DNA of 64,000 nt from Oscillospiraceae bacterium (lineage in GTDB: Bacteria > Bacillota > Clostridia > Oscillospirales > CAG-272), in NCBI GenBank assembly GCA_015063845.1, contig SVTJ01000001.1:289260-353259 (forward strand). Direction: 5' to 3'. This document shows, piece by piece, positions 1 to 64,000 of the stretch. A program made the position numbers and the translations under genes. Position 1 is the stretch's first letter. Each line of letters opens with the position of its first letter. The notes below the pieces were generated by a model. The model ran no database searches. It saw only the letters and a list, made by a program, of their open reading frames with translations, and had not been told where the DNA came from.

Positions 1-1
1 T

Positions 2-637
2 CTTGCGGCACTTGACCTCAAGCTCCGCAAGGATATGCAGGTCGAGCTTAAGAATATTCAGTCAAAAACGGGTATCACGTTTATTTACGTAACACACGAC
101 CAGGAAGAGGCACTTTCTATGTCCGACACCGTCGTCGTTATGGCAGATGGTAAGATACAGCAGATAGGCACTCCTATTGATATTTATAATGAGCCTATCA
201 ACGCGTTTGTTGCTGACTTTATAGGAGAATCTAACATTCTTGACGGCGTTATGCTTAAGGACTATTCGGTGAACTTTGCATCTCACACCTTCGAGTGCCT
301 TGATAAAGGATTTGCTCAGGGAGAGGCGGTCGACGTAGTAGTACGTCCCGAGGACGTTGACGTTGTTCCCGTTGATAAGGGTATGCTTTCGGGTATCGTG
401 ACCTCAGTTACCTTCAAGGGCGTCCACTATGAGATAATTGTTGACATTGACGGCTTCAAGTGGATGATACAGTCCACCGACTACGTTGAGCCGAATGCTC
501 AGATCGGTGTTTATATTGAACCCGACGCGATACATATAATGAAGAAATCCGAATATTCCAATATGTTTGGAGACTATTCCACCTTCTCGGACGAGATCGA
601 ACATCTCTCCGACGTCACGGAGGGCGAGGAGGAATGA
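2..637 (+). CDS. potA: Spermidine/putrescine ABC transporter ATP-binding protein, C-terminal part (truncated by window start)
   Basis: Open from base 2 ([46 protein letters not shown]-loop/H-loop plus TOBE-like C-terminus); followed by two permeases and a PotD domain. Confidence 0.93.
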
Positions 638-1485
638 CAAGAACACCGAAAACACGCAAGACGCACCGTTCTCTTCTCCAGAGATATGCTGCTGCGCCTC
701 ACATCGTTTGGTCGGTGCTGTTTATAATCGTGCCCTTGATATTTGTGGCATATTATGCATTCACCGACGGCGGTTCATTCACATTTTCGAATATTGCTGC
801 GTTCTTTACAAAAGATTATCTTGTGATATTTTGGAAATCGGTGAAGCTTGCGTTAATTGCAACACTGATATGTCTTTTGCTTGGATACCCAATAGCATAT
901 TTTATCACTACCTGCAAGCCTAAAACGCAGAGACTTCTCATAGTTCTCCTTATGCTTCCCATGTGGATGAACTTCCTTATAAGAACATATGCTCTTATGA
1001 CGCTTTTGCAGGATACGGGAATTATCAATTCCCTGCTTTCTAAGATAGGTCTTGGTCCTGTGCATATCATAGGAACTGAAACAGCGGTCGTTATCGGTAT
1101 GGTATACGACTATCTCCCCTATATGATCTTGCCCATATACTCAGTTATGGCAAAGATGGATCACCGTCTTATTGAAGCCGCTTCGGACCTTGGCTGCAAC
1201 GGCTTCGGAGTTCTTCGTAAGGTCATATTCCCGCTGAGTGTTTCGGGTGTCATTTCGGGTGTAACTATGGTATTCGTACCTTCAATAAGCACCTTCTATA
1301 TTTCCCAGAAGCTCGGCGGCGTTGATACGTTGCTTATCGGTGACGTTATCGAACAGCACTATACCTCGTCTAATTACAATATGACAGCTTCTCTGTCATT
1401 TGTGCTTATGGTAATACTCATCGTCGGTCTTGCGATAGTTAATCACTATACGGACAGTGACGAAGGAGGAGGTATGATGATATGA
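634..1485 (+). CDS. potB: Spermidine/putrescine ABC transporter permease
   Basis: 283 aa multi-TM permease with EAA-type loop ([26 protein letters not shown]); 4-nt overlap with potA. Confidence 0.93.
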
Positions 1486-3524
1486 AGAAGTTTTCTAATT
1501 TCTATATCGGACTTATCCTCTTCTTCCTGTTTGCTCCTATTGCTGTTATGATCTTTTTCTCGTTCAACGCGGGAAAAAGTACGTCGGTATTTACAGGATT
1601 TTCACTTGATTGGTATATTGAGCTTTTCAAGAACAGTGAGATACTCAATGCTCTTAAAAACTCTTTGATACTTGCGATAACCGCAGCTGCTATTGCAACC
1701 GTTATTGGTACTGCGGCTGCCTTCGGTATTCATCATATGAAGAGCAAGCATCTCCGCCAGTCACTTATGACAGTCACAAACGTGCCCCTTATGAACCCCG
1801 AGATCATAACGGGTATATCTATGATGTTCCTGTTTGTCTTTGTCGGAGGACTGCTCGGTCTCTCCACAAAGCTGAATTTCTGGACAATGCTTATAGCGCA
1901 CGTCACATTCTGCTTGCCGTACGTTATTCTCAACGTCTTACCAAAATTCAAGCAGATGAACAAAGCTCTCCCAGAGGCTGCGCTTGACCTCGGTTGCACA
2001 CCGATACAGTCATTCTTCAAGGTACAGCTTCCAGCAATTCTCCCCGGAGTTATCACGGGACTCACGATGTCATTTACGCTTTCATTCGACGACTTTGTTA
2101 TCAGCTATTTCACCTCGGGAACAGATTTCCAGACACTCCCCATTCTGATATACAGTATGACTAAGAAGTCGGTAAAGCCCACTATCTACGCGCTTTCGTC
2201 GATAATCTTTATTATCATTCTCGTTATGCTTCTTATAACCAACCGCGAAAAGTCATCTTACGAGAGACTTGAAGCAAAGAAGGCACGCGCAGAGAAAAAG
2301 CGCAAGGAGGCTATCGCAAAAGCCAACAAGAGAAAGAAGCAAAAGCTTTCAACCGAAGTTCCCGTTTTTGAAGCCTCTTCGGGCAACAAGAAGTTCTCTT
2401 CTTATTCTCTTAAGATAGTAGCTCTTGTTTGCGCTGTCGTACTTATCATTTCCACTTGCGTTATGATAGGCGCTTACACCAAGAACACGGTGACGCTCAA
2501 CGTTTATAACTGGGGTGAATATATTTCGGACGGATCTGACGGCTCGCTCGACGTTAATAAAGAGTTTGAGAAGTACTGCCGTCAAAATCTTGGAAAGCGT
2601 GTTAAAGTAAATTACGTAACTTACACGTCAAACGAAGACCTTTACGCTAAGCTGTCGTCAAATGCAGTCAGCTATGATGTCATTATTCCCTCTGACTACA
2701 TGATAGCGAGACTTGCATCCGAAGGACTTCTTCAAGAGCTTAATTTCGATAACATCCCTCTTTATGAGGAGTGCATCAGCGACGATTTCAAGAACCTTTA
2801 CTATGACCCCGAAAACAAATACTCCGTTCCCTACACTTACGGAATGATAGGCGTTATTTATGACGCAAACAAGGTATCCGAGGAAGATATAGGTGGCTGG
2901 GATCTTATGTGGAATCAAAAGTATTCGGGACAGATCGTTCAGTTCAACAACTCAAGAGATGCTTTCGGCACAGCGTTCTATAAGCTTGGACTTGACGTAA
3001 ACACCACGGACAAGGCTGCTTGGGATATGGGCCTTGAAGAGCTGAAAAAGCAAAAGCCTCTGCTCAATAAGCTTGTCATGGATGAGATCTTCAATATGAT
3101 GGAGTCAGGTGAGGCGGCTATCGGCGCATATTATGCGGGAGATTATCTTGCTATGGTAGATAATCAAGCAGAAAACGTTGATCTGAAGTTTTATTATCCC
3201 GAGAACACTAACTTGTTTGTAGATGCTATGTGCGTACCCACATGTGCGCAAAACAAGGAGCTCGCAGAGGAATATATCAACTTCATGCTCAGCGAGGAGG
3301 CAGCCATTGCTAACGCAGAGTATATTTGCTACGCATCTCCCAACTCTCTCGTTTATAATAACGAGATTTACAAAGAGGATATGGGTGAGGAAGCAATAGA
3401 GGTACTCTACCCAGAGAACTTTGATTTTGCCGAAAAATACGACGCAAACTGCTACAAGGATCTTGATAAAGAAACAAAGCAGTATCTCAATTCTATTTGG
3501 GAAAAATTCAAAACTTCTAAATAA
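1482..3524 (+). CDS. potCD: Fused spermidine/putrescine permease (PotC) and substrate-binding protein (PotD)
   Basis: 680 aa; residues ~1-260 PotC-like permease (EAALDLGCTPIQSFFKVQLPAILPG), Lys-rich linker, one TM helix, then PotD-like domain (LNVYNWGEYISDG...). Confidence 0.92.
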   Translation: MKKFSNFYIGLILFFLFAPIAVMIFFSFNAGKSTSVFTGFSLDWYIELFKNSEILNALKNSLILAITAAAIATVIGTAAAFGIHHMKSKHLRQSLMTVTNVPLMNPEIITGISMMFLFVFVGGLLGLSTKLNFWTMLIAHVTFCLPYVILNVLPKFKQMNKALPEAALDLGCTPIQSFFKVQLPAILPGVITGLTMSFTLSFDDFVISYFTSGTDFQTLPILIYSMTKKSVKPTIYALSSIIFIIILVMLLITNREKSSYERLEAKKARAEKKRKEAIAKANKRKKQKLSTEVPVFEASSGNKKFSSYSLKIVALVCAVVLIISTCVMIGAYTKNTVTLNVYNWGEYISDGSDGSLDVNKEFEKYCRQNLGKRVKVNYVTYTSNEDLYAKLSSNAVSYDVIIPSDYMIARLASEGLLQELNFDNIPLYEECISDDFKNLYYDPENKYSVPYTYGMIGVIYDANKVSEEDIGGWDLMWNQKYSGQIVQFNNSRDAFGTAFYKLGLDVNTTDKAAWDMGLEELKKQKPLLNKLVMDEIFNMMESGEAAIGAYYAGDYLAMVDNQAENVDLKFYYPENTNLFVDAMCVPTCAQNKELAEEYINFMLSEEAAIANAEYICYASPNSLVYNNEIYKEDMGEEAIEVLYPENFDFAEKYDANCYKDLDKETKQYLNSIWEKFKTSK

Positions 3525-3527
3525 ACC

Positions 3528-3556
3528 AAAAGCAGGACGCGATGCGTCCTGCTTTT
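3528..3556. terminator. Bidirectional rho-independent terminator between convergent potCD and pdaA-like genes
   Basis: Perfect hairpin AAAAGCAGGACGC-gat-GCGTCCTGCTTTT. Confidence 0.85.
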
Positions 3557-3557
3557 G

Positions 3558-4334
3558 CTATGCCGTAAGCTCGTCGAGCGTGCCAAAGCGATATCCTTGA
3601 GCCTTAAGCTCATCTATCACATCTCCGAGTATAGCTGCGTTAGTCGATGACGTTGGATGCAATAAGATAACTGCACCGTTGTGCATATTATCAAGTATCT
3701 TTTGCTTTGCGACACTTGGTGTCATTTGGGCGTTATTATCCCAGTCAGCATATGCGAAGCTCCAGAATACCGTTTTATATCCAAGTTCATTCGCGTAGCT
3801 CAAGGTCTGCTCGTTAAAACGCCCCTCGGGCGGACGGAAGTATTTAGCTATTTCTCGCCCCGTATGCTCTTTATAGATATTCTCAAGGGCATCAAGCTCA
3901 CACTTGAACTCATCAATACTTTCTTTTGTAGTCATATCGGGATGGCCGTTTGTGTGGTTGCATACAAGATGCCCCTCGGATGCCATTCGCTCTACAAGAG
4001 ATGTGTTTTTTGTGACAAGATTTCCAAGCACAAAGAATGCACCTCTTACGTCGCGTGACTTCATAACATCAAGTATCTTCTCAACGTTACCGTTTTCATA
4101 GCCTGCGTCGAAGGTAAGATATACCACCTTATCTACACAGTCATCTCCGTGCTTACGGTCGATATAATATCCGTTATATTTCTCGATATATTGCATATTC
4201 GCATCAAGCTGAGGTTGCTTGTGCTGCTTATTACGCACGCAGTACCAAGACTGCGCCTCGGCAGCATCCGCGTTGCCTGCAAAAAGAATGATCAGAAGTA
4301 TAATGGAAACAGCAAATGCCAAAGTTCTTTTCAT
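3558..4334 (-). CDS. pdaA: Polysaccharide deacetylase, PdaA-like (delta-lactam biosynthetic de-N-acetylase)
   Basis: NodB motifs TFDAGYENGN, HTNGHPD, FRPPEGRFN, LHPT; signal peptide; start set at ATG 4334 behind an RBS rather than the longest ORF start. Confidence 0.85.
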   Translation of the reverse strand: MKRTLAFAVSIILLIILFAGNADAAEAQSWYCVRNKQHKQPQLDANMQYIEKYNGYYIDRKHGDDCVDKVVYLTFDAGYENGNVEKILDVMKSRDVRGAFFVLGNLVTKNTSLVERMASEGHLVCNHTNGHPDMTTKESIDEFKCELDALENIYKEHTGREIAKYFRPPEGRFNEQTLSYANELGYKTVFWSFAYADWDNNAQMTPSVAKQKILDNMHNGAVILLHPTSSTNAAILGDVIDELKAQGYRFGTLDELTA

Positions 4335-4405
4335 ACAATACCTCCCTTTGCAATTGCTGATATTATTATTTGCGAATGAAAGCAAAAAAAACAATGTAAT
4401 TATTG

Positions 4406-4438
4406 CAAAAAAACAGGTTGATATTTCAACCTGTTTTT
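4406..4438 (-). terminator. Rho-independent terminator at the end of the his operon
   Basis: AACAGGTTGA-tatt-TCAACCTGTT flanked by A and T runs, abutting the hisK stop. Confidence 0.75.
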
Positions 4439-5256
4439 TATATGAGTATTTTTTTGATCTTTTTATTCTCATACACGCAAAGCTCACGCACACCGCAAAC
4501 TTTGGCATATTCAACAGCCTCATCAAAAAAGCAAAGTATACTGTCTGTACTGTGGCAGTCACTGTTGATCATAATATTCGCGTTTTTCTCTGCAAGGCGT
4601 TTGAGTATAAAATCATCAGGATACGGCTTTTTTCTCCAACCGCGCGAGATAGCGCCAGTATTTATCTCGAATATCTTATCCTTTTCAATGAGAGCGTCAA
4701 CTGCCTCAAGAGACACGTTGCGATATGCTCTTGAGGTTACGTCTATAAAAGGATATTTTTCATTGAATTTGGTGATGAGATCAACGTGTCCGATTATATC
4801 GCAATTCGTTTTATTTACCACGTCTGAGACAAGGCTGTAATAGTCCTCTATCAAAGCGAGCATATTACCGCCGTAAAGCTTATCTGCAAAATCCAAAAGC
4901 GTTTTTGGGGCAAGGTCAACGTCTATACGAACACCGTCCTTTATAACGGCGTGAACCGAACCTATAACGTAGTCAAAAGCATACTCCGGTGCAGAAGAAA
5001 AATAATCCTGCTCAATTCCGAGAAGCACCTCAATCTTATCAGCATAAGCTGACTTTAATCGGTTTATCTCGCGGATATAATCATTCTGCCCGTCTCTTGA
5101 CATAGTCCACTCGGTATTCTTTTCGTCAATATACGAATGTCCCGAAAATCCAAGTGCTGTGCAACCAAGCTCTATCGCGGAGGCAAGCATCTGTTCTGCC
5201 GAGTGCTTGCCATCGCAAAAATTTGTGTGAGTGTGAAAATTACACCTTGGTGTCAT
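4438..5256 (-). CDS. hisK: Histidinol-phosphatase, PHP family
   Basis: [35 protein letters not shown] motifs; last gene of his operon. Confidence 0.9.
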
Positions 5257-5900
5257 TTGGTCATCTTCTCCTGCTTGACCTTGTGGTCGAGCACGTTTCT
5301 TGATGCAAGCTCCATCTTCACGTCGTCAAGCGTGATACCCATCTCAATCATAAGCACCATTACGTGATACACAAGGTCTGCTATCTCGTATATAGTCTCA
5401 GCCTTGTCGTTTGCCTTACCTGCGATTATTACCTCTGTGCTCTCCTCGCCGACCTTTTTGAGTATCTTATCAATGCCCTTTTCAAAAAGATACGTTGTAT
5501 AAGAGCCTTCCTTCTTATCTGTCTTTCTGCCCTCGATTATCTTCATAAGAGCTTCAAGTGAGAACTCCTCGCTCTCTCCCTTGTATACTACGTCATTGAA
5601 GCAGCTGTCTGTACCCGTATGGCAAGCGGGACCGTCCTTGTATACAGTCACGGTAAGAGCGTCCTTATCGCAATCGGTGACGATAGAGACGATGTGCTGC
5701 TTGTTGCCCGAAGTCTCGCCCTTTCTCCAAAGGCACTTGCGTGAACGCGACCAGAAGCACGTAGTTCCCTCCGCCATACTTATTTCAAGACTTTCCTTGT
5801 TCATATAAGCAACCGTGAGTACCTTCTTAGAAAGTGCATCCACAACTACTGCGGGGATAAGTCCGTTTTCATCAAATTTAAGTTCGTTAATTCCAATCAT
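5253..5900 (-). CDS. hisIE: Bifunctional phosphoribosyl-AMP cyclohydrolase / phosphoribosyl-ATP pyrophosphatase
   Basis: HisI motif ([21 protein letters not shown]) plus HisE C-terminus ([15 protein letters not shown]). Confidence 0.95.
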
Positions 5901-5914
5901 TTTTTACCTCTATA

Positions 5915-6673
5915 TTACAGTCTTACGTTGATATTGTTCTCTGCCAAGGTGCGCTTAAGGTCCTTTATATCCACCTCTCCAAAATGGAAGATAGATGCCG
6001 CAAGTCCCGCGTCTACCTTAGGCAAGCTGTTAAACAATGTTATGAAATCCTCAATGCAGCCCGCTCCGCCTGATGCTATCACGGGTACTTTTACGGCATT
6101 ACATACCGCGTCAAGCATTTCAAGGTCGAAGCCCTGCTTTACTCCGTCAGTATCAATGCTGTTGACTACTATCTCTCCCGCACCGCGTTCTACGCACTGC
6201 TTTATCCACGATATAGCCTCCATTCCCGTGTTTTCTCTGCCGCCCTTAGCAAACACACGGAAAACTCCGTCAACTCGCTTCACGTCGACCGAAAGCACCA
6301 CGCACTGGTCTCCGTACTTCTTAGCCGCCTCTTCAACAAGCGCGGGATTTCTTATAGCTCCCGAGTTTACGCTGACCTTATCAGCTCCACATTTAAGTAC
6401 TCTGTCAAAATCGTCAATGGTATTGATGCCGCCGCCAACCGTGAGCGGTATGAACACCTTGCTTGCCGTTTCCTTAAGAATATCAGTAAACAGCGCTCTG
6501 CCCTCAAAAGATGCGGTTATATCATAGAATACGAGCTCGTCAGCACCGCATTCGCTATAATACTCAGCGAGTGTTACGGGAGACGATACGTCTGCAAGTC
6601 CCAAAAAGTTTACACCCTTTACTACTCTGCCGTTCTTTACGTCAAGACAAGGAATAATACGCTTTGTTATCAT
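5915..6673 (-). CDS. hisF: Imidazole glycerol phosphate synthase cyclase subunit
   Basis: MITKRIIPCLDVKNGRVVKGVNF...; start set at ATG 6673 with RBS. Confidence 0.96.
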   Translation of the reverse strand: MITKRIIPCLDVKNGRVVKGVNFLGLADVSSPVTLAEYYSECGADELVFYDITASFEGRALFTDILKETASKVFIPLTVGGGINTIDDFDRVLKCGADKVSVNSGAIRNPALVEEAAKKYGDQCVVLSVDVKRVDGVFRVFAKGGRENTGMEAISWIKQCVERGAGEIVVNSIDTDGVKQGFDLEMLDAVCNAVKVPVIASGGAGCIEDFITLFNSLPKVDAGLAASIFHFGEVDIKDLKRTLAENNINVRL

Positions 6674-7398
6674 ATTTCCTCCATTATGTTTGCAAGAGTG
6701 ATACATTTTGAAAGCTCGAGTGCGCCTGTATAGAGTGCTTTTCCAACGATCGCGCCGAATATATCCATATTAGCAAGTACTACTATGTCTTCCTCAGAGG
6801 AGACACCGCCCGAAGCTATGATGTTCATTTCAAAATTATCATAAAGCTCTCTATAAAGATCTCTATTAGTTCCCGACATCATTCCGTCCTTGGAGATATC
6901 GGTGCAAATAATCGTTTTAACACCGAGCTCTTCAAGCTTTTGACAAAAATCAAAGCAAGAGAGAGCCGAGGTCTCAAGCCAGCCCTTTATCGCAACGTAA
7001 CCGTCCTTTATGTCTACACCGACAACTATCTTCTCTCCGTAAGCATTAACTGCAGCAGAAAGAAATTCGGGGTCTGTAACAGCTGCCGTGCCTATAATTA
7101 CACGGTCAACACCTATATCTATATAGCTCTTTACACGGTCAAGCGTACGTATTCCGCCACCCACCTCGACTGATAACGAGGTGTTCTCGGTTATTCTCTT
7201 TATCGTATCAAAATTTGCGCAAGTTCCGTCCTTAGCACCGTCAAGGTCGACCACGTGTAAATATTTTGCTCCTGCCAACTCAAATTCCTTGGCAACAGCC
7301 ACAGGGTCGTCATTGTAGACAGTGACCTTATCGTAGTCACCCTTGACAAGACGAACCGCTTTTCCGCCTATCAAATCAATCGCGGGTATAATGTTCAT
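6670..7398 (-). CDS. hisA: ProFAR isomerase
   Basis: MNIIPAIDLIGGKAVRLVKGDYDKVTVY... TIM barrel. Confidence 0.96.
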   Translation of the reverse strand: MNIIPAIDLIGGKAVRLVKGDYDKVTVYNDDPVAVAKEFELAGAKYLHVVDLDGAKDGTCANFDTIKRITENTSLSVEVGGGIRTLDRVKSYIDIGVDRVIIGTAAVTDPEFLSAAVNAYGEKIVVGVDIKDGYVAIKGWLETSALSCFDFCQKLEELGVKTIICTDISKDGMMSGTNRDLYRELYDNFEMNIIASGGVSSEEDIVVLANMDIFGAIVGKALYTGALELSKCITLANIMEEI

Positions 7399-7409
7399 AA
7401 AAACCTCCG

Positions 7410-8021
7410 TTAGATCTCACAAAATGCCTTGAGGATCGAAAGACCTACGTTTCCGCTCTTTTCGGGGTGAAACTGACAGCCCCAAACGTTACCCGAACGA
7501 ACGGCAGCCGTAATCGGCTTGCCATATTCAGCTGTCGCTATCAAAGCTTCCTCACACTCAACTCCGTAGTATGAATGAACGAAATATACACAATCGTTAT
7601 CTCCAAGATACTTGAATATCTCGTCCTTTTCCCCCACAAAATCAAGCTTATTCCAGCCCATATGCGGTATCTTAAGCTCACTCGGCACATCCCCCTCAAG
7701 TGGCTTTATCTCACCCTTGATAAGTCCAAGTCCCTCGTGAACACCATACTCGTAGCTTCTCTCAAAGAGCATCTGCATGCCGAGGCATATTCCAATAAGA
7801 GGTTTACCTTTTGAGACCTCATCGAGCACGACCTTGTCAAGTCCGCCTGCGCGAAGCTTTTTTGCCGCATCCTCAAATGCACCTACACCTGGCAGAATTA
7901 TTCTGTCCGCCTTTGCTATCACCTCTTTATCTGAGGTAACGACCGCTTGCTCTCCTATCTTTGAAAAGGAGCTTTTAAGTGAAAAAAGATTTCCTATTCC
8001 GTAGTCAATAATCGCGATCAT
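7410..8021 (-). CDS. hisH: Imidazole glycerol phosphate synthase glutamine amidotransferase subunit
   Basis: IAIIDYGIGNLFSL, LIGICLGMQMLF, CQFHPEKSG. Confidence 0.96.
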   Translation of the reverse strand: MIAIIDYGIGNLFSLKSSFSKIGEQAVVTSDKEVIAKADRIILPGVGAFEDAAKKLRAGGLDKVVLDEVSKGKPLIGICLGMQMLFERSYEYGVHEGLGLIKGEIKPLEGDVPSELKIPHMGWNKLDFVGEKDEIFKYLGDNDCVYFVHSYYGVECEEALIATAEYGKPITAAVRSGNVWGCQFHPEKSGNVGLSILKAFCEI

Positions 8022-8608
8022 ACAAGCTTTCCTTTTGTAGAGGGTATTTCCCCTGCTCTTTTTTCGTCTATTGCCACAGCTGCTCTCAAAGCTCTTGCGA
8101 GTGACTTAAACGCTCCTTCAATAATGTGGTGCGAGTTTGTTCCCGCTAGCTGTTTTACGTGAAGAGTTATTCCCGCATTTCTTGTGAATGCTATCATAAA
8201 CTCCTCAACAAGCTCTGTGTCAAAATCGCCAACCTTTTCGGTGGGTATCTTAAGGTCATACGCAAGGCAGTCTCTGCCCGAGATGTCAACAGCGCACAAA
8301 ACAAGTGCCTCATCCATAGGAAGTATCATACTTCCGTAACGGCAGATACCCTTGCAGTCACCAATAGCCGCACGAAATGCAAGACCGAGGCAAATGCCTA
8401 TGTCCTCAACGCTGTGGTGATAGTCAACGTTTGTGTCGCCAACGCACTTGACATCAAGGTCAAAGCAGCCGTGTGACGCAAACAACGTGAGCATGTGATC
8501 CATAAATCCACAGCCAGTATCAACGTTTACCTTTCCGCTCCCGTCAAGCTCAAATCCAAGCTTGATATCTGTCTCGGCAGTTTTTCTTTCAATATACTTG
8601 TTTCTCAT
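8018..8608 (-). CDS. hisB: Imidazoleglycerol-phosphate dehydratase
   Basis: TGCGFMDHMLTLFASHGCFDL, DYHHSVEDIGI, NSHHIIEGAFK. Confidence 0.96.
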   Translation of the reverse strand: MRNKYIERKTAETDIKLGFELDGSGKVNVDTGCGFMDHMLTLFASHGCFDLDVKCVGDTNVDYHHSVEDIGICLGLAFRAAIGDCKGICRYGSMILPMDEALVLCAVDISGRDCLAYDLKIPTEKVGDFDTELVEEFMIAFTRNAGITLHVKQLAGTNSHHIIEGAFKSLARALRAAVAIDEKRAGEIPSTKGKLV

Positions 8609-9684
8609 ATGTTCTCTCCTTTTTCTTTAAGGATATGCTCTACCGTAAGCAGCAGCTTGTCCATTTGTTCACGGCTTCCCACGGTTATTCTGTTATACTC
8701 ACATATTGCGGGAGTATCAAAGTGTCTTACGAGTATTCCACGTTTCTTAAGCTCCAGATAAAGCTCCTTACCGCCTATGTCTTTGCTCTTTGCGAAAATA
8801 AAGTTTGCCTTTGACGGCGTTACCTCAAAGCCCATATTTACAAGCTTTTTTACGGTGTATTCGCGTGCTTCTATTACCTTTTTGCAATTATTGACGTAAT
8901 AGTCGTTGTCTTTTATCGCGGCAATTCCCGCAACCATTGTAAGTCGGTTTATGTTATAGGGATTAGTGGAATACTTTATCTTTTCAAGGTCTGCTATGAG
9001 CTCTGCGTCCGCTATAGCGAAACCAAGTCTTGCTCCTGCCATCGAGCGAGACTTTGAATATGTGCAGACTACAATAAGATTTTTATACTTATTTGTAAGC
9101 GACACCGCACTTTCCGCACCGAAATCAACGTATGCCTCGTCAACAAGCACCACTCGCTCAGGGTTTGCAACGACTATGCTTTCGACATCGTCAAGCGACA
9201 GCGCAATACCCGTCGGTGCATTTGGGTTAGCGATGACAACGTTCGCATCATTCGCCATATAGTCAGCAAGATTTATTGTAAAATCTTCGTTAAGCGGTAC
9301 TGCCTTATAATCAACACCGTAAAGCTCCGCGTAAACACGATAAAACCCATAGGATATTGACGGGAATTTCACGGGATGCTCGCGCTCGTCGCAAAACGCC
9401 ATAAAGAAGAAATTAAGAATGTCGTCAGAGCCGTTCGAGACAAAAACATTTTCTCTTTTCACTCCGTAAAGAGACGCAATAGCGTCCTTAAGCGCCTTGC
9501 AGGTGGGATCGGGGTAAAGATTAAGCTTTGATACCTCTTCTGAGTTCACAGCAGCTATAACGCCGTCTGAGGGCGGATAGGGCGACTCGTTGGTATTGAG
9601 CTTGACGTATTGCATATCCGTAGGCTGCTCACCCGGGGTATATGCCTCAAGTCCCGAAAATCTGCTGTTCATATACTTGCTCAT
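8605..9684 (-). CDS. hisC: Histidinol-phosphate aminotransferase
   Basis: PLP aminotransferase motifs (NANVVIANPNAPTG, VCTYSKSRSMAGARLGF). Confidence 0.94.
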   Translation of the reverse strand: MSKYMNSRFSGLEAYTPGEQPTDMQYVKLNTNESPYPPSDGVIAAVNSEEVSKLNLYPDPTCKALKDAIASLYGVKRENVFVSNGSDDILNFFFMAFCDEREHPVKFPSISYGFYRVYAELYGVDYKAVPLNEDFTINLADYMANDANVVIANPNAPTGIALSLDDVESIVVANPERVVLVDEAYVDFGAESAVSLTNKYKNLIVVCTYSKSRSMAGARLGFAIADAELIADLEKIKYSTNPYNINRLTMVAGIAAIKDNDYYVNNCKKVIEAREYTVKKLVNMGFEVTPSKANFIFAKSKDIGGKELYLELKKRGILVRHFDTPAICEYNRITVGSREQMDKLLLTVEHILKEKGENI

Positions 9685-9691
9685 TTACCGA

Positions 9692-10984
9692 TCACTCCTC
9701 GTCAAATCTTATGACTGCGCTCTTTGCGTGCGCGCCAAGTCCTTCCTTGTTGGCAAAATACTCAACGTCACGGCAAACCTTTTCGAGTGCATCACGTGTA
9801 AAGTAGCTGAACTGAGTTTTCTTCACAAAATCATCGACCGACAACGGGCTTGAAAAGCGAGCCGTGCCGCTTGTGGGAAGTGTGTGATTAGGACCTGCCA
9901 TATAGTCGCCGAGAGCCTCGGGACAATACTTGCCCATAAATATTGAGCCTGCGTTCTTTATTTTGTCGAGATACATAAACGGCTCGTCAACGCAGATCTC
10001 AAGATGCTCGGGAGCAATGCTGTTTGCAACCTCCACTGCCTCGTCTATGCTCGACGTAATGATTATCTTTCCATTGTTATCGATAGACGTTCTTGCTATC
10101 TCCTCTCTGGAAAGCAAAGGTATCTGGCGTTCAAGTTCTAATGAAACTCCCATCGCAAGAGCTTCGCTATTTGTAACAAGTACCGCACTCGCCATTCTAT
10201 CATGCTCAGCCTGTGAGAGCAGATCTGCAGCTACGTATTTCGGGTTGCAGGTTCGGTCTGCAATAATAAGTATCTCACTCGGTCCCGCTATCATATCTAT
10301 AGAGACCTTACCGAACACCTGCTTCTTAGCCTCAGCTACAAAAGCGTTACCCGGACCAACTATCTTATCAACGCAAGGAATGGTTTCGGTTCCGTAAGCA
10401 AGAGCGGCAACAGCCTGAGCTCCGCCAACCTTGAATATACGGTCAACACCCGCGATATACGCGGCTGCGAGAATATGCGGATTAACCTTTCCGTCCTTTT
10501 TTGGGGGTGTTACCATAACTATCTCGGGACATCCTGCGATCTTTGCGGGAACAGCGTTCATAAGTACGCTTGACGGATATGCCGCCGTGCCACCCGGGAC
10601 GTAAAGACCGACCTTTTCTATCGGTATTACCTTTTGTCCTATTATAACGCCGTCATTTTCATTTATCAAAAAGCTGTTACGCACCTGTCTTGAATGGAAC
10701 GCGTAGATATTATCCTTTGCTTTCTTGAGTATGTCGATGAACTCCGTGTCAACAGCCTCAAGAGCTTCGGTTATCTCCTCTGCACTCACCTCAAGACTGT
10801 CGAGCAAAACGCCGTCAAACTTCTCGCAATATTCGAGAACAGCCGCATCCTTATTTGCTCTTACGTTTGCAATAATTCCAGCAACAATTTCCTCAACGTT
10901 GCTTTTATTCTCTACACGCGCAAATATCTCGTCCTTTGATATCTCGCTGTATTTATAGGTCTTTATCATTTTATCCTCCGACAC
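9692..10984 (-). CDS. hisD: Histidinol dehydrogenase
   Basis: KVIPIEKVGLYVPGGTAAYPSSVLMNAVPAKIAG, GPGNAFVAEAKKQVFG. Confidence 0.96.
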   Translation of the reverse strand: MSEDKMIKTYKYSEISKDEIFARVENKSNVEEIVAGIIANVRANKDAAVLEYCEKFDGVLLDSLEVSAEEITEALEAVDTEFIDILKKAKDNIYAFHSRQVRNSFLINENDGVIIGQKVIPIEKVGLYVPGGTAAYPSSVLMNAVPAKIAGCPEIVMVTPPKKDGKVNPHILAAAYIAGVDRIFKVGGAQAVAALAYGTETIPCVDKIVGPGNAFVAEAKKQVFGKVSIDMIAGPSEILIIADRTCNPKYVAADLLSQAEHDRMASAVLVTNSEALAMGVSLELERQIPLLSREEIARTSIDNNGKIIITSSIDEAVEVANSIAPEHLEICVDEPFMYLDKIKNAGSIFMGKYCPEALGDYMAGPNHTLPTSGTARFSSPLSVDDFVKKTQFSYFTRDALEKVCRDVEYFANKEGLGAHAKSAVIRFDEE

Positions 10985-10990
10985 GTCGTG

Positions 10991-11623
10991 TCAATTTTTT
11001 AAATTACTTCTAACACCCTCGCAGATACTGCGTATCTCCTCGTTCTTGAACTTATAGCTTGATTTATTCGCGATAAGTATCGCGCTGATGTCAACGATAT
11101 CAGCCTTAGGCTCAAGATCATTTTCGAGAAGCGTCTTTCCCGTCTCAACGATATCGACAATTACGTCCGAAAGTCCAAGAATAGGCGCGATCTCAATAGA
11201 GCCGTTAAGCTTTATAATATCGATCTCTCTGCTTTGTTGATTATAATAATTCTTTGCTATATTCGGAAACTTGGTCGCAACGCGAAGAGTTCTGTCTCGT
11301 CTGTCACAAAAGTCTTTTTTTGCGGCAACAGCCATTCTGCATTTGCCTATGCCGAGATCCTCAAGCTCATATATATCGGGCGAATACTCAAGAATTATAT
11401 CCTTTCCCGCTATTCCTATATCCGCCGCACCGCGCTCAACGTAGATAACAACGTCGGACGGCTTTACCCAAAAGTATCTTACTCCCTTTTCGGGATTTTC
11501 AAATATAAGCTTTCTGTTCTGCTCCTTTATCGAGGGGCACTCAAATCCTGCTGCCTCAAGTATAGAATACACCTTTTCTCCAAGTCGTCCCTTGGGGAGT
11601 GCAATATTTACCATTTGCTTCAT
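10991..11623 (-). CDS. hisG: ATP phosphoribosyltransferase, short form
   Basis: NIALPKGRLGEKVYSILEAAG..., 210 aa, paired with hisZ. Confidence 0.95.
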   Translation of the reverse strand: MKQMVNIALPKGRLGEKVYSILEAAGFECPSIKEQNRKLIFENPEKGVRYFWVKPSDVVIYVERGAADIGIAGKDIILEYSPDIYELEDLGIGKCRMAVAAKKDFCDRRDRTLRVATKFPNIAKNYYNQQSREIDIIKLNGSIEIAPILGLSDVIVDIVETGKTLLENDLEPKADIVDISAILIANKSSYKFKNEEIRSICEGVRSNLKN

Positions 11624-12732
11624 AGCTCAACACCTCCCGCCGTGACCTTGACAAGTCGACGGTATCTGACGCTTTTATCGTCCTCAGCCGACACCTTGAC
11701 GCTCTTTCCGTTGGCGTTGAACTGTCTTACAGTCTCAACCACAGTCTTTACGTCAGCATCCTCGTCATAAACAAGCAATATATCCGTATCGTACTCGCTC
11801 TCATAATCTCCAAAGCGTTCAAGTCTATCAAGATACACCGCAAAGCCGATCGCGCCCATACGCTTTCCCATCTTCATAAGAAGCTTATCGTACCGACCGC
11901 CCGAAAGAATACTGTCGGGAATTGAATTTATAAAGCCCTTGAAGATCAATCCGTCGTAATAGTTAAAATCATTAACTATAGAAAAATCAAACTTCATCTT
12001 TTCTCCAAGCCCATACATCGCCATTATTTCGGATATGTTCTTGAGCTCACCATAAGCGAGCTTCATCTTTTCGTTCACGACACAGCTCTCAATCGTTTCA
12101 AGAGCTTCCGAAAGAGGCAGATAGATATCTGTCAACAAGCAAAGCTTATCTGCAATATTGCTGCCCACGCCAAGAGCTTCGCAAAGGCGTTTGATACCCG
12201 TTGTATTCTTGCTTTTAACAAGCTCAAGTATGTCTGCTCTGCTCGCACTATCTATATTCGCGCTGTCGAGAAGCCCCTCGATAAGTCCCATATGAGATAC
12301 GTCAAGAACGTGATCCGAGCTTATCTGCTCAAGACTGCGCATAGCAAGCATCACGACCTCGCTCTCAGCAAGCATATCAACGTAGCCAACGCATTCAAGA
12401 CCAGTTTGCATTATCTCCTTGAAGCCGTGACTTACAGCAGACGTTCTATAAACGGTCTCGTTATAATATAGCTTTTGAGTGCTTTTGCCGTTTGTGTTTA
12501 TATTCTTGATTATGGAAAGCGTAACGTCAGGCTTAAGAGCCATAAGCTTTCCGTCGGTATCCGTAAATGTCAGTATATTCTCGCTTATAAGAAAGCTTTT
12601 GTTACGGGCATAAAGATCGTATTCCTCAAATCTGCTTACCTTAAACTGAGAATATCCGTATTTTCTATATAATTCTCTGAGGCTGTAAATTGCCCGCTCC
12701 TCGTTTCTCAAAACGTCACCTGAAAAGGTCAT
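11620..12732 (-). CDS. hisZ: ATP phosphoribosyltransferase regulatory subunit (HisRS paralog)
   Basis: HisRS-like (LMALKPDVTLSIIKN, GGRYDKLL) directly upstream of short-form hisG. Confidence 0.93.
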   Translation of the reverse strand: MTFSGDVLRNEERAIYSLRELYRKYGYSQFKVSRFEEYDLYARNKSFLISENILTFTDTDGKLMALKPDVTLSIIKNINTNGKSTQKLYYNETVYRTSAVSHGFKEIMQTGLECVGYVDMLAESEVVMLAMRSLEQISSDHVLDVSHMGLIEGLLDSANIDSASRADILELVKSKNTTGIKRLCEALGVGSNIADKLCLLTDIYLPLSEALETIESCVVNEKMKLAYGELKNISEIMAMYGLGEKMKFDFSIVNDFNYYDGLIFKGFINSIPDSILSGGRYDKLLMKMGKRMGAIGFAVYLDRLERFGDYESEYDTDILLVYDEDADVKTVVETVRQFNANGKSVKVSAEDDKSVRYRRLVKVTAGGVEL

Positions 12733-13022
12733 CAGTTCTTTTCTCCTATTTCCTCCAGTATCTTCGCGTATCCGCCGCTTCCGTACTGGTAGCTTCTGTT
12801 TACTCTGCTTATGGTCGCTGTGCTCGCGCCTGTTTCCTCAACGATCTTATTATACACCACTTCCTCAGAAAGCAGCTTCGCAACAAGCAATCTCTGAGCA
12901 ATATCCATAAGCTCCTTGCGTGTCATAAGGTCCTCAAGAAGTGCCTCGCAATCCTTCTCATTATCAACAGCAACTATTGCTTTTATAAGCAGTTTATAAC
13001 CCTCATTTTCCTTGTAATTCAT
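12732..13022 (-). CDS. TrpR/YerC-YecD family transcriptional regulator (probable his operon repressor)
   Basis: 96 aa, MTRKELMDIAQRLLVAKLL...NKIVEETGASTATISRVNRSYQYGSGGY, typical TrpR-like HTH; first gene of his operon. Confidence 0.88.
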   Translation of the reverse strand: MNYKENEGYKLLIKAIVAVDNEKDCEALLEDLMTRKELMDIAQRLLVAKLLSEEVVYNKIVEETGASTATISRVNRSYQYGSGGYAKILEEIGEKN

Positions 13023-13039
13023 TACAAATTACCTCCAAA

Positions 13040-13084
13040 ACTTTAATACTTTAATATGATAACACAATAAATTGTATTTGTCAA
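13040..13084 (-). promoter_or_regulatory. his operon promoter with candidate operator
   Basis: Minus strand TTGACA (13084-13079), 17-bp spacer, TATCAT (13061-13056); palindrome ACAAT-AA-ATTGT (13064-13075) in the spacer and tandem ACTTTAAT x2 (13040-13055) near +1. Confidence 0.8.
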
Positions 13085-13132
13085 TGCTTTTAACAAAAAA
13101 ACATGTGCTTTTTTCAACAAAAATACCAAAAA

Positions 13133-13172
13133 GGCTGCTTGTTCAACCTAAGACAACGCCGAACAAAGGCAG
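13133..13172 (-). terminator. Rho-independent terminator downstream of HD-domain gene
   Basis: GGCTGCTTGTTC...GAACAAAGGCAGCC hairpin with a 2-nt bulge; A-rich left flank gives a T-tract on the minus strand. Confidence 0.6.
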
Positions 13173-13180
13173 CCTTTATT

Positions 13181-13843
13181 TTACAGTAGCATTTGGTTGT
13201 TTGCGCAAAGATGGAAAGTAAGGCCAAGGTGCTCCGCAGCCTTACGGCAAAGTATCATTCTATTGAGGAATATTTCAAAATATTCCATAACCGAGCTATA
13301 TCTCGTGTCTATTTCAAGTTCAAGTGTTATTGTCTTGCTGTCGCTGTGTATCTTCAGCTCCGATGAAACGACGGAGAAATTAACTCTATCGTGGATATCA
13401 AAGGTAGAGACGTCATTATTTCGCACGCGGCTTCTTCGCACATCCGATTTGTCGGCAAGGATCAGCGCCGCCGCAATATGATTAACGGGGACACCCGTTC
13501 CTTCATCGTGATTACCTATCGCTGTCACGACGTTTGCGATATCCTCGGGGGGCATTCCCATATTGTCGAGTATACGGAAAGCCATTATCGCTCCGCTTTG
13601 CGAATGCTCTACCCTGTTTACAAGATTTCCTATATCGTGCATAAACGCCGCTATCTTCGCAAGCTCCACGTCGTGCTCGGAATACTTAAGTGTGGTCAAT
13701 ATATACTCGACCGTTGCAGCGACCTTTCCGACATGAGCAAAGCTATGCTCGGTAAATCCAAGAGCAAGCAAGGACGCATCCGCTCTTTTAATATACTCAC
13801 ATATAGAGGAATCGTTTTTTATCTTATCGTACGTCAGCTTCAT
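13181..13843 (-). CDS. HD-domain phosphohydrolase
   Basis: H..HV...V, AAFMHDIGN, NHDEG: HD-superfamily motifs. Confidence 0.85.
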   Translation of the reverse strand: MKLTYDKIKNDSSICEYIKRADASLLALGFTEHSFAHVGKVAATVEYILTTLKYSEHDVELAKIAAFMHDIGNLVNRVEHSQSGAIMAFRILDNMGMPPEDIANVVTAIGNHDEGTGVPVNHIAAALILADKSDVRRSRVRNNDVSTFDIHDRVNFSVVSSELKIHSDSKTITLELEIDTRYSSVMEYFEIFLNRMILCRKAAEHLGLTFHLCANNQMLL

Positions 13844-14673
13844 ATCTCCTTTTCGGTATTCTCAATAATATTTTGCTCACTCTTTTTTGTGTCATTCAAA
13901 AGAGCTGTAACCTCTTCGGGGCGTATTTTCACAAGCAAATAAATTACGAAAGCGGCAACGACAAGCGCGACAATGGTTGTGAGGACTATTGTTGGGGTAT
14001 CCCATATCTCTCCGCCTCCGCATTCGGGAACTACACCGCCCGCGAAGTTATATACAGCATGCAGCAGTACGCAATACCAGATGTTCTTTGTCTTTATCAG
14101 AATGACCGAGCACATACCTCCGATGAGGAAAGAATATCCAACCTGAAGGATGACCGAGCCAATACCCGCACCTGCAAATAGGTTGAGAAGATGTACTATT
14201 CCAAAAACAGCCGATGAGATAGCTATTGACCAAAAAACATCAATGGGTCTTTTGCCCATTCTCTGGAGCACTGCGGTGAACACACAGCCACGGAATGCCA
14301 TTTCCTCAAACAGTCCCACACAAACGCATACAAGCGCATAAAGCAAAACAGACCTTGCTGAAGCATCTATATATGCTCTGCCGCTAAAGAACGTAATAAA
14401 CGGAAAATTGTTTATCGCGATAAGCATACACGGTACAAAGCAAAGCGTCGCCGAAAGCGTAGGCTTAGCGTACAGTATTTTCTTCGCTCTTGACAGCAAT
14501 ACCAATACTATACACGCAAAAGCTCCGAGCGCACGCGTAGAGATAAGGTAGAGGTTTTCTCCGTGCTCTCCCAAAGCAACGATGCCGTCTCTCATAAATT
14601 CAAGCACGAGCATCACCAAAAGGGATACCGCAAAAAAAGCAAGAAGCAAATTTCTTTTTACAGACGCCTTCAT
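13840..14673 (-). CDS. CPBP family intramembrane metalloprotease
   Basis: GLFEEMAFRGCVF, HLLNL, HAVYNF motifs in a multi-TM protein. Confidence 0.9.
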   Translation of the reverse strand: MKASVKRNLLLAFFAVSLLVMLVLEFMRDGIVALGEHGENLYLISTRALGAFACIVLVLLSRAKKILYAKPTLSATLCFVPCMLIAINNFPFITFFSGRAYIDASARSVLLYALVCVCVGLFEEMAFRGCVFTAVLQRMGKRPIDVFWSIAISSAVFGIVHLLNLFAGAGIGSVILQVGYSFLIGGMCSVILIKTKNIWYCVLLHAVYNFAGGVVPECGGGEIWDTPTIVLTTIVALVVAAFVIYLLVKIRPEEVTALLNDTKKSEQNIIENTEKEI

Positions 14674-15464
14674 TTTTGCTCCTCCGTTTCGGGAGTGTCA
14701 AGCATCAAAGGCATAAGCTTTTTCTGTACAACAAACAAAACGACAGAGCCTATTATCATCAGTACCGCCGTCAGCTGCGAAGGTGTCAAAAAGCTTATAA
14801 ACGTAAAGCCGCGGTAGTCGTCTCTGGCGTATTCTATCAAGAAACGCCAAACACCGTATACTCCCATATAGAGTGAAAGATTGTAAGTCTTTTTCTTGAA
14901 TATACGGAAAACTATAAGCGCAAATAAAGCAAAAAGGAATATCGTCTCATAAAGTTGTATAGGCACGACCTTATCACCCACGCCCGGCATATATATACCG
15001 TACCACGCGTCGGTATGCGCTCCGTGGCAGCAGCCTGCCATAAGACAACCTATTCTTCCAAAGCCGTGCGCGATGGCGATACACGCAGCACCCACGTCGG
15101 TTATGCCGAAAAACCCTGTAATATGAATGCCGCGCTTACCGAACATACGGCGACCAAGCAAAAAATAGACAAGCAAAAAGAAGGCAGCTCCTCCGATAAG
15201 TCCGCCGTAAAACGTTGCACCCGTTTGGCTGTTTATCTGGAACTTTCCGTACTTGGGTATATTGTATACCGCTTGAAAAAGCACGGCTGAGAAATAGCCT
15301 ACGATAATTGAAGCGACAGCGTTATATATACAGAAATTCTGTAGTCTTGCTTTATACGACAGCTTATCGAGCAAAAGTCTCGCCACCACTATCGCACTGA
15401 CAACAGCCAAACACAAAAACACAAGGTATAGGTCTATACCGGGTAATATATCATTAGGAAACAT
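14670..15464 (-). CDS. lgt: Prolipoprotein diacylglyceryl transferase
   Basis: HGFGRIGCLMAGCCHG, PIQLYE, multi-TM. Confidence 0.93.
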   Translation of the reverse strand: MFPNDILPGIDLYLVFLCLAVVSAIVVARLLLDKLSYKARLQNFCIYNAVASIIVGYFSAVLFQAVYNIPKYGKFQINSQTGATFYGGLIGGAAFFLLVYFLLGRRMFGKRGIHITGFFGITDVGAACIAIAHGFGRIGCLMAGCCHGAHTDAWYGIYMPGVGDKVVPIQLYETIFLFALFALIVFRIFKKKTYNLSLYMGVYGVWRFLIEYARDDYRGFTFISFLTPSQLTAVLMIIGSVVLFVVQKKLMPLMLDTPETEEQK

Positions 15465-15494
15465 AGACAGCTCCTTTCAATTCTTTATTATAAC

Positions 15495-15539
15495 AATTAT
15501 ACCGCAAAACGACACGAATGTCAATTCTGCGGTATAATT
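15495..15539 (-). promoter_or_regulatory. lgt promoter inside a 12-bp inverted repeat
   Basis: Minus strand TTGACA (15524-15519), 17 bp, TATAAT (15501-15496); flanked by AATTATACCGCA (15495-15506) and TGCGGTATAATT (15528-15539). Confidence 0.8.
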
Positions 15540-15587
15540 TTAACACTATATTCTTTTATAGTACAGTTTTAATTAACATATAAGGAA

Positions 15588-16004
15588 TTATTCTGCTTTA
15601 GTCTCGCAGTAAACGCATCTGTAAATTCTGTTCGCCTCGTCCGTAAGCTTGAAAACGTGTGGAAGCTCCTGCTCGGTGCTTGTTATGCAACGGGGATTTT
15701 TACAGAATATTACGTTTGTCAGCAATTCGGGAAGAGACACTCTCTTTTTTTCGACAAGCTTACCGTCCTTTATGATATCTACCGTAACGCCGGGGTCAAC
15801 GTATCCGAGCGCGGTCATATTAAGTACGATATCAGCGTCTATCTTTATAATATCCTTCTTGCCCATCTTATTGCTATGGACGTTCTTGATAATAGCGATA
15901 GAGCAATCAAGCTTATCAAGACCGAGAACACTGTAAAGCTCCATGCCTCTGCCTGCTGTTATATGATCGATAACAATTCCGTCCTTGATAGAATCTATAT
16001 GCAT
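15588..16004 (-). CDS. pyrI: Aspartate carbamoyltransferase regulatory subunit
   Basis: DGIVIDHITAGRGM, Zn-binding CKNPRC...YRCVYC. Confidence 0.95.
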   Translation of the reverse strand: MHIDSIKDGIVIDHITAGRGMELYSVLGLDKLDCSIAIIKNVHSNKMGKKDIIKIDADIVLNMTALGYVDPGVTVDIIKDGKLVEKKRVSLPELLTNVIFCKNPRCITSTEQELPHVFKLTDEANRIYRCVYCETKAE

Positions 16005-16918
16005 TACATTACCTCCAATGCCTTAAGAATGAGGCTCATTCTCATTATCTTGCCGTAGTATACCTGCTTAAAGTAGCATGCTCTCGGGTCATCGTCAATA
16101 GCCACTGCTATCTCGTTTACACGAGGCAGAGGGTGAAGAATCGAAAGATCACTCTTTGCATTCTTGAGCTTTTCGGGAGTGAGAATATAGCTGTCCTTAA
16201 GACGCAGATAATCCTCCTCGTTGAAGAATCTCTCCTTCTGAACTCTTGTCATATAAAGAATATCAAGCTCGGGCATCACAGCCTCAAGGTCGGTCGTTTG
16301 TATGTACTCGATATTGTTCTTTTTGATAACGTCTCTCTTTACGTAGCTCGGAACCTTGAGCTCTACGGGAGATACAAGAACAAACTTAATGTTCTTATAT
16401 CGAGACATTGCAGCAATAAGCGAATGAACTGTTCTTCCAAACTTCAAGTCACCGCAAAAACCAATTGTAAGATTATCAAGTCTTCCCTTTTCGCAATGTA
16501 TGGTAAGAAGATCGGCAAGTGTCTGCGTAGGATGGTTATGACCGCCGTCACCCGCGTTAATAACGGGAATAGAAGCGTTCATAGAAGCAACGAGTGGAGC
16601 GCCCTCCTTGGGATGACGCATTGCGATAATATCCGCATAGCAGGAAACGGTCTTTGCCGTATCCGCTACGCTCTCCCCCTTTGCCGCCGATGAAGAACCT
16701 GCGCTCGAAACCGACAAAACGTTTCCGCCAAGCTCATACATAGCCGCCTCAAAAGAAAGTCTTGTCCTTGTAGATGGCTCAAAGAACAACGTTGCCAGCT
16801 TTTTACCGTGGCATTTTTCGGAATACTTTGCGGGATTTGCAATAATATCCTTTGCCACCTCAATAAGCTCATCGATCTCGGTTGTTGAAAGGTCATGAAT
16901 GTCTATAAGATGCTTCAT
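16004..16918 (-). CDS. pyrB: Aspartate carbamoyltransferase catalytic subunit
   Basis: [41 protein letters not shown]. Confidence 0.97.
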
Positions 16919-16937
16919 ATCATTCCCTCCCGTTTGA

Positions 16938-17594
16938 TTATGCCTTTGCGCCGTTTATCGCAAGATAATTCTTGATACGCTCAACGTTCTCTGCGTTCTT
17001 CTCATCCTCTTCAAGGTATTCGATGATATCGTAAACGTCAACGATGGAGTATACAGGGAAACCAAACTGCTCCTCTATCTCCTGCATAGCACCCTTTTCG
17101 CCCTGACCCTTTTCCTTACGGTCTACCATAATAAAGGTTGCAGCAACCTTTACATCTTCAAGGTGAGAAAGTATCTCCATGCTTTCGCGAATTGCCGTAC
17201 CTGCGGTAATAACGTCCTCAATAATTACTACCTCTTCGCCAGCCTGAGGAACATATCCTACGAATACACCACCCTCGCCGTGGTCCTTGACCTCCTTACG
17301 GTTAAAGAAGAAGGGGACGTTAAGGTCCTTCTTTGAAAGAGCGACAGCGGCAGATACCGACAAAGATATTCCCTTGTAAGCTGGGCCGTAAAGCACTGTC
17401 TTTTTTGCACCAAGCTTATCAAAATATGCCTTTGCGTAAAATTCACCAAGCGTAGCAATATCATTACCTGTCTTGATCATTCCGGCGTTGATAAAGTAAG
17501 GAATTTTTCTTCCGCTCTTTGCAGTGAAATCGCCGAACTTAAGAACACCCGCGCCCTCCAAAAACTTTATAAACTCTCTCTTGTAGCTTTCCAT
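16938..17594 (-). CDS. pyrE: Orotate phosphoribosyltransferase
   Basis: [20 protein letters not shown] motif; between pyrB and pyrF. Confidence 0.95.
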
Positions 17595-17615
17595 TTTTTA
17601 TATCTCCTTTATTTA

Positions 17616-18314
17616 TCAGTCAACAAATTCCGCAACACAACGGTTGTAAGCTGCAACGGGGTCTGCGGCAGCAGTTATAGGACGTCCGACAACGATATAG
17701 TCAGAGCCGATCTTCTTAGCCTCAGCAGGCGTCATAACTCTCTTCTGGTCGCCTATATCTCCATCAGCAAAGCGAACACCGGGGGTAACGGTTATAAATT
17801 TCTCTCCGCATCTGTCGTGTACCTTACCTGCCTCAAGGGGTGAGCAAACTACACCGTCAAGCCCTGCTACCTTCGCGTTGTGAGCGTAGTGCATAACTAC
17901 CTCGGCGATGGGCTCGTGGATAAGGAGATCGTTTTCCATGCTCTCCTGATCGGTAGATGTAAGCTGAGTTACAGCGATAAGCAACGGACGTGTTCCGTCG
18001 GGTCTTGTAAGACCCTCGAGAGCTGCCTCCATCATTCTGACAGTTCCGCTTGCGTGAAGGTTAGTCATATCAACGTCAAGTCCCGAAAGAACTGCCATCG
18101 ACTTCTTTACGGTATTGGGGATATCGTGGAGCTTGAGGTCGAGGAATATCTTGTGTCCTCTTGCCTTTATCTCCTTAACGATAGCGGGACCCTCAGCATA
18201 AAAGAGCTCCATACCTATCTTTACGTAGGGCTTTCTTTCCGTGAACTTATCAAGGAAGTTAAGTACCTCCGCCTTGCTGTTAAAATCACATGCAATAATT
18301 ACGTCTTTTCCCAT
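17616..18314 (-). CDS. pyrF: Orotidine 5'-phosphate decarboxylase
   Basis: IFLDLKLHDIPNTVKKSM, VTPGVRFADGDIGDQKRVMTP. Confidence 0.96.
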   Translation of the reverse strand: MGKDVIIACDFNSKAEVLNFLDKFTERKPYVKIGMELFYAEGPAIVKEIKARGHKIFLDLKLHDIPNTVKKSMAVLSGLDVDMTNLHASGTVRMMEAALEGLTRPDGTRPLLIAVTQLTSTDQESMENDLLIHEPIAEVVMHYAHNAKVAGLDGVVCSPLEAGKVHDRCGEKFITVTPGVRFADGDIGDQKRVMTPAEAKKIGSDYIVVGRPITAAADPVAAYNRCVAEFVD

Positions 18315-19225
18315 TAGTGTGCGCCTCCTATTATATCCTTTAAATTATTTATTTTATATTTTTCCATTACCTCGGGGAGCTTGTCTATTATGTCGCGGCA
18401 GATATAAGGATCGACAAGATTTGCGCTTCCTATCTCTACTGCCGTAGCACCTGCGAGCATCATTTCTATAACGTCCTCGGCAGATGAAAGACCTCCCATA
18501 CCGACTATCGGTATCTTTACCGCATCGTATACCTGATATACCATTCTGAGAGCAACAGGCTTTATTGCGGGACCCGAAAAGCCGCCCATCTTGTTTGCGA
18601 TAACGGGTTTCTTTGTGCGCAGGTCAATGCGCATACCGAGCATCGTGTTTATCATACTTATAGCATCCGCGCCCTCAGCCTCACACGCCTTCGCGATAGA
18701 AACGATATCCGTAACATTGGGCGAAAGCTTTATGATAACGGGCTTTGTGGTTACAGCCTTGACTGCCTTTACGACAGATGCCGCACCGTCGGGTGTTACA
18801 CCAAAGCTCATTCCGCCGCCGTGTACGTTAGGACAAGAGACGTTTATCTCCAACCAACCGACCTGCTCCTCTTTATCGAGTATTCTCGAGACTTCAGTAT
18901 ACTCCTCTATCGAGAAGCCGCAGATGTTAGCCATAACGGGCTTATGGAAGAACTTTTTGAGCTCGGGAAGCTCCTTTTCGACCACTGCCTTGACACCGGG
19001 GTTTTGAAGTCCGACAGCGTTTATCATTCCCGAGGGGCACTCAGCGATTCTCGGAGTAGGGTTTCCAAAGCGCGCCTCAAGCGTCGTTCCCTTGAAGGAA
19101 AAGCTACCAAGGCAATTTATATCGTAAAGCTCGGAAAATTCCTTTCCGTATCCAAACGTTCCGCTTGCGGGTATAAGCGGATTATCTATCTTGATTCCGC
19201 AAAGCTCAACCTTTGTGTTTACCAT
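18314..19225 (-). CDS. pyrD: Dihydroorotate dehydrogenase, NAD-linked catalytic subunit
   Basis: NPLIPASGTFGYGKEF, EINVSCPNVHGGG, IGSANLVDPYI; start set at ATG 19225. Confidence 0.95.
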   Translation of the reverse strand: MVNTKVELCGIKIDNPLIPASGTFGYGKEFSELYDINCLGSFSFKGTTLEARFGNPTPRIAECPSGMINAVGLQNPGVKAVVEKELPELKKFFHKPVMANICGFSIEEYTEVSRILDKEEQVGWLEINVSCPNVHGGGMSFGVTPDGAASVVKAVKAVTTKPVIIKLSPNVTDIVSIAKACEAEGADAISMINTMLGMRIDLRTKKPVIANKMGGFSGPAIKPVALRMVYQVYDAVKIPIVGMGGLSSAEDVIEMMLAGATAVEIGSANLVDPYICRDIIDKLPEVMEKYKINNLKDIIGGAH

Positions 19226-19950
19226 ATGATCTCCTCCTTTACGAATACGGGACCGTCCTTGCAAATACGCTTGTTTCCAAGCATTGTCTTGCAGCTGCAA
19301 CCCATACAAGCACCAAATCCACAGCCCATTCTTTCCTCAAGGCTATACTGTCCGCTGCACTCAGTAGCAGCTGCGAGTGCCTTGAGCATAGGATACGGAC
19401 CGCAGGTGTAAACGTACGTATAATTCATATTTTTAAGCGCATCCGTGACAAAGCCCTTAACTCCGCAAGAGCCATCAACTGTTGCTACGACGACCTCATC
19501 GGCGATCTTTTCAAACTCGTCCTTATAAAAGATATCATCAGCGGTATTAAATCCAAGAACAACCTTAACCGTCTTTCCCTGCTCCTTAAGCATCTTACAA
19601 AGCTTATAAAGAGGTGGAACACCTACTCCGCCTCCCACAAGAACGGGAGCATCTCCCGACAAGGAAAGGTCATATCCGTTTCCAAGTCCCACAAGGATGT
19701 TGAGCTTGTCGCCAACGTTAAGTTCGCTCATAAGCTCTGTTCCCTCGCCTACCACCTTATAAATTATAGTAAGCAAGCCGTCATCGTAATCGCATATGGA
19801 TATAGGACGACGCAGATAAAGTCCGTCAAGCTTTATATTTACAAACTGTCCCGACGCGCTTATCGCCGAAGTGTCGCCCTCAAGAACCATCTTGTAAACG
19901 GTATCCGTCAGCGCAACGTTTTGCTTTATTTCAAAGATTACCTCTTTCAT
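19219..19950 (-). CDS. pyrK: Dihydroorotate dehydrogenase electron transfer subunit
   Basis: FAD/NAD reductase fold (LRRPISICDY) plus C-terminal [2Fe-2S] CGFGACMGCSCKT. Confidence 0.94.
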   Translation of the reverse strand: MKEVIFEIKQNVALTDTVYKMVLEGDTSAISASGQFVNIKLDGLYLRRPISICDYDDGLLTIIYKVVGEGTELMSELNVGDKLNILVGLGNGYDLSLSGDAPVLVGGGVGVPPLYKLCKMLKEQGKTVKVVLGFNTADDIFYKDEFEKIADEVVVATVDGSCGVKGFVTDALKNMNYTYVYTCGPYPMLKALAAATECSGQYSLEERMGCGFGACMGCSCKTMLGNKRICKDGPVFVKEEIIW

Positions 19951-19954
19951 CGTT

Positions 19955-21202
19955 TTACTCCTTTATATAAACTGCTTTGCCATTATACACCGTGAGCAAG
20001 CACTCTCCGAAAACCTTCTTTCCCATAAACGGTGTGCTTCTTCCCTTAGTCAAGAACTGCTCGGGATCTATCTCGTACTCGTCCTCACAGCTAAACACCG
20101 TAAATCCAACGTCGGTATCCACGTCAAATCTCTCTCTCGGATTTTTGGACATAAGCTCGACCAGCTTTTCCATAGTTATAACACCGGTCTTGACAAGATC
20201 GGTATAGAGCACCGCAAACGCCGTTTCAAGTCCCACAACTCCCATAAGGCTCTTTTCAAGGCCTCTTGACTTTTCCTCAGCGGAGTGTGGTGCGTGGTCA
20301 GTCGCTATCATATCGATAGTTCCGTCCTTTATACCCTCAACGAGTGCTTCTCTATCCTCTTTCGAGCGGAGCGGCGGATTCATTTTAAATCTTGCGTCCT
20401 CGATCAGCGCACTGTCGTCAAGTACAAGGTAGTGCGGGCCTGTCTCACAAGTTATATCAACGCCCTCGGCCTTTGCCTTACGTATCAGATCAACGCTCTC
20501 CTTTGTGGAGATATGACAGACGTGATAAGGGCAGCCCGTCTTTTTCACAAGCTCAATATCTCTTGCAATAGGTCCCCATTCGCTCTCCGAGCAGATACCT
20601 CTATGACCGTGTTCCTTTGCATATTCGCCGTCGTGTATATAACCGCCTCTGAGCAAGGAATTATCCTCGCAATGAGCGGATATTATCTTTCCGACGCTCT
20701 TGACCTTACGCATAGCGTCAAGCATCATCTGCTCCGACTGTACTCCGCGTCCGTCGTCCGAAAATCCCACAACATCGTTTGCGATATCCTCGATATCCGC
20801 AAGTTTCTCGCCCTTTTCTCCCTTAGTAATAGTGCCAAACGGCAATACCGCTATCGTAGCCTTTTGCTCTATCGCATCAAGCTGTACCTTAAGATTCTCC
20901 TTGCTATCTGGGGTGGGGTCAAGGTTTGGCATCGTGCACACCGCCGTATATCCGCCGTGAGCTGCCGCAGCACTTCCGCTTGCCGTATCCTCTTTATACA
21001 AATATCCCGGCTCGCGAAAATGTACGTGTACATCACAAAAGCCGGGTAAAATATAACAATTATAAAAAACACGGGAAGTAGCAATATCGGTATCATTGAT
21101 ACCGTGGTCAAGAATATTGAAGCAGTCTCCGTCAAACATTGCGTCTGCAGAAGTAAACGAACCGTTCTTATATAGTTTTGCATTCTTAAAATACATCTTC
21201 AT
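19955..21202 (-). CDS. pyrC: Dihydroorotase
   Basis: DVHVHFREPGYLYKED, TDHAPHSAEEK; first gene of pyr operon. Confidence 0.95.
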   Translation of the reverse strand: MKMYFKNAKLYKNGSFTSADAMFDGDCFNILDHGINDTDIATSRVFYNCYILPGFCDVHVHFREPGYLYKEDTASGSAAAAHGGYTAVCTMPNLDPTPDSKENLKVQLDAIEQKATIAVLPFGTITKGEKGEKLADIEDIANDVVGFSDDGRGVQSEQMMLDAMRKVKSVGKIISAHCEDNSLLRGGYIHDGEYAKEHGHRGICSESEWGPIARDIELVKKTGCPYHVCHISTKESVDLIRKAKAEGVDITCETGPHYLVLDDSALIEDARFKMNPPLRSKEDREALVEGIKDGTIDMIATDHAPHSAEEKSRGLEKSLMGVVGLETAFAVLYTDLVKTGVITMEKLVELMSKNPRERFDVDTDVGFTVFSCEDEYEIDPEQFLTKGRSTPFMGKKVFGECLLTVYNGKAVYIKE

Positions 21203-21234
21203 TACTCTTACCTCTCGAACTCTATATCCTAAAT

Positions 21235-21263
21235 ATTATATCATATCGTACCGTTTTCGTCAA
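21235..21263 (-). promoter_or_regulatory. pyr operon promoter
   Basis: Minus strand TTGACG (21263-21258), 17 bp, TATAAT (21240-21235); short leader before pyrC. Confidence 0.75.
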
Positions 21264-21748
21264 GCATCTTTCGAGAATAATCGACGAAAAATTCTCTTGA
21301 TCTTCGAAGCAGCGCGTCTTGGAAAAAAAGCTATCCATCTGATAGGCTTTTTTGTCCACAATAATACATAAAGTCTATATCCCACACCGTCAAGGTCAAT
21401 GTCTTTATCCTTGCGGCAGACCTCGCTGACACGCGCTATTATCTGCTCGGGAGCTATACCTTTTTCGAGTACGAGCTGGTTGTCTCCGCACATCGTATAA
21501 GTGCCATCTGCCTCGATCTTCATCACTCTATGCAGCACAAAATGACCGTCTTTACGGCGGTAAAATGCGATATCGTGTTTTTTTGCGGGAATATCCGCGT
21601 TTCGCGTAAGCACGACCGAATCACGTCCCTGCACAAGCAACGGGAGCATACTCACACCCGTTGGGTATATGCGAAAGCTTGCACCGCTTGCGAGCACCTC
21701 TTCGATAGCGTCTATCGCGTCCGCAAGGCAAAAATCGTTATTATTCAA
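21260..21748 (-). CDS. S24/S26-like signal peptidase, ER/SipW-type catalytic pattern
   Basis: GVSMLPLLVQGRD (Ser box), HDIAFYRRKDGHFVLHRVM (His at the general-base position), YTMCGDNQL (Asp box); basic amphipathic C-terminus. Confidence 0.75.
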   Translation of the reverse strand: MNNNDFCLADAIDAIEEVLASGASFRIYPTGVSMLPLLVQGRDSVVLTRNADIPAKKHDIAFYRRKDGHFVLHRVMKIEADGTYTMCGDNQLVLEKGIAPEQIIARVSEVCRKDKDIDLDGVGYRLYVLLWTKKPIRWIAFFPRRAASKIKRIFRRLFSKDA

Positions 21749-22007
21749 GAATACCTGCTCCTTTTAGCGTATCTATCAAAGTATCAACGTCATTTTCAAG
21801 CGTAGTCTTATCAACTCCGTTATATTCCGTCGCAAGCGCCGCCACTATCTCGTCTCGCTCACTTCCCTTTGCGAGCATATCCCAGATAAATCTTGCGCTG
21901 TCGTTAAGCTTTATGATACCGTTGAATATTTTACTAGCATCTCCAAGCGCCATGACCACGTGTTGTCCCGCGATCTCCCTAACAACAAATCCGTTTTTTA
22001 TCTTCAT
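21741..22007 (-). CDS. PqqD-family protein (RiPP recognition element)
   Basis: 88 aa; IIKLNDSARFIWDML...ALATEYNGVDKTTLENDVDTLIDTLKGAGIL matches the PqqD pattern. Confidence 0.85.
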   Translation of the reverse strand: MKIKNGFVVREIAGQHVVMALGDASKIFNGIIKLNDSARFIWDMLAKGSERDEIVAALATEYNGVDKTTLENDVDTLIDTLKGAGILE

Positions 22008-22017
22008 ATAAAACCTC

Positions 22018-22722
22018 TTATCTCTTCATTCCGTCGTATGCGACCTGTGCCGCTTGCTCATCTGGTCTGCATTCAAGCAAGTAACACGGCACTTCAAGCA
22101 ACGTCTTTTCGAGCAACGGTGTCATCGCGTCCACCGTCTGCATATCCTCAGGGGTAAGTATCTGATGAAATATCCTCAAAAGTGCGTCACCCGCATCTAT
22201 CCTTCTTATCGCGTTTGTCTCTGCCCTTTCCAAAAAGCAGAGAGCGTGCAGCGGAGCTTTTATATTATTCTGCCAGCACTCTTTTCCGCACCAAGGTGTT
22301 CCGTAAGCATAAAGTACGCCGTCAACGCATCTGATTATAGGCTTGTCCCCATTTACTACTCTAACGCCGTCACCGAATACTTTTTTCCAAAGACCTATAT
22401 GCGTTGATTTTCCCGTTCCGCTCTTTGCTGAGAACGCATAGCCCTTTCCCTCGTATTCTATGACCGCGCTGTGCAAAAAATATGCGTCAAATCTCAGTGG
22501 CAGCTGCTTGCATATCTCTTTATATATGCAGATGCTTTCCGCATACCCCGGGGTTATCGGGATCCTTGAGGAATTCACCTGCCCGTCAAGCATCTCCCAA
22601 CTTATCTCGACTGTAAGCTGAGCCTCGGTCTCCTCGACAATATAGTCCTTGCAAAGTGCCCGAACGTATGTATATTTATTTTTTATGCAGATATCAATAT
22701 CTGCCATACGAATATAAAACAT
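22018..22722 (-). CDS. HPr kinase-like P-loop protein (HprK-related kinase of PqqD-associated clusters)
   Basis: HSAVIEYEGKGYAFSAKSGTGKSTHIGLW P-loop, VNGDKPIIR, GTPWCGKE. Confidence 0.8.
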   Translation of the reverse strand: MFYIRMADIDICIKNKYTYVRALCKDYIVEETEAQLTVEISWEMLDGQVNSSRIPITPGYAESICIYKEICKQLPLRFDAYFLHSAVIEYEGKGYAFSAKSGTGKSTHIGLWKKVFGDGVRVVNGDKPIIRCVDGVLYAYGTPWCGKECWQNNIKAPLHALCFLERAETNAIRRIDAGDALLRIFHQILTPEDMQTVDAMTPLLEKTLLEVPCYLLECRPDEQAAQVAYDGMKR

Positions 22723-22750
22723 AGTCCCTCCGCAAGATATTTCTCTTTAT

Positions 22751-22779
22751 ATTCTAACATATAATCCCGATTTTTGCAA
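22751..22779 (-). promoter_or_regulatory. Promoter of the HprK-like/PqqD/S26 cassette
   Basis: Minus strand TTGCAA (22779-22774), 17 bp, TAGAAT (22756-22751). Confidence 0.6.
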
Positions 22780-22781
22780 GT

Positions 22782-22826
22782 AAAAAAAACAATTACCACG
22801 CACAAAAAAGGCAATGGTAATTGTTT
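22782..22826 (-). terminator. Rho-independent terminator of the 22840-23496 gene
   Basis: AACAATTACCA...TGGTAATTGTT stem with an 8-nt A run on + (U tract on minus transcript). Confidence 0.8.
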
Positions 22827-22839
22827 AGTTTATACAATG

Positions 22840-23496
22840 TTATTGAAACTTCTCGATATTGTCGCGAACGTATCTCATCATTTTAGACTGCAAATACGCC
22901 TTATTGCTGATAAGATAGTCTCTTACGTACTTAACCTGGAAAGGCTGAACAGCCTTCATCATATTAAGATTGTTGGCGATCTCCTCTTCACCGTTCATCT
23001 TAAGAGCGACGCAAATAAAGCCAACGGTCGCGGGAGAAGCGAGCTCGAAGCATTTCCAACCGCTCTCCTGGTCCATCTGAGCGAGGTCGATAAGAAGCTT
23101 GTACGCTACTATCGGCTTGAACTCATCTGCCATATCAAGATTTACATCATCAAGAATACCGTCAGTCCAAAGCTTACCCTCGGATGCCGCATACTTTGAA
23201 AAATAGCGATTCATACGAGCATTTACCATCTGCGCGTTGAGCGACTGTACGGATACGTTTCTCTTTGCCTTCGGATCATAAAGGAAATAGTTCGGCGTCA
23301 CACTACCCGATATATACAGCATATATGCGAGCTCGCCCGCAAGACCAAGGCTGAGGATCGCAACGACAATTATCATTATTTTTGTGAACAAATGCTCTGC
23401 GTCGTATACAAATCCAACGATCAGCAAAACAACTGCCAAGACCGCGAAAAAGATCGCAGCTATCGTCAATATAAGGTTTAAGTTTTTCTGGCTCAT
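22840..23496 (-). CDS. Membrane-anchored protein of unknown function (two N-terminal TM helices)
   Basis: Two hydrophobic helices then soluble domain; own promoter and terminator; start at ATG 23496 behind RBS. Confidence 0.7.
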   Translation of the reverse strand: MSQKNLNLILTIAAIFFAVLAVVLLIVGFVYDAEHLFTKIMIIVVAILSLGLAGELAYMLYISGSVTPNYFLYDPKAKRNVSVQSLNAQMVNARMNRYFSKYAASEGKLWTDGILDDVNLDMADEFKPIVAYKLLIDLAQMDQESGWKCFELASPATVGFICVALKMNGEEEIANNLNMMKAVQPFQVKYVRDYLISNKAYLQSKMMRYVRDNIEKFQ

Positions 23497-23599
23497 CTGC
23501 AAACACCTCATCATAAGTAATTACTTATATTATTATATCATATCAAGCAACCGTTGTCAATTATTTTGAGCAAAATATGTAGCGCATTTTAAAACAGAA

Positions 23600-23632
23600 A
23601 TGCCGACAAAAGCATTTCGCTTTTGTCGGCAT
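23600..23632 (-). terminator. Strong hairpin terminator downstream of hydA
   Basis: Perfect 14-bp stem ATGCCGACAAAAGC-atttc-GCTTTTGTCGGCAT. Confidence 0.75.
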
Positions 23633-23644
23633 AGTGTTTAAAAA

Positions 23645-25387
23645 TCAGAGACCGCGCTTAACGTAAGTTGTATGGAGTATCTCATGAGCCTTGTGGCTGT
23701 TGGGCTCTCCAAAGTACTCGTCGTAAAGCTTCTTAACTGCAAGGTTCTCGTGAGACTTACGAAGATCGCTTGTTGCGTCGTCGTTATAAAGAACAGCAGC
23801 TCTTACAGCTCTGAGGTCAGTTGTCATTCTGACAACTGCGGGTTGAATGGGCTGTCCGCCGCCGTTTACACAGCCGCCGGGACATGCCATGATCTCGATG
23901 AACTGAACGTCGAGCTCGCCTGCCTTCACAGCGTCGAGGACCTTCTTAGCGTTTCCTGTGCCGGAAGCAACAGCAACGTTGAGAGTGATGTCACCGAGCT
24001 TATAGGTAGCTGTCTTAACGCCCTCAATACCACGAACCTCTGTGAACTCGAGCTTCTCAAGAGGCTTGCCTTCGATAACCTCAGCAGCTGTACGGAGAGC
24101 AGCCTCCATAACACCACCTGTTGCACCGAAGATTGCGCCCGCACCAGAACCGATTCCGAAAGGCTCGTCAAAGCTTGCATCCTCAAGCTTCTTGAAGTCG
24201 ATGCCTGCCTTCTGGATCATTCTGCCGAGCTCACGTGTTGTGATAGCAACGTCAACATCGGGAACGCCAGCAGCAGCCTGGTTGGGACGACCAACCTCAA
24301 ACTTCTTAGCTGTACAAGGAATAGCGGATACGAAGAAGATATCCTCAGGCTTCCAACCCATCTTCTCAGCGTAGTATGTCTTAGCTACTGCACCGAACAT
24401 CTGCTGAGGAGACTTACATGTGGAGAGGTTCTCTGTGAACTCAGGATAGTAGTGCTCGCAGTACTTGATCCAACCGGGCGAGCAGGAGGTGATCATAGGA
24501 AGAACACCGCCGTTGTTAACTCTTCCGAGGAACTCGGTAGCCTCTTCCATAATCGTGAGGTCTGCCGTAAGGTTCATATCGTATACACCGTCAAAGCCGA
24601 GCTTCTTAAGTGCTGCAACCATCTTGCCCTCGCAGTCAGTACCGGGCTCGTAGCCGAAGCACTCGCCGATCTGTGCGCGAACGGAAGGAGCTGTACAAAT
24701 GAGAACGTGCTTGTTAGGATCAGCGATAGCGTCTCTTACCTTATCCGTATCGTCTCTCTCGTAAAGAGCTCCAACAGGACAAGCTACGATACACTGACCG
24801 CAGTTGATACAAGAGGTCTCACCGAGGATCTGCTCGAAAGCAGAGCCGATGTGTGTATCAAATCCTCTGTCGTTAGCGCCGATAACGCCAATTCCCTGTA
24901 CCTGCTTACAAGCAGCTACGCAGCGACGGCAAAGGATACACTTGTTGTTATCACGAATGATAGGAGTTGCGTCGTCGATCTTGTACTCGTTCTTAACGCC
25001 CTTAAATCTGAGCTCGTCTACACCGTACTCGTTGCAGAGCTTCTGAAGCTCACATGTCGTGCTGCGTACGCAGGACAGACACTTGCGGTCGTGGTTGGAG
25101 AGCAGGAGCTCAAGGTTTGTCTTTCTGGACTGATTGATCTTAGGTGTGTTTGTGAGTATCTCCATTCCCTCGGTTGCGGGGTATACACACGCGGTAACCA
25201 TACGGAAGGGTCTACCACCCTCGGAAACCTCAACAAGGCAGAGACGGCAAGCGCCTATCTCGTTGATATCCTTAAGGTAGCAAAGTGTGGGAACATCTAT
25301 ATTAGCCGCTCTTGCAGCTTCAAGAACCGTGGATCCCTTGGGTACATCATACTGTACGCCGTTAATCTTCAAGCTAATTGTTTCCAT
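23645..25387 (-). CDS. hydA: [FeFe]-hydrogenase catalytic subunit, NADH-dependent multimeric type
   Basis: N-terminal [2Fe-2S], Cys-His and 2x[4Fe-4S] modules; TSCSPGW, IPCTAKKFE, MACPGGCVNGGGQP H-cluster motifs. Confidence 0.94.
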   Translation of the reverse strand: METISLKINGVQYDVPKGSTVLEAARAANIDVPTLCYLKDINEIGACRLCLVEVSEGGRPFRMVTACVYPATEGMEILTNTPKINQSRKTNLELLLSNHDRKCLSCVRSTTCELQKLCNEYGVDELRFKGVKNEYKIDDATPIIRDNNKCILCRRCVAACKQVQGIGVIGANDRGFDTHIGSAFEQILGETSCINCGQCIVACPVGALYERDDTDKVRDAIADPNKHVLICTAPSVRAQIGECFGYEPGTDCEGKMVAALKKLGFDGVYDMNLTADLTIMEEATEFLGRVNNGGVLPMITSCSPGWIKYCEHYYPEFTENLSTCKSPQQMFGAVAKTYYAEKMGWKPEDIFFVSAIPCTAKKFEVGRPNQAAAGVPDVDVAITTRELGRMIQKAGIDFKKLEDASFDEPFGIGSGAGAIFGATGGVMEAALRTAAEVIEGKPLEKLEFTEVRGIEGVKTATYKLGDITLNVAVASGTGNAKKVLDAVKAGELDVQFIEIMACPGGCVNGGGQPIQPAVVRMTTDLRAVRAAVLYNDDATSDLRKSHENLAVKKLYDEYFGEPNSHKAHEILHTTYVKRGL

Positions 25388-25405
25388 ATCCTCAGTTCTC
25401 CTTTC

Positions 25406-27202
25406 TTAATCCTTATAAATTGCGCCAAACTTACAGCTTGCGATACAAGCGCCGCACTTGATACACTTAGCGGTATCGATAACGTGAGGCTGCTTAACCG
25501 TTCCTGTAATTGCGTTAACAGGACACTTTCTTGCGCAGAGGGTACAACCCTTACACTTGTCAGCGTCGATCTTATACTGCATGAGGCTCTTACATACGCC
25601 TGCGGGACACTTCTTGTCAACGATATGTGCTACATACTCGTCTCTGAAGTAACGGAGCGTAGAAAGAACGGGGTTAGGAGCTGTCTGACCAAGTCCGCAG
25701 AGAGATGCGCTCTTGATGTAGTTAGAGAGCTCCTCAAGCTTATCAAGGTCTTCCATCTCGCCGTTACCAGAGATTATCTTATCGAGTATCTCGAGAAGTC
25801 TCTTTGTACCTACACGGCAAGGTGTACACTTACCGCAAGACTCATCAACTGTGAAGTCGAGGAAGAAGCGAGCAAGGTCAACCATACATGTGTCCTCATC
25901 CATAACGATAAGTCCACCCGAACCCATCATAGAGCCGATAGCGATGAGGTTATCGTAGTCGATAGGAGTATCGATAAGAGATGCGGGGATACATCCACCG
26001 GAAGGTCCACCTGTCTGAGCAGCCTTGAACTTCTTGCCGTTAGGAATACCGCCACCGATCTCCTCAACGACCTCACGAAGAGTTGTTCCCATAGGCACTT
26101 CAACAAGGCCTGTGTTGGTGATCTTTCCACCAAGAGCAAATACCTTTGTTCCCTTGGACTTCTCAGTACCCATAGATGTGAACCACTCAACACCCTTATT
26201 GATGATCTGAGGAATATTTGCGTAAGTCTCAACGTTGTTAAGAACTGTGGGCTGTCCAAACAATCCCTTTACTGCAGGGAAAGGAGGACGGGGACGAGGC
26301 TCACCTCTGTTACCCTCGATAGAGGTCATAAGAGCGGTCTCCTCACCGCAAACGAACGCGCCTGCGCCGAAGCGGAGGTCGATATCGAAGTTGAAGCCTG
26401 TTCCGAAGATATCCTTGCCGAGAAGGCCGTACTCACGAGCCTGATTGATAGCGATCTCAAGACGCTTAACAGCGATAGGATACTCTGCACGAACGTAGAT
26501 AAATCCTTCGTCTGCGCCAATAGCATATCCTGCGATAGCCATAGCCTCGATTACTGCATGGGGGTCACCCTCAAGGATAGAACGGTCCATGAACGCACCG
26601 GGGTCACCTTCGTCTGCGTTACAAGCAACGTACTTCTTGACCTGACCTCTGTTGTTGGAAGCGAACTTCCACTTGAGACCTGTGGGGAATCCACCGCCTC
26701 CACGTCCGCGGAGACCGGAATCAAGTATTGTCTGGATGACCTCATCAGGAGTCATCTCGGTAAGAACCTTACCAAGTGCCTGATAACCGTCCATTGCTAT
26801 GTACTCGTCGATGTTCTCGGGGTCGATAACACCGCAGTTACGAAGAGCTACTCTCTTCTGCTTCTTATAGAATGCTGTCTCGGAGAGAGAGGTTGCGTGA
26901 TGAACGTTCTCCTCTTTTGCCTCGTGATATACGAGTCTCTCAACGGGACGACCCTTGAGGAAGTGCTCCTCAACTATCTCGGGTACGTCCTCAGGCTTTA
27001 CACAGCTGTAGAACGTTCCCTCGGGATATACGATCATAACGGGACCGAGTGCGCAAAGACCAAAGCAACCTGTAAGTACTACCTTGACCTCATCCTCAAG
27101 TCCGCGAGCGATAAGCTCGGCGTTCATTGCTTCCTGAATCTTAAGACTGTTGGAAGATGTACAGCCTGTACCGCCGCAAATCAAAACATGTGTTCTAATC
27201 AT
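25406..27202 (-). CDS. hydB: NuoF-like hydrogenase diaphorase subunit
   Basis: Thioredoxin-like N-terminus, NuoF core (GLRGRGGGGFPTGLKW, CNADEGDPGAFMDR, ESCGKCTPCRVGT), C-terminal 2x[4Fe-4S]. Confidence 0.94.
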   Translation of the reverse strand: MIRTHVLICGGTGCTSSNSLKIQEAMNAELIARGLEDEVKVVLTGCFGLCALGPVMIVYPEGTFYSCVKPEDVPEIVEEHFLKGRPVERLVYHEAKEENVHHATSLSETAFYKKQKRVALRNCGVIDPENIDEYIAMDGYQALGKVLTEMTPDEVIQTILDSGLRGRGGGGFPTGLKWKFASNNRGQVKKYVACNADEGDPGAFMDRSILEGDPHAVIEAMAIAGYAIGADEGFIYVRAEYPIAVKRLEIAINQAREYGLLGKDIFGTGFNFDIDLRFGAGAFVCGEETALMTSIEGNRGEPRPRPPFPAVKGLFGQPTVLNNVETYANIPQIINKGVEWFTSMGTEKSKGTKVFALGGKITNTGLVEVPMGTTLREVVEEIGGGIPNGKKFKAAQTGGPSGGCIPASLIDTPIDYDNLIAIGSMMGSGGLIVMDEDTCMVDLARFFLDFTVDESCGKCTPCRVGTKRLLEILDKIISGNGEMEDLDKLEELSNYIKSASLCGLGQTAPNPVLSTLRYFRDEYVAHIVDKKCPAGVCKSLMQYKIDADKCKGCTLCARKCPVNAITGTVKQPHVIDTAKCIKCGACIASCKFGAIYKD

Positions 27203-27230
27203 ATTTCTTTTTCCTTTCGTTTAGTCAAAC

Positions 27231-27602
27231 TTACTTGGTGATAGCACCGATCGTGTATTCCTCAACGACCTTACCGCCCTTGAGGTGCTTCTCTACGATC
27301 TCTGCAGCTTTATCGGCATCGAGCTTTACGTAGGTAACCTTTTCCTTACCTTCCTCGTAGATCTCTACAACGGGCTCATACTGGCAAATACCAATACAGC
27401 CTGTCTGTGTAACCGTTACCTTATCGGTAAGACCGTTCTTTGCTACACCCTCAACAAATGCGTTGAGCACGGGTCTTGCACCTGCAGCAATTCCGCAAGT
27501 TGCCATTCCGACAACAACTCTCGTAGCAGATTCACCCTCGCGAATTACGACCTTGTTCTGCATCTTTTCTCTGATTGCAGCAAGTTCTGCCAAAGATTTC
27601 AT
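27231..27602 (-). CDS. Thioredoxin-like [2Fe-2S] ferredoxin
   Basis: VGMATCGIAAGA...QTGCIGICQYEP, in hydrogenase operon. Confidence 0.85.
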   Translation of the reverse strand: MKSLAELAAIREKMQNKVVIREGESATRVVVGMATCGIAAGARPVLNAFVEGVAKNGLTDKVTVTQTGCIGICQYEPVVEIYEEGKEKVTYVKLDADKAAEIVEKHLKGGKVVEEYTIGAITK

Positions 27603-27643
27603 AATAATTCCTCCGTTTTATTTTTAAGATTATTTTTTACCTA

Positions 27644-28183
27644 TTAGTTGTACTGTTCTTTTAAATATTCCGCGATCCAGATCTGAACCTCAGGCTCGGC
27701 AAGTGAAATATCAGCTCCAAGCACCTCGCGAAGCTCCGCTGTGTTAAGCGTCACTTCTCTATCGGGGGTTACGTCAGAGAAGAAAAAGTCTATCTCAGGA
27801 CTTCCCGCTATCAGGATACACATTGTGGAAACGATATCACCGACAGGCATAAAATCAATGCTTTTTGTGTCAAACACTGCTTTTACAGTTGTGCCGTGAT
27901 CTTGCTCACGCTGTGATGACACTATCTCAAGCGAGCCTCCCGTTTGCTCAGCTGCGAGCTTAAGCAACGGAATACCCATTCCGACCTTTCTTGTGGTTCG
28001 AGTAGTATAAAACGGATCGGTAACGTTCCTTACCGTTTGCTCGCTCATTCCACAACCGTCGTCCTTGATACTAAGCGTCAACATACCGTCAGCACCGGTT
28101 CTCAACGTTATCTCCACAAGGCTTGCACCTGCAACTACCGAGTTCTTAGCTACGTCGAGAATATTAAGTGACAGTTCTTTCAT
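27644..28183 (-). CDS. HATPase_c-domain ATP-binding protein without recognisable HisKA
   Basis: DVAKNSVVAGASLVEI (N box), IKDDGCGM (G1), VGMGIPLLKLAAEQTGG (G2). Confidence 0.85.
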   Translation of the reverse strand: MKELSLNILDVAKNSVVAGASLVEITLRTGADGMLTLSIKDDGCGMSEQTVRNVTDPFYTTRTTRKVGMGIPLLKLAAEQTGGSLEIVSSQREQDHGTTVKAVFDTKSIDFMPVGDIVSTMCILIAGSPEIDFFFSDVTPDREVTLNTAELREVLGADISLAEPEVQIWIAEYLKEQYN

Positions 28184-28191
28184 AGTAAGCT

Positions 28192-28689
28192 TTAGTTCTT
28201 ATACTTCGCAAGGATACCCTCTACGTCTGCTACTGTGAGCTTACCGTAAACTTCGTTGTTTACCGTAAGAACGGGTGCAAGTCCGCAAGCACCTATACAT
28301 CTTGTAGCCTCGAGAGAATACTTACCGTCGGGTGTTGTAGAACCGGAAGGCAATCCAAGGATCTGAGTGATCTTATCAAGGATGTCACCGCTACCCTTAA
28401 CGTAGCAAGCGGTTCCCAAGCAAACAGCGATAGAAATATCGCCCTTGGGGTTAAGAACGAACTGGGAGTAGAACGTAGAAACGCCGTAAACTTCCTCAAG
28501 GGAAACTCCCATTCTGAGAGCTATGATCTTCTGAACTTCGATAGGCAGGTATCCGTAGATCTCCTGAGCCTCCTGCAGTACAGGCATCAAAGCGCCCTTT
28601 GTTCCGCGATACTTGTCAATGACAGCGATGAGCTGTTCTTCTTGAGCCTTTGTTCCACGGAACATTACTGTGGTCAAATTTTTTTTCAT
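28192..28689 (-). CDS. hydC: NuoE-like hydrogenase subunit
   Basis: GVSTFYSQFVLNPKG, CLGTACYVKGS, ATRCIGACGLAPV. Confidence 0.93.
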   Translation of the reverse strand: MKKNLTTVMFRGTKAQEEQLIAVIDKYRGTKGALMPVLQEAQEIYGYLPIEVQKIIALRMGVSLEEVYGVSTFYSQFVLNPKGDISIAVCLGTACYVKGSGDILDKITQILGLPSGSTTPDGKYSLEATRCIGACGLAPVLTVNNEVYGKLTVADVEGILAKYKN

Positions 28690-28745
28690 GACGAAAAACT
28701 CCTCCGTTTTGATTTAATTTATTTATTATTTTTTAAATAAATCCG

Positions 28746-29486
28746 TTAGTTATCGTGACTGTTCAGGTATTCGAACAATCTTTTTCTCACAAGCGACGAG
28801 CTGTACGGCTCATCGTCAAGCGTTATCGAATTATCCGCTTCGTTGATATCCCAAAGATGATGCGCATCCGATGACACCACCGTCTTCTTTCCTCGCGTTG
28901 TTGGATAATTCTCTGTTATCTCTTCTATACGCTCACGATTGTTAAATTCTAAACAATCGAAGTCGTACTCCTGCGGAACGTCGCCGAGAATAGCGATTAT
29001 TCCGTTTGATTCCCTATCGATATGTGCGGGGTGAACGTGCGCGCCAAAGCTCTTTGCAAGCTCTATCGCGTCGTCTATCCAAAGGTCAGTAGCCGATATC
29101 AAAAGCTTCGGCTCTGTTCCGATCACCTCGTCCTCAGCATCGAGCACGAGCTGATTTCCAAATATCTCGGGTTTATTATCAATGTCCATAAGATGCTCGC
29201 TTACCGCTTTGTCAAACGCCATTGCGTCTTCAAGCTCCTCAAACAGGCACACAAGATGTATATCCTCCGCGGTGGATAGCTCCATTCCCGCAATGGGTAT
29301 GATCCCCTGCCGCTTACACGCCGTAAAGAACGCGGGACAGTTCTTGCAGCTGTTATGATCTGTCAGCGCAACTATCTGCAAGCCTTTAAGCGCAGCCATT
29401 CCCGCTATGTTGTTCGGCGTCATATCGTCATCCGAGCAAGGTGAAAGACAGGAATGTATATGAAGGTCATAATAGTACGGTGTCAT
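28746..29486 (-). CDS. PHP-domain phosphoesterase in hydrogenase operon
   Basis: YDLHIHSCLSPCSDDDMTP, LTDHNSCKNCPAF, HPAHIDR, SSDAHH; start at ATG 29486. Confidence 0.88.
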   Translation of the reverse strand: MTPYYYDLHIHSCLSPCSDDDMTPNNIAGMAALKGLQIVALTDHNSCKNCPAFFTACKRQGIIPIAGMELSTAEDIHLVCLFEELEDAMAFDKAVSEHLMDIDNKPEIFGNQLVLDAEDEVIGTEPKLLISATDLWIDDAIELAKSFGAHVHPAHIDRESNGIIAILGDVPQEYDFDCLEFNNRERIEEITENYPTTRGKKTVVSSDAHHLWDINEADNSITLDDEPYSSSLVRKRLFEYLNSHDN

Positions 29487-29809
29487 AAGTATTTGGAAAT
29501 ACTTGCGCAAAGCGCAAACGTATCGTCTTTACTTCCAAGCAAATTAACACCGACGCTCTTTGCCTTCTCTATAACTTCATCGTCAAGCTCAACGCCCTCC
29601 GAAAGAAGTATGCACGCAGGATCTGCAAGAGATGCCACGGCAACTATATTGACGTTAGACATTATAGTCACCCAAACGTCTCCGCTTTTCGCTCTGCCCA
29701 TTACCCAGCTAAGGAGATCGCCTGCGTATCCGCCGCTTATCTCTCTGTCGCCATCGGGCATACAAAATATCTTACAATCCAAGGCAGCCGCCAACTCTTT
29801 TACAGTCAC
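29483..29809 (-). CDS. DRTGG-domain protein
   Basis: MTVKELAAALDCKIFCMPDGDREISGGYAGDLLSWVM..., DRTGG-type pattern. Confidence 0.78.
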   Translation of the reverse strand: MTVKELAAALDCKIFCMPDGDREISGGYAGDLLSWVMGRAKSGDVWVTIMSNVNIVAVASLADPACILLSEGVELDDEVIEKAKSVGVNLLGSKDDTFALCASISKYL

Positions 29810-29830
29810 GCCGCACCTCCATAATAAGTA

Positions 29831-31099
29831 TTAATCATGCTTCGAAACAGTATCGCGAAGCTTTATAAGACAATCCGCCTCGTCTGCTTCTCCCTTGATG
29901 ATGTCCTCTGCCAAAGCGTGACAGTTAGGAGCGCCGCAAGAGCCGCAATCAAGATGTGGCAATGACTTATAGATGCACTCGACCTCCGACATCTTCGCAA
30001 TAGCCGTCATTCTATCCTCCGCGAGTGCCGTACCGCCGATGCTGTTCAAGATGCTCTCAAACTCATCCATAACAACGCAGTCAGGCAAACTTGCATCCTG
30101 CTCAACGTGATTACGGGAAATGGGAAGATACTTTCTGAGCGATCTCAGTCTCGCCTTTGCTATGTAAGGGTTCTCCACGTTAAGCGTTCCGCCAACGCAA
30201 CCGCCATTACAAGCGTTGAGCTCTACGAACTCAAGATTATGTATCGTTCCGTTTTCGATCTCGTCGAGAACATGTATGCAGTTCTCTATGCCGTCTGCCG
30301 CGAGGTATCTTTCGGACAGCAACGACGTTGCCTCTCCGCCCGTACCTGCCCAGTTAAGACCTATAATACCAGTCTTCGAAAGCTGCTTGGGGTTTGTTAT
30401 CTCCTTGCGCTTAGCACGTATCTTAAAGTAGAAGTCGTTTATCGCAAGCGCACCCGTGACAGCACTTTTCTCAACGCCAAGCGGATTTTTGACATAGCTT
30501 ATCTTAGCGGGACACGGAGATACGAACAAAACGCAGATATCGTCGTTCGTAAGCTCGGGGTGTTCCTTAAGCGTTTCTTCCCTCGCGAGCATTGCCGCAT
30601 ATTCGATAGGCGGAACGATCGGCAAAAGATTATCAACAAGATAAGGAAATCTCAGCGCAATAAGTCTTACTATCGCAGGACACGCGGAGCTTATAACAGG
30701 ATACTCAAGCCCCTCACGCTTCATATACCTACGGGTATATTCGGTTATTATCTCCGCGGCGCGAGACACCTCGAACACCGCATCAAAGCCGCATTCAAGA
30801 AGCGCTGTGAGTATATAATCAACGTCATCCAGATCCTCAAACTGTCCGTACAGCGCGGGAGCCGGCAACGCGATCTTGTATTTGTAATCGGCGAAGTCTT
30901 CGAATTTATCGAATATCGCCTTTTTTGCCTGATATGGACAAACACGAATGCATTCGCCGCAATCAATGCACTTTTCCTCCTTGATTATCGCGTGACCGTC
31001 ACGGACACGGATAGCCTCGGTGGGACATCTCTTTATGCAATTGGTACATCCTTTGCACTTGCTTATATCGAGTGTAACAGAATGCTTATAGCCTGACAT
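29831..31099 (-). CDS. Divergent [FeFe]-hydrogenase-like (HydS-type, putative sensory) Fe-S protein
   Basis: N-terminal 2x[4Fe-4S], H-cluster motifs SSACPAIV / SPCPAKI / NACNGGCVGG, C-terminal Fe-S domain LDCGSCGAPNCHALAEDI. Confidence 0.87.
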   Translation of the reverse strand: MSGYKHSVTLDISKCKGCTNCIKRCPTEAIRVRDGHAIIKEEKCIDCGECIRVCPYQAKKAIFDKFEDFADYKYKIALPAPALYGQFEDLDDVDYILTALLECGFDAVFEVSRAAEIITEYTRRYMKREGLEYPVISSACPAIVRLIALRFPYLVDNLLPIVPPIEYAAMLAREETLKEHPELTNDDICVLFVSPCPAKISYVKNPLGVEKSAVTGALAINDFYFKIRAKRKEITNPKQLSKTGIIGLNWAGTGGEATSLLSERYLAADGIENCIHVLDEIENGTIHNLEFVELNACNGGCVGGTLNVENPYIAKARLRSLRKYLPISRNHVEQDASLPDCVVMDEFESILNSIGGTALAEDRMTAIAKMSEVECIYKSLPHLDCGSCGAPNCHALAEDIIKGEADEADCLIKLRDTVSKHD

Positions 31100-31123
31100 A
31101 ATAACCTCTTTCCCGAGGTAAGA

Positions 31124-31546
31124 TCAAACGTTTACAGTCATATAGACCGTAGTTCCCTTTCCTACCTCTGATTCGATTTTCATATCGTCGGTATATCTCT
31201 TCATATTGGGCAGACCCATACCTGCTCCGAATCCGAGTGAGCGAATATTATCGGGAGCTGTTGAATATCCTTCCTGCATAGCAAGCTCAATGTTAGATAT
31301 TCCCGGGCCTCTGTCGGCAAGAATTATCTCTATCTTGTCGACGTAGACGTCAACGTCTGCCGTTCCTCCGTTTGCGTGAATGACCATATTGATCTCACCC
31401 TCGTACATAGCGACCGACACACGGCGTATAACGTCGGGAGCAAAGCCCATATCACGGAGATGCTTTTTTATACGCACGGACGCCTCGCCCGCAGACGTAA
31501 AATTCTCTCCGTCAATATCAAAGTGAAAATTTACGCGATCAGTCAT
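31124..31546 (-). CDS. RsbW-like/HATPase_c_2 ATP-binding protein (anti-sigma-factor-like kinase fold)
   Basis: YEGEINMVIHANGG, LADRGPGI, LGFGAGMGLPNMKRYTDDM; start at ATG 31546. Confidence 0.85.
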   Translation of the reverse strand: MTDRVNFHFDIDGENFTSAGEASVRIKKHLRDMGFAPDVIRRVSVAMYEGEINMVIHANGGTADVDVYVDKIEIILADRGPGISNIELAMQEGYSTAPDNIRSLGFGAGMGLPNMKRYTDDMKIESEVGKGTTVYMTVNV

Positions 31547-31895
31547 TTCCAACTTCACCTCCGGCAAGTCCGTTAGTATAGAGCTTACCGCAAGCAATGT
31601 ACATTCTCTCATCGGTAGCAAGCACTACCATTCCCGCATCGTCCGCGAGCGTAAGAACGTCCTTGGGCGGAAGTTTTCCTCTCACAAAAACTATACAACG
31701 CATATCCATCATAACGGCAGTTCTTACTACCTGAGGATTGCAAAGCCCCGTAAGCAACACAGCCTGGTCTTTTACAAACGCAAGCACGTCACTCATCATA
31801 TCGCATCCGCAAGCGGAATGCACTGAGCCGTCAAGCTTATCCTCACCGCAAAGCACTTTTGCGTCCAAAAGCTCGACTATCGTTCTTATCTTCAT
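31539..31895 (-). CDS. DRTGG-domain protein, paralog of 29483-29809
   Basis: MKIRTIVELLDAKVLCGEDKLDGSVHSACGCDMMSDVLAF...; start at ATG 31895. Confidence 0.75.
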   Translation of the reverse strand: MKIRTIVELLDAKVLCGEDKLDGSVHSACGCDMMSDVLAFVKDQAVLLTGLCNPQVVRTAVMMDMRCIVFVRGKLPPKDVLTLADDAGMVVLATDERMYIACGKLYTNGLAGGEVGND

Positions 31896-31950
31896 ATGGT
31901 TGCCTCCAAACAAACGCGCAAAACCTCACGCTAAAATTGCATACACATAC

Positions 31951-31979
31951 ATTATACAATATAAATCTAAAATTGTCTA
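31951..31979 (-). promoter_or_regulatory. Promoter of the hydrogenase/sensory operon
   Basis: Minus strand TAGACA (31979-31974), 17 bp, TATAAT (31956-31951). Confidence 0.65.
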
Positions 31980-32039
31980 TACGTTTTTCGATTTTTTTGC
32001 GCAAAAAAACTTAAAACTTTTTGTAAATTTTGCATTTAT

Positions 32040-34547
32040 TTACTTTGCGTCGTACCAATTGTCGCCTATATTCGCCTCAACGTCCAAAGAAACGGCATAA
32101 TTTACAGTTTTTTCCATACACTCAACTAATATTTTCATAGCTTGCTCCGCGCAATCGCGATGAGCTTCTACCAAAAGCTCGTCGTGCACCTGAAGGATAA
32201 GTCTTGCATCGATACCGCTGCTTTCGAGCTCACTTGCGACCTTTATCATAGCTATCTTGATAATGTCGGCAGCTGTGCCCTGAATAGGGCTGTTCATTGC
32301 TACGCGCTCACCGAAGTGCTGAACGTTTTTATTGCTTGCGGAAAGCTCGGGAATATATCTCTTTCTTCCAAATTCGGTAACAACATAACCGTCCTCGCGC
32401 GCCTTTTGCTTTATATTGTCGAGATATTCGGAGACCTTTGGAAAGCTTGCAAGATAGCTGTCGATATACCTTCTCGCCTCCGCTCTGGAAACACCGAGGT
32501 CCTCGGACAAAGAGTGCTCACCAATACCGTAAACGATACCGAAGTTTACTGCCTTTGCGCGCTTTCTGAGCTCTGGCGTAACCATATCCGTATCAACACC
32601 GAAAACGGTAGCCGCCGTTGCCGTGTGAATATCCGTACCAGAGGCAAACGCACTAATCATATTCTCATCACCCGATATATGCGCAAGCAATCTCAATTCG
32701 ATCTGCGAATAGTCGGCATCTATCAAAACGTAGTCATTATTTTTAGGAATAAAATACTTTCTGAAGCGTCGTCCGAGCTCAGTCCTTATGGGAATATTCT
32801 GAAGATTTGGCTCAGCCGAGGAAAGTCTTCCCGTGGCAGTTCCCGTTTGATTGAAGAGACTGTGTATTCTTCCCTCGCCGTCTGCAGCCTTTGCGAGTGC
32901 ATCGGCGTAGGTGGACTTAAGCTTCGCCACCTGACGGTAGTAGAGTATATCCTCAACTATCTCGTGCTTTGACACCAGCTTTTGCAAGGTCTCGGCATCG
33001 GTGGAATATCCCGTTTTGGTCTTTTTTGCCGATGGAAGTCCGAGCTTTTCAAAGAGCACCTCGCCAAGCTGCTTTGGAGAATTAACGTTAAATTCCTCTC
33101 CCGCAAGTGTGTATATGCGCTCCTTAAGCGCCTCTGCCGTCTCGCCAAGCTCCTCACCGTAAGCTATGATACCATCAACGTCTATCTTAAAGCCTGAAAG
33201 CTCCATATCCGCGAGCACGCGTGAGAGCGGTATCTCTACGCCATAAAGCAAGTTTTGCTCATCTTCTGTGTTTATAAGTTCCTTAAGCTTAGAGTAAAGC
33301 TCGAAAACAGCGTTTGCGGCTCCGCCCGACTTATCACTTGTGCCGAGATATGCCAGCATAATATCGTCAAGCGTGTATTTTCCCCGTCCCGAATTGAGGA
33401 CGTATGCGGCGAGCATAGTATCAAAGGCGCACTTGCCCACAGCAATGCCCTTTTGACACAACGCCTTATACAGCGATTTATAATCGTGGCAAATAATGCT
33501 TATCTCCGACAGTATCTTAAGAGCGTTTACGTCATCAAGAGAAACGGTCTTCACCTTGCAGCCGTCGAATATCTCTAAGCTTTCTCCGTCAAGCGCGACC
33601 ACCGCCTCGCCCTTATCAAGCGAAGGGCATTCGCAGCTTATCTCTTTTTTACCGTTTTCATCCGCGTCGGTCTTGGTAGCACTCATACCCTCAAGGCCGA
33701 ACTTCTTGATGAGCGCAGAAAACTCAAGCTCCGCAAAAAGATCGTAGAGCGCCTGCTTGTCCGGTCCCTTATACTCACAAAGTTCGGGAGAGCAATCGAC
33801 CGGAGCATTTGTCTCTATCAGCGCAAGAGAGCGCGACAGATATGCCATATCCCGTCCCTCGCTAAGTTTATTTTTCACGCCCTCGCTAAGCTTTGAGCTT
33901 TGATATTTCTCATAAAGACCGTCTATACTTCCAAACTCGGCAATAAGCTTAAGTGCTGTCTTCTCACCGATACCTGCAACACCGGGAATATTGTCTGAGC
34001 TATCGCCCATAAGTGCCTTGACGTCAACGAACTGCTCGGGCTGAATTCCGTAGTTTTCAAAGAAGACCTCTCTTGTGAACTCAATAGTCTCCTTAGTCTT
34101 AACAAGCAAAACCGAAATGCCCTCGTCTATAAGCTGTAAGGAGTCGCGATCTCCAGTAAGCACGTATGCGTGTATTCCGTTTTGCGCTGCCTTTCGAGCG
34201 GCTGTACCGAGTATATCGTCCGCCTCATATCCTTCCTTCGTAATAACCGCAAATCCAAGGCAGGACATACATTTCTTAGCATAAGGAAGCTGTACGGCAA
34301 GCTCCTCGGGCATTCCCTTTCGGTTTGCCTTGTAGCCGTCGTACATCTTATGTCTGAAGGTCGGTGCTTTGAGGTCAAACGCTACGATACAATGGTCAGG
34401 CTTCAGCGTTTCTATATGCCTTGATATGATAGTTATCATACCGTACACAGCGTGTGTGTAAAGACCGTTTTTATTTGTAAGCGGACGGATACCGTAGTAA
34501 GCTCTGTTGAGTATACTGTTTCCGTCTATAACTAACATTTTTTTCAT
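32040..34547 (-). CDS. polA: DNA polymerase I
   Basis: 5'-3' exonuclease N-terminus (MKKMLVIDGNSILNRAYYG), Pol A motifs (DADYSQIELRLLAH, RAKAVNFGIVYG, LQVHDELLVE); start at ATG 34547. Confidence 0.96.
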   Translation of the reverse strand: MKKMLVIDGNSILNRAYYGIRPLTNKNGLYTHAVYGMITIISRHIETLKPDHCIVAFDLKAPTFRHKMYDGYKANRKGMPEELAVQLPYAKKCMSCLGFAVITKEGYEADDILGTAARKAAQNGIHAYVLTGDRDSLQLIDEGISVLLVKTKETIEFTREVFFENYGIQPEQFVDVKALMGDSSDNIPGVAGIGEKTALKLIAEFGSIDGLYEKYQSSKLSEGVKNKLSEGRDMAYLSRSLALIETNAPVDCSPELCEYKGPDKQALYDLFAELEFSALIKKFGLEGMSATKTDADENGKKEISCECPSLDKGEAVVALDGESLEIFDGCKVKTVSLDDVNALKILSEISIICHDYKSLYKALCQKGIAVGKCAFDTMLAAYVLNSGRGKYTLDDIMLAYLGTSDKSGGAANAVFELYSKLKELINTEDEQNLLYGVEIPLSRVLADMELSGFKIDVDGIIAYGEELGETAEALKERIYTLAGEEFNVNSPKQLGEVLFEKLGLPSAKKTKTGYSTDAETLQKLVSKHEIVEDILYYRQVAKLKSTYADALAKAADGEGRIHSLFNQTGTATGRLSSAEPNLQNIPIRTELGRRFRKYFIPKNNDYVLIDADYSQIELRLLAHISGDENMISAFASGTDIHTATAATVFGVDTDMVTPELRKRAKAVNFGIVYGIGEHSLSEDLGVSRAEARRYIDSYLASFPKVSEYLDNIKQKAREDGYVVTEFGRKRYIPELSASNKNVQHFGERVAMNSPIQGTAADIIKIAMIKVASELESSGIDARLILQVHDELLVEAHRDCAEQAMKILVECMEKTVNYAVSLDVEANIGDNWYDAK

Positions 34548-34664
34548 TCGGTTGCCTCCGATACAAGTTAGATTACCGTCATAATTATTCATATTACAGT
34601 ATAACATTTTATCAGTAAAATGTCAAGGAATTAAAAACTCAAAATTAGCACACGGGAGTATTAT

Positions 34665-35390
34665 ATGTTACGCAAAAAATTCTTTTATTCAGTCGCTTTT
34701 TTGCTTTTGTTCTCTGTTTTGATAAGTTCGTGCGCAAAGAGACAAGATCCGCCTATCTTTATACCGCCCGACGTCACCAAAAAGAATTATCCAACTGTCA
34801 TAATAGATGCGGGACACGGCGGCGAGGACGGCGGAGCTGTCGGCACAAACGGAATTTACGAAAAAGAGCTTAATCTTATGATAGCTTCGGAGCTTCGGGA
34901 TTTGCTTGAAGCTAAAGGAATTCCAACACGGCTGACACGCACCGAGGACATTCTGCTATATGACAGAAATACTGATTATCAAGGGCGAAAAAAGGCTCTT
35001 GATATGGCTGCGCGCCTTGCAATAGCACAGGAATACGAAAATGCTATATTCGTCAGCATACATATGAATTCGTTCCCACAAGAAAAATACAGCGGTCTTC
35101 AAGTCTACTATTCCGAAAATGACGCCTGCTCTCGCTCTCTTGCCGAGCTTATACAGTCGCTCACAGTCAAAAATATTCAACCAAGCAATACAAGAAAGAT
35201 AAAGCCATCAAGCGGTAATATTTATCTTCTCGAAAAGATATCACACCCCGCGGTGCTTATAGAGTGCGGATTTTTATCAAATCGTCAAGAATGCGCGCTT
35301 TTGTGCTCCGAAGAATACAGAGCCCGTCTTTGTATGACACTTTGCTCATCTATCATCAATTATTTTGAGACATACGGAAATTGCTCTTGA
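34665..35390 (+). CDS. cwlD: N-acetylmuramoyl-L-alanine amidase, CwlD-like
   Basis: VIIDAGHGGEDGGAVG, FVSIHMNSF, VLIECGFLSN; N-terminal hydrophobic segment with Cys. Confidence 0.82.
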   Translation: MLRKKFFYSVAFLLLFSVLISSCAKRQDPPIFIPPDVTKKNYPTVIIDAGHGGEDGGAVGTNGIYEKELNLMIASELRDLLEAKGIPTRLTRTEDILLYDRNTDYQGRKKALDMAARLAIAQEYENAIFVSIHMNSFPQEKYSGLQVYYSENDACSRSLAELIQSLTVKNIQPSNTRKIKPSSGNIYLLEKISHPAVLIECGFLSNRQECALLCSEEYRARLCMTLCSSIINYFETYGNCS

Positions 35391-35448
35391 TTTTGTCAAG
35401 AAAATACTGTATAATATAGTTGATGTTTGTAGAAAGGGCACTATAAGT

Positions 35449-36867
35449 ATGAAAGGTATCAAAACTGTTTATATATGCTCAGAATGTGAATATGAAAGTC
35501 CAAAGTGGCTGGGCAAATGCCCGAGATGCGCTTCTTGGAACAGCTTTGTCGAGGACGTAGTTCAAAAGGAAACTATAGCACCTTCCGCGCAAAAAAGAAC
35601 GTCTCTTATAGGCTCGGGCAATAACAAGGCGTCTCGCTTCGGTGAGCTCTCCACCCCCGAATATATCCGTTCAAGCACAGGACTTGACGAGCTTGACAGA
35701 GTGCTCGGCGGCGGTCTTGTAAAGGGATCTGTCGTGCTTCTTTCGGGTGAGCCGGGTATCGGCAAATCCACCCTGCTCTTGCAGATATGCGACCGTCTTG
35801 GTGACAGCAGATCCGTGCTATACGTATCGGGTGAGGAATCTTCAGGGCAGCTCAAGCTCAGGGCGGAGCGTCTGCGTGTAAGTGGAGACAATCTGTATAT
35901 ACTGACTGAGACTAATATCGAAAACATACTCGCTGAGGCTGAAAAAATAAAGCCCGACGTTATCATCGCGGACTCGGTGCAGACAATGTACTCTGATAAG
36001 ATAAATTCAGCTGCGGGAAGCATCACAAACGTCAAGGAAGTCGCTATGGCGTTTATCTCTAAGGCAAAGAACGATGGCACAAGTGTAATACTTGTCGGTC
36101 ATATCAATAAAGAAGGAAGCATTGCAGGACCTAAGGTGCTTGAGCATATGGTAGATGCAGTACTTACGTTTGAGGGAGACAAAAAGCAGATATACCGCAT
36201 AATCCGCGCAAATAAAAACAGATACGGCTCGACAAACGAGATAGGTGTTTTTGAAATGACAGACACAGGTCTATGCGAGGTATCAAACCCTTCGGAAATG
36301 CTGCTTGCGGACAGACCGACGGACACCTCGGGCAACTGTGCCGTATGCACTATGGAAGGTACGCGTCCGATAGTTGCGGAAATACAGGCGCTTGTAACTC
36401 CAACGTCCTTCCCCGCCCCTCGCCGCACTTCAAACGGTATTGACTACAACAGGACCTATCTTATACTCGCGGTTCTTGAAAAGCGACTTGGCCTTCGTTT
36501 TTCAAGTAATGACGTTTATCTCAACGTCATTGGCGGATTGCAGATAAACGAGCCTGCGTCCGACCTAGGTATAGCTCTTGCTCTTATCTCGTCCTTGACC
36601 GATACAGTTATCCCCGATAGCCTCATCGCGATCGGAGAGCTCGGTCTTGCGGGAGAGTGTCGAGGAGTTGCAAACGTCGAGCTGCGCGTCAAGGAAGCGG
36701 CAAGACTTGGTTTTAATAAGGCACTGATTCCCGCGCATAACCTAAAGAGCACGCAAAAAATTGACGGCATAGAAGTAATACCCGTCAAAAATGTTTACGA
36801 TATTCTCAGACTTTTAAAGAAAGCTGCGACAAAGGAGAAAAAGGCAGATGAAGAACAAGATATTTAA
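35449..36867 (+). CDS. radA: DNA repair protein RadA (Sms)
   Basis: N-terminal zinc finger YICSECEYESPKWLGKCPRC, GEPGIGKSTLLLQ Walker A, KNRYGSTNEIGVFEM, LonC-like domain; start at ATG 35449. Confidence 0.96.
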   Translation: MKGIKTVYICSECEYESPKWLGKCPRCASWNSFVEDVVQKETIAPSAQKRTSLIGSGNNKASRFGELSTPEYIRSSTGLDELDRVLGGGLVKGSVVLLSGEPGIGKSTLLLQICDRLGDSRSVLYVSGEESSGQLKLRAERLRVSGDNLYILTETNIENILAEAEKIKPDVIIADSVQTMYSDKINSAAGSITNVKEVAMAFISKAKNDGTSVILVGHINKEGSIAGPKVLEHMVDAVLTFEGDKKQIYRIIRANKNRYGSTNEIGVFEMTDTGLCEVSNPSEMLLADRPTDTSGNCAVCTMEGTRPIVAEIQALVTPTSFPAPRRTSNGIDYNRTYLILAVLEKRLGLRFSSNDVYLNVIGGLQINEPASDLGIALALISSLTDTVIPDSLIAIGELGLAGECRGVANVELRVKEAARLGFNKALIPAHNLKSTQKIDGIEVIPVKNVYDILRLLKKAATKEKKADEEQDI

Positions 36868-37831
36868 ATGGGTGCTTCGCATACTTATCGCTCTTGTGAT
36901 CCTCGTGCTGTTCGCGCTGGCGGCGTTTTCCTTGGGTGAAAGACTTACGTTTCTGAGCTTTTATTCAAATGCCGAGGCTTATCAGAAGATGCCGGGAATA
37001 TTCACGGGATACACTCATCAAGGATATACACTCGTTAAGGATAAAAATATGCGCCTTGCCTGCGGTTATATGTCAAACGACGAGGCTTCGCGTATATACA
37101 TAATGCCAGAGGGCTCAAATGACTATACCTTCGTAGAGCTTAAGAATGCCGACGGAAGCGACTATACGGGACACACGGGCGGTATCGACGTCTACGGAAA
37201 ATACGTCTACATTACGGCAGAGACGGGATGTGACCTGTTCTTGTTTGACGACGTAATGGACGGCGACGGAGTGGCAACGCTTACACGCAACATCCCCACG
37301 TTCAATGACCCCGCATATTGTGAAATAAAGGACGACGTGCTTTACGTTGGTACGTTCTATCACGCGGGTACGTATGAAACTCCTGCATCGTATCATATGA
37401 CAACTCCTGCGGGTGACAAAAACACCGCTATCATAACTGCATACGACCTTGACCCCGCCACGGGCTTGCCAAAGAGCGATACGCCGTTTTGTATATATTC
37501 TACCACAAGCTTTGTTCAGGGTATGACCTTTACCGATGATCAGCGGATCATTCTCGCAACCTCATACGGACTTTCAAAGAGCCACTTGCTGATATATGAT
37601 ATCGACAAGATATATACAAGCGGTACAACACTTGAAGTAAACGGTGTAAACGTTCCCGTTATGTACCTTGACAGCGACTGTCTCGCCGAGGATATCATCG
37701 CTCCTCCTATGGCTGAGGAGATAATCTACGAGGACGGCACGATCTACATAATGAACGAAAGCGCAAGCAACAAATACGTTTTCGGTCACCTGACCTCAGG
37801 CAGACGTGTTTACGGATACAAATTGAAATAA
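36848..37831 (+). CDS. Membrane-anchored extracellular protein of unknown function
   Basis: N-terminal TM, then ~290 aa predicted extracellular domain; overlaps radA end by 20 nt. Confidence 0.7.
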   Translation: MKNKIFKWVLRILIALVILVLFALAAFSLGERLTFLSFYSNAEAYQKMPGIFTGYTHQGYTLVKDKNMRLACGYMSNDEASRIYIMPEGSNDYTFVELKNADGSDYTGHTGGIDVYGKYVYITAETGCDLFLFDDVMDGDGVATLTRNIPTFNDPAYCEIKDDVLYVGTFYHAGTYETPASYHMTTPAGDKNTAIITAYDLDPATGLPKSDTPFCIYSTTSFVQGMTFTDDQRIILATSYGLSKSHLLIYDIDKIYTSGTTLEVNGVNVPVMYLDSDCLAEDIIAPPMAEEIIYEDGTIYIMNESASNKYVFGHLTSGRRVYGYKLK

Positions 37832-37845
37832 AGCATAAAAAATCG

Positions 37846-37876
37846 CCCGCCCGTGAGCATTAAACTCACGGGCGGG
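37846..37876. terminator. Hairpin terminator (copy 1 of a homologous hairpin pair)
   Basis: CCCGCCCGTGAG-cattaaa-CTCACGGGCGGG, 12-bp perfect stem. Confidence 0.85.
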
Positions 37877-37964
37877 TTTATTATTTCTATTGTTCTTTCG
37901 TTTTTACCATCGTTCTTTTTACAATGGGTTAAGGTGACAACACAATAAACCGCACCTTGTGTTG

Positions 37965-38867
37965 TTAGTCTTTGTGTTTCTTGATTATATTTTTGACAGT
38001 CGCTATTGCAACAGCTACTACCGTTCCACTCCAAACCAAAGCTATCTCGCCCAAAATCCCGTAAACAATCTGTTGTCTGTGTTCACTGAAAAACCAATTC
38101 AAAGCAGTTTCTTGATTGTTAACCGTAGCATAAGTAATTATAGGATAAGAAGCAAAGGAATAGAGCATAACGAACGCAACTGCCGATACTGAGAAAAGAC
38201 AACCAAATAGCAATCCGTAGCGTATCGGACGCTGAGAATCCTTTAAGGTTACTACTCCGTAGACAAACAAGAGTATAGGCGGTATACAAAATACAATCGG
38301 CTCAATTAGAAACATCATACTTCCCAAAAGCAAAGTTGCATTTGAAATGATCAATATAATAAAGCAACACAAAAACACCAATGCTTGTATAATTACTATT
38401 TCTAATGCCAAAGAATATTTATTTATACTTTTCAGTTTGTTAGTAACACGATGATATATATGTGGAACAAAGGCTGAGATGAGCATTGGTACGACAACTA
38501 TCATACTATAGATTGTGAATGTAAGCAAAACAACATTCGTAATGTTGTGAATATCGTCAAAAAGGTCACGCCCCAACATAAAACTTACAACCAAAAACAA
38601 AATCCCGCTAACTGCAAACATAAAAACATTGCAAAAAAGTATTTTCATGGGCGTTGCTTTTGAAAGATATAAATATCTGTTGTATAAGAGCATAAATACA
38701 TTGGGTAGAATTATCACAAAAGGAAGTATCACATCAATGATTTTAATCGTCAATGAACTTAAATGATTTACATAAAGATCAAACACAGTTCCCCAACCAA
38801 AAAACGTCACAAGGAATAAGAACAAAGGGTAAATAATTATTGGATAATGCAAAGGATATTTTTTCAT
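37965..38867 (-). CDS. Polytopic membrane protein of unknown function in low-GC island
   Basis: 300 aa, many TM helices; RBS GAGGTGA upstream of ATG 38867. Confidence 0.75.
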   Translation of the reverse strand: MKKYPLHYPIIIYPLFLFLVTFFGWGTVFDLYVNHLSSLTIKIIDVILPFVIILPNVFMLLYNRYLYLSKATPMKILFCNVFMFAVSGILFLVVSFMLGRDLFDDIHNITNVVLLTFTIYSMIVVVPMLISAFVPHIYHRVTNKLKSINKYSLALEIVIIQALVFLCCFIILIISNATLLLGSMMFLIEPIVFCIPPILLFVYGVVTLKDSQRPIRYGLLFGCLFSVSAVAFVMLYSFASYPIITYATVNNQETALNWFFSEHRQQIVYGILGEIALVWSGTVVAVAIATVKNIIKKHKD

Positions 38868-38878
38868 ATTTATTCACC

Positions 38879-39096
38879 TCACTGGTATGGACTGTCTTCA
38901 TAGAGATCCTTAACAACATATTGAGAAGAGCTTGGGCTATACTCTTACGATCGGCTCAATGTCCGAAATATCCGTTGTGTCTACAACTTCTTCTACTTGC
39001 TCTGATGAGGCATATATAACGCCAAGGTTTAATAACAAAAACGTAACTAAAAATAAACTAACTATTCTTTTTGATTTTTTTATATATTATCCTCAT
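38879..39096 (-). pseudogene. Frame-disrupted small secreted-peptide gene upstream of the membrane protein
   Basis: Signal-peptide-like (KK)SKRIVSLFLVTFLLLNLGVIYASSEQVEEVVDTTDISDIEPIVRV* one frame off ATG 39096 (A7 run at 39075-39081); then YSPSSSQYVVKDLYEDSPYQ* in the third frame. Confidence 0.45.
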
Positions 39097-39167
39097 TAAA
39101 AATATTTATCCTGTATTATTTGTGGTCTTGTAGGACATCGTTGTCACCTCTCTTTCTATGTATAGTA

Positions 39168-39224
39168 ATTATATCATATTAACCAATGATTGTCAATTTA
39201 TCCACGATAATATTGTCAATATTA
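39168..39224 (-). promoter_or_regulatory. Promoter plus operator-like palindromes for the low-GC island
   Basis: Minus strand TTGACA (39196-39191), 17 bp, TATAAT (39173-39168); 17-bp perfect palindrome TAATATTG-T-CAATATTA (39208-39224); second core ATTGTCAAT (39189-39197) over the -35. Confidence 0.75.
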
Positions 39225-39355
39225 ACAAAAAGCAAACACTTCAAGCTGTATTAAGAATACTGTTTTTTAGGTATTTTACCGATACAAAACATTATGCAAC
39301 ATAATACGACATACGAAAGTCGCAAAGACAAAAGACAATAAGTATGCAAAAAATC

Positions 39356-39386
39356 ACCGCCCGTGAGTTCAATGCTCACGGGCGGT
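39356..39386 (-). terminator. Hairpin terminator of tatD (copy 2 of homologous hairpin pair)
   Basis: ACCGCCCGTGAG-ttcaatg-CTCACGGGCGGT with A run to the left (U tract on minus). Confidence 0.85.
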
Positions 39387-39390
39387 AATC

Positions 39391-40224
39391 TTATACGCCA
39401 AATAGTTCTCTTACGTTTTCTCTTGTTTTTGCCACTGCTTCCGAGTATGATATTCCCTTTATCTCGGCAAGCTTTTGCGCGGTCAGGTACATAAGTCCCG
39501 AATGATTAATTTTACCTCTGTATGGGTGAGGCGCGAGATACGGGCAGTCGGTTTCAATAAGTATTTTGTCCATTGGAACAGCCTCGGCTACCTCTACGCA
39601 CTTGCGTGCGTTTTTAAAGGTCAGCACTCCCGAAAAAGAGATATACCATCCTCTCTTTACAAGCTCCATTGCCATTTCCCTGCTTCCGCTGAAGCTATGG
39701 AAAACGCCCCTTACTCCCCCGTGGCGAATCACAGTTTCAAAGCAATCGCCGTGCGCATCTCTATCGTGGATAACGACAGGCAGGTCATACTGCTTTGCGA
39801 TATCGAGCTGGCGGTCAAAATACTCCTGCTGAAGCGCCTTGTCGAAGCCCTCGTAGTGATAGTCAAGACCTATCTCACCAAGTGCTACCACTTTGTTTTT
39901 CTTTCTAATATCGGGGGTCGCGAAAAGCTCACAAAGCTGTGCGAGCTCCTCGTCCACGCTTCCCTTGCAGTATCCGACGTCCTCGGGGTGTATTCCGACA
40001 GTGGCGTACATCTTTTCGTACTTTTGCGCCTGAGCGATACAAATCCTGCTGTTTTCATTATTTGTACCAATGTTTATAACGCCGTCTATTCCACGACCGA
40101 ATACGTCTCTCTTAAGGATAACGTCCGCTCCCTCGGTCTCCTCTTTAAATCTCGTATCAAAGTAATGGGCGTGACTGTCGAATATACCCGTGCAGTCAAA
40201 TCCCTCATTTACAAGCTGTGACAT
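39391..40224 (-). CDS. tatD: TatD family hydrolase/DNase
   Basis: FDSHAHYFDTRF, ALGEIGLDYHYEG, ETDCPYLAP. Confidence 0.93.
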   Translation of the reverse strand: MSQLVNEGFDCTGIFDSHAHYFDTRFKEETEGADVILKRDVFGRGIDGVINIGTNNENSRICIAQAQKYEKMYATVGIHPEDVGYCKGSVDEELAQLCELFATPDIRKKNKVVALGEIGLDYHYEGFDKALQQEYFDRQLDIAKQYDLPVVIHDRDAHGDCFETVIRHGGVRGVFHSFSGSREMAMELVKRGWYISFSGVLTFKNARKCVEVAEAVPMDKILIETDCPYLAPHPYRGKINHSGLMYLTAQKLAEIKGISYSEAVAKTRENVRELFGV

Positions 40225-40225
40225 A

Positions 40226-41182
40226 TCAAAATTCCTGTTTTAGCTTTCTATTGAACAGATCTCTCATCTGCTCTTTAACGTCTGCGTTTTCGTAAAGTAT
40301 ATTATATACTGCTGTGGTGATAGGCATATCCACCCCGTGCTTCTCTGCAAGCTCTACCATTGCCTTTGCCGTGTAATAGCCCTCTGCAAGCTGCTCGAAC
40401 TTCTCTCCCTTGACGTAGTTTTCGCCAAACTGTCTGTTATGACTGAACTTTGAGAAAACGGTAGCCTCATAGTCACCAAGATGGCAAAGCCCGTATGCCG
40501 ACATTTCTCTGCCGCCGAGAGCCGCCATAAGTCTCGCGACCTCTCGCGTACCTCTGGACATAAGCGCACCTTTAAGCGAGGAAAGTCCAAGTCCGTCGAG
40601 CATTCCCGCAGCAATTCCTATAACATTCTTTGCAGCCGCCCCTATCTCGTTACCGATAAGGTCAGTACCGTAATAAAATCTTATGAGGTCGCTCGAAAAA
40701 CTCTTAACGAGCATCTTTTTTACCTCTTCGTTTGCGCTGTCGATAACCATACAGTTAGGTATTCCCGCATAGAACTCCTGAACGTGACCGGGACCTATCC
40801 AAACGGCAACGCTGTTTGAGGCGTCTACGCTCTCGCCGACGACCTCGGAAAGTCTCTTGCCCGTTCCTATCTCGATACCCTTCATACAAAGAACGAATAT
40901 CTTATTCTTAAGCTCAAGATGCTCTATCTCCTTCATAAACGAGCGCAAGCCCTGAGAGCCGATAGAAATGACGATGACCTCAGCATCCGAAAGCGCGGAA
41001 ATATCCGTGGTGAGCTTTACGCTCTCGGGAAGCTCCAAAAGGTCGTTCCTTCTCTCCTTTAAAAATCTTTGCATCTGAGGCGCATCCTTAAGCCCGTAAA
41101 GCGTGACATCCTGACCGTGACTGTCAAGGTACCACGTAATAAGCGAGCCCCAACGTCCGCAACCAACAACAGTAATCTTCAT
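40226..41182 (-). CDS. gpsA: NAD(P)H-dependent glycerol-3-phosphate dehydrogenase
   Basis: GCGRWGSL, GNEIGAAAKNVIGIAAGMLDGL; start at ATG 41182. Confidence 0.94.
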   Translation of the reverse strand: MKITVVGCGRWGSLITWYLDSHGQDVTLYGLKDAPQMQRFLKERRNDLLELPESVKLTTDISALSDAEVIVISIGSQGLRSFMKEIEHLELKNKIFVLCMKGIEIGTGKRLSEVVGESVDASNSVAVWIGPGHVQEFYAGIPNCMVIDSANEEVKKMLVKSFSSDLIRFYYGTDLIGNEIGAAAKNVIGIAAGMLDGLGLSSLKGALMSRGTREVARLMAALGGREMSAYGLCHLGDYEATVFSKFSHNRQFGENYVKGEKFEQLAEGYYTAKAMVELAEKHGVDMPITTAVYNILYENADVKEQMRDLFNRKLKQEF

Positions 41183-41225
41183 AATCTCCATATCTCCTTA
41201 TTTTCATACTGTACGTGTTATTTTA

Positions 41226-41257
41226 TTAAAGAGGGATCGCAATTCTGACAATCCCTC
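41226..41257 (-). terminator. Rho-independent terminator downstream of metG
   Basis: AAGAGGGAT...ATCCCTCTT stem. Confidence 0.65.
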
Positions 41258-41271
41258 TTATTGTTTTCAAT

Positions 41272-43215
41272 TTATCTTATTCTTTCACCGAGGGGGGTAT
41301 CCTCTGCGAGGAATACCACTCTTATCTGCTCTTCTCCGCTTGCAAGTATCATACCCTCGGACTCAATGCCACAAAGCTTAGCGGGCTTGAGATTTGTCAC
41401 AAGGATCACCTTCTTGCCCACCATATCCTCGGGAGCGTAGAACTTAGCAATACCTGAGACGACCTGTCTCTTCTCATATCCGAGGTCGACCTCAAGCTTA
41501 AGAAGCTTCTTAGCCTTGGGAACTCTCTCGCAAGACGTGACCTGCGCCACTCTGAGCTCAACGTTCATAAAGTCCTCAATGCCGATAAGAGCACAGCCCT
41601 CGGGCTTTTCAACCGGAGCACTCGCCTTCATAGCGACCTCTCTCTCAGCCTCAAGTTCAGCAAGCATCTTCGCCTCATCTATTCTCGGGAAAAGGTTCTC
41701 ACCGCGAACTACGGTAGTGTCAGCCTTAAGCGCTCCGTACTCACCCGCAGCCTCCCACGTTGAGCAGCACTCGCAAGCGCCTATCTGGCGGAGTATCTCA
41801 ACGGACGTTGTGGGCATAAAGGGAGTAAGCAGCACAGCACTGACACGAAGGACCTCGAGAAGATTATACATTACTCTCGCAAGGCGCGCGCCGTTTGCAT
41901 CCATATCCTTTGCAAGCACCCAAGGTGCGTTTTCGTCGATATACTTATTTGCGCGGCTGATAACGTTGAATATCTCGGAAAGGGCGTTCTGGAAAGCATA
42001 TTTTTCCATCTGCTCCTCATACGCCGCGCGAAGACCCGAAATGAGCGAGACGAGCTCTGCGTCCTTTTCGTCGTCTGCTGTCTGTACGACAGGCAATGTT
42101 CCGCCAAAGTATTTATCCACCATGGATACAGTACGCGAGAGCAGGTTGCCGAGGTCGTTAGCGAGATCGACGTTTATAGTTCCTATAAGAGCTTCATTTG
42201 AGAAGTTACCGTCTGATCCGAACGGGAATGTGCGGAGCAAGAAGAAGCGAAGCGCGTCAACACCGAACTTTTCAGCAAGAACGTAAGGATCTACCACGTT
42301 ACCCTTGGATTTGGACATCTTACCGCCGTCAAGCAGCAGCCAGCCGTGTCCAAACACCTTCTTGGGCAGAGGCATCTCCATGCTCATAAGCATTGCGGGC
42401 CAGATGATAGAATGGAAACGTACTATCTCCTTACCGACGAAATGAACGTCAGCAGGCCAATAATCCTTATAGTCGTCATACTTATCGTTCATAAAGCCGA
42501 GCGCTGTGGTGTAGTTGAAGAGCGCATCGACCCAAACGTAAACAACGTGACCCTCGTCGAAGTCAACGGGTACACCCCACGTAAATGATGTACGTGAAAC
42601 GCAAAGGTCCTCAAGACCTGGCTTTATAAAGTTATTTACCATCTCGTTGACGCGTGAGCGGGGCTCGAGAAAATCAGTGTTTTCAAGCAGATCACGCACA
42701 CGGTCCGCATACTTGGAGAGACGGAAGAAATATGCCTCCTCCTCTGCGTCCTCAACAGCGCGTCCGCAGTCGGGGCACTTGCCCTCCACAAGCTGACTCT
42801 CGGTCCAGAATGACTCGCAGGGCTTGCAATATTTACCCTTATAGCTTCCCTTATAGATATCACCGTTATCGTGCATCTTCTTGAATATCTTCTGAATAGC
42901 CGCAACGTGATAATCGTCGGTAGTACGGATAAAGCGATCGTTGGAAATATTCATCAGCTTCCAAAGGTCCTTTACTCCGCGCTCGCCGAGAACTATGTTA
43001 TCTACAAACTGCTGAGGTGTAACGCCTGCAGCCTTTGCCTTATCCTCGATCTTCTGACCGTGCTCGTCAGTTCCGGTAAGAAAAATAACGTCGTGACCTG
43101 TCATTCTCTTATATCTCGCCATTGCGTCGGTAGCAACGGTACAGTAAGTGTGACCTATATGAAGCTTATCGCTAGGATAATAAATAGGTGTCGTTATATA
43201 AAATTTCTTGTTCAT
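41272..43215 (-). CDS. metG: Methionyl-tRNA synthetase with C-terminal EMAP/tRNA-binding domain
   Basis: TTPIYYPSDKLHIGHTY, KMSKSKGN, zinc knuckle CKPCESFW...CPDCGR. Confidence 0.97.
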   Translation of the reverse strand: MNKKFYITTPIYYPSDKLHIGHTYCTVATDAMARYKRMTGHDVIFLTGTDEHGQKIEDKAKAAGVTPQQFVDNIVLGERGVKDLWKLMNISNDRFIRTTDDYHVAAIQKIFKKMHDNGDIYKGSYKGKYCKPCESFWTESQLVEGKCPDCGRAVEDAEEEAYFFRLSKYADRVRDLLENTDFLEPRSRVNEMVNNFIKPGLEDLCVSRTSFTWGVPVDFDEGHVVYVWVDALFNYTTALGFMNDKYDDYKDYWPADVHFVGKEIVRFHSIIWPAMLMSMEMPLPKKVFGHGWLLLDGGKMSKSKGNVVDPYVLAEKFGVDALRFFLLRTFPFGSDGNFSNEALIGTINVDLANDLGNLLSRTVSMVDKYFGGTLPVVQTADDEKDAELVSLISGLRAAYEEQMEKYAFQNALSEIFNVISRANKYIDENAPWVLAKDMDANGARLARVMYNLLEVLRVSAVLLTPFMPTTSVEILRQIGACECCSTWEAAGEYGALKADTTVVRGENLFPRIDEAKMLAELEAEREVAMKASAPVEKPEGCALIGIEDFMNVELRVAQVTSCERVPKAKKLLKLEVDLGYEKRQVVSGIAKFYAPEDMVGKKVILVTNLKPAKLCGIESEGMILASGEEQIRVVFLAEDTPLGERIR

Positions 43216-43248
43216 TTTGGGTAGTCCCCTTTCTTTAAGGTCTTTATT

Positions 43249-44379
43249 TCAGATAAATCTTCCGTTTATCATAATTCTCGTTATATCAAGCTTTTCTCTG
43301 CCGTCGAGGAAAAGCAGGTCTGCTCTCTTGCCAACGTCAACAGAGCCGCACTCGTCGTAAACGCCCATCTGCTTTGCTGGATTCGCGGTAGCGCACGGCA
43401 GCGCCTCTTCAAGAGGAATACCGCAAAACGCGATAAGATTGTTAAGCGCCGTATCAAGCGTGAGCGTGCTTCCCGCAAGATTACCCTCGGGAGTACGTGC
43501 GATTCCGTCAACAACTCTCACGGGCGTGCCCGCAATAGCATACTCTCCGTCCTTACAGCCCGTTGCGCTCATAGAGTCGGATATAAGAGACATTCGTTCG
43601 TTTCCAAGCAAACGGTAAGCAAATCGCACCATATCGGGACATACGTGGATACCGTCGCAAATTATCTCTGCAAAGCAGTCTCCCATAAGAGCCGCCAGCA
43701 CCGCCCCGCCGTCTCTGTGGTGAAGCGACGGCATTGCGTTGAACAGATGCGTATATGAAGTAACTCCGTTCCTCTCCGCCGCAAGTGCTTGCTCATATGT
43801 AGCCGAAGTATGCGCAAGACCGAGCGTTGCTCCTATCTTTTTAGCCTTCTTGGCAAAGCTTCCGTCACTGTCAAGCTCATACGCCGCGCTTACGTGTAGC
43901 GCGCGACAGCTCTTAAGCGTATCACAGTCAAGTTCTTCTGCGTCAAGCGCGGAGATAACGTCCGTAGAATGTGCTCCCCTTTTGTCGGGATTGAGGTATC
44001 TGCCCTCAATATGTACTCCGCAAAAGCTTGCCTCGCCCTGCATAGGAACAAAGCTGTTGATCTTTTCAGCAACACCGTACATCTCGTCAAGGGGGGCGGA
44101 CGCTACCGTCGGCATAACCGTTGTAACGCCTCTCTCTGCATACGCTCTCGCCATCTTGTGAAGATCTGCATCTGCGTCAAGAAAATCATAGCCTGCTCTT
44201 CCGTGTGTATGTACGTCGACAAGTCCCGGGACGATATAGCTGTCCGAAGCATCGAGCAGCTCGTCGCAAAGCGCGTCAAGCTCTCCCATCTCGGCTATGA
44301 TACCGTTTTTTATTCTTATGTCAATTTTTTTAAAGCAAAGTTCATCACTGTTATAAACGTTTGCGTTTTTTATAAGCAT
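43249..44379 (-). CDS. nagA: N-acetylglucosamine-6-phosphate deacetylase
   Basis: VDVHTHGRAGYDF, GVHIEGRYLNPDKRGAH, LISDSMSATG. Confidence 0.93.
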   Translation of the reverse strand: MLIKNANVYNSDELCFKKIDIRIKNGIIAEMGELDALCDELLDASDSYIVPGLVDVHTHGRAGYDFLDADADLHKMARAYAERGVTTVMPTVASAPLDEMYGVAEKINSFVPMQGEASFCGVHIEGRYLNPDKRGAHSTDVISALDAEELDCDTLKSCRALHVSAAYELDSDGSFAKKAKKIGATLGLAHTSATYEQALAAERNGVTSYTHLFNAMPSLHHRDGGAVLAALMGDCFAEIICDGIHVCPDMVRFAYRLLGNERMSLISDSMSATGCKDGEYAIAGTPVRVVDGIARTPEGNLAGSTLTLDTALNNLIAFCGIPLEEALPCATANPAKQMGVYDECGSVDVGKRADLLFLDGREKLDITRIMINGRFI

Positions 44380-44470
44380 AATACCCCAAAAGCCTCCTCT
44401 GCGGTAATCATACCATAGTATATATTATAACAAATTTTTCCTCATTTTACAAGAGGTTAGGACAAATATT

Positions 44471-45229
44471 TCAATCGTCCTCGTAATCTTTTATACCCTG
44501 CATTCTTCCCGATAGCTTAAAGCCGTCTATCTCACCTCTCTGCATAGCTCCGAAAATACGGTATCTTAGACCCTTATTCTCTTTTTCAAGCGAATGAAGT
44601 AGCTGCTTCATCTGCTCTCTCTCAGTGTTACCGTCCGCCGGACACGGAGATTTGACAACGGGCAAAGCGTTTTTGGAAGCAAAATATCTTACGTCCTTTT
44701 CGGGCATATATATCATAGGTCTTATGAGGTAGATATCTGTATTTGAAAGATACGTCACAGGCTGGAAGCAGCCAAGTCTTCCCTCATAAAAGAGGTTGAG
44801 CATAAAGGTCTCGACAACGTCGTCAAAATGGTGTCCGAGAGCGACCGACGTGCAACCGAGCTCTTTTGCATAGTTATAAAGCGCGCCTCTTCTCATCTTG
44901 GCGCAAAGCGAGCAAGGATTTTTCTCCTTACGTACGTCGAATATTATCTTTGCTATCTGTGTGGGTAGGACATGATATTCTACATCGAGCTCATCGCAAA
45001 GAGCCTTGATAGCACCAAAATCCGCTCCCTCAAAGCCCATATCAACAGTTATAGCGCACAGCTCAAACCTTTTGGGATAAAATCTTCTGAGCTCCGCCAT
45101 TGCGCAAAGAAGCGCGAGACTGTCCTTACCTGCGGAAACGCCGACAGCTATTTTATCTCCGTCCTTTATCATTTCATAATCGTCCACTCCGCGTCTTACG
45201 TAGCTGAGTATCCTTTTCAATCCGTCCAT
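44471..45229 (-). CDS. ttcA: TtcA-family tRNA 2-thiocytidine biosynthesis protein
   Basis: VGVSAGKDSLALL PP-loop, CSLCAKMRRGALYNYA, GHHFDDVVETF; start at ATG 45229. Confidence 0.86.
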   Translation of the reverse strand: MDGLKRILSYVRRGVDDYEMIKDGDKIAVGVSAGKDSLALLCAMAELRRFYPKRFELCAITVDMGFEGADFGAIKALCDELDVEYHVLPTQIAKIIFDVRKEKNPCSLCAKMRRGALYNYAKELGCTSVALGHHFDDVVETFMLNLFYEGRLGCFQPVTYLSNTDIYLIRPMIYMPEKDVRYFASKNALPVVKSPCPADGNTEREQMKQLLHSLEKENKGLRYRIFGAMQRGEIDGFKLSGRMQGIKDYEDD

Positions 45230-45231
45230 AA

Positions 45232-46023
45232 TTATTCCTCGTAAAAGCTCATAGTAGCATATATGCTCTCTGCTCGGCAAGACATACGTCTCTCACCGTT
45301 ATCTCCCGCTTGCGTGTCATACATAAACAGCGGCGGCAACATCTTAAGACCCTCAGCCGCCCCTTTGGTCGCCGAAACGAGGACCATTGAAGGCTCGCTG
45401 TTCATATCGGAATGTACAAAAACAAGTGACTTTGGTTCAAGTCTATTTGCGCGCATAGAGCTTATAAGACTTGTGAGCCTATCGGGACGCCAAACACAGT
45501 AAAATCTTCCGCCGTGCTTAAGAAGTCTGTATGCCGCAGCGCAAAAGTCGTATATTCCTCCGCACACCTCGTGGCGAGCTATATATTTTCTGTCCGACAC
45601 GTTTCTCTTTCCGCTGTCCTTAGTCATATACGGGGGATTTGAGAAAACAACGTCCGCTTCTCTGCCAAGCGTATCTGCTCGGACATCTCTGACGTCCGCT
45701 CTTATCACTCTTATCATATCGGACATTTTATTGTATTCAACGTTTCTCTGCGTCAATTCGCAAAAATCCTCTTGTATCTCAAGCGCATCTATATGGGCAA
45801 GCTTCTGACGCGCCGCGAGCAACAGCGAAATAATTCCCGTTCCCGCGCCGAGCTCGACCGCATACGCGTTTCTCTGCGCCTTTATAAATGCCGCGAGAAG
45901 ATATGCGTCCGTTCCAAAGGTCAATCCGTCCTTTTTTTGAATAAGCGCTATATGTTCATTTACTTTGTCAAGTCGCTCATCCGCTCTCAATATGCTCTCA
46001 CTCATAAGTCTGCCTCCTCTCAA
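45232..46023 (-). CDS. tRNA1(Val) adenine N6-methyltransferase-like SAM methyltransferase
   Basis: DAYLLAAF, VELGAGTGIISLLLA, FSNPPYM. Confidence 0.85.
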   Translation of the reverse strand: MRGGRLMSESILRADERLDKVNEHIALIQKKDGLTFGTDAYLLAAFIKAQRNAYAVELGAGTGIISLLLAARQKLAHIDALEIQEDFCELTQRNVEYNKMSDMIRVIRADVRDVRADTLGREADVVFSNPPYMTKDSGKRNVSDRKYIARHEVCGGIYDFCAAAYRLLKHGGRFYCVWRPDRLTSLISSMRANRLEPKSLVFVHSDMNSEPSMVLVSATKGAAEGLKMLPPLFMYDTQAGDNGERRMSCRAESIYATMSFYEE

Positions 46024-46044
46024 AAATGCGCAAATAAAGCCAAT

Positions 46045-46069
46045 GGGCTGTTGCTTTACGCAACAGCCC
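46045..46069. terminator. Intergenic hairpin downstream of ferredoxin gene
   Basis: GGGCTGTTGC-tttac-GCAACAGCCC. Confidence 0.6.
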
Positions 46070-46109
46070 GTTTGTTTATCCTTTTATGTTAGCTTTGGAT
46101 AATTTGAAA

Positions 46110-46280
46110 TTACTCTGCTGCGGGAGCGGAAACAGGACATGCCTCTGCGCAAGCACCGCACTCGATGCACTCGTCAGCGTTAATTTCATACTTGCCATCG
46201 CCCTCAGTAATTGCGTTTACAGGGCAAGCGTCTGCACATGCACCACAAGCGATGCACTCGTCGGAAATCTTGTAAGCCAT
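46110..46280 (-). CDS. 2x[4Fe-4S] ferredoxin
   Basis: MAYKISDECIACGACADACPVNAITEGDGKYEINADECIECGACAEACPVSAPAAE; start at ATG 46280. Confidence 0.95.
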   Translation of the reverse strand: MAYKISDECIACGACADACPVNAITEGDGKYEINADECIECGACAEACPVSAPAAE

Positions 46281-46434
46281 TGTGAAATACCTCCGTTTTT
46301 GTTGTTTTGTAAGGGTACATCTAAATCCGTTTTTTATATGTACCACATATATTGTATCATAATAATAAAAAATTTCAAGAGTAATTTCAAAATTTTTTTA
46401 TTTTTTTTGCTTTTTAATAGTCGCAAACAGCAAA

Positions 46435-46459
46435 AAAGGGTGCACAAGCACCCTTTTTT
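46435..46459 (-). terminator. Rho-independent terminator downstream of 46461-46793
   Basis: AAAAAAGGGTGC-acaa-GCACCCTTTTTT. Confidence 0.75.
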
Positions 46460-46460
46460 A

Positions 46461-46793
46461 TCACTCGCCTAACTTCTTAAGCTCATGCTCAAGCCAGATA
46501 AGACCGAGATCGAAAGCCTCGTAAAGACCTTCCTTATTTCCCTGTCTGAGTATCTTTGTCTGATCCTTGGAATCCACTACCTGTATCCATATCTTATCGG
46601 GCAGGTCTCCCTCGGGAGTTTTCTTATGGGACAATATATCGAGAATAAGTATGCACTTATCCTCCATATCTCCATAGCAGATCGTATCGCCTTCTCTTAC
46701 AAGCGGCTTGCCCTTATATTCAAGATACTTACCGCCAACCTTTTCTCTCTTTTCTTCTGCCACTTCTATATACCGCCTTCCGTAATAATTCAA
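46461..46793 (-). CDS. Conserved-looking small protein of unknown function
   Basis: 110 aa ORF between regulatory signals, own terminator. Confidence 0.65.
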   Translation of the reverse strand: MNYYGRRYIEVAEEKREKVGGKYLEYKGKPLVREGDTICYGDMEDKCILILDILSHKKTPEGDLPDKIWIQVVDSKDQTKILRQGNKEGLYEAFDLGLIWLEHELKKLGE

Positions 46794-46870
46794 ATCAACT
46801 TAAAATATTATATCACACACTTGCTCTTTTGTCAATAGTCGACTTACTGCCATATTGAAAAATACAAATT

Positions 46871-48037
46871 TTATTTGTGAATATAAGCTCCGCTTTTTAT
46901 AAACGCATCGGTGGTCTGCGCGTTTTCTCTCGCAAGACCGTAAAGTGCGTCAAGCTTTGCACAAAGAGCGTACTGCACCGTTTCCTTGGGAGCGTCCGCA
47001 GGCTTTGTGACTACGTTTACGCGTTTTGCTTTTCTGTTATCAGCAAGCAGCACCCTGCCCGTCTCGTTTGCTCCGAGAAGCAAGGTGTATTCGGGCATAG
47101 AACGTATATCCGACTTTCTAACTCCTGTCAGTGCAAAAAGAACGGCTCTGCGAAGCTTTGCGTCGGTATATCTCTTTGTCCTCATTGCTTCAAAGGCTTG
47201 CTCGAACGTAACGCTCGCATTTGCAAGCGAGCATATTCTGTTTTCAAGTCCGTCGGTCATCTCCGCTATGTCGCTAAGAGCAGTTGGGTCTACCATTCTA
47301 AAAAACGCGAGCATAGCAGTATCTATCCTTTGAATATCGGTAAGCCGTCCGTTCTCACGGGCTTCTCTAAGCTTATCGCACATACTCTCGGGGGTATATC
47401 TGCCGGTCTTTTCAATTTCTCCCTTAGCAATAAGTGACCTCAGCGCAGTTGCCGACTGAAGCTCTCCCTCGACCTCATTTGTCTCGTTATACTCCGCGCC
47501 GCATCTCTTTACGGTCATCGGGGTAAGAGAAACACCAAGCTTATTTATAGCTCGTATATAAGCAACGCCCAAGAGGTCGTTTGACGAAAGAGTGTCTATT
47601 CCCCTTGATCGCAAGCAGGAAAGATATGCCGCAGCCGTTGCCTCTCCGTCCGAGACACGCGCCTCGTATTCCGCCTTGAACTCGGTGGTGTCGCAAATTA
47701 CAGCCGCTCTCTTTAAAAGCTCGATGTCACCGCACTCAGACCCGAACAGCAATGTGTCGCCAAAAGGATACACAAGGCTCACCGCCGCCGTGGCGAAATA
47801 CTCCGCGCTTGACGTGCACCACGGATACGGAAGCTCAAGCACAAGATCGGCACCGCTGATTACGGCAGCCTCTGCGCGTGCATATTTGTCAACTATCGAC
47901 AGCTCTCCGCGTTGCGTCGCGTTGCCGCTCATTATGCACGTAATACTCTGTGCTCCCAGCTCTTTTGCTTTATTCAAAAGATATACGTGTCCGTTGTGCA
48001 ACGGATTAAACTCGCACACGATACATATCCTTGACAT
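46871..48037 (-). CDS. tmcAL: tRNA(Met) cytidine acetate ligase-like protein (YlbM family)
   Basis: IVCEFNPLHNGHVYLLNKAKE nucleotidyltransferase HxGH; ELPYPWCTSSAEYFA. Confidence 0.9.
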   Translation of the reverse strand: MSRICIVCEFNPLHNGHVYLLNKAKELGAQSITCIMSGNATQRGELSIVDKYARAEAAVISGADLVLELPYPWCTSSAEYFATAAVSLVYPFGDTLLFGSECGDIELLKRAAVICDTTEFKAEYEARVSDGEATAAAYLSCLRSRGIDTLSSNDLLGVAYIRAINKLGVSLTPMTVKRCGAEYNETNEVEGELQSATALRSLIAKGEIEKTGRYTPESMCDKLREARENGRLTDIQRIDTAMLAFFRMVDPTALSDIAEMTDGLENRICSLANASVTFEQAFEAMRTKRYTDAKLRRAVLFALTGVRKSDIRSMPEYTLLLGANETGRVLLADNRKAKRVNVVTKPADAPKETVQYALCAKLDALYGLARENAQTTDAFIKSGAYIHK

Positions 48038-48160
48038 ATTTTCACTCCTTTAATTAAGATTTTTAGCAAAAAATTGTGTTTTGCTATTGAAAAGGAAATT
48101 TTTTTGTAGTATAATATAATTCGTTGAATAATTATGTTTATATATTTGGAGGTCATTATA

Positions 48161-49387
48161 ATGAACATTCTCGTTGTTAACGCAGGCTCCAGCTCGCTCA
48201 AGTATCAGCTTATCGACAGCGATACAAACGTAGTCAGCGCAAAGGGTCTTTGCGAAAGGATCGGTCTTGAGGGCTCTCTTATAGAGCACAAGCAGCTTAT
48301 CAAGGGACTTAAGGTAAAGTATGAGTCTCCCATGAAAGACCATGCTGACGCTATGAAGCTGGTCGTTAAGTATCTCACGGATGCAGAGTATGGCTGTATT
48401 GCCGACATGAGTGAGATCCAGGCTATCGGTCACCGTATCGTCCACGGCGGTCACTTCTTCTCTAAATCAATTCTTATGACAAAGGACGTTCTCGCAAAGC
48501 TCGAGCTCTGCAAGGAGTTCGCTCCCCTTCACACGGTAGCTCACCTTATGGGTATAAAGGGCTGTCTTGACACGATGCCCTCAACACCTCAGGTGCTCGT
48601 GTTTGACACGGCATTCCACCAGACAATGGCTCCCGAGGCATATATGTACGCTCTTCCCTATGAGTACTATGAAAAGTACGGTCTTCGCCGTTACGGCTTC
48701 CACGGCTCTTCTCACCGCTACGTAAGCGCAGAGATGGCAAAGCTGCTTGACAAGCCTGTTGAGGACACGAAGATAGTTACCTGCCACATCGGTAACGGTT
48801 CTTCCGTTTCCGCTGTAAAGGGCGGCAAGGTCATGGATACCTCCATGGGCTTCACTCCTCTTGCGGGTGTTGAGATGGGTACTCGCTGCGGAGATATCGA
48901 CCCCGCTATCGTTCCCTTTATTATGGATAAAGAGGGGCTCACAGCCGCTCAGGTCAACGACGTTATGAACAAGAAGTCGGGCTTCCTCGGCATCACAGGA
49001 TACTCCTCCGACTCGCGTGACGTTGAGAACGCTATTCTCGCAGGTCCTTCCGACCCCAACTACGAAAAGGCAGTTCTCGCAGTCGACATACTCAAGCATC
49101 AGCTCAAGAAGTACATCGGCGGTTACGCTGCTATAATGAACGGACTTGACGCCGTAGTATTCACAGCAGGTATCGGAGAGAACAGCTCCATTCTCCGTGA
49201 GCTCGTTTGCTCCGACATGGAAAATCTCGGAATCGAGCTTGACAAGGATGCAAATCAAAAGGCATTCCGCCTCTCAGACAGCGCAAAGATCTCCAAGGAT
49301 ACATCTAAGGTCGCAGTTTACGTTATACCCACAAACGAGGAGCTCGTTATTGCAAAGGATACGGCTGAGATCGTTTCCGCTCTCTAA
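48161..49387 (+). CDS. ackA: Acetate kinase
   Basis: MNILVVNAGSSSLKYQL, GHRIVHGG, DTAFHQTMAPEAYMYALPYEYYEKYGLRRYGFHG. Confidence 0.97.
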   Translation: MNILVVNAGSSSLKYQLIDSDTNVVSAKGLCERIGLEGSLIEHKQLIKGLKVKYESPMKDHADAMKLVVKYLTDAEYGCIADMSEIQAIGHRIVHGGHFFSKSILMTKDVLAKLELCKEFAPLHTVAHLMGIKGCLDTMPSTPQVLVFDTAFHQTMAPEAYMYALPYEYYEKYGLRRYGFHGSSHRYVSAEMAKLLDKPVEDTKIVTCHIGNGSSVSAVKGGKVMDTSMGFTPLAGVEMGTRCGDIDPAIVPFIMDKEGLTAAQVNDVMNKKSGFLGITGYSSDSRDVENAILAGPSDPNYEKAVLAVDILKHQLKKYIGGYAAIMNGLDAVVFTAGIGENSSILRELVCSDMENLGIELDKDANQKAFRLSDSAKISKDTSKVAVYVIPTNEELVIAKDTAEIVSAL

Positions 49388-49399
49388 AAAATATGTTTT

Positions 49400-49426
49400 A
49401 ACAGGACGCAGGTATTGCGTCCTGTT
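49400..49426. terminator. Bidirectional terminator between ackA and hydroxyacid dehydrogenase
   Basis: AACAGGACGCA-ggtat-TGCGTCCTGTT followed by a T run. Confidence 0.85.
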
Positions 49427-49428
49427 TT

Positions 49429-50376
49429 TTATTTGTTTACTACGTTTATGGGATTTCCCTGTACAAATGCCGCGAGATTTTCGGCAACGCGCTGTATCAG
49501 TCTTGTTCTTGACTCAATAGTTGCCCAGGCGATATGCGGAGTTATCATACAGTTATCAAGACCGTATAGCGGGCAATCCTCAGCCATAGGCTCGACCGTA
49601 AGCACGTCAAGCGCGGCTCCCGCTATTCTGCCGCTCACAAGAGCATCTCTGAGGGCGTACTCGTCAATAACGCCGCCGCGCGCCGTGTTGATGATATACG
49701 CCGTTGGCTTCATAAGCGCAAGCGTCTGTTCATTTACCGCCTTTGCGCTATCCTCGTTGAGCGGACAGTGGAACGACAAAAAGTCGCTTTGGGAAAATAT
49801 TTCCGTTTTGTCAACCATCTCGATACCGTCTATGAGCTTAGGTGTTCGGGTGTACGCAACAACTCTCATAGCGAACGCATTCGCGATCTTTGCAACGGCA
49901 AGACCGATCGTGCCAAGTCCGTATATACCGAGAGTTTTTCCCTCAAGCTCGGAAATAGGATATTTGAAATAGGAAAACTGCTTTGAGCGTTTCCAGTCTC
50001 CGTCGGCGACAGACGCCGCATATCCCGAGGTATTGCTCGCAAGCTCAAGAAGTAATGAAAAGGTTATCTGCGCGACAGAAGCCGTGGAATACCCCGGCAC
50101 GTTACACACCACTATTCCCTTTTGCTTTGCGTATTCGATATCTATATTGTTATACCCCGTGGCAAAAACGCCCACGTATTTAAGCGAGGTAGCGTCCATT
50201 ATATCCTTGTCGATGACTGCCTTATTGCAGATCACGGCATCTGCGCCCTGAAGCGCTTCTATTATCTGCTCCTTTGTGAGAACGTCGTAAAACCTTGTTT
50301 CTCCCACGCGCTCAATAGCGCTCATATCGACGTCACCCTTTGTCACCGTACATGTATCCAAAATTACAGTTTTCAT
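49429..50376 (-). CDS. D-2-hydroxyacid dehydrogenase
   Basis: LGIYGLGTIGLAVAKIANAF Rossmann, INTARGGVIDEYAL, MITPHIAWAT; start at ATG 50376. Confidence 0.92.
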   Translation of the reverse strand: MKTVILDTCTVTKGDVDMSAIERVGETRFYDVLTKEQIIEALQGADAVICNKAVIDKDIMDATSLKYVGVFATGYNNIDIEYAKQKGIVVCNVPGYSTASVAQITFSLLLELASNTSGYAASVADGDWKRSKQFSYFKYPISELEGKTLGIYGLGTIGLAVAKIANAFAMRVVAYTRTPKLIDGIEMVDKTEIFSQSDFLSFHCPLNEDSAKAVNEQTLALMKPTAYIINTARGGVIDEYALRDALVSGRIAGAALDVLTVEPMAEDCPLYGLDNCMITPHIAWATIESRTRLIQRVAENLAAFVQGNPINVVNK

Positions 50377-50420
50377 ACTTTCGTCCTTTTCATAATAAAT
50401 CAACAATGATATTATAACAC

Positions 50421-50456
50421 AAAATCCGTCGAGGTGCAATATCCCGACGGATTTTT
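50421..50456 (-). terminator. Rho-independent terminator downstream of GT2 gene
   Basis: AAAATCCGTCG...CGACGGATTTTT. Confidence 0.75.
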
Positions 50457-50470
50457 ATGTTTTTACTACC

Positions 50471-51178
50471 TTATTTTTCGCGTTGGATCTTCTTTTTGAT
50501 CCTTCTTATCTCAAAAAGCATTTCGAGTGTGTCGCGCATAGGCTTGACCGATGACTTTTTATGCTCGATTATACTTACGGGCATTTCAACTATTCTCTTT
50601 TGCGCTTTCTTTGCGCGAAGCAACACCTCAAGGTCAAAAGAAAATCCGTCGGTCGTGCACGCGGAGAATATCTCCTGTGCGCTCTGCGCCGAAAACGCCT
50701 TAAATCCGCATTGGCAGTCACTTGTATCAAGTCGCGTAAAGGCTCGCACAAGTCGTACATACATTTTTGACATCATGCGGCGAATGAAGGTATATTCGGC
50801 ATACGCGTCTTTTGAAAGATTTCGCGAGCCGATAAGCACATCGGTCTGCCCGTCACACATAGCTTCATACGCTCTTTCTATGACTTGCGTGCCGTACGCA
50901 AGGTCGGCATCGGTGAATATGCGTATATCTCCGTCCGCGCTCAGCATACCTTGTCTTACGGCATATCCCTTACCCAAGTTACGGGTACTCCCCATAACCT
51001 TTACGTTTGCAAGAGACATATTCTCCACCGTCCGTCGACTGCCATCGGTAGAGCCGTCATCGAAAAATATTATCTCATATTCGTCAAAGCACTCGCTCAT
51101 ATATGAGGACAGTCTGTTGGCGGTTTGCTCTATCACCGCATTTTCATTATACATGGGTATTATAAGACTTATCTTCAT
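50471..51178 (-). CDS. Family 2 glycosyltransferase (dolichyl-phosphate glucosyltransferase-like)
   Basis: SLIIPMYNENAVIEQT, FFDDGSTDGS, GKGYAVRQGML, FTDADLAYG. Confidence 0.9.
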   Translation of the reverse strand: MKISLIIPMYNENAVIEQTANRLSSYMSECFDEYEIIFFDDGSTDGSRRTVENMSLANVKVMGSTRNLGKGYAVRQGMLSADGDIRIFTDADLAYGTQVIERAYEAMCDGQTDVLIGSRNLSKDAYAEYTFIRRMMSKMYVRLVRAFTRLDTSDCQCGFKAFSAQSAQEIFSACTTDGFSFDLEVLLRAKKAQKRIVEMPVSIIEHKKSSVKPMRDTLEMLFEIRRIKKKIQREK

Positions 51179-52041
51179 TGCGCAGCCTCTTTTTGATTTT
51201 TATAGACCGATATTATAATATCGACCTCGGTACTCAGCGAGCTCAGCCCTTTGAGCTTCTCCGCGTCGGAAACGGACGTGCGCCAATAATAAGGCGTCAT
51301 TGAAAACAGGCTCATAATATCCGCGTTATTATCAAGCGAGATGTCATACAGCACACGCGTCTCGAATAGCTTCTCCATCTTCTCGGGAAGGTCCGCGCGC
51401 TCTGTGTTTACATGAGCGGTATCGTATATCGCCTTTTTAAGTCCCAAAAGATGTCTCTCTCCTGCCCATGCCACGACAAGCACGCCATTGTCCTTAAGCA
51501 CCCTTGAAAATTCTTCCTCGGCACACGGCGCAAAGACACTGGTGAGTGCACTCGCGCTTGAAGTAAAAACGGGTATCTCAAACACGCTCGCAGTCGCGAA
51601 AAAGCAATTGTCTCTTCCCTCTCTGCCCGATCTTTTGGCTGCCGCTTCGGTTGCAAACTTTGATATATCTATACCAAGCACGCTTTTGCCCGAGCTTGCG
51701 AGCATATCGGAATAATATCCCTCTCCGCAGCCCGCGTCAATAACGAGACCGTCGCTCTGAGCATAGTCTCGCACCGCCTCACAAATAGCCTCGGCTACGG
51801 GGCGGTAGTAGTGCTTATTTAAAAAATCACTTCTCGCGCGAACGGCTTGCTTGCTGTCTCCGCCGCCACTCTGCCCGGGCTTGCACAGATTTACGTATCC
51901 CGCCGAAGCGAGGTCGTAACAATGTGTCTTTGGTCCATTACAGCAAAGGCTCACGCTTGCGCTCTCTCTTATGCTCATATCCGCTCCGCAAACAGGACAG
52001 CGAAGCGAGCGTATTATTGTGTTATCTCTTAAAGTCCTCAT
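51175..52041 (-). CDS. rlmA: RlmA-like 23S rRNA guanine methyltransferase
   Basis: N-terminal Cys motif LRCPVCGADM...CCNGPKTHCYDLASAGYVNL, VIDAGCGEGYYS. Confidence 0.88.
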   Translation of the reverse strand: MRTLRDNTIIRSLRCPVCGADMSIRESASVSLCCNGPKTHCYDLASAGYVNLCKPGQSGGGDSKQAVRARSDFLNKHYYRPVAEAICEAVRDYAQSDGLVIDAGCGEGYYSDMLASSGKSVLGIDISKFATEAAAKRSGREGRDNCFFATASVFEIPVFTSSASALTSVFAPCAEEEFSRVLKDNGVLVVAWAGERHLLGLKKAIYDTAHVNTERADLPEKMEKLFETRVLYDISLDNNADIMSLFSMTPYYWRTSVSDAEKLKGLSSLSTEVDIIISVYKNQKEAAQ

Positions 52042-53615
52042 ATTTCTCCGTCTTCCATAACGTATTGTGCGTTTATCACGCTCGGTATTTCCGACAAGGG
52101 CAGCTCAAACCAGAACGTCGATCCGCATCCAAGCTCGCTGTCAACACCAAACGCCGCACTATGCACCTCAAGTATCTCCTTTACGATAGAAAGTCCAAGA
52201 CCCGTGCCGATAGTCGCGCGCTTATGCATTTTATCAACTCTGTAATATCTGTCCCATATCTGTGAAAGGTCCTTCTCGGTAATTCCCTCTCCCGTGTCGC
52301 TGACCGATATCTTTACGGTCGCCTCGGTGATAGTCTGCGTCACACTTACCTGCTTGTCCTCTCCCGTGTAGTTTATCGCGTTGTTGATGAGGTTATATAC
52401 CACCTGAAGTATCATTCCTCTATCGGCAACGACACTTGCGTCACCATCCGCGATAAAGTCTATCTTATAACCGTCCTGCATTATGAGCTTCTCGTATCTT
52501 GTGAGCGTGTCTCTTACGGTATCCGTAATGCTGAACGTCTCGTATTCGGGCTTTCTCGTGCCCGACTGTATCCTTGAGAGATCAAGCATATCGTTAACAA
52601 GCTCGGATAGGCGTGTGGTCTCGTCGATTATCACCTGAATATTCTCGGGGGTGTTCTCTCCGGGGATATCTCTTATGACCTCACTGTATCCCTTTATCAT
52701 AGTAAGGGGGGTACGCAGGTCGTGAGATATGTTGGATATAAGCTCCTTTTGGAGATTGTCGGTCTTTGCAAGCTCTCGGGACGCGTAATTTAACGTCATA
52801 GCGAGCTCGTTTATCTCTCGGTAGCCCTTGCCCGAAAAGTCTGCCTCATAGTTGCCCTCTGCCAGCTTTTTCGCCGCGTCGTTCATCTTAACAAGCGGCT
52901 TTGTTATCATTTTCGAGATTATCGCGGCAAAAACGAACGCCATAAGTATCATCGCTCCGCCTATAAACCAGAACTGATATTTGAGCGTGGTAGTCATAGT
53001 CTGTATGGGTGTCAGACTTGTGTATTCCACTATCATATATCTTTTTCCGTTCACTGTCTCTATACGGGAATAAAGTGTTCCCGCTTCTTCGGTGTATCTT
53101 CTTATTTTTGGAACACTGTCTCCATCTCCGAAATTGTCCTCAAACACCTCGACAGTAGGCCCACTCCAAAACTTTTCCGATGAGACGGTTGCAGTATACT
53201 TGCCGCCGTTTCTTTCGGTGTGCTCGTATATTATAGCCATCTTATGGTTTTCTGCTTCCATCTCCTCGGCAGAGACGTTGGTCTCGGTGATAATCATTTT
53301 GTTTACATCCTCAGGAACGCTTTCAAGCACCCAGATGTCGAGTGTATGCTTTTCCGAATGCTCCTCAACTGCCCCTCTCAGCGCACGGTCGTCGCCAAGT
53401 GTTGCCGTTATGTCCTCAGCTGATTGCTTAAGATCGTAAAAGCGCGAGTTCTGATAAAAGAAGTTCAGCATCTGCACCTGGAGCACCCATATACTAACGA
53501 GCACACATATAATAAATGCAACGAGTATCATCCACGTTTTCCACTTTATACCGAGCTTCCATTTTACGTTCATGCTGTATTGCTTATCAAAGCGTTTTTC
53601 AGCTCTAAAACTCAT
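52038..53615 (-). CDS. Sensor histidine kinase (HAMP, HisKA, HATPase_c)
   Basis: ISNISHDLRTPLTMIKGYSE, NLINNAINYTG, DTGEGI, GTGLGLSIV; start set at ATG 53615 (alternative 53648). Confidence 0.93.
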   Translation of the reverse strand: MSFRAEKRFDKQYSMNVKWKLGIKWKTWMILVAFIICVLVSIWVLQVQMLNFFYQNSRFYDLKQSAEDITATLGDDRALRGAVEEHSEKHTLDIWVLESVPEDVNKMIITETNVSAEEMEAENHKMAIIYEHTERNGGKYTATVSSEKFWSGPTVEVFEDNFGDGDSVPKIRRYTEEAGTLYSRIETVNGKRYMIVEYTSLTPIQTMTTTLKYQFWFIGGAMILMAFVFAAIISKMITKPLVKMNDAAKKLAEGNYEADFSGKGYREINELAMTLNYASRELAKTDNLQKELISNISHDLRTPLTMIKGYSEVIRDIPGENTPENIQVIIDETTRLSELVNDMLDLSRIQSGTRKPEYETFSITDTVRDTLTRYEKLIMQDGYKIDFIADGDASVVADRGMILQVVYNLINNAINYTGEDKQVSVTQTITEATVKISVSDTGEGITEKDLSQIWDRYYRVDKMHKRATIGTGLGLSIVKEILEVHSAAFGVDSELGCGSTFWFELPLSEIPSVINAQYVMEDGEI

Positions 53616-53625
53616 ATTTGACGTC

Positions 53626-54321
53626 CTATCCCTCAAAGCGGTATCCAACGCCTCTGAGCGTTACTATCAAATTCGCATATCTGCCAAGGCTCTTTCGCAA
53701 TAGCTTTATGTGTGTATCGAGCGTTCTTATGTCTCCGTAAAAGTCGTAGCCCCATACGTCGCTTATAAGCTTTTCTCTTGAAAGCGCGACGTTTTTGTTG
53801 TCAAGCATATAGAAAAACAGGTCGTATTCCTTTGGCGACATATCTATGCGCTTATCGTCGATATAAACTATTCTCGCGGTAACGTCCGCGCGAAGTCCGC
53901 CGCCGTCAAGAGAAACGATGACGTTCTCTTTCTTTGCAGCTCCCGACGCTCCTCTCTTTACCCTCTTCATCACTGCTTCTATCCTCAGCATAAGCTCCTT
54001 GGGTGAAAAAGGCTTTACAACGTAATCGTCGATACCAAGCTCAAAGCCGTTTATCTTATCGTATTCCTCTCCTCTTGCCGACAGCATTATTATCGGCACG
54101 TTGGAGCTCTTTCTTATCTCTCTGCACGCGGAAAAGCCGTCAAGCTCGGGCATCATTATGTCCATTATTATGAGGTCGTACTCGGTCATTCTCGCCATTC
54201 TGACAGCTTCCATTCCGTCCGCCGCCTCGGCTACCGTGTGTCCCTCGAATTCCGCATATTTCTTTATTATCGAGCGTATTCTCACCTCGTCGTCAACGAC
54301 AAGTAAATTATACATTTTCAC
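53626..54321 (-). CDS. OmpR-family response regulator
   Basis: LLVVDDEVRIR, DLIIMDIMMPELDG, winged-helix C-terminus (SLGRYANLIVTLRGVGYRF). Confidence 0.95.
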   Translation of the reverse strand: MKMYNLLVVDDEVRIRSIIKKYAEFEGHTVAEAADGMEAVRMARMTEYDLIIMDIMMPELDGFSACREIRKSSNVPIIMLSARGEEYDKINGFELGIDDYVVKPFSPKELMLRIEAVMKRVKRGASGAAKKENVIVSLDGGGLRADVTARIVYIDDKRIDMSPKEYDLFFYMLDNKNVALSREKLISDVWGYDFYGDIRTLDTHIKLLRKSLGRYANLIVTLRGVGYRFEG

Positions 54322-54328
54322 ATCCTCC

Positions 54329-55795
54329 TCAATATGGCAAGGTGTTTTCGGTAACCGTCACGTCCACCGTGAGATAGCTTCGGTTTCTATACACCGTAAC
54401 TCTCACCGTGTCTCCGATAGTCAAGCCCTTGAGCGTGCTGTTATATACGCTCAGAGAGGTTATATCAACGTCACCTATCTTTGTAATAAGGTCATTTTGT
54501 CTGAATGAGGTATTACTTGCCTCTGTTACGAACACGAAGGTCTGAGAGTTATAGGTCTGCTCCGTGACGGTAACTCCTATCGTTGGACGACCCGAAATAT
54601 ATCCCTTTTCAAGTATATCGGTAACGTGTTTCTTTACGGTGTTTGACGGAATGGCAAAGCCAAGACCCTCAATTCCCGTGCTTGACTGCTTTGCGTTGAC
54701 TATTCCCACAAGAAGTCCTGCCGTGTCAAAAAGTCCTCCGCCCGAATTACCCGGGTTTATCGCGGCATTGGTCTGGAGAAGCACCATAGTGTTATTATCC
54801 ACTATTATCTCTCTGTCAAGCGCGCTTATTATACCGTCCGTAACAGTTCCGCCAAGCTGACCGAGCGGATTGCCTATCGCGACGACCTGCTCGCCTATGC
54901 GAAGATCACTGCTGTCACCGAAAGCGGCTATCACGAATTTCTCATTGTCAACTTTGTTTATCTTTATGACCGCAATATCCTCTCCGTCGTCTCCGCCAAC
55001 GTAGGTCGCGGGGTAATCGCGGTAGCTGTCTCCGCTCTTTACTCGCACGCTCACCTCATTTGCTCCTTTGATAACGTGGAAATTCGTTACTATATATCCC
55101 GATACGCTGTCCTCCGTAAATATAACTCCGCTTCCCGCACCTGAGGTTATATACTGTCCGTAGAAGGTATTGGTCTGCACCTGCGTTGTGGTTATCTCAA
55201 CTACGCTCTCACCGACAAGTGCGGCTATCTGCGGCACGGTGAGATTTGAATATTCAGAGCCCTCAGGAATATCCGTGAGCACGACGTCCTTTTTCCCTTG
55301 AAGTAGCGTGAGCGGTTGGTCACTGCTTGAAAGTCCGCTAACAGTGCCAAGAGAAAAGCCCACGAATGAGCCAATGACCGCTGCAAGAACGGTACATATC
55401 GCGCACACAAGCGCAAGCACGCCTATGCCCACTCCCTTTTTATCCTTTTTCCTTTGTGGTGGAGCTGTGTTTACGTTAGTATAGGCTGTGTATGCCGTAT
55501 TTCCGTATGGCGGCGCGAAGCTTGCCGAAAAGCGCTGCGAGGGAGACGGTCTGCTTACAGTATTCCCGAAAGTGTCTTGCGAAGACTGCGCATCGACTTG
55601 GCTATTTGCTTGCCCTTCTTGAGCATCTGCTGCTTCTTTGAGCGTATCAGCTTGCTCTTGTGCCTCATTATTCGGCTTTTCTGCCTGAGCGCTTTGCGTA
55701 TTTTCTTGGCTGCCTTGTGTGATATTTTCAGAGCTGTCAGTATCATTTGCCATATCTCCTAAATCTTTATTCTTATTTTCAAAATCATTGTTCAT
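54329..55795 (-). CDS. htrA: HtrA/DegP-like serine protease with PDZ domain
   Basis: IVTNFHVIKGA, DIAVIKI, TNAAINPGNSGGGLF; N-terminal Gln/Asn/Ser/Ala-rich tract and TM; start at ATG 55795. Confidence 0.93.
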   Translation of the reverse strand: MNNDFENKNKDLGDMANDTDSSENITQGSQENTQSAQAEKPNNEAQEQADTLKEAADAQEGQANSQVDAQSSQDTFGNTVSRPSPSQRFSASFAPPYGNTAYTAYTNVNTAPPQRKKDKKGVGIGVLALVCAICTVLAAVIGSFVGFSLGTVSGLSSSDQPLTLLQGKKDVVLTDIPEGSEYSNLTVPQIAALVGESVVEITTTQVQTNTFYGQYITSGAGSGVIFTEDSVSGYIVTNFHVIKGANEVSVRVKSGDSYRDYPATYVGGDDGEDIAVIKINKVDNEKFVIAAFGDSSDLRIGEQVVAIGNPLGQLGGTVTDGIISALDREIIVDNNTMVLLQTNAAINPGNSGGGLFDTAGLLVGIVNAKQSSTGIEGLGFAIPSNTVKKHVTDILEKGYISGRPTIGVTVTEQTYNSQTFVFVTEASNTSFRQNDLITKIGDVDITSLSVYNSTLKGLTIGDTVRVTVYRNRSYLTVDVTVTENTLPY

Positions 55796-55999
55796 AGCAA
55801 CCTCCGATTTGAATATTATTTCCCTATTTACATTATAAAATGACATTGTGACAGTTTTTTGAAGAAATTTGTAATAGTTCTTGAATTATAGTAAAAATAT
55901 ATCAAAAATAGCACCGATGTCCTTGTTTTTGTACACTGTTTATGTTAAAATATATATAGTATTAAACTGAACTTGATTTTTGTTCAGAAAGGACGTAAG

Positions 56000-58900
56000 A
56001 TGATAAGGTTTATCTTTGGAAATAACGGCAGCGGTAAGACCACCAAGATAATAAACGCGCTCAGAGAGGATGCAGAGAACGGTATTCGTTCCGTTCTTAT
56101 CGTGCCCGAGCAGCAGGCGGTCCAAACCGAACAGCTCACGCTCAGAGAGCTTCCCCCATACGCGCAGCTGACGCTTGAGGTTACTAATTTCTCACGTCTT
56201 TATAACCTAGTTTGCAGAAAATACGGCGGACTTTCATATTCGTACGTAACAAAGCCCATAAAGCATCTTATTATGTGGCAGGCTATCCGCACAGCGTTGC
56301 CTGAACTTGACGAATACGCTGAAAATGCCGCAAACGACAAGGTGTTTTCTCGCACTATGCTCGACACGGTTTCCGAGCTTAAGGCATCGGGCGTGTCCGT
56401 AGAAAAGCTTGAGGAATTGCTCGACAAACTCGATGAAAGCAGCTTGCTTTACCGCAAGCTCAAGGATATTCTCCGAATATACGTATGCTATGAGGCACTT
56501 ATCTGCGACCGATACTCCGACAGCGCAGATGACCTCTCCAAGCTATACGACAAGCTTTGCGAGCACGACTTCTTTAAGGATAAAAACGTCTATATTGACG
56601 CGTTTACTTCCTACACGAACGTTGAGCACAAGATAATCGAGAGAATATTCGCGACTGCAAATAACGTGACCGTCACAGTGCCGCTTCCCTCGCCAGACTA
56701 CAAGGATATCAGCACGGACAGCATTGTAAGATCCTACTCCCGTCTTAAGAGATCTGCCGAGCATTGGGATAAGCCGATATGCGAGATACTCGACGGCGCT
56801 CTGCTCTCCTCTGCTCCCGCTATCAGATATCTTTGCGAAAACCTCTGGCGTATCAAGTCCGCACAGGGTAACGGCAAGTTCGACCCCGAGGGACATATCG
56901 TTATGGAGGAGTGCGCCAACGCTTATGCCGAGGCTGAGGCTGTCGCTTCGCACGTCCTTGAGCTTTTGCGCGAGGGCGCGAGCTGCTCGGATATCGTTGT
57001 GATCGTGCGCGACACCGAAAAATACCGAGGAATAATCGAGCCCGCTCTTGAGAGCGCGGGTGTACCCTTCTATCTCTCCGAGAAGACCGACCTTTGCTCT
57101 CTCGCGCCCATAAAGCTCATTCTTACCGCTCTGAAGATAGAAAAGTATAATTGGCGAAAGGAAGATATAATCGCCTACATAAAGACGGGACTTTCGGGCT
57201 GTGACACTCGCGAGACCGACATCTTTGAGGAGTATATAAACACTTGGAACATCTCAGGCGCGCGCTTTACAAGCGACGTCGACTGGACAATGAACCCCCG
57301 TGGCTTTACGGTAGACGAAAAGGAAGACGCCAAGCGCTTCACCAAGGAGACGCTGAGGATAGTTAACAAGGTACGCAAAGAGATATGCGAGCCGCTCAAT
57401 AAGCTCTTTATATTGCTGCACGCCGCAGAGGATATCCCCGATATGTGCACAGCCTTGTATGAGTTCTTGAACGACATCTCTCTCGAAGAAAAGCTCACAG
57501 AGCTCGCTGAGCGAGAGACGCTCTGGAACAACACCAAGGGAGCGGAAGAGCTGTCCTCTTGCTATTCGATAATTATCAACGCCTTTGCCGATATCGCAAA
57601 TGCGCTTAAGGGTGAGAGTGCAAGCACAGATGAGCTTGCCGTCATACTTAAGACTGTATTCGACCAGACCGAGATCGGCACTATACCCACCTCTATCGAT
57701 GAGGTCACCGTCGGCTCTGCCTCACTTATACGAAGCTCAAACCCGAAATATGCTTTTGTTATGGGGCTTTGCGAGGGTGAGTTCCCCGCAAACGTCGACA
57801 ACTCGGGATTGCTCACAAAACAAGAACGAAGCATTATGGCGGATCTTGATTGCGAGCTTGGTGCGGACGTTGACATACGCTCGTCCGAGGAACTGATGTT
57901 TGTCAAAAACGCATTCGCGACGCCCACCGAGCGTCTTTATCTTCTCACGTCAAATGCCAACCTGAAGGGTGATAAGATAAGCCCTTCTCTGCCTTTCAGG
58001 AGAGTTGAGGCGTTATTTAAAATAGACAAGCACATCTTTGACTCCTATGACCTCTCGTACGTTTGCGGCTCCCCGAAAAGCGCCGCGTCACATATAAGAA
58101 ACATATCGAGCACTGCGACCAAGAACGCCGTAAAGAAAGCGGTCAGCGAGCATATTCCCACGGTGGGTGAGCTTGCAGACGCATCGGTGACTGCCGAGGA
58201 AATAAGAGTGTCTCCCACTCTTGTGCGTTCTATTCTCGGAGACAAGCTGAAAATATCTCCTACCGCGTTTGAAAAGTACGTCAGATGTCCGTTCAGCTAC
58301 TACGCTACCTATCTTCTTTCGTTGCGCGAGCCTGCAAGCGGTAAGTTTGCCGCCAATAATTTCGGTAGCTTTATACATCACGTTCTCGAGGAGCTCATAA
58401 AGTTTTCCATTCCCTCGTCCGCCGAGCAAGCACCCCCGACAAACGAGGAGATAGTTGCAAAGACCGATGAGATAATCCAAGAATACATAAAGCAGATAGT
58501 TCCCGACCAGAGCGTAAATACAAAGCGAATGGCTCACCTTTATAAGAACATAAGAAGCCTTTCTCTCTTGCTCATAAACAACGTAATAAAGGAATTCTCG
58601 GATACAAATTTCCGTCCCGTTTTCTTTGAGCTTTCGACAAATGGCGAGGACGGAAACCCCGCCCCCATTCTTATATCGCTTGACAACGGTGCTACTATGA
58701 CACTCAAGGGCGCTATAGACAGAGTGGATATGTGGAAGGACGGCGACAAGGCATATATAAGGATCGTCGACTATAAGACGGGCAGCAAGGCGTTTGAGCT
58801 TTCGGACGTGGATGTTGGTCTTAACCTACAAATGCTTTTCTACTTATTCTGCGTTTGCAGAGACCCCGGCACAAAGCTTCGCACCTCGGCAGAGCTTAAC

Positions 58901-59326
58901 GGCGATCAAACGCCCATTCCCGCAGGTATAGTTTATCTCTCTTCCGCGATGAATAATATTCAGCTCGGAGACTATGCCTTGACCGAGGAGCAGATACTCT
59001 CGCTTGCCGAGGAAAAGTTCAAACGAAGCGGACTTATCCTCAATGAAGATAGCGTTGTCAATGCTTTCTCCCACTCTTCCTCACCCTTGCTCCTCTTGGG
59101 TATCAAGGAGAAGGACGGTAAATATGAGGGAAAAGCTTTGATAGACAGTGAAAAGTTTGAAGAGATCGAAGCTCAGATAATCGACAAGCTTACCGAGATA
59201 GGCAACAAGATATATTCGGGCGTAGCTGATTGCGCTCCGCTGAATTACAAGAACAGCGACCCCTGCAAGTGGTGCAAGCTCAAGCCCATATGCAGAAAGA
59301 ACGATTTTGCGAAAGGAGGATATTGA
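56000..59326 (+). CDS. addB: ATP-dependent nuclease subunit B
   Basis: FIFGNNGSGKTTKI Walker A, RCPFSYYATYLL and CKWCKLKPIC Fe-S cysteines, nuclease motif; start at ATG 56000. Confidence 0.93.
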   Translation: MIRFIFGNNGSGKTTKIINALREDAENGIRSVLIVPEQQAVQTEQLTLRELPPYAQLTLEVTNFSRLYNLVCRKYGGLSYSYVTKPIKHLIMWQAIRTALPELDEYAENAANDKVFSRTMLDTVSELKASGVSVEKLEELLDKLDESSLLYRKLKDILRIYVCYEALICDRYSDSADDLSKLYDKLCEHDFFKDKNVYIDAFTSYTNVEHKIIERIFATANNVTVTVPLPSPDYKDISTDSIVRSYSRLKRSAEHWDKPICEILDGALLSSAPAIRYLCENLWRIKSAQGNGKFDPEGHIVMEECANAYAEAEAVASHVLELLREGASCSDIVVIVRDTEKYRGIIEPALESAGVPFYLSEKTDLCSLAPIKLILTALKIEKYNWRKEDIIAYIKTGLSGCDTRETDIFEEYINTWNISGARFTSDVDWTMNPRGFTVDEKEDAKRFTKETLRIVNKVRKEICEPLNKLFILLHAAEDIPDMCTALYEFLNDISLEEKLTELAERETLWNNTKGAEELSSCYSIIINAFADIANALKGESASTDELAVILKTVFDQTEIGTIPTSIDEVTVGSASLIRSSNPKYAFVMGLCEGEFPANVDNSGLLTKQERSIMADLDCELGADVDIRSSEELMFVKNAFATPTERLYLLTSNANLKGDKISPSLPFRRVEALFKIDKHIFDSYDLSYVCGSPKSAASHIRNISSTATKNAVKKAVSEHIPTVGELADASVTAEEIRVSPTLVRSILGDKLKISPTAFEKYVRCPFSYYATYLLSLREPASGKFAANNFGSFIHHVLEELIKFSIPSSAEQAPPTNEEIVAKTDEIIQEYIKQIVPDQSVNTKRMAHLYKNIRSLSLLLINNVIKEFSDTNFRPVFFELSTNGEDGNPAPILISLDNGATMTLKGAIDRVDMWKDGDKAYIRIVDYKTGSKAFELSDVDVGLNLQMLFYLFCVCRDPGTKLRTSAELNGDQTPIPAGIVYLSSAMNNIQLGDYALTEEQILSLAEEKFKRSGLILNEDSVVNAFSHSSSPLLLLGIKEKDGKYEGKALIDSEKFEEIEAQIIDKLTEIGNKIYSGVADCAPLNYKNSDPCKWCKLKPICRKNDFAKGGY

Positions 59327-59327
59327 T

Positions 59328-62300
59328 ATGGCAACGGATTGGACACCGTCACAGTTAGACGCAATAGACACGCGAGACAAGACACTGCTTTTGAGCGCGG
59401 CGGCAGGCTCGGGAAAGACCAGTACGCTGACCGAGCGAATCATTCGCTCTATAACGACCGAAGATGAGACCAAGCGCGCCGATATCGGCAATATGCTTAT
59501 CGTTACATTCACTGTCGCAGCAGCCGCTGAGCTTAAAACAAAGATATACAATGCCCTTACAAGCGCGCTTGCCGAGGCTGTCGACAGCCCCAAGCTCTAC
59601 GAGCACCTTACAAAGCAGCTCATCAAGCTCGGAAGCGCAAAAATATCAACTATCGACTCCTTCTATCTGAGCGCAATAAAAGAAAATTTCTCAAAGCTCG
59701 GGCTTTCCTCAGCCTTCAGAATAGCTGACTACTCCGAGGTGGCGCTGCTCGCAAAAAACGTAATGACCGAGGTGGTCGATGAGTTTTACGATACTGTGGA
59801 CGACTTCCCAGCTCTTTGCGAGTGCTTCGAAAAGATACGCGACAAGGAAGACGTTATGGAGGGTGTTTTGCTCTCTATGTACCAAGAGTGTCTTTACGTA
59901 CCCGACGGTATAGAATTCGTAAAAAAATGCGCCGATAATTACAGAAGCTATACCTCTACGGATTTTCTCCGTACCAGCTTTGGCGCTGTTTTGGCAAACT
60001 ACGTGTCCCTTTTTGCCGATGCGTATCTAACGACCTATAACAAGGCTCTATCGTCTATCGAAAACCAAGAAGTGCCTATGAGAGCTTACTACGATGCCCT
60101 CAACCACGACCGAGTTTTTTGTATTAAGGTCAAGGGAATGCTGGAAAGCGGCAGCTGCACATACGTTGACCTTGCAAATGAATTTAACGGCTACAAGGCG
60201 GAAAAATTTGCGGGAAACGTCACGGGAGACAATATAACCTCGGACAGTCTATTCTGCAAAACGGTAAGAGACAGCTTTAAAAAGGATCTCGAAAAGATAA
60301 GAATTGCTTATTTTTGCTATTCGGCGACCGATATGGCAAGGTTTTTCGACGGTACTTCAAAAAATCTTTATATCATGTACGACGCGCTTTGCTCGTACAG
60401 AGATAAGTTTTTTGAGGAAAAGCAAAAGCGAAATATCATCGAGCTCTCCGACCTGAAGCAATATGCGTACAGACTTTTTGTGGATCAGAACAAGCAGCCG
60501 ACAGAGATCGCAAAGGAATACGCTTCACGCTTTACGGACATCTATATCGACGAATATCAGGACGTTGACCCCGTTCAGGACCTTATATTCAACGCGATAG
60601 CCACGCCGTCCAACAGATTTATGGTCGGTGATATAAAGCAAAGCATATACAGCTTCAGAGGCGCGGAGCCGTCTTTGTTCGCAAGCTACCGCTCAAGCTT
60701 TGCAAAGCACGGAACGCCAGAGGCTGCGTCTTCTCTTTATGAGACTATATTTATGTCCGAAAACTTCCGATGCAACAAGTCGGTGATCGACTTCACTAAT
60801 CTCGTTTGCTCAAGGCTCTTCTCTACCTGCAAGGAAAGCATCGGATATACAAAAGAGGACGATCTCGTTTTCCCAAAGACAAAGACGTCCAAGGCCGATG
60901 AGCCTAAGGTCAAGATAAACATTTTCGCCCAAGCTTCCAAGTTTAAAGCGACTGTCTCCTCTAAGACCGCCGAGGCTGACTTCATAGCCACCGAGATAGA
61001 AAGACTTCGCCGCGAGGACCCTTCGCTTAAGCTTTCCGAGATCGCCATACTTTACAGAAAAAACACACTTATCCCCGAGCTTGAGGAGAGGCTGGCGGCG
61101 CACGGAATAAAGACCACCAACGACGACAGCAAGAAGTATTTCCAGAACCCCGACGTTCTTATGATGCTGTCGATACTTAACACGATAGACAATCCCCAGC
61201 GTGATATTTATCTCACCGGCGCGCTTAATTCCCCGATATTCGGTTTTTCCGTTGAAGACATTATGCTCATCAACCGTTTCGGTGAGTACCGCGATTCTCT
61301 TTACGACAAGCTGTGCGTTGCCGCTGACGATAACAGCGAGCTTGGCGAGCGTTGCAGGTCGTTTGTTAAAACTCTGCAACATATGAGAGATATGTCAGCT
61401 TCTCTACCGATAGACAAGTTCTTGAAGTATCTCTTCGACACCGACGAGTTTGTCGCCTCGGGTCTCGTATGCGACAAGACAGCTTCGGGCAAGGGCGGAA
61501 ACCTCAAGCAGCTCTACGAATATGCGAGGACCTTTGAGTCAGGCTCTTTCAAGGGTCTTTACAGCTTTATTGAGTTCATAAACAGCCTTATAGACAGTGG
61601 AAATCAGATCTCGATCGGTTCGAAACATGCCGACGACGACTGCGTATCTCTAATGACAGTTCACAAGGCTAAGGGACTTGAACGCAAAGTGTGCTTCGTA
61701 TACGGCACGGGAGCGGAGCTTGTAAAAGACCTCAGCGACCTTCCGTTCTGCTTCGATCAAAACGTGGGTATCGCTATGCACCTTTCGGACAGCACGGGCT
61801 TTGCCGTCTACGAATCTCCCCTCTTCAACATTCTTGTTCTCAATGAAAGAATACGGCAGACCGAAGAGGAAATGCGCGTGCTTTACGTTGCGCTCACAAG
61901 AGCCAAGGAGCGTTTGTATATAACGGCGCATGACGGAAAGGCTCTTTGTACCACGATCGAAGCAAACGCTCAGAACTATGCGCAGCTCTCGGAAAAGTTT
62001 TTTATTATCAACGCAAAAAGCTACTCCGAATGGATACTCTCTGCTTTGTATTCTGCGCAAAGCGACTTTGCGGATATATCTTATATCGATGCGACGCAAT
62101 TCTCCGTAGCCGATACTGTGACTACCGAGCAAGAGACCTCACAAGAGGATATCGACACTGACCTTTATGACACGCTCAGAGAGAAATTCAGCTTTGAATA
62201 TCCTCTCGATAAGCTTCGTCGCGTGCCCGCAAAGCTCTCCGTTTCCCGTCTCTCACCTACCGTGCTTGACCAGAACGATGACGCAAAGGACATCGTCAAA

Positions 62301-62921
62301 AAGAAAAAGAAGACCGTTATCCCCGACTTTTTCCTGTCGGATATCTCGGAAGCGACTGCCGCTGAGCGCGGAACAGCAACGCACCTATTCTTGCAGTTCT
62401 GCGACTTCAAATCGCTCGCAAGATACGGGGCTGAGGAGATGCTCCACAAGCTCGACGAGGACGGATTTTTGCCGAGCAACGCAAAGGAACTTGTGTATCT
62501 CGACGAGATGGAAGCAATGCGCACGAGCGATCTTATGGATAAAATACTCTCCGCCAAGGAGATATTTACCGAGCAACGCTTTAATATGCTTATTCCCGTG
62601 CGTGAGATAACGACCGACAAGGAGCTTATCAAGCAGGCAGGCGACCGTACGACCGCCGTTCAGGGTGTTATCGACCTCGTTATCGTTGATGAGGACGGAA
62701 GCATAGGTCTTTACGACTACAAAACAGACCGAATAAGAGACGTCAAAAAGGCGAAAGAGCAGCTCAACGATGCCCACGCGTTGCAGCTTTCGTACTATGC
62801 GCGAGCTATTGAATTTTTATTCGGGAAGAGCCCCGACAGAGTTGCCGTTTACTCGACCCAACTGGCAAAGCTTATTGATATAGATGTCTGCGACCTCACT
62901 CTTTCAGGCGACATTCTTTGA
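59328..62921 (+). CDS. addA: ATP-dependent helicase/nuclease subunit A
   Basis: UvrD-like AAAGSGKTSTLTERI, DIYIDEYQDVDPVQ, MTVHKAKGLE, nuclease IDLVIVDEDGSIGLYDYKTDR; start at ATG 59328. Confidence 0.95.
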   Translation: MATDWTPSQLDAIDTRDKTLLLSAAAGSGKTSTLTERIIRSITTEDETKRADIGNMLIVTFTVAAAAELKTKIYNALTSALAEAVDSPKLYEHLTKQLIKLGSAKISTIDSFYLSAIKENFSKLGLSSAFRIADYSEVALLAKNVMTEVVDEFYDTVDDFPALCECFEKIRDKEDVMEGVLLSMYQECLYVPDGIEFVKKCADNYRSYTSTDFLRTSFGAVLANYVSLFADAYLTTYNKALSSIENQEVPMRAYYDALNHDRVFCIKVKGMLESGSCTYVDLANEFNGYKAEKFAGNVTGDNITSDSLFCKTVRDSFKKDLEKIRIAYFCYSATDMARFFDGTSKNLYIMYDALCSYRDKFFEEKQKRNIIELSDLKQYAYRLFVDQNKQPTEIAKEYASRFTDIYIDEYQDVDPVQDLIFNAIATPSNRFMVGDIKQSIYSFRGAEPSLFASYRSSFAKHGTPEAASSLYETIFMSENFRCNKSVIDFTNLVCSRLFSTCKESIGYTKEDDLVFPKTKTSKADEPKVKINIFAQASKFKATVSSKTAEADFIATEIERLRREDPSLKLSEIAILYRKNTLIPELEERLAAHGIKTTNDDSKKYFQNPDVLMMLSILNTIDNPQRDIYLTGALNSPIFGFSVEDIMLINRFGEYRDSLYDKLCVAADDNSELGERCRSFVKTLQHMRDMSASLPIDKFLKYLFDTDEFVASGLVCDKTASGKGGNLKQLYEYARTFESGSFKGLYSFIEFINSLIDSGNQISIGSKHADDDCVSLMTVHKAKGLERKVCFVYGTGAELVKDLSDLPFCFDQNVGIAMHLSDSTGFAVYESPLFNILVLNERIRQTEEEMRVLYVALTRAKERLYITAHDGKALCTTIEANAQNYAQLSEKFFIINAKSYSEWILSALYSAQSDFADISYIDATQFSVADTVTTEQETSQEDIDTDLYDTLREKFSFEYPLDKLRRVPAKLSVSRLSPTVLDQNDDAKDIVKKKKKTVIPDFFLSDISEATAAERGTATHLFLQFCDFKSLARYGAEEMLHKLDEDGFLPSNAKELVYLDEMEAMRTSDLMDKILSAKEIFTEQRFNMLIPVREITTDKELIKQAGDRTTAVQGVIDLVIVDEDGSIGLYDYKTDRIRDVKKAKEQLNDAHALQLSYYARAIEFLFGKSPDRVAVYSTQLAKLIDIDVCDLTLSGDIL

Positions 62922-62954
62922 CATTTGAAAGGTTTTTGGCATATGCTTTTTGTA

Positions 62955-62968
62955 GAGGGATATCCCTC
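62955..62968. promoter_or_regulatory. 14-bp perfect palindrome upstream of DUF11 gene (possible operator)
   Basis: GAGGGATATCCCTC in the addA-DUF11 intergenic gap. Confidence 0.4.
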
Positions 62969-62991
62969 AAAATATATACAAGGAGCATATA

Positions 62992-63846
62992 ATGGCAACC
63001 ATAGAAAATTTTGCAACTGTCAGCTACACCTCGGGCGGTGTGGCTGTTACAAGAACGTCAAATCTCGCGGAGATAGAGCTTAATTCCTCGTTGAGCTTTA
63101 CAAAGGAGACGCTTGGTGACACTTATACGGTGGGCACGCCCGTCACGTATGTTTTATCGTTGACCAACGATGCGACGACCCCTATCACGGGAATTAGCGT
63201 TGCGGACGATCTCGGCACGTTCACGCTTGACACGCAGGAGCTTACTCCTCTTGCATTTCAAGCCCCTGCTCTTCTGCTTATCAACGGTCAGGACAACACC
63301 GCCTCTCTTACGGTAACAGCTACCGACACGAGCGTAACTTTCAGCTTTCCAACGCTTGCAGCGGGGGCAACGGCGAACATCATATACAACGCAACACCTA
63401 ATGAGTTCGCTCCCCCCGCGCAAGGCTCATTTATCACGAACACCGCTGAGCTTACAAGCGACAGCGAATGTGCAAGCGGAAGTGCGACCGCGACCGTAAC
63501 TGCGGCTGAGGCAGCTGAGATAGAGGTGATAAAGTCGATGTCGCCCAACCCCGTTGTGTGCGGCGAGACGGTAACCTACACTATCCGCATATTCAACTAC
63601 GGCAATATTGCCGCTGAGGACGTTGTCCTCACCGATACGTTTACTCCCGCGCCCACGGATATCACCGTGTTCCGCAACGGTATTGAGCTTGTCGGTACGG
63701 GCTACACCTATATCGACGGCACGCTCACCGTTCCCGCGACAAACGGAGATACCGTGCCTGCCGCAACCTTCACGCGTGACGCGCAAACAGGTATCGTAAC
63801 GACCACTCCCGGTGTTGTTGAATACGTAATTACAGGTACTATCTAA
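62992..63846 (+). CDS. DUF11-type repeat protein without signal peptide or sortase motif
   Basis: Two DUF11-like repeats (TKETLGDTYTVGTPVTYVLSLTNDA..., IKSMSPNPVVCGETVTYTIRIFNYGNIAAEDVVLTDTF). Confidence 0.8.
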   Translation: MATIENFATVSYTSGGVAVTRTSNLAEIELNSSLSFTKETLGDTYTVGTPVTYVLSLTNDATTPITGISVADDLGTFTLDTQELTPLAFQAPALLLINGQDNTASLTVTATDTSVTFSFPTLAAGATANIIYNATPNEFAPPAQGSFITNTAELTSDSECASGSATATVTAAEAAEIEVIKSMSPNPVVCGETVTYTIRIFNYGNIAAEDVVLTDTFTPAPTDITVFRNGIELVGTGYTYIDGTLTVPATNGDTVPAATFTRDAQTGIVTTTPGVVEYVITGTI

Positions 63847-63913
63847 AAATCGAAGAAAACAAGGGCAGACCCGTTTCTCTGTTGTTCTTAACGGAGGAAT
63901 CACAAAAGTACAG

Positions 63914-63940
63914 AAACCGCAGATTGATTTTCTGCGGTTT
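63914..63940 (+). terminator. Rho-independent terminator of the DUF11 gene
   Basis: AAACCGCAGA-ttgattt-TCTGCGGTTTTT. Confidence 0.8.
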
Positions 63941-63952
63941 TTGTGCTATAAT
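63924..63952 (+). promoter_or_regulatory. Promoter whose -35 lies in the loop of the terminator hairpin
   Basis: TTGATT (63924-63929), 17 bp, TATAAT (63947-63952) with extended TGC. Confidence 0.6.
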
Positions 63953-63961
63953 AGGGGTATG

Positions 63962-63993
63962 GGCATAGCCCTATGCCTTTGTAATACAAAGGC
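63962..63993 (+). ncRNA. Two overlapping palindromes, possible start of a structured RNA truncated by window edge
   Basis: GGCATAG-cc-CTATGCC (63962-63977) and GCCTTTGTA-a-TACAAAGGC (63975-63993), just downstream of a promoter. Confidence 0.3.
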
Positions 63994-64000
63994 GAAACTT

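Follow-up and report, generated by a model that had tools for sequence, protein, structure and literature searches.

A kinase, PqqD and S26 peptidase cassette from an Oscillospiraceae genome as the probable core of a trans-acting RiPP maturation system of LPP type

Three genes encoding an HprK/PEPCK-fold kinase, a discrete RRE of the PqqD family and an S26 peptidase form a tight minus-strand cassette between positions 21260 and 22722 of the window, the 64,000 nucleotide stretch of an Oscillospiraceae genome analysed here. This triplet very probably constitutes the core of a RiPP maturation system acting in trans, of the type described in May 2026 as linear polyphosphorylated peptides (LPPs; Popov et al. 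2026, PMC13381572). In the main text of that study, LPP systems are defined by a kinase, an RRE, a SipW-like peptidase, an NTP transferase and an MsbA-like exporter, with the gene order lppA-K-B-S-D-N; LppK phosphorylates Ser3, and LppS cuts the leader with the help of LppB, which is bound by the YxxP motif of precursors conforming to YxxPxVLxHQxIxFETxxS. The clusters presented there are from Bacilli, have one to three precursors within or near the cluster, and are often found by capsule loci. A sequence-only reading of the window had regarded the cassette as orphan and undescribed, a view made outdated by this publication of the same gene set in the same order. The cassette is most likely an LPP core, in a distinct branch of Clostridia with trans-encoded precursors.

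The gene for the LppK-like kinase (22018..22722, minus strand, 234 aa) is separated by a 10 nt gap from that for the LppB-like RRE (21741..22007, minus strand, 88 aa), which overlaps by 8 nt the TTG-initiated gene for the LppS-like peptidase of SipW/Sec11 type (21260..21748, minus strand, 162 aa), and all three have plausible ribosome-binding sites. The description of these genes as a tight cassette is thus borne out by their spacing and by their recurrence, which is far beyond chance because it extends to many unrelated genomic contexts. The further claim that the cassette has its own promoter is weak, as the region contains 6 promoter-like matches against 6.0 expected in shuffles. A 224 aa membrane-anchored protein, encoded on the same strand directly upstream of the kinase (22840-23514), is possibly an accessory gene product; its place before the kinase is kept in around 11 related loci, sometimes 3 nt away, and in the window a 12/12 promoter-like site lies ahead of its gene (23560-23532). 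No exporter, NTP transferase or precursor gene adjoins the window cassette, and at this locus there is no cyclase gene next to it; two NTP_transf_5 genes are found elsewhere in the genome, away from the cassette.

The P-loop of the kinase (AKSGTGKST) is intact, and residues H84, G104, K105, N124, D126, K127 and G146 are invariant in its family. The protein has no match in Pfam, Hpr_kinase_C included, and its weak matches to ScmC and HprK-related models all fall far below the curated cut-offs, while its AlphaFold model (pLDDT 97) matches the HprK/P and PEPCK folds (Foldseek E 1e-5 for HprK/P). As a canonical HprK is encoded elsewhere in the same genome (C3:14795, E 3.7e-71), identification of the window protein as an ordinary HPr kinase was rejected, and the earlier suggestion that it is instead a peptide-modifying enzyme appears to be right.

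The PqqD protein matches the Pfam PqqD family (E 1e-18), and the profile of its family finds the lasso B1 protein TbiB1 (E 6e-12, 49 bits) above LppB (PDB 9x8z; E 4.6e-7, 33 bits). Residues N33 and D70 of LppB have conserved counterparts in N35 and D73; these similarities argue for the proposed role as a leader-binding RRE. A second PqqD-like protein in the same genome (locus L210, C7, 8304-8666) lies beside an oligopeptide-transporter-like gene and was dropped as a partner of the cassette on account of that neighbour. In the S26 protein, G31, S33, M34, P36, H73, R74, G88 and D89 are invariant among 31 homologues, upholding the predicted Ser-His-Asp pattern of SipW/Sec11 type (Ser33, His73 and Asp89); the counterpart of the catalytic Asp93 of LppS is either Asp89 or Glu95. 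Profile matches are to Sec11 (Sec11A, E 2e-4) and archaeal SPase, and the AlphaFold model (pLDDT 92.5) resembles signal peptidase and LexA folds with consistent but weak Foldseek E-values. The protein has no N-terminal membrane helix, and the basic amphipathic C-terminal helix noted previously is indeed present and is widespread among family members. Homology with LppS makes its assignment as the leader peptidase probably correct.

Of 118 genomes from the window's family, 76 encode the kinase. Among 134 distinct loci, chosen by kinase similarity alone with duplicates removed, the three genes co-occur in 77, and in 67 they are directly consecutive in the order kinase-PqqD-S26, a recurrence that the sequence-only reading had proposed looking for; the rest consist of kinase and PqqD only (18), kinase and S26 (4) or kinase alone (35), with small errors to be expected in single loci given that ORFs were called by simple rules. 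The contexts of the triplet loci vary widely, and two further genomes from the genus have the triplet behind the same upstream gene as in the window (L031, L032). A joint function is indicated by fusions of the kinase to PqqD (L077, L160, L220), of S26 to the NTP transferase (L081) and of S26 to the ABC protein (L153, L240). Fuller loci continue downstream with genes for an ABC exporter and for a protein of the NTP_transf_5 family (Pfam E 3e-49), and complete clusters run LEADER-KIN-PqqD-S26-ABC-NTP, two of them in single-contig genomes (L232, L233); as these fuller versions follow the LPP gene order, the window genes can be considered LppK-LppB-LppS-like. A radical SAM/SPASM gene lies downstream in Faecalibacterium, Blautia and others, among them the culturable Faecalibacterium gallinarum JCM 17207 (L113). 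In three loci (L078, L080, L086) the cassette is preceded by a secreted protein of around 3000 aa, and PqqD and S26 are separated by a Pro/Thr-rich or SLH-like protein with the conserved C-terminal tail YEEYxxx...GNIDLGxLxGG; this tail (family c48) was rejected as a candidate substrate, being restricted to these loci.

Small ORFs with good Shine-Dalgarno sites between the S26 and radical SAM genes have a common leader. Once this motif had been recognised there, it was searched for genome-wide, as the earlier reading had suggested, and the same leader was found in ABC/NTP loci and far from any cassette. Its consensus is roughly (Y/F)xxPx(I/A)E(V/I)(I/V)xFxxxD(V/I)(I/V)TxS, with the Asp present in 42 of 42 aligned leaders, the Ser in 41 and the initial Tyr/Phe in 40. 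The tails are short (median 18 aa) and, in 44 of 49 precursors, net acidic; since Ser, Thr and Tyr are all missing beyond the motif in seven of the 49, the motif Ser itself is favoured as the site of phosphorylation. No NCBIfam or Pfam model covers the precursor peptides tested.

The distribution of the leader follows that of the kinase. Among the 118 family genomes, 52 have both, 24 the kinase only, 42 neither and none a small-ORF leader without the kinase (Fisher p 3.5e-15, or 2e-14 minus the genomes that seeded the alignment), these and the following p-values overstating independence because the genomes are related and mostly MAGs. Leader matches at E <= 0.1 occur in 57 of the 118, five of which lack the kinase; the matches in these five all lie in ORFs of 165-649 aa and were dropped after the table had been seen, the association giving p 1.5e-9 when they are retained. 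In all five genera whose sampled genomes are discordant for the kinase, the leader tracks it. A class-wide sample of 291 genomes, in which only the window's own genome represents its family, contains 34 with the leader, 33 of which have a short kinase: of 45 genomes carrying the short kinase 33 have the leader, against none of 41 with only the longer (~300 aa) subfamily and one of 205 with no kinase (p 2.6e-32), where the division into short and long forms was drawn after the kinase match coordinates had been seen. One exceptional genome (G377; L241, L242) has precursors behind secreted proteins and no detectable LPP-type kinase.

The sequence-only reading had also raised the possibility of a substrate encoded in trans, which is supported at the level of sequence by a candidate precursor on another contig of the same genome. 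This 44 aa ORF, MNNKNYQTPQAEFVKFSTEDIMSLSINAINETVLEDNIDISDLL (C14:40710-40844, minus strand; motif Ser at S25), is the single match in the genome, and its E of 0.002, obtained from an alignment built without it, is modest; a later E of 1.2e-8 is circular, because the alignment by then included the ORF. An AAGGAG site precedes the ORF, which begins 11 nt beyond the gene for a 1043 aa protein bearing a metallo-beta-lactamase domain and a predicted signal region; downstream of the ORF come a terminator-like hairpin and a T-run. Candidates in trans are likewise found in the two other genomes of the genus. Conventional RiPP systems elsewhere in the genome had been named as a potential explanation for the cassette; the only one seen is SCIFF (L213, C12), with its peptide at 6868-7011 and its radical SAM maturase at 5420-6796, and it was rejected because it has this maturase of its own. 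A lasso cluster was similarly rejected, no B2 peptidase being found above cut-off in the genome; sub-cut-off matches lie inside ORFs of 801 and 1472 aa.

We infer the binding, phosphorylation and cleavage steps from the homologous, experimentally studied LPP system. The PqqD protein would bind the YxxP-type leader of small precursors such as the C14 peptide, and the kinase would phosphorylate, possibly repeatedly, the near-invariant Ser of D[VI][IV]TxS (S25 in the C14 peptide). The S26 peptidase would then cleave off the leader beside this motif, at a site made ambiguous by the difference between this leader and HQxIxFETxxS: cleavage after FxT or after D[VI][IV] would leave the conserved Ser in the product in either case. 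In the C14 peptide the two candidate sites follow T18 and M22. The expected product is a short, usually acidic, linear phosphopeptide, which in fuller clusters may be exported by the ABC exporter and decorated by the NTP transferase.

Other explanations have been weighed against this LPP-type system. The cassette might serve another substrate in this organism, the leader-bearing small ORFs being regulatory or structural proteins linked to it by co-occurrence only, as would fit the single, modest precursor match in its genome and short, acidic tails unlike typical antimicrobial cores; the leaders, however, bear a YxxP-type RRE-binding motif, lie directly before the kinase in full clusters and track it across genomes, making such an account improbable. 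That the window holds what is left of a complete LPP cluster, reduced and possibly decaying and yielding no finished product, is suggested by the lack of exporter, NTP transferase and precursor beside it, yet sits poorly with intact catalytic residues, the same arrangement behind the same upstream gene in two genomes of the genus and trans precursor candidates in all three, and we consider it very improbable. Least probable is an HPr(Ser) kinase of the ordinary kind, or a moonlighting one, with incidental neighbours: the fold superfamily shared with HprK/P is set against the canonical HprK elsewhere in the genome, the missing Hpr_kinase_C match, and the strong recurrent linkage and fusions of the kinase with PqqD.

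The Clostridia loci match the LPP systems in the main text of PMC13381572 in combining a kinase, a discrete RRE, a SipW-like peptidase, an exporter, an NTP transferase and a precursor in identical order, and their precursors likewise have a YxxP-type leader followed by a conserved Ser. They differ in that the leader ends in D[VI][IV]TxS without the Bacilli consensus HQxIxFETxxS, in that most precursors are trans-encoded, with as many as 19 in one genome (G333), and usually lie behind large secreted proteins, and in including a radical SAM branch with Cys-containing cores. That main text makes no mention of Clostridia, secreted proteins or radical SAM genes, although its supplements may list Clostridia members; a Clostridia branch with its own precursor motif and mostly trans-encoded precursors appears to be unreported. 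Phosphorylated lasso peptides of the paeninodin and pseudomycoidin type share the HprK-like kinase, discrete RRE, NTP transferase, exporter and YxxP/WxxP leader recognition (PMC8498205, PMC7533575), whereas the cassette has an S26 peptidase, no B2 protein over cut-off and no adjoining cyclase. SynChlorMet (ScmC/ScmD/ScmE) and HPr-rel-A (NCBIfam) also pair an HprK-like protein with PqqD, and the radical SAM branch resembles ScmE, but every match is far below curated cut-offs.

As a rule, a precursor comes directly after the gene of a large secreted protein. Forty-one of the 56 distinct peptides have a co-directional ORF of at least 150 aa no more than 120 nt ahead of them. Among the complete upstream ORFs, 23 of 35 score positive for a signal peptide under a simple hydrophobicity rule, a crude test made without a background control; the ORFs without one are mostly S26 or radical SAM genes preceding peptides. 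Domains in the upstream proteins include adhesin-like, Ig, InlB-repeat and cohesin types. A C-terminal domain, SPMTYx...NVAKALYxYYxAAxxYF, is common to several of the upstream secreted proteins (L155, L159, L177, L188, L221 and others), its seeds being precursor neighbours and hence a biased sample. A tentative proposal is that numerous scattered peptides are matured by a single cassette, that each of them shares a transcript with its own large secreted protein, and that the two act together extracellularly.

Around 4,000 discrete RREs of lasso type were left by RRE-Finder with no lasso enzymes to go with them, some suggested to belong to uncharacterised RiPP classes (PMC7470986), and the Clostridia LPP-type family plausibly explains part of these. 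The defined motif, multi-precursor genomes and secreted-protein link provide testable substrates for the role of LPPs in common gut bacteria. If the tentative proposal of co-transcription and joint action is true, peptide and secreted protein would share a role, for instance with the peptide as a ligand, anchor or assembly factor, and LPPs would gain a function in gut Clostridia, in the biology of the cell surface.
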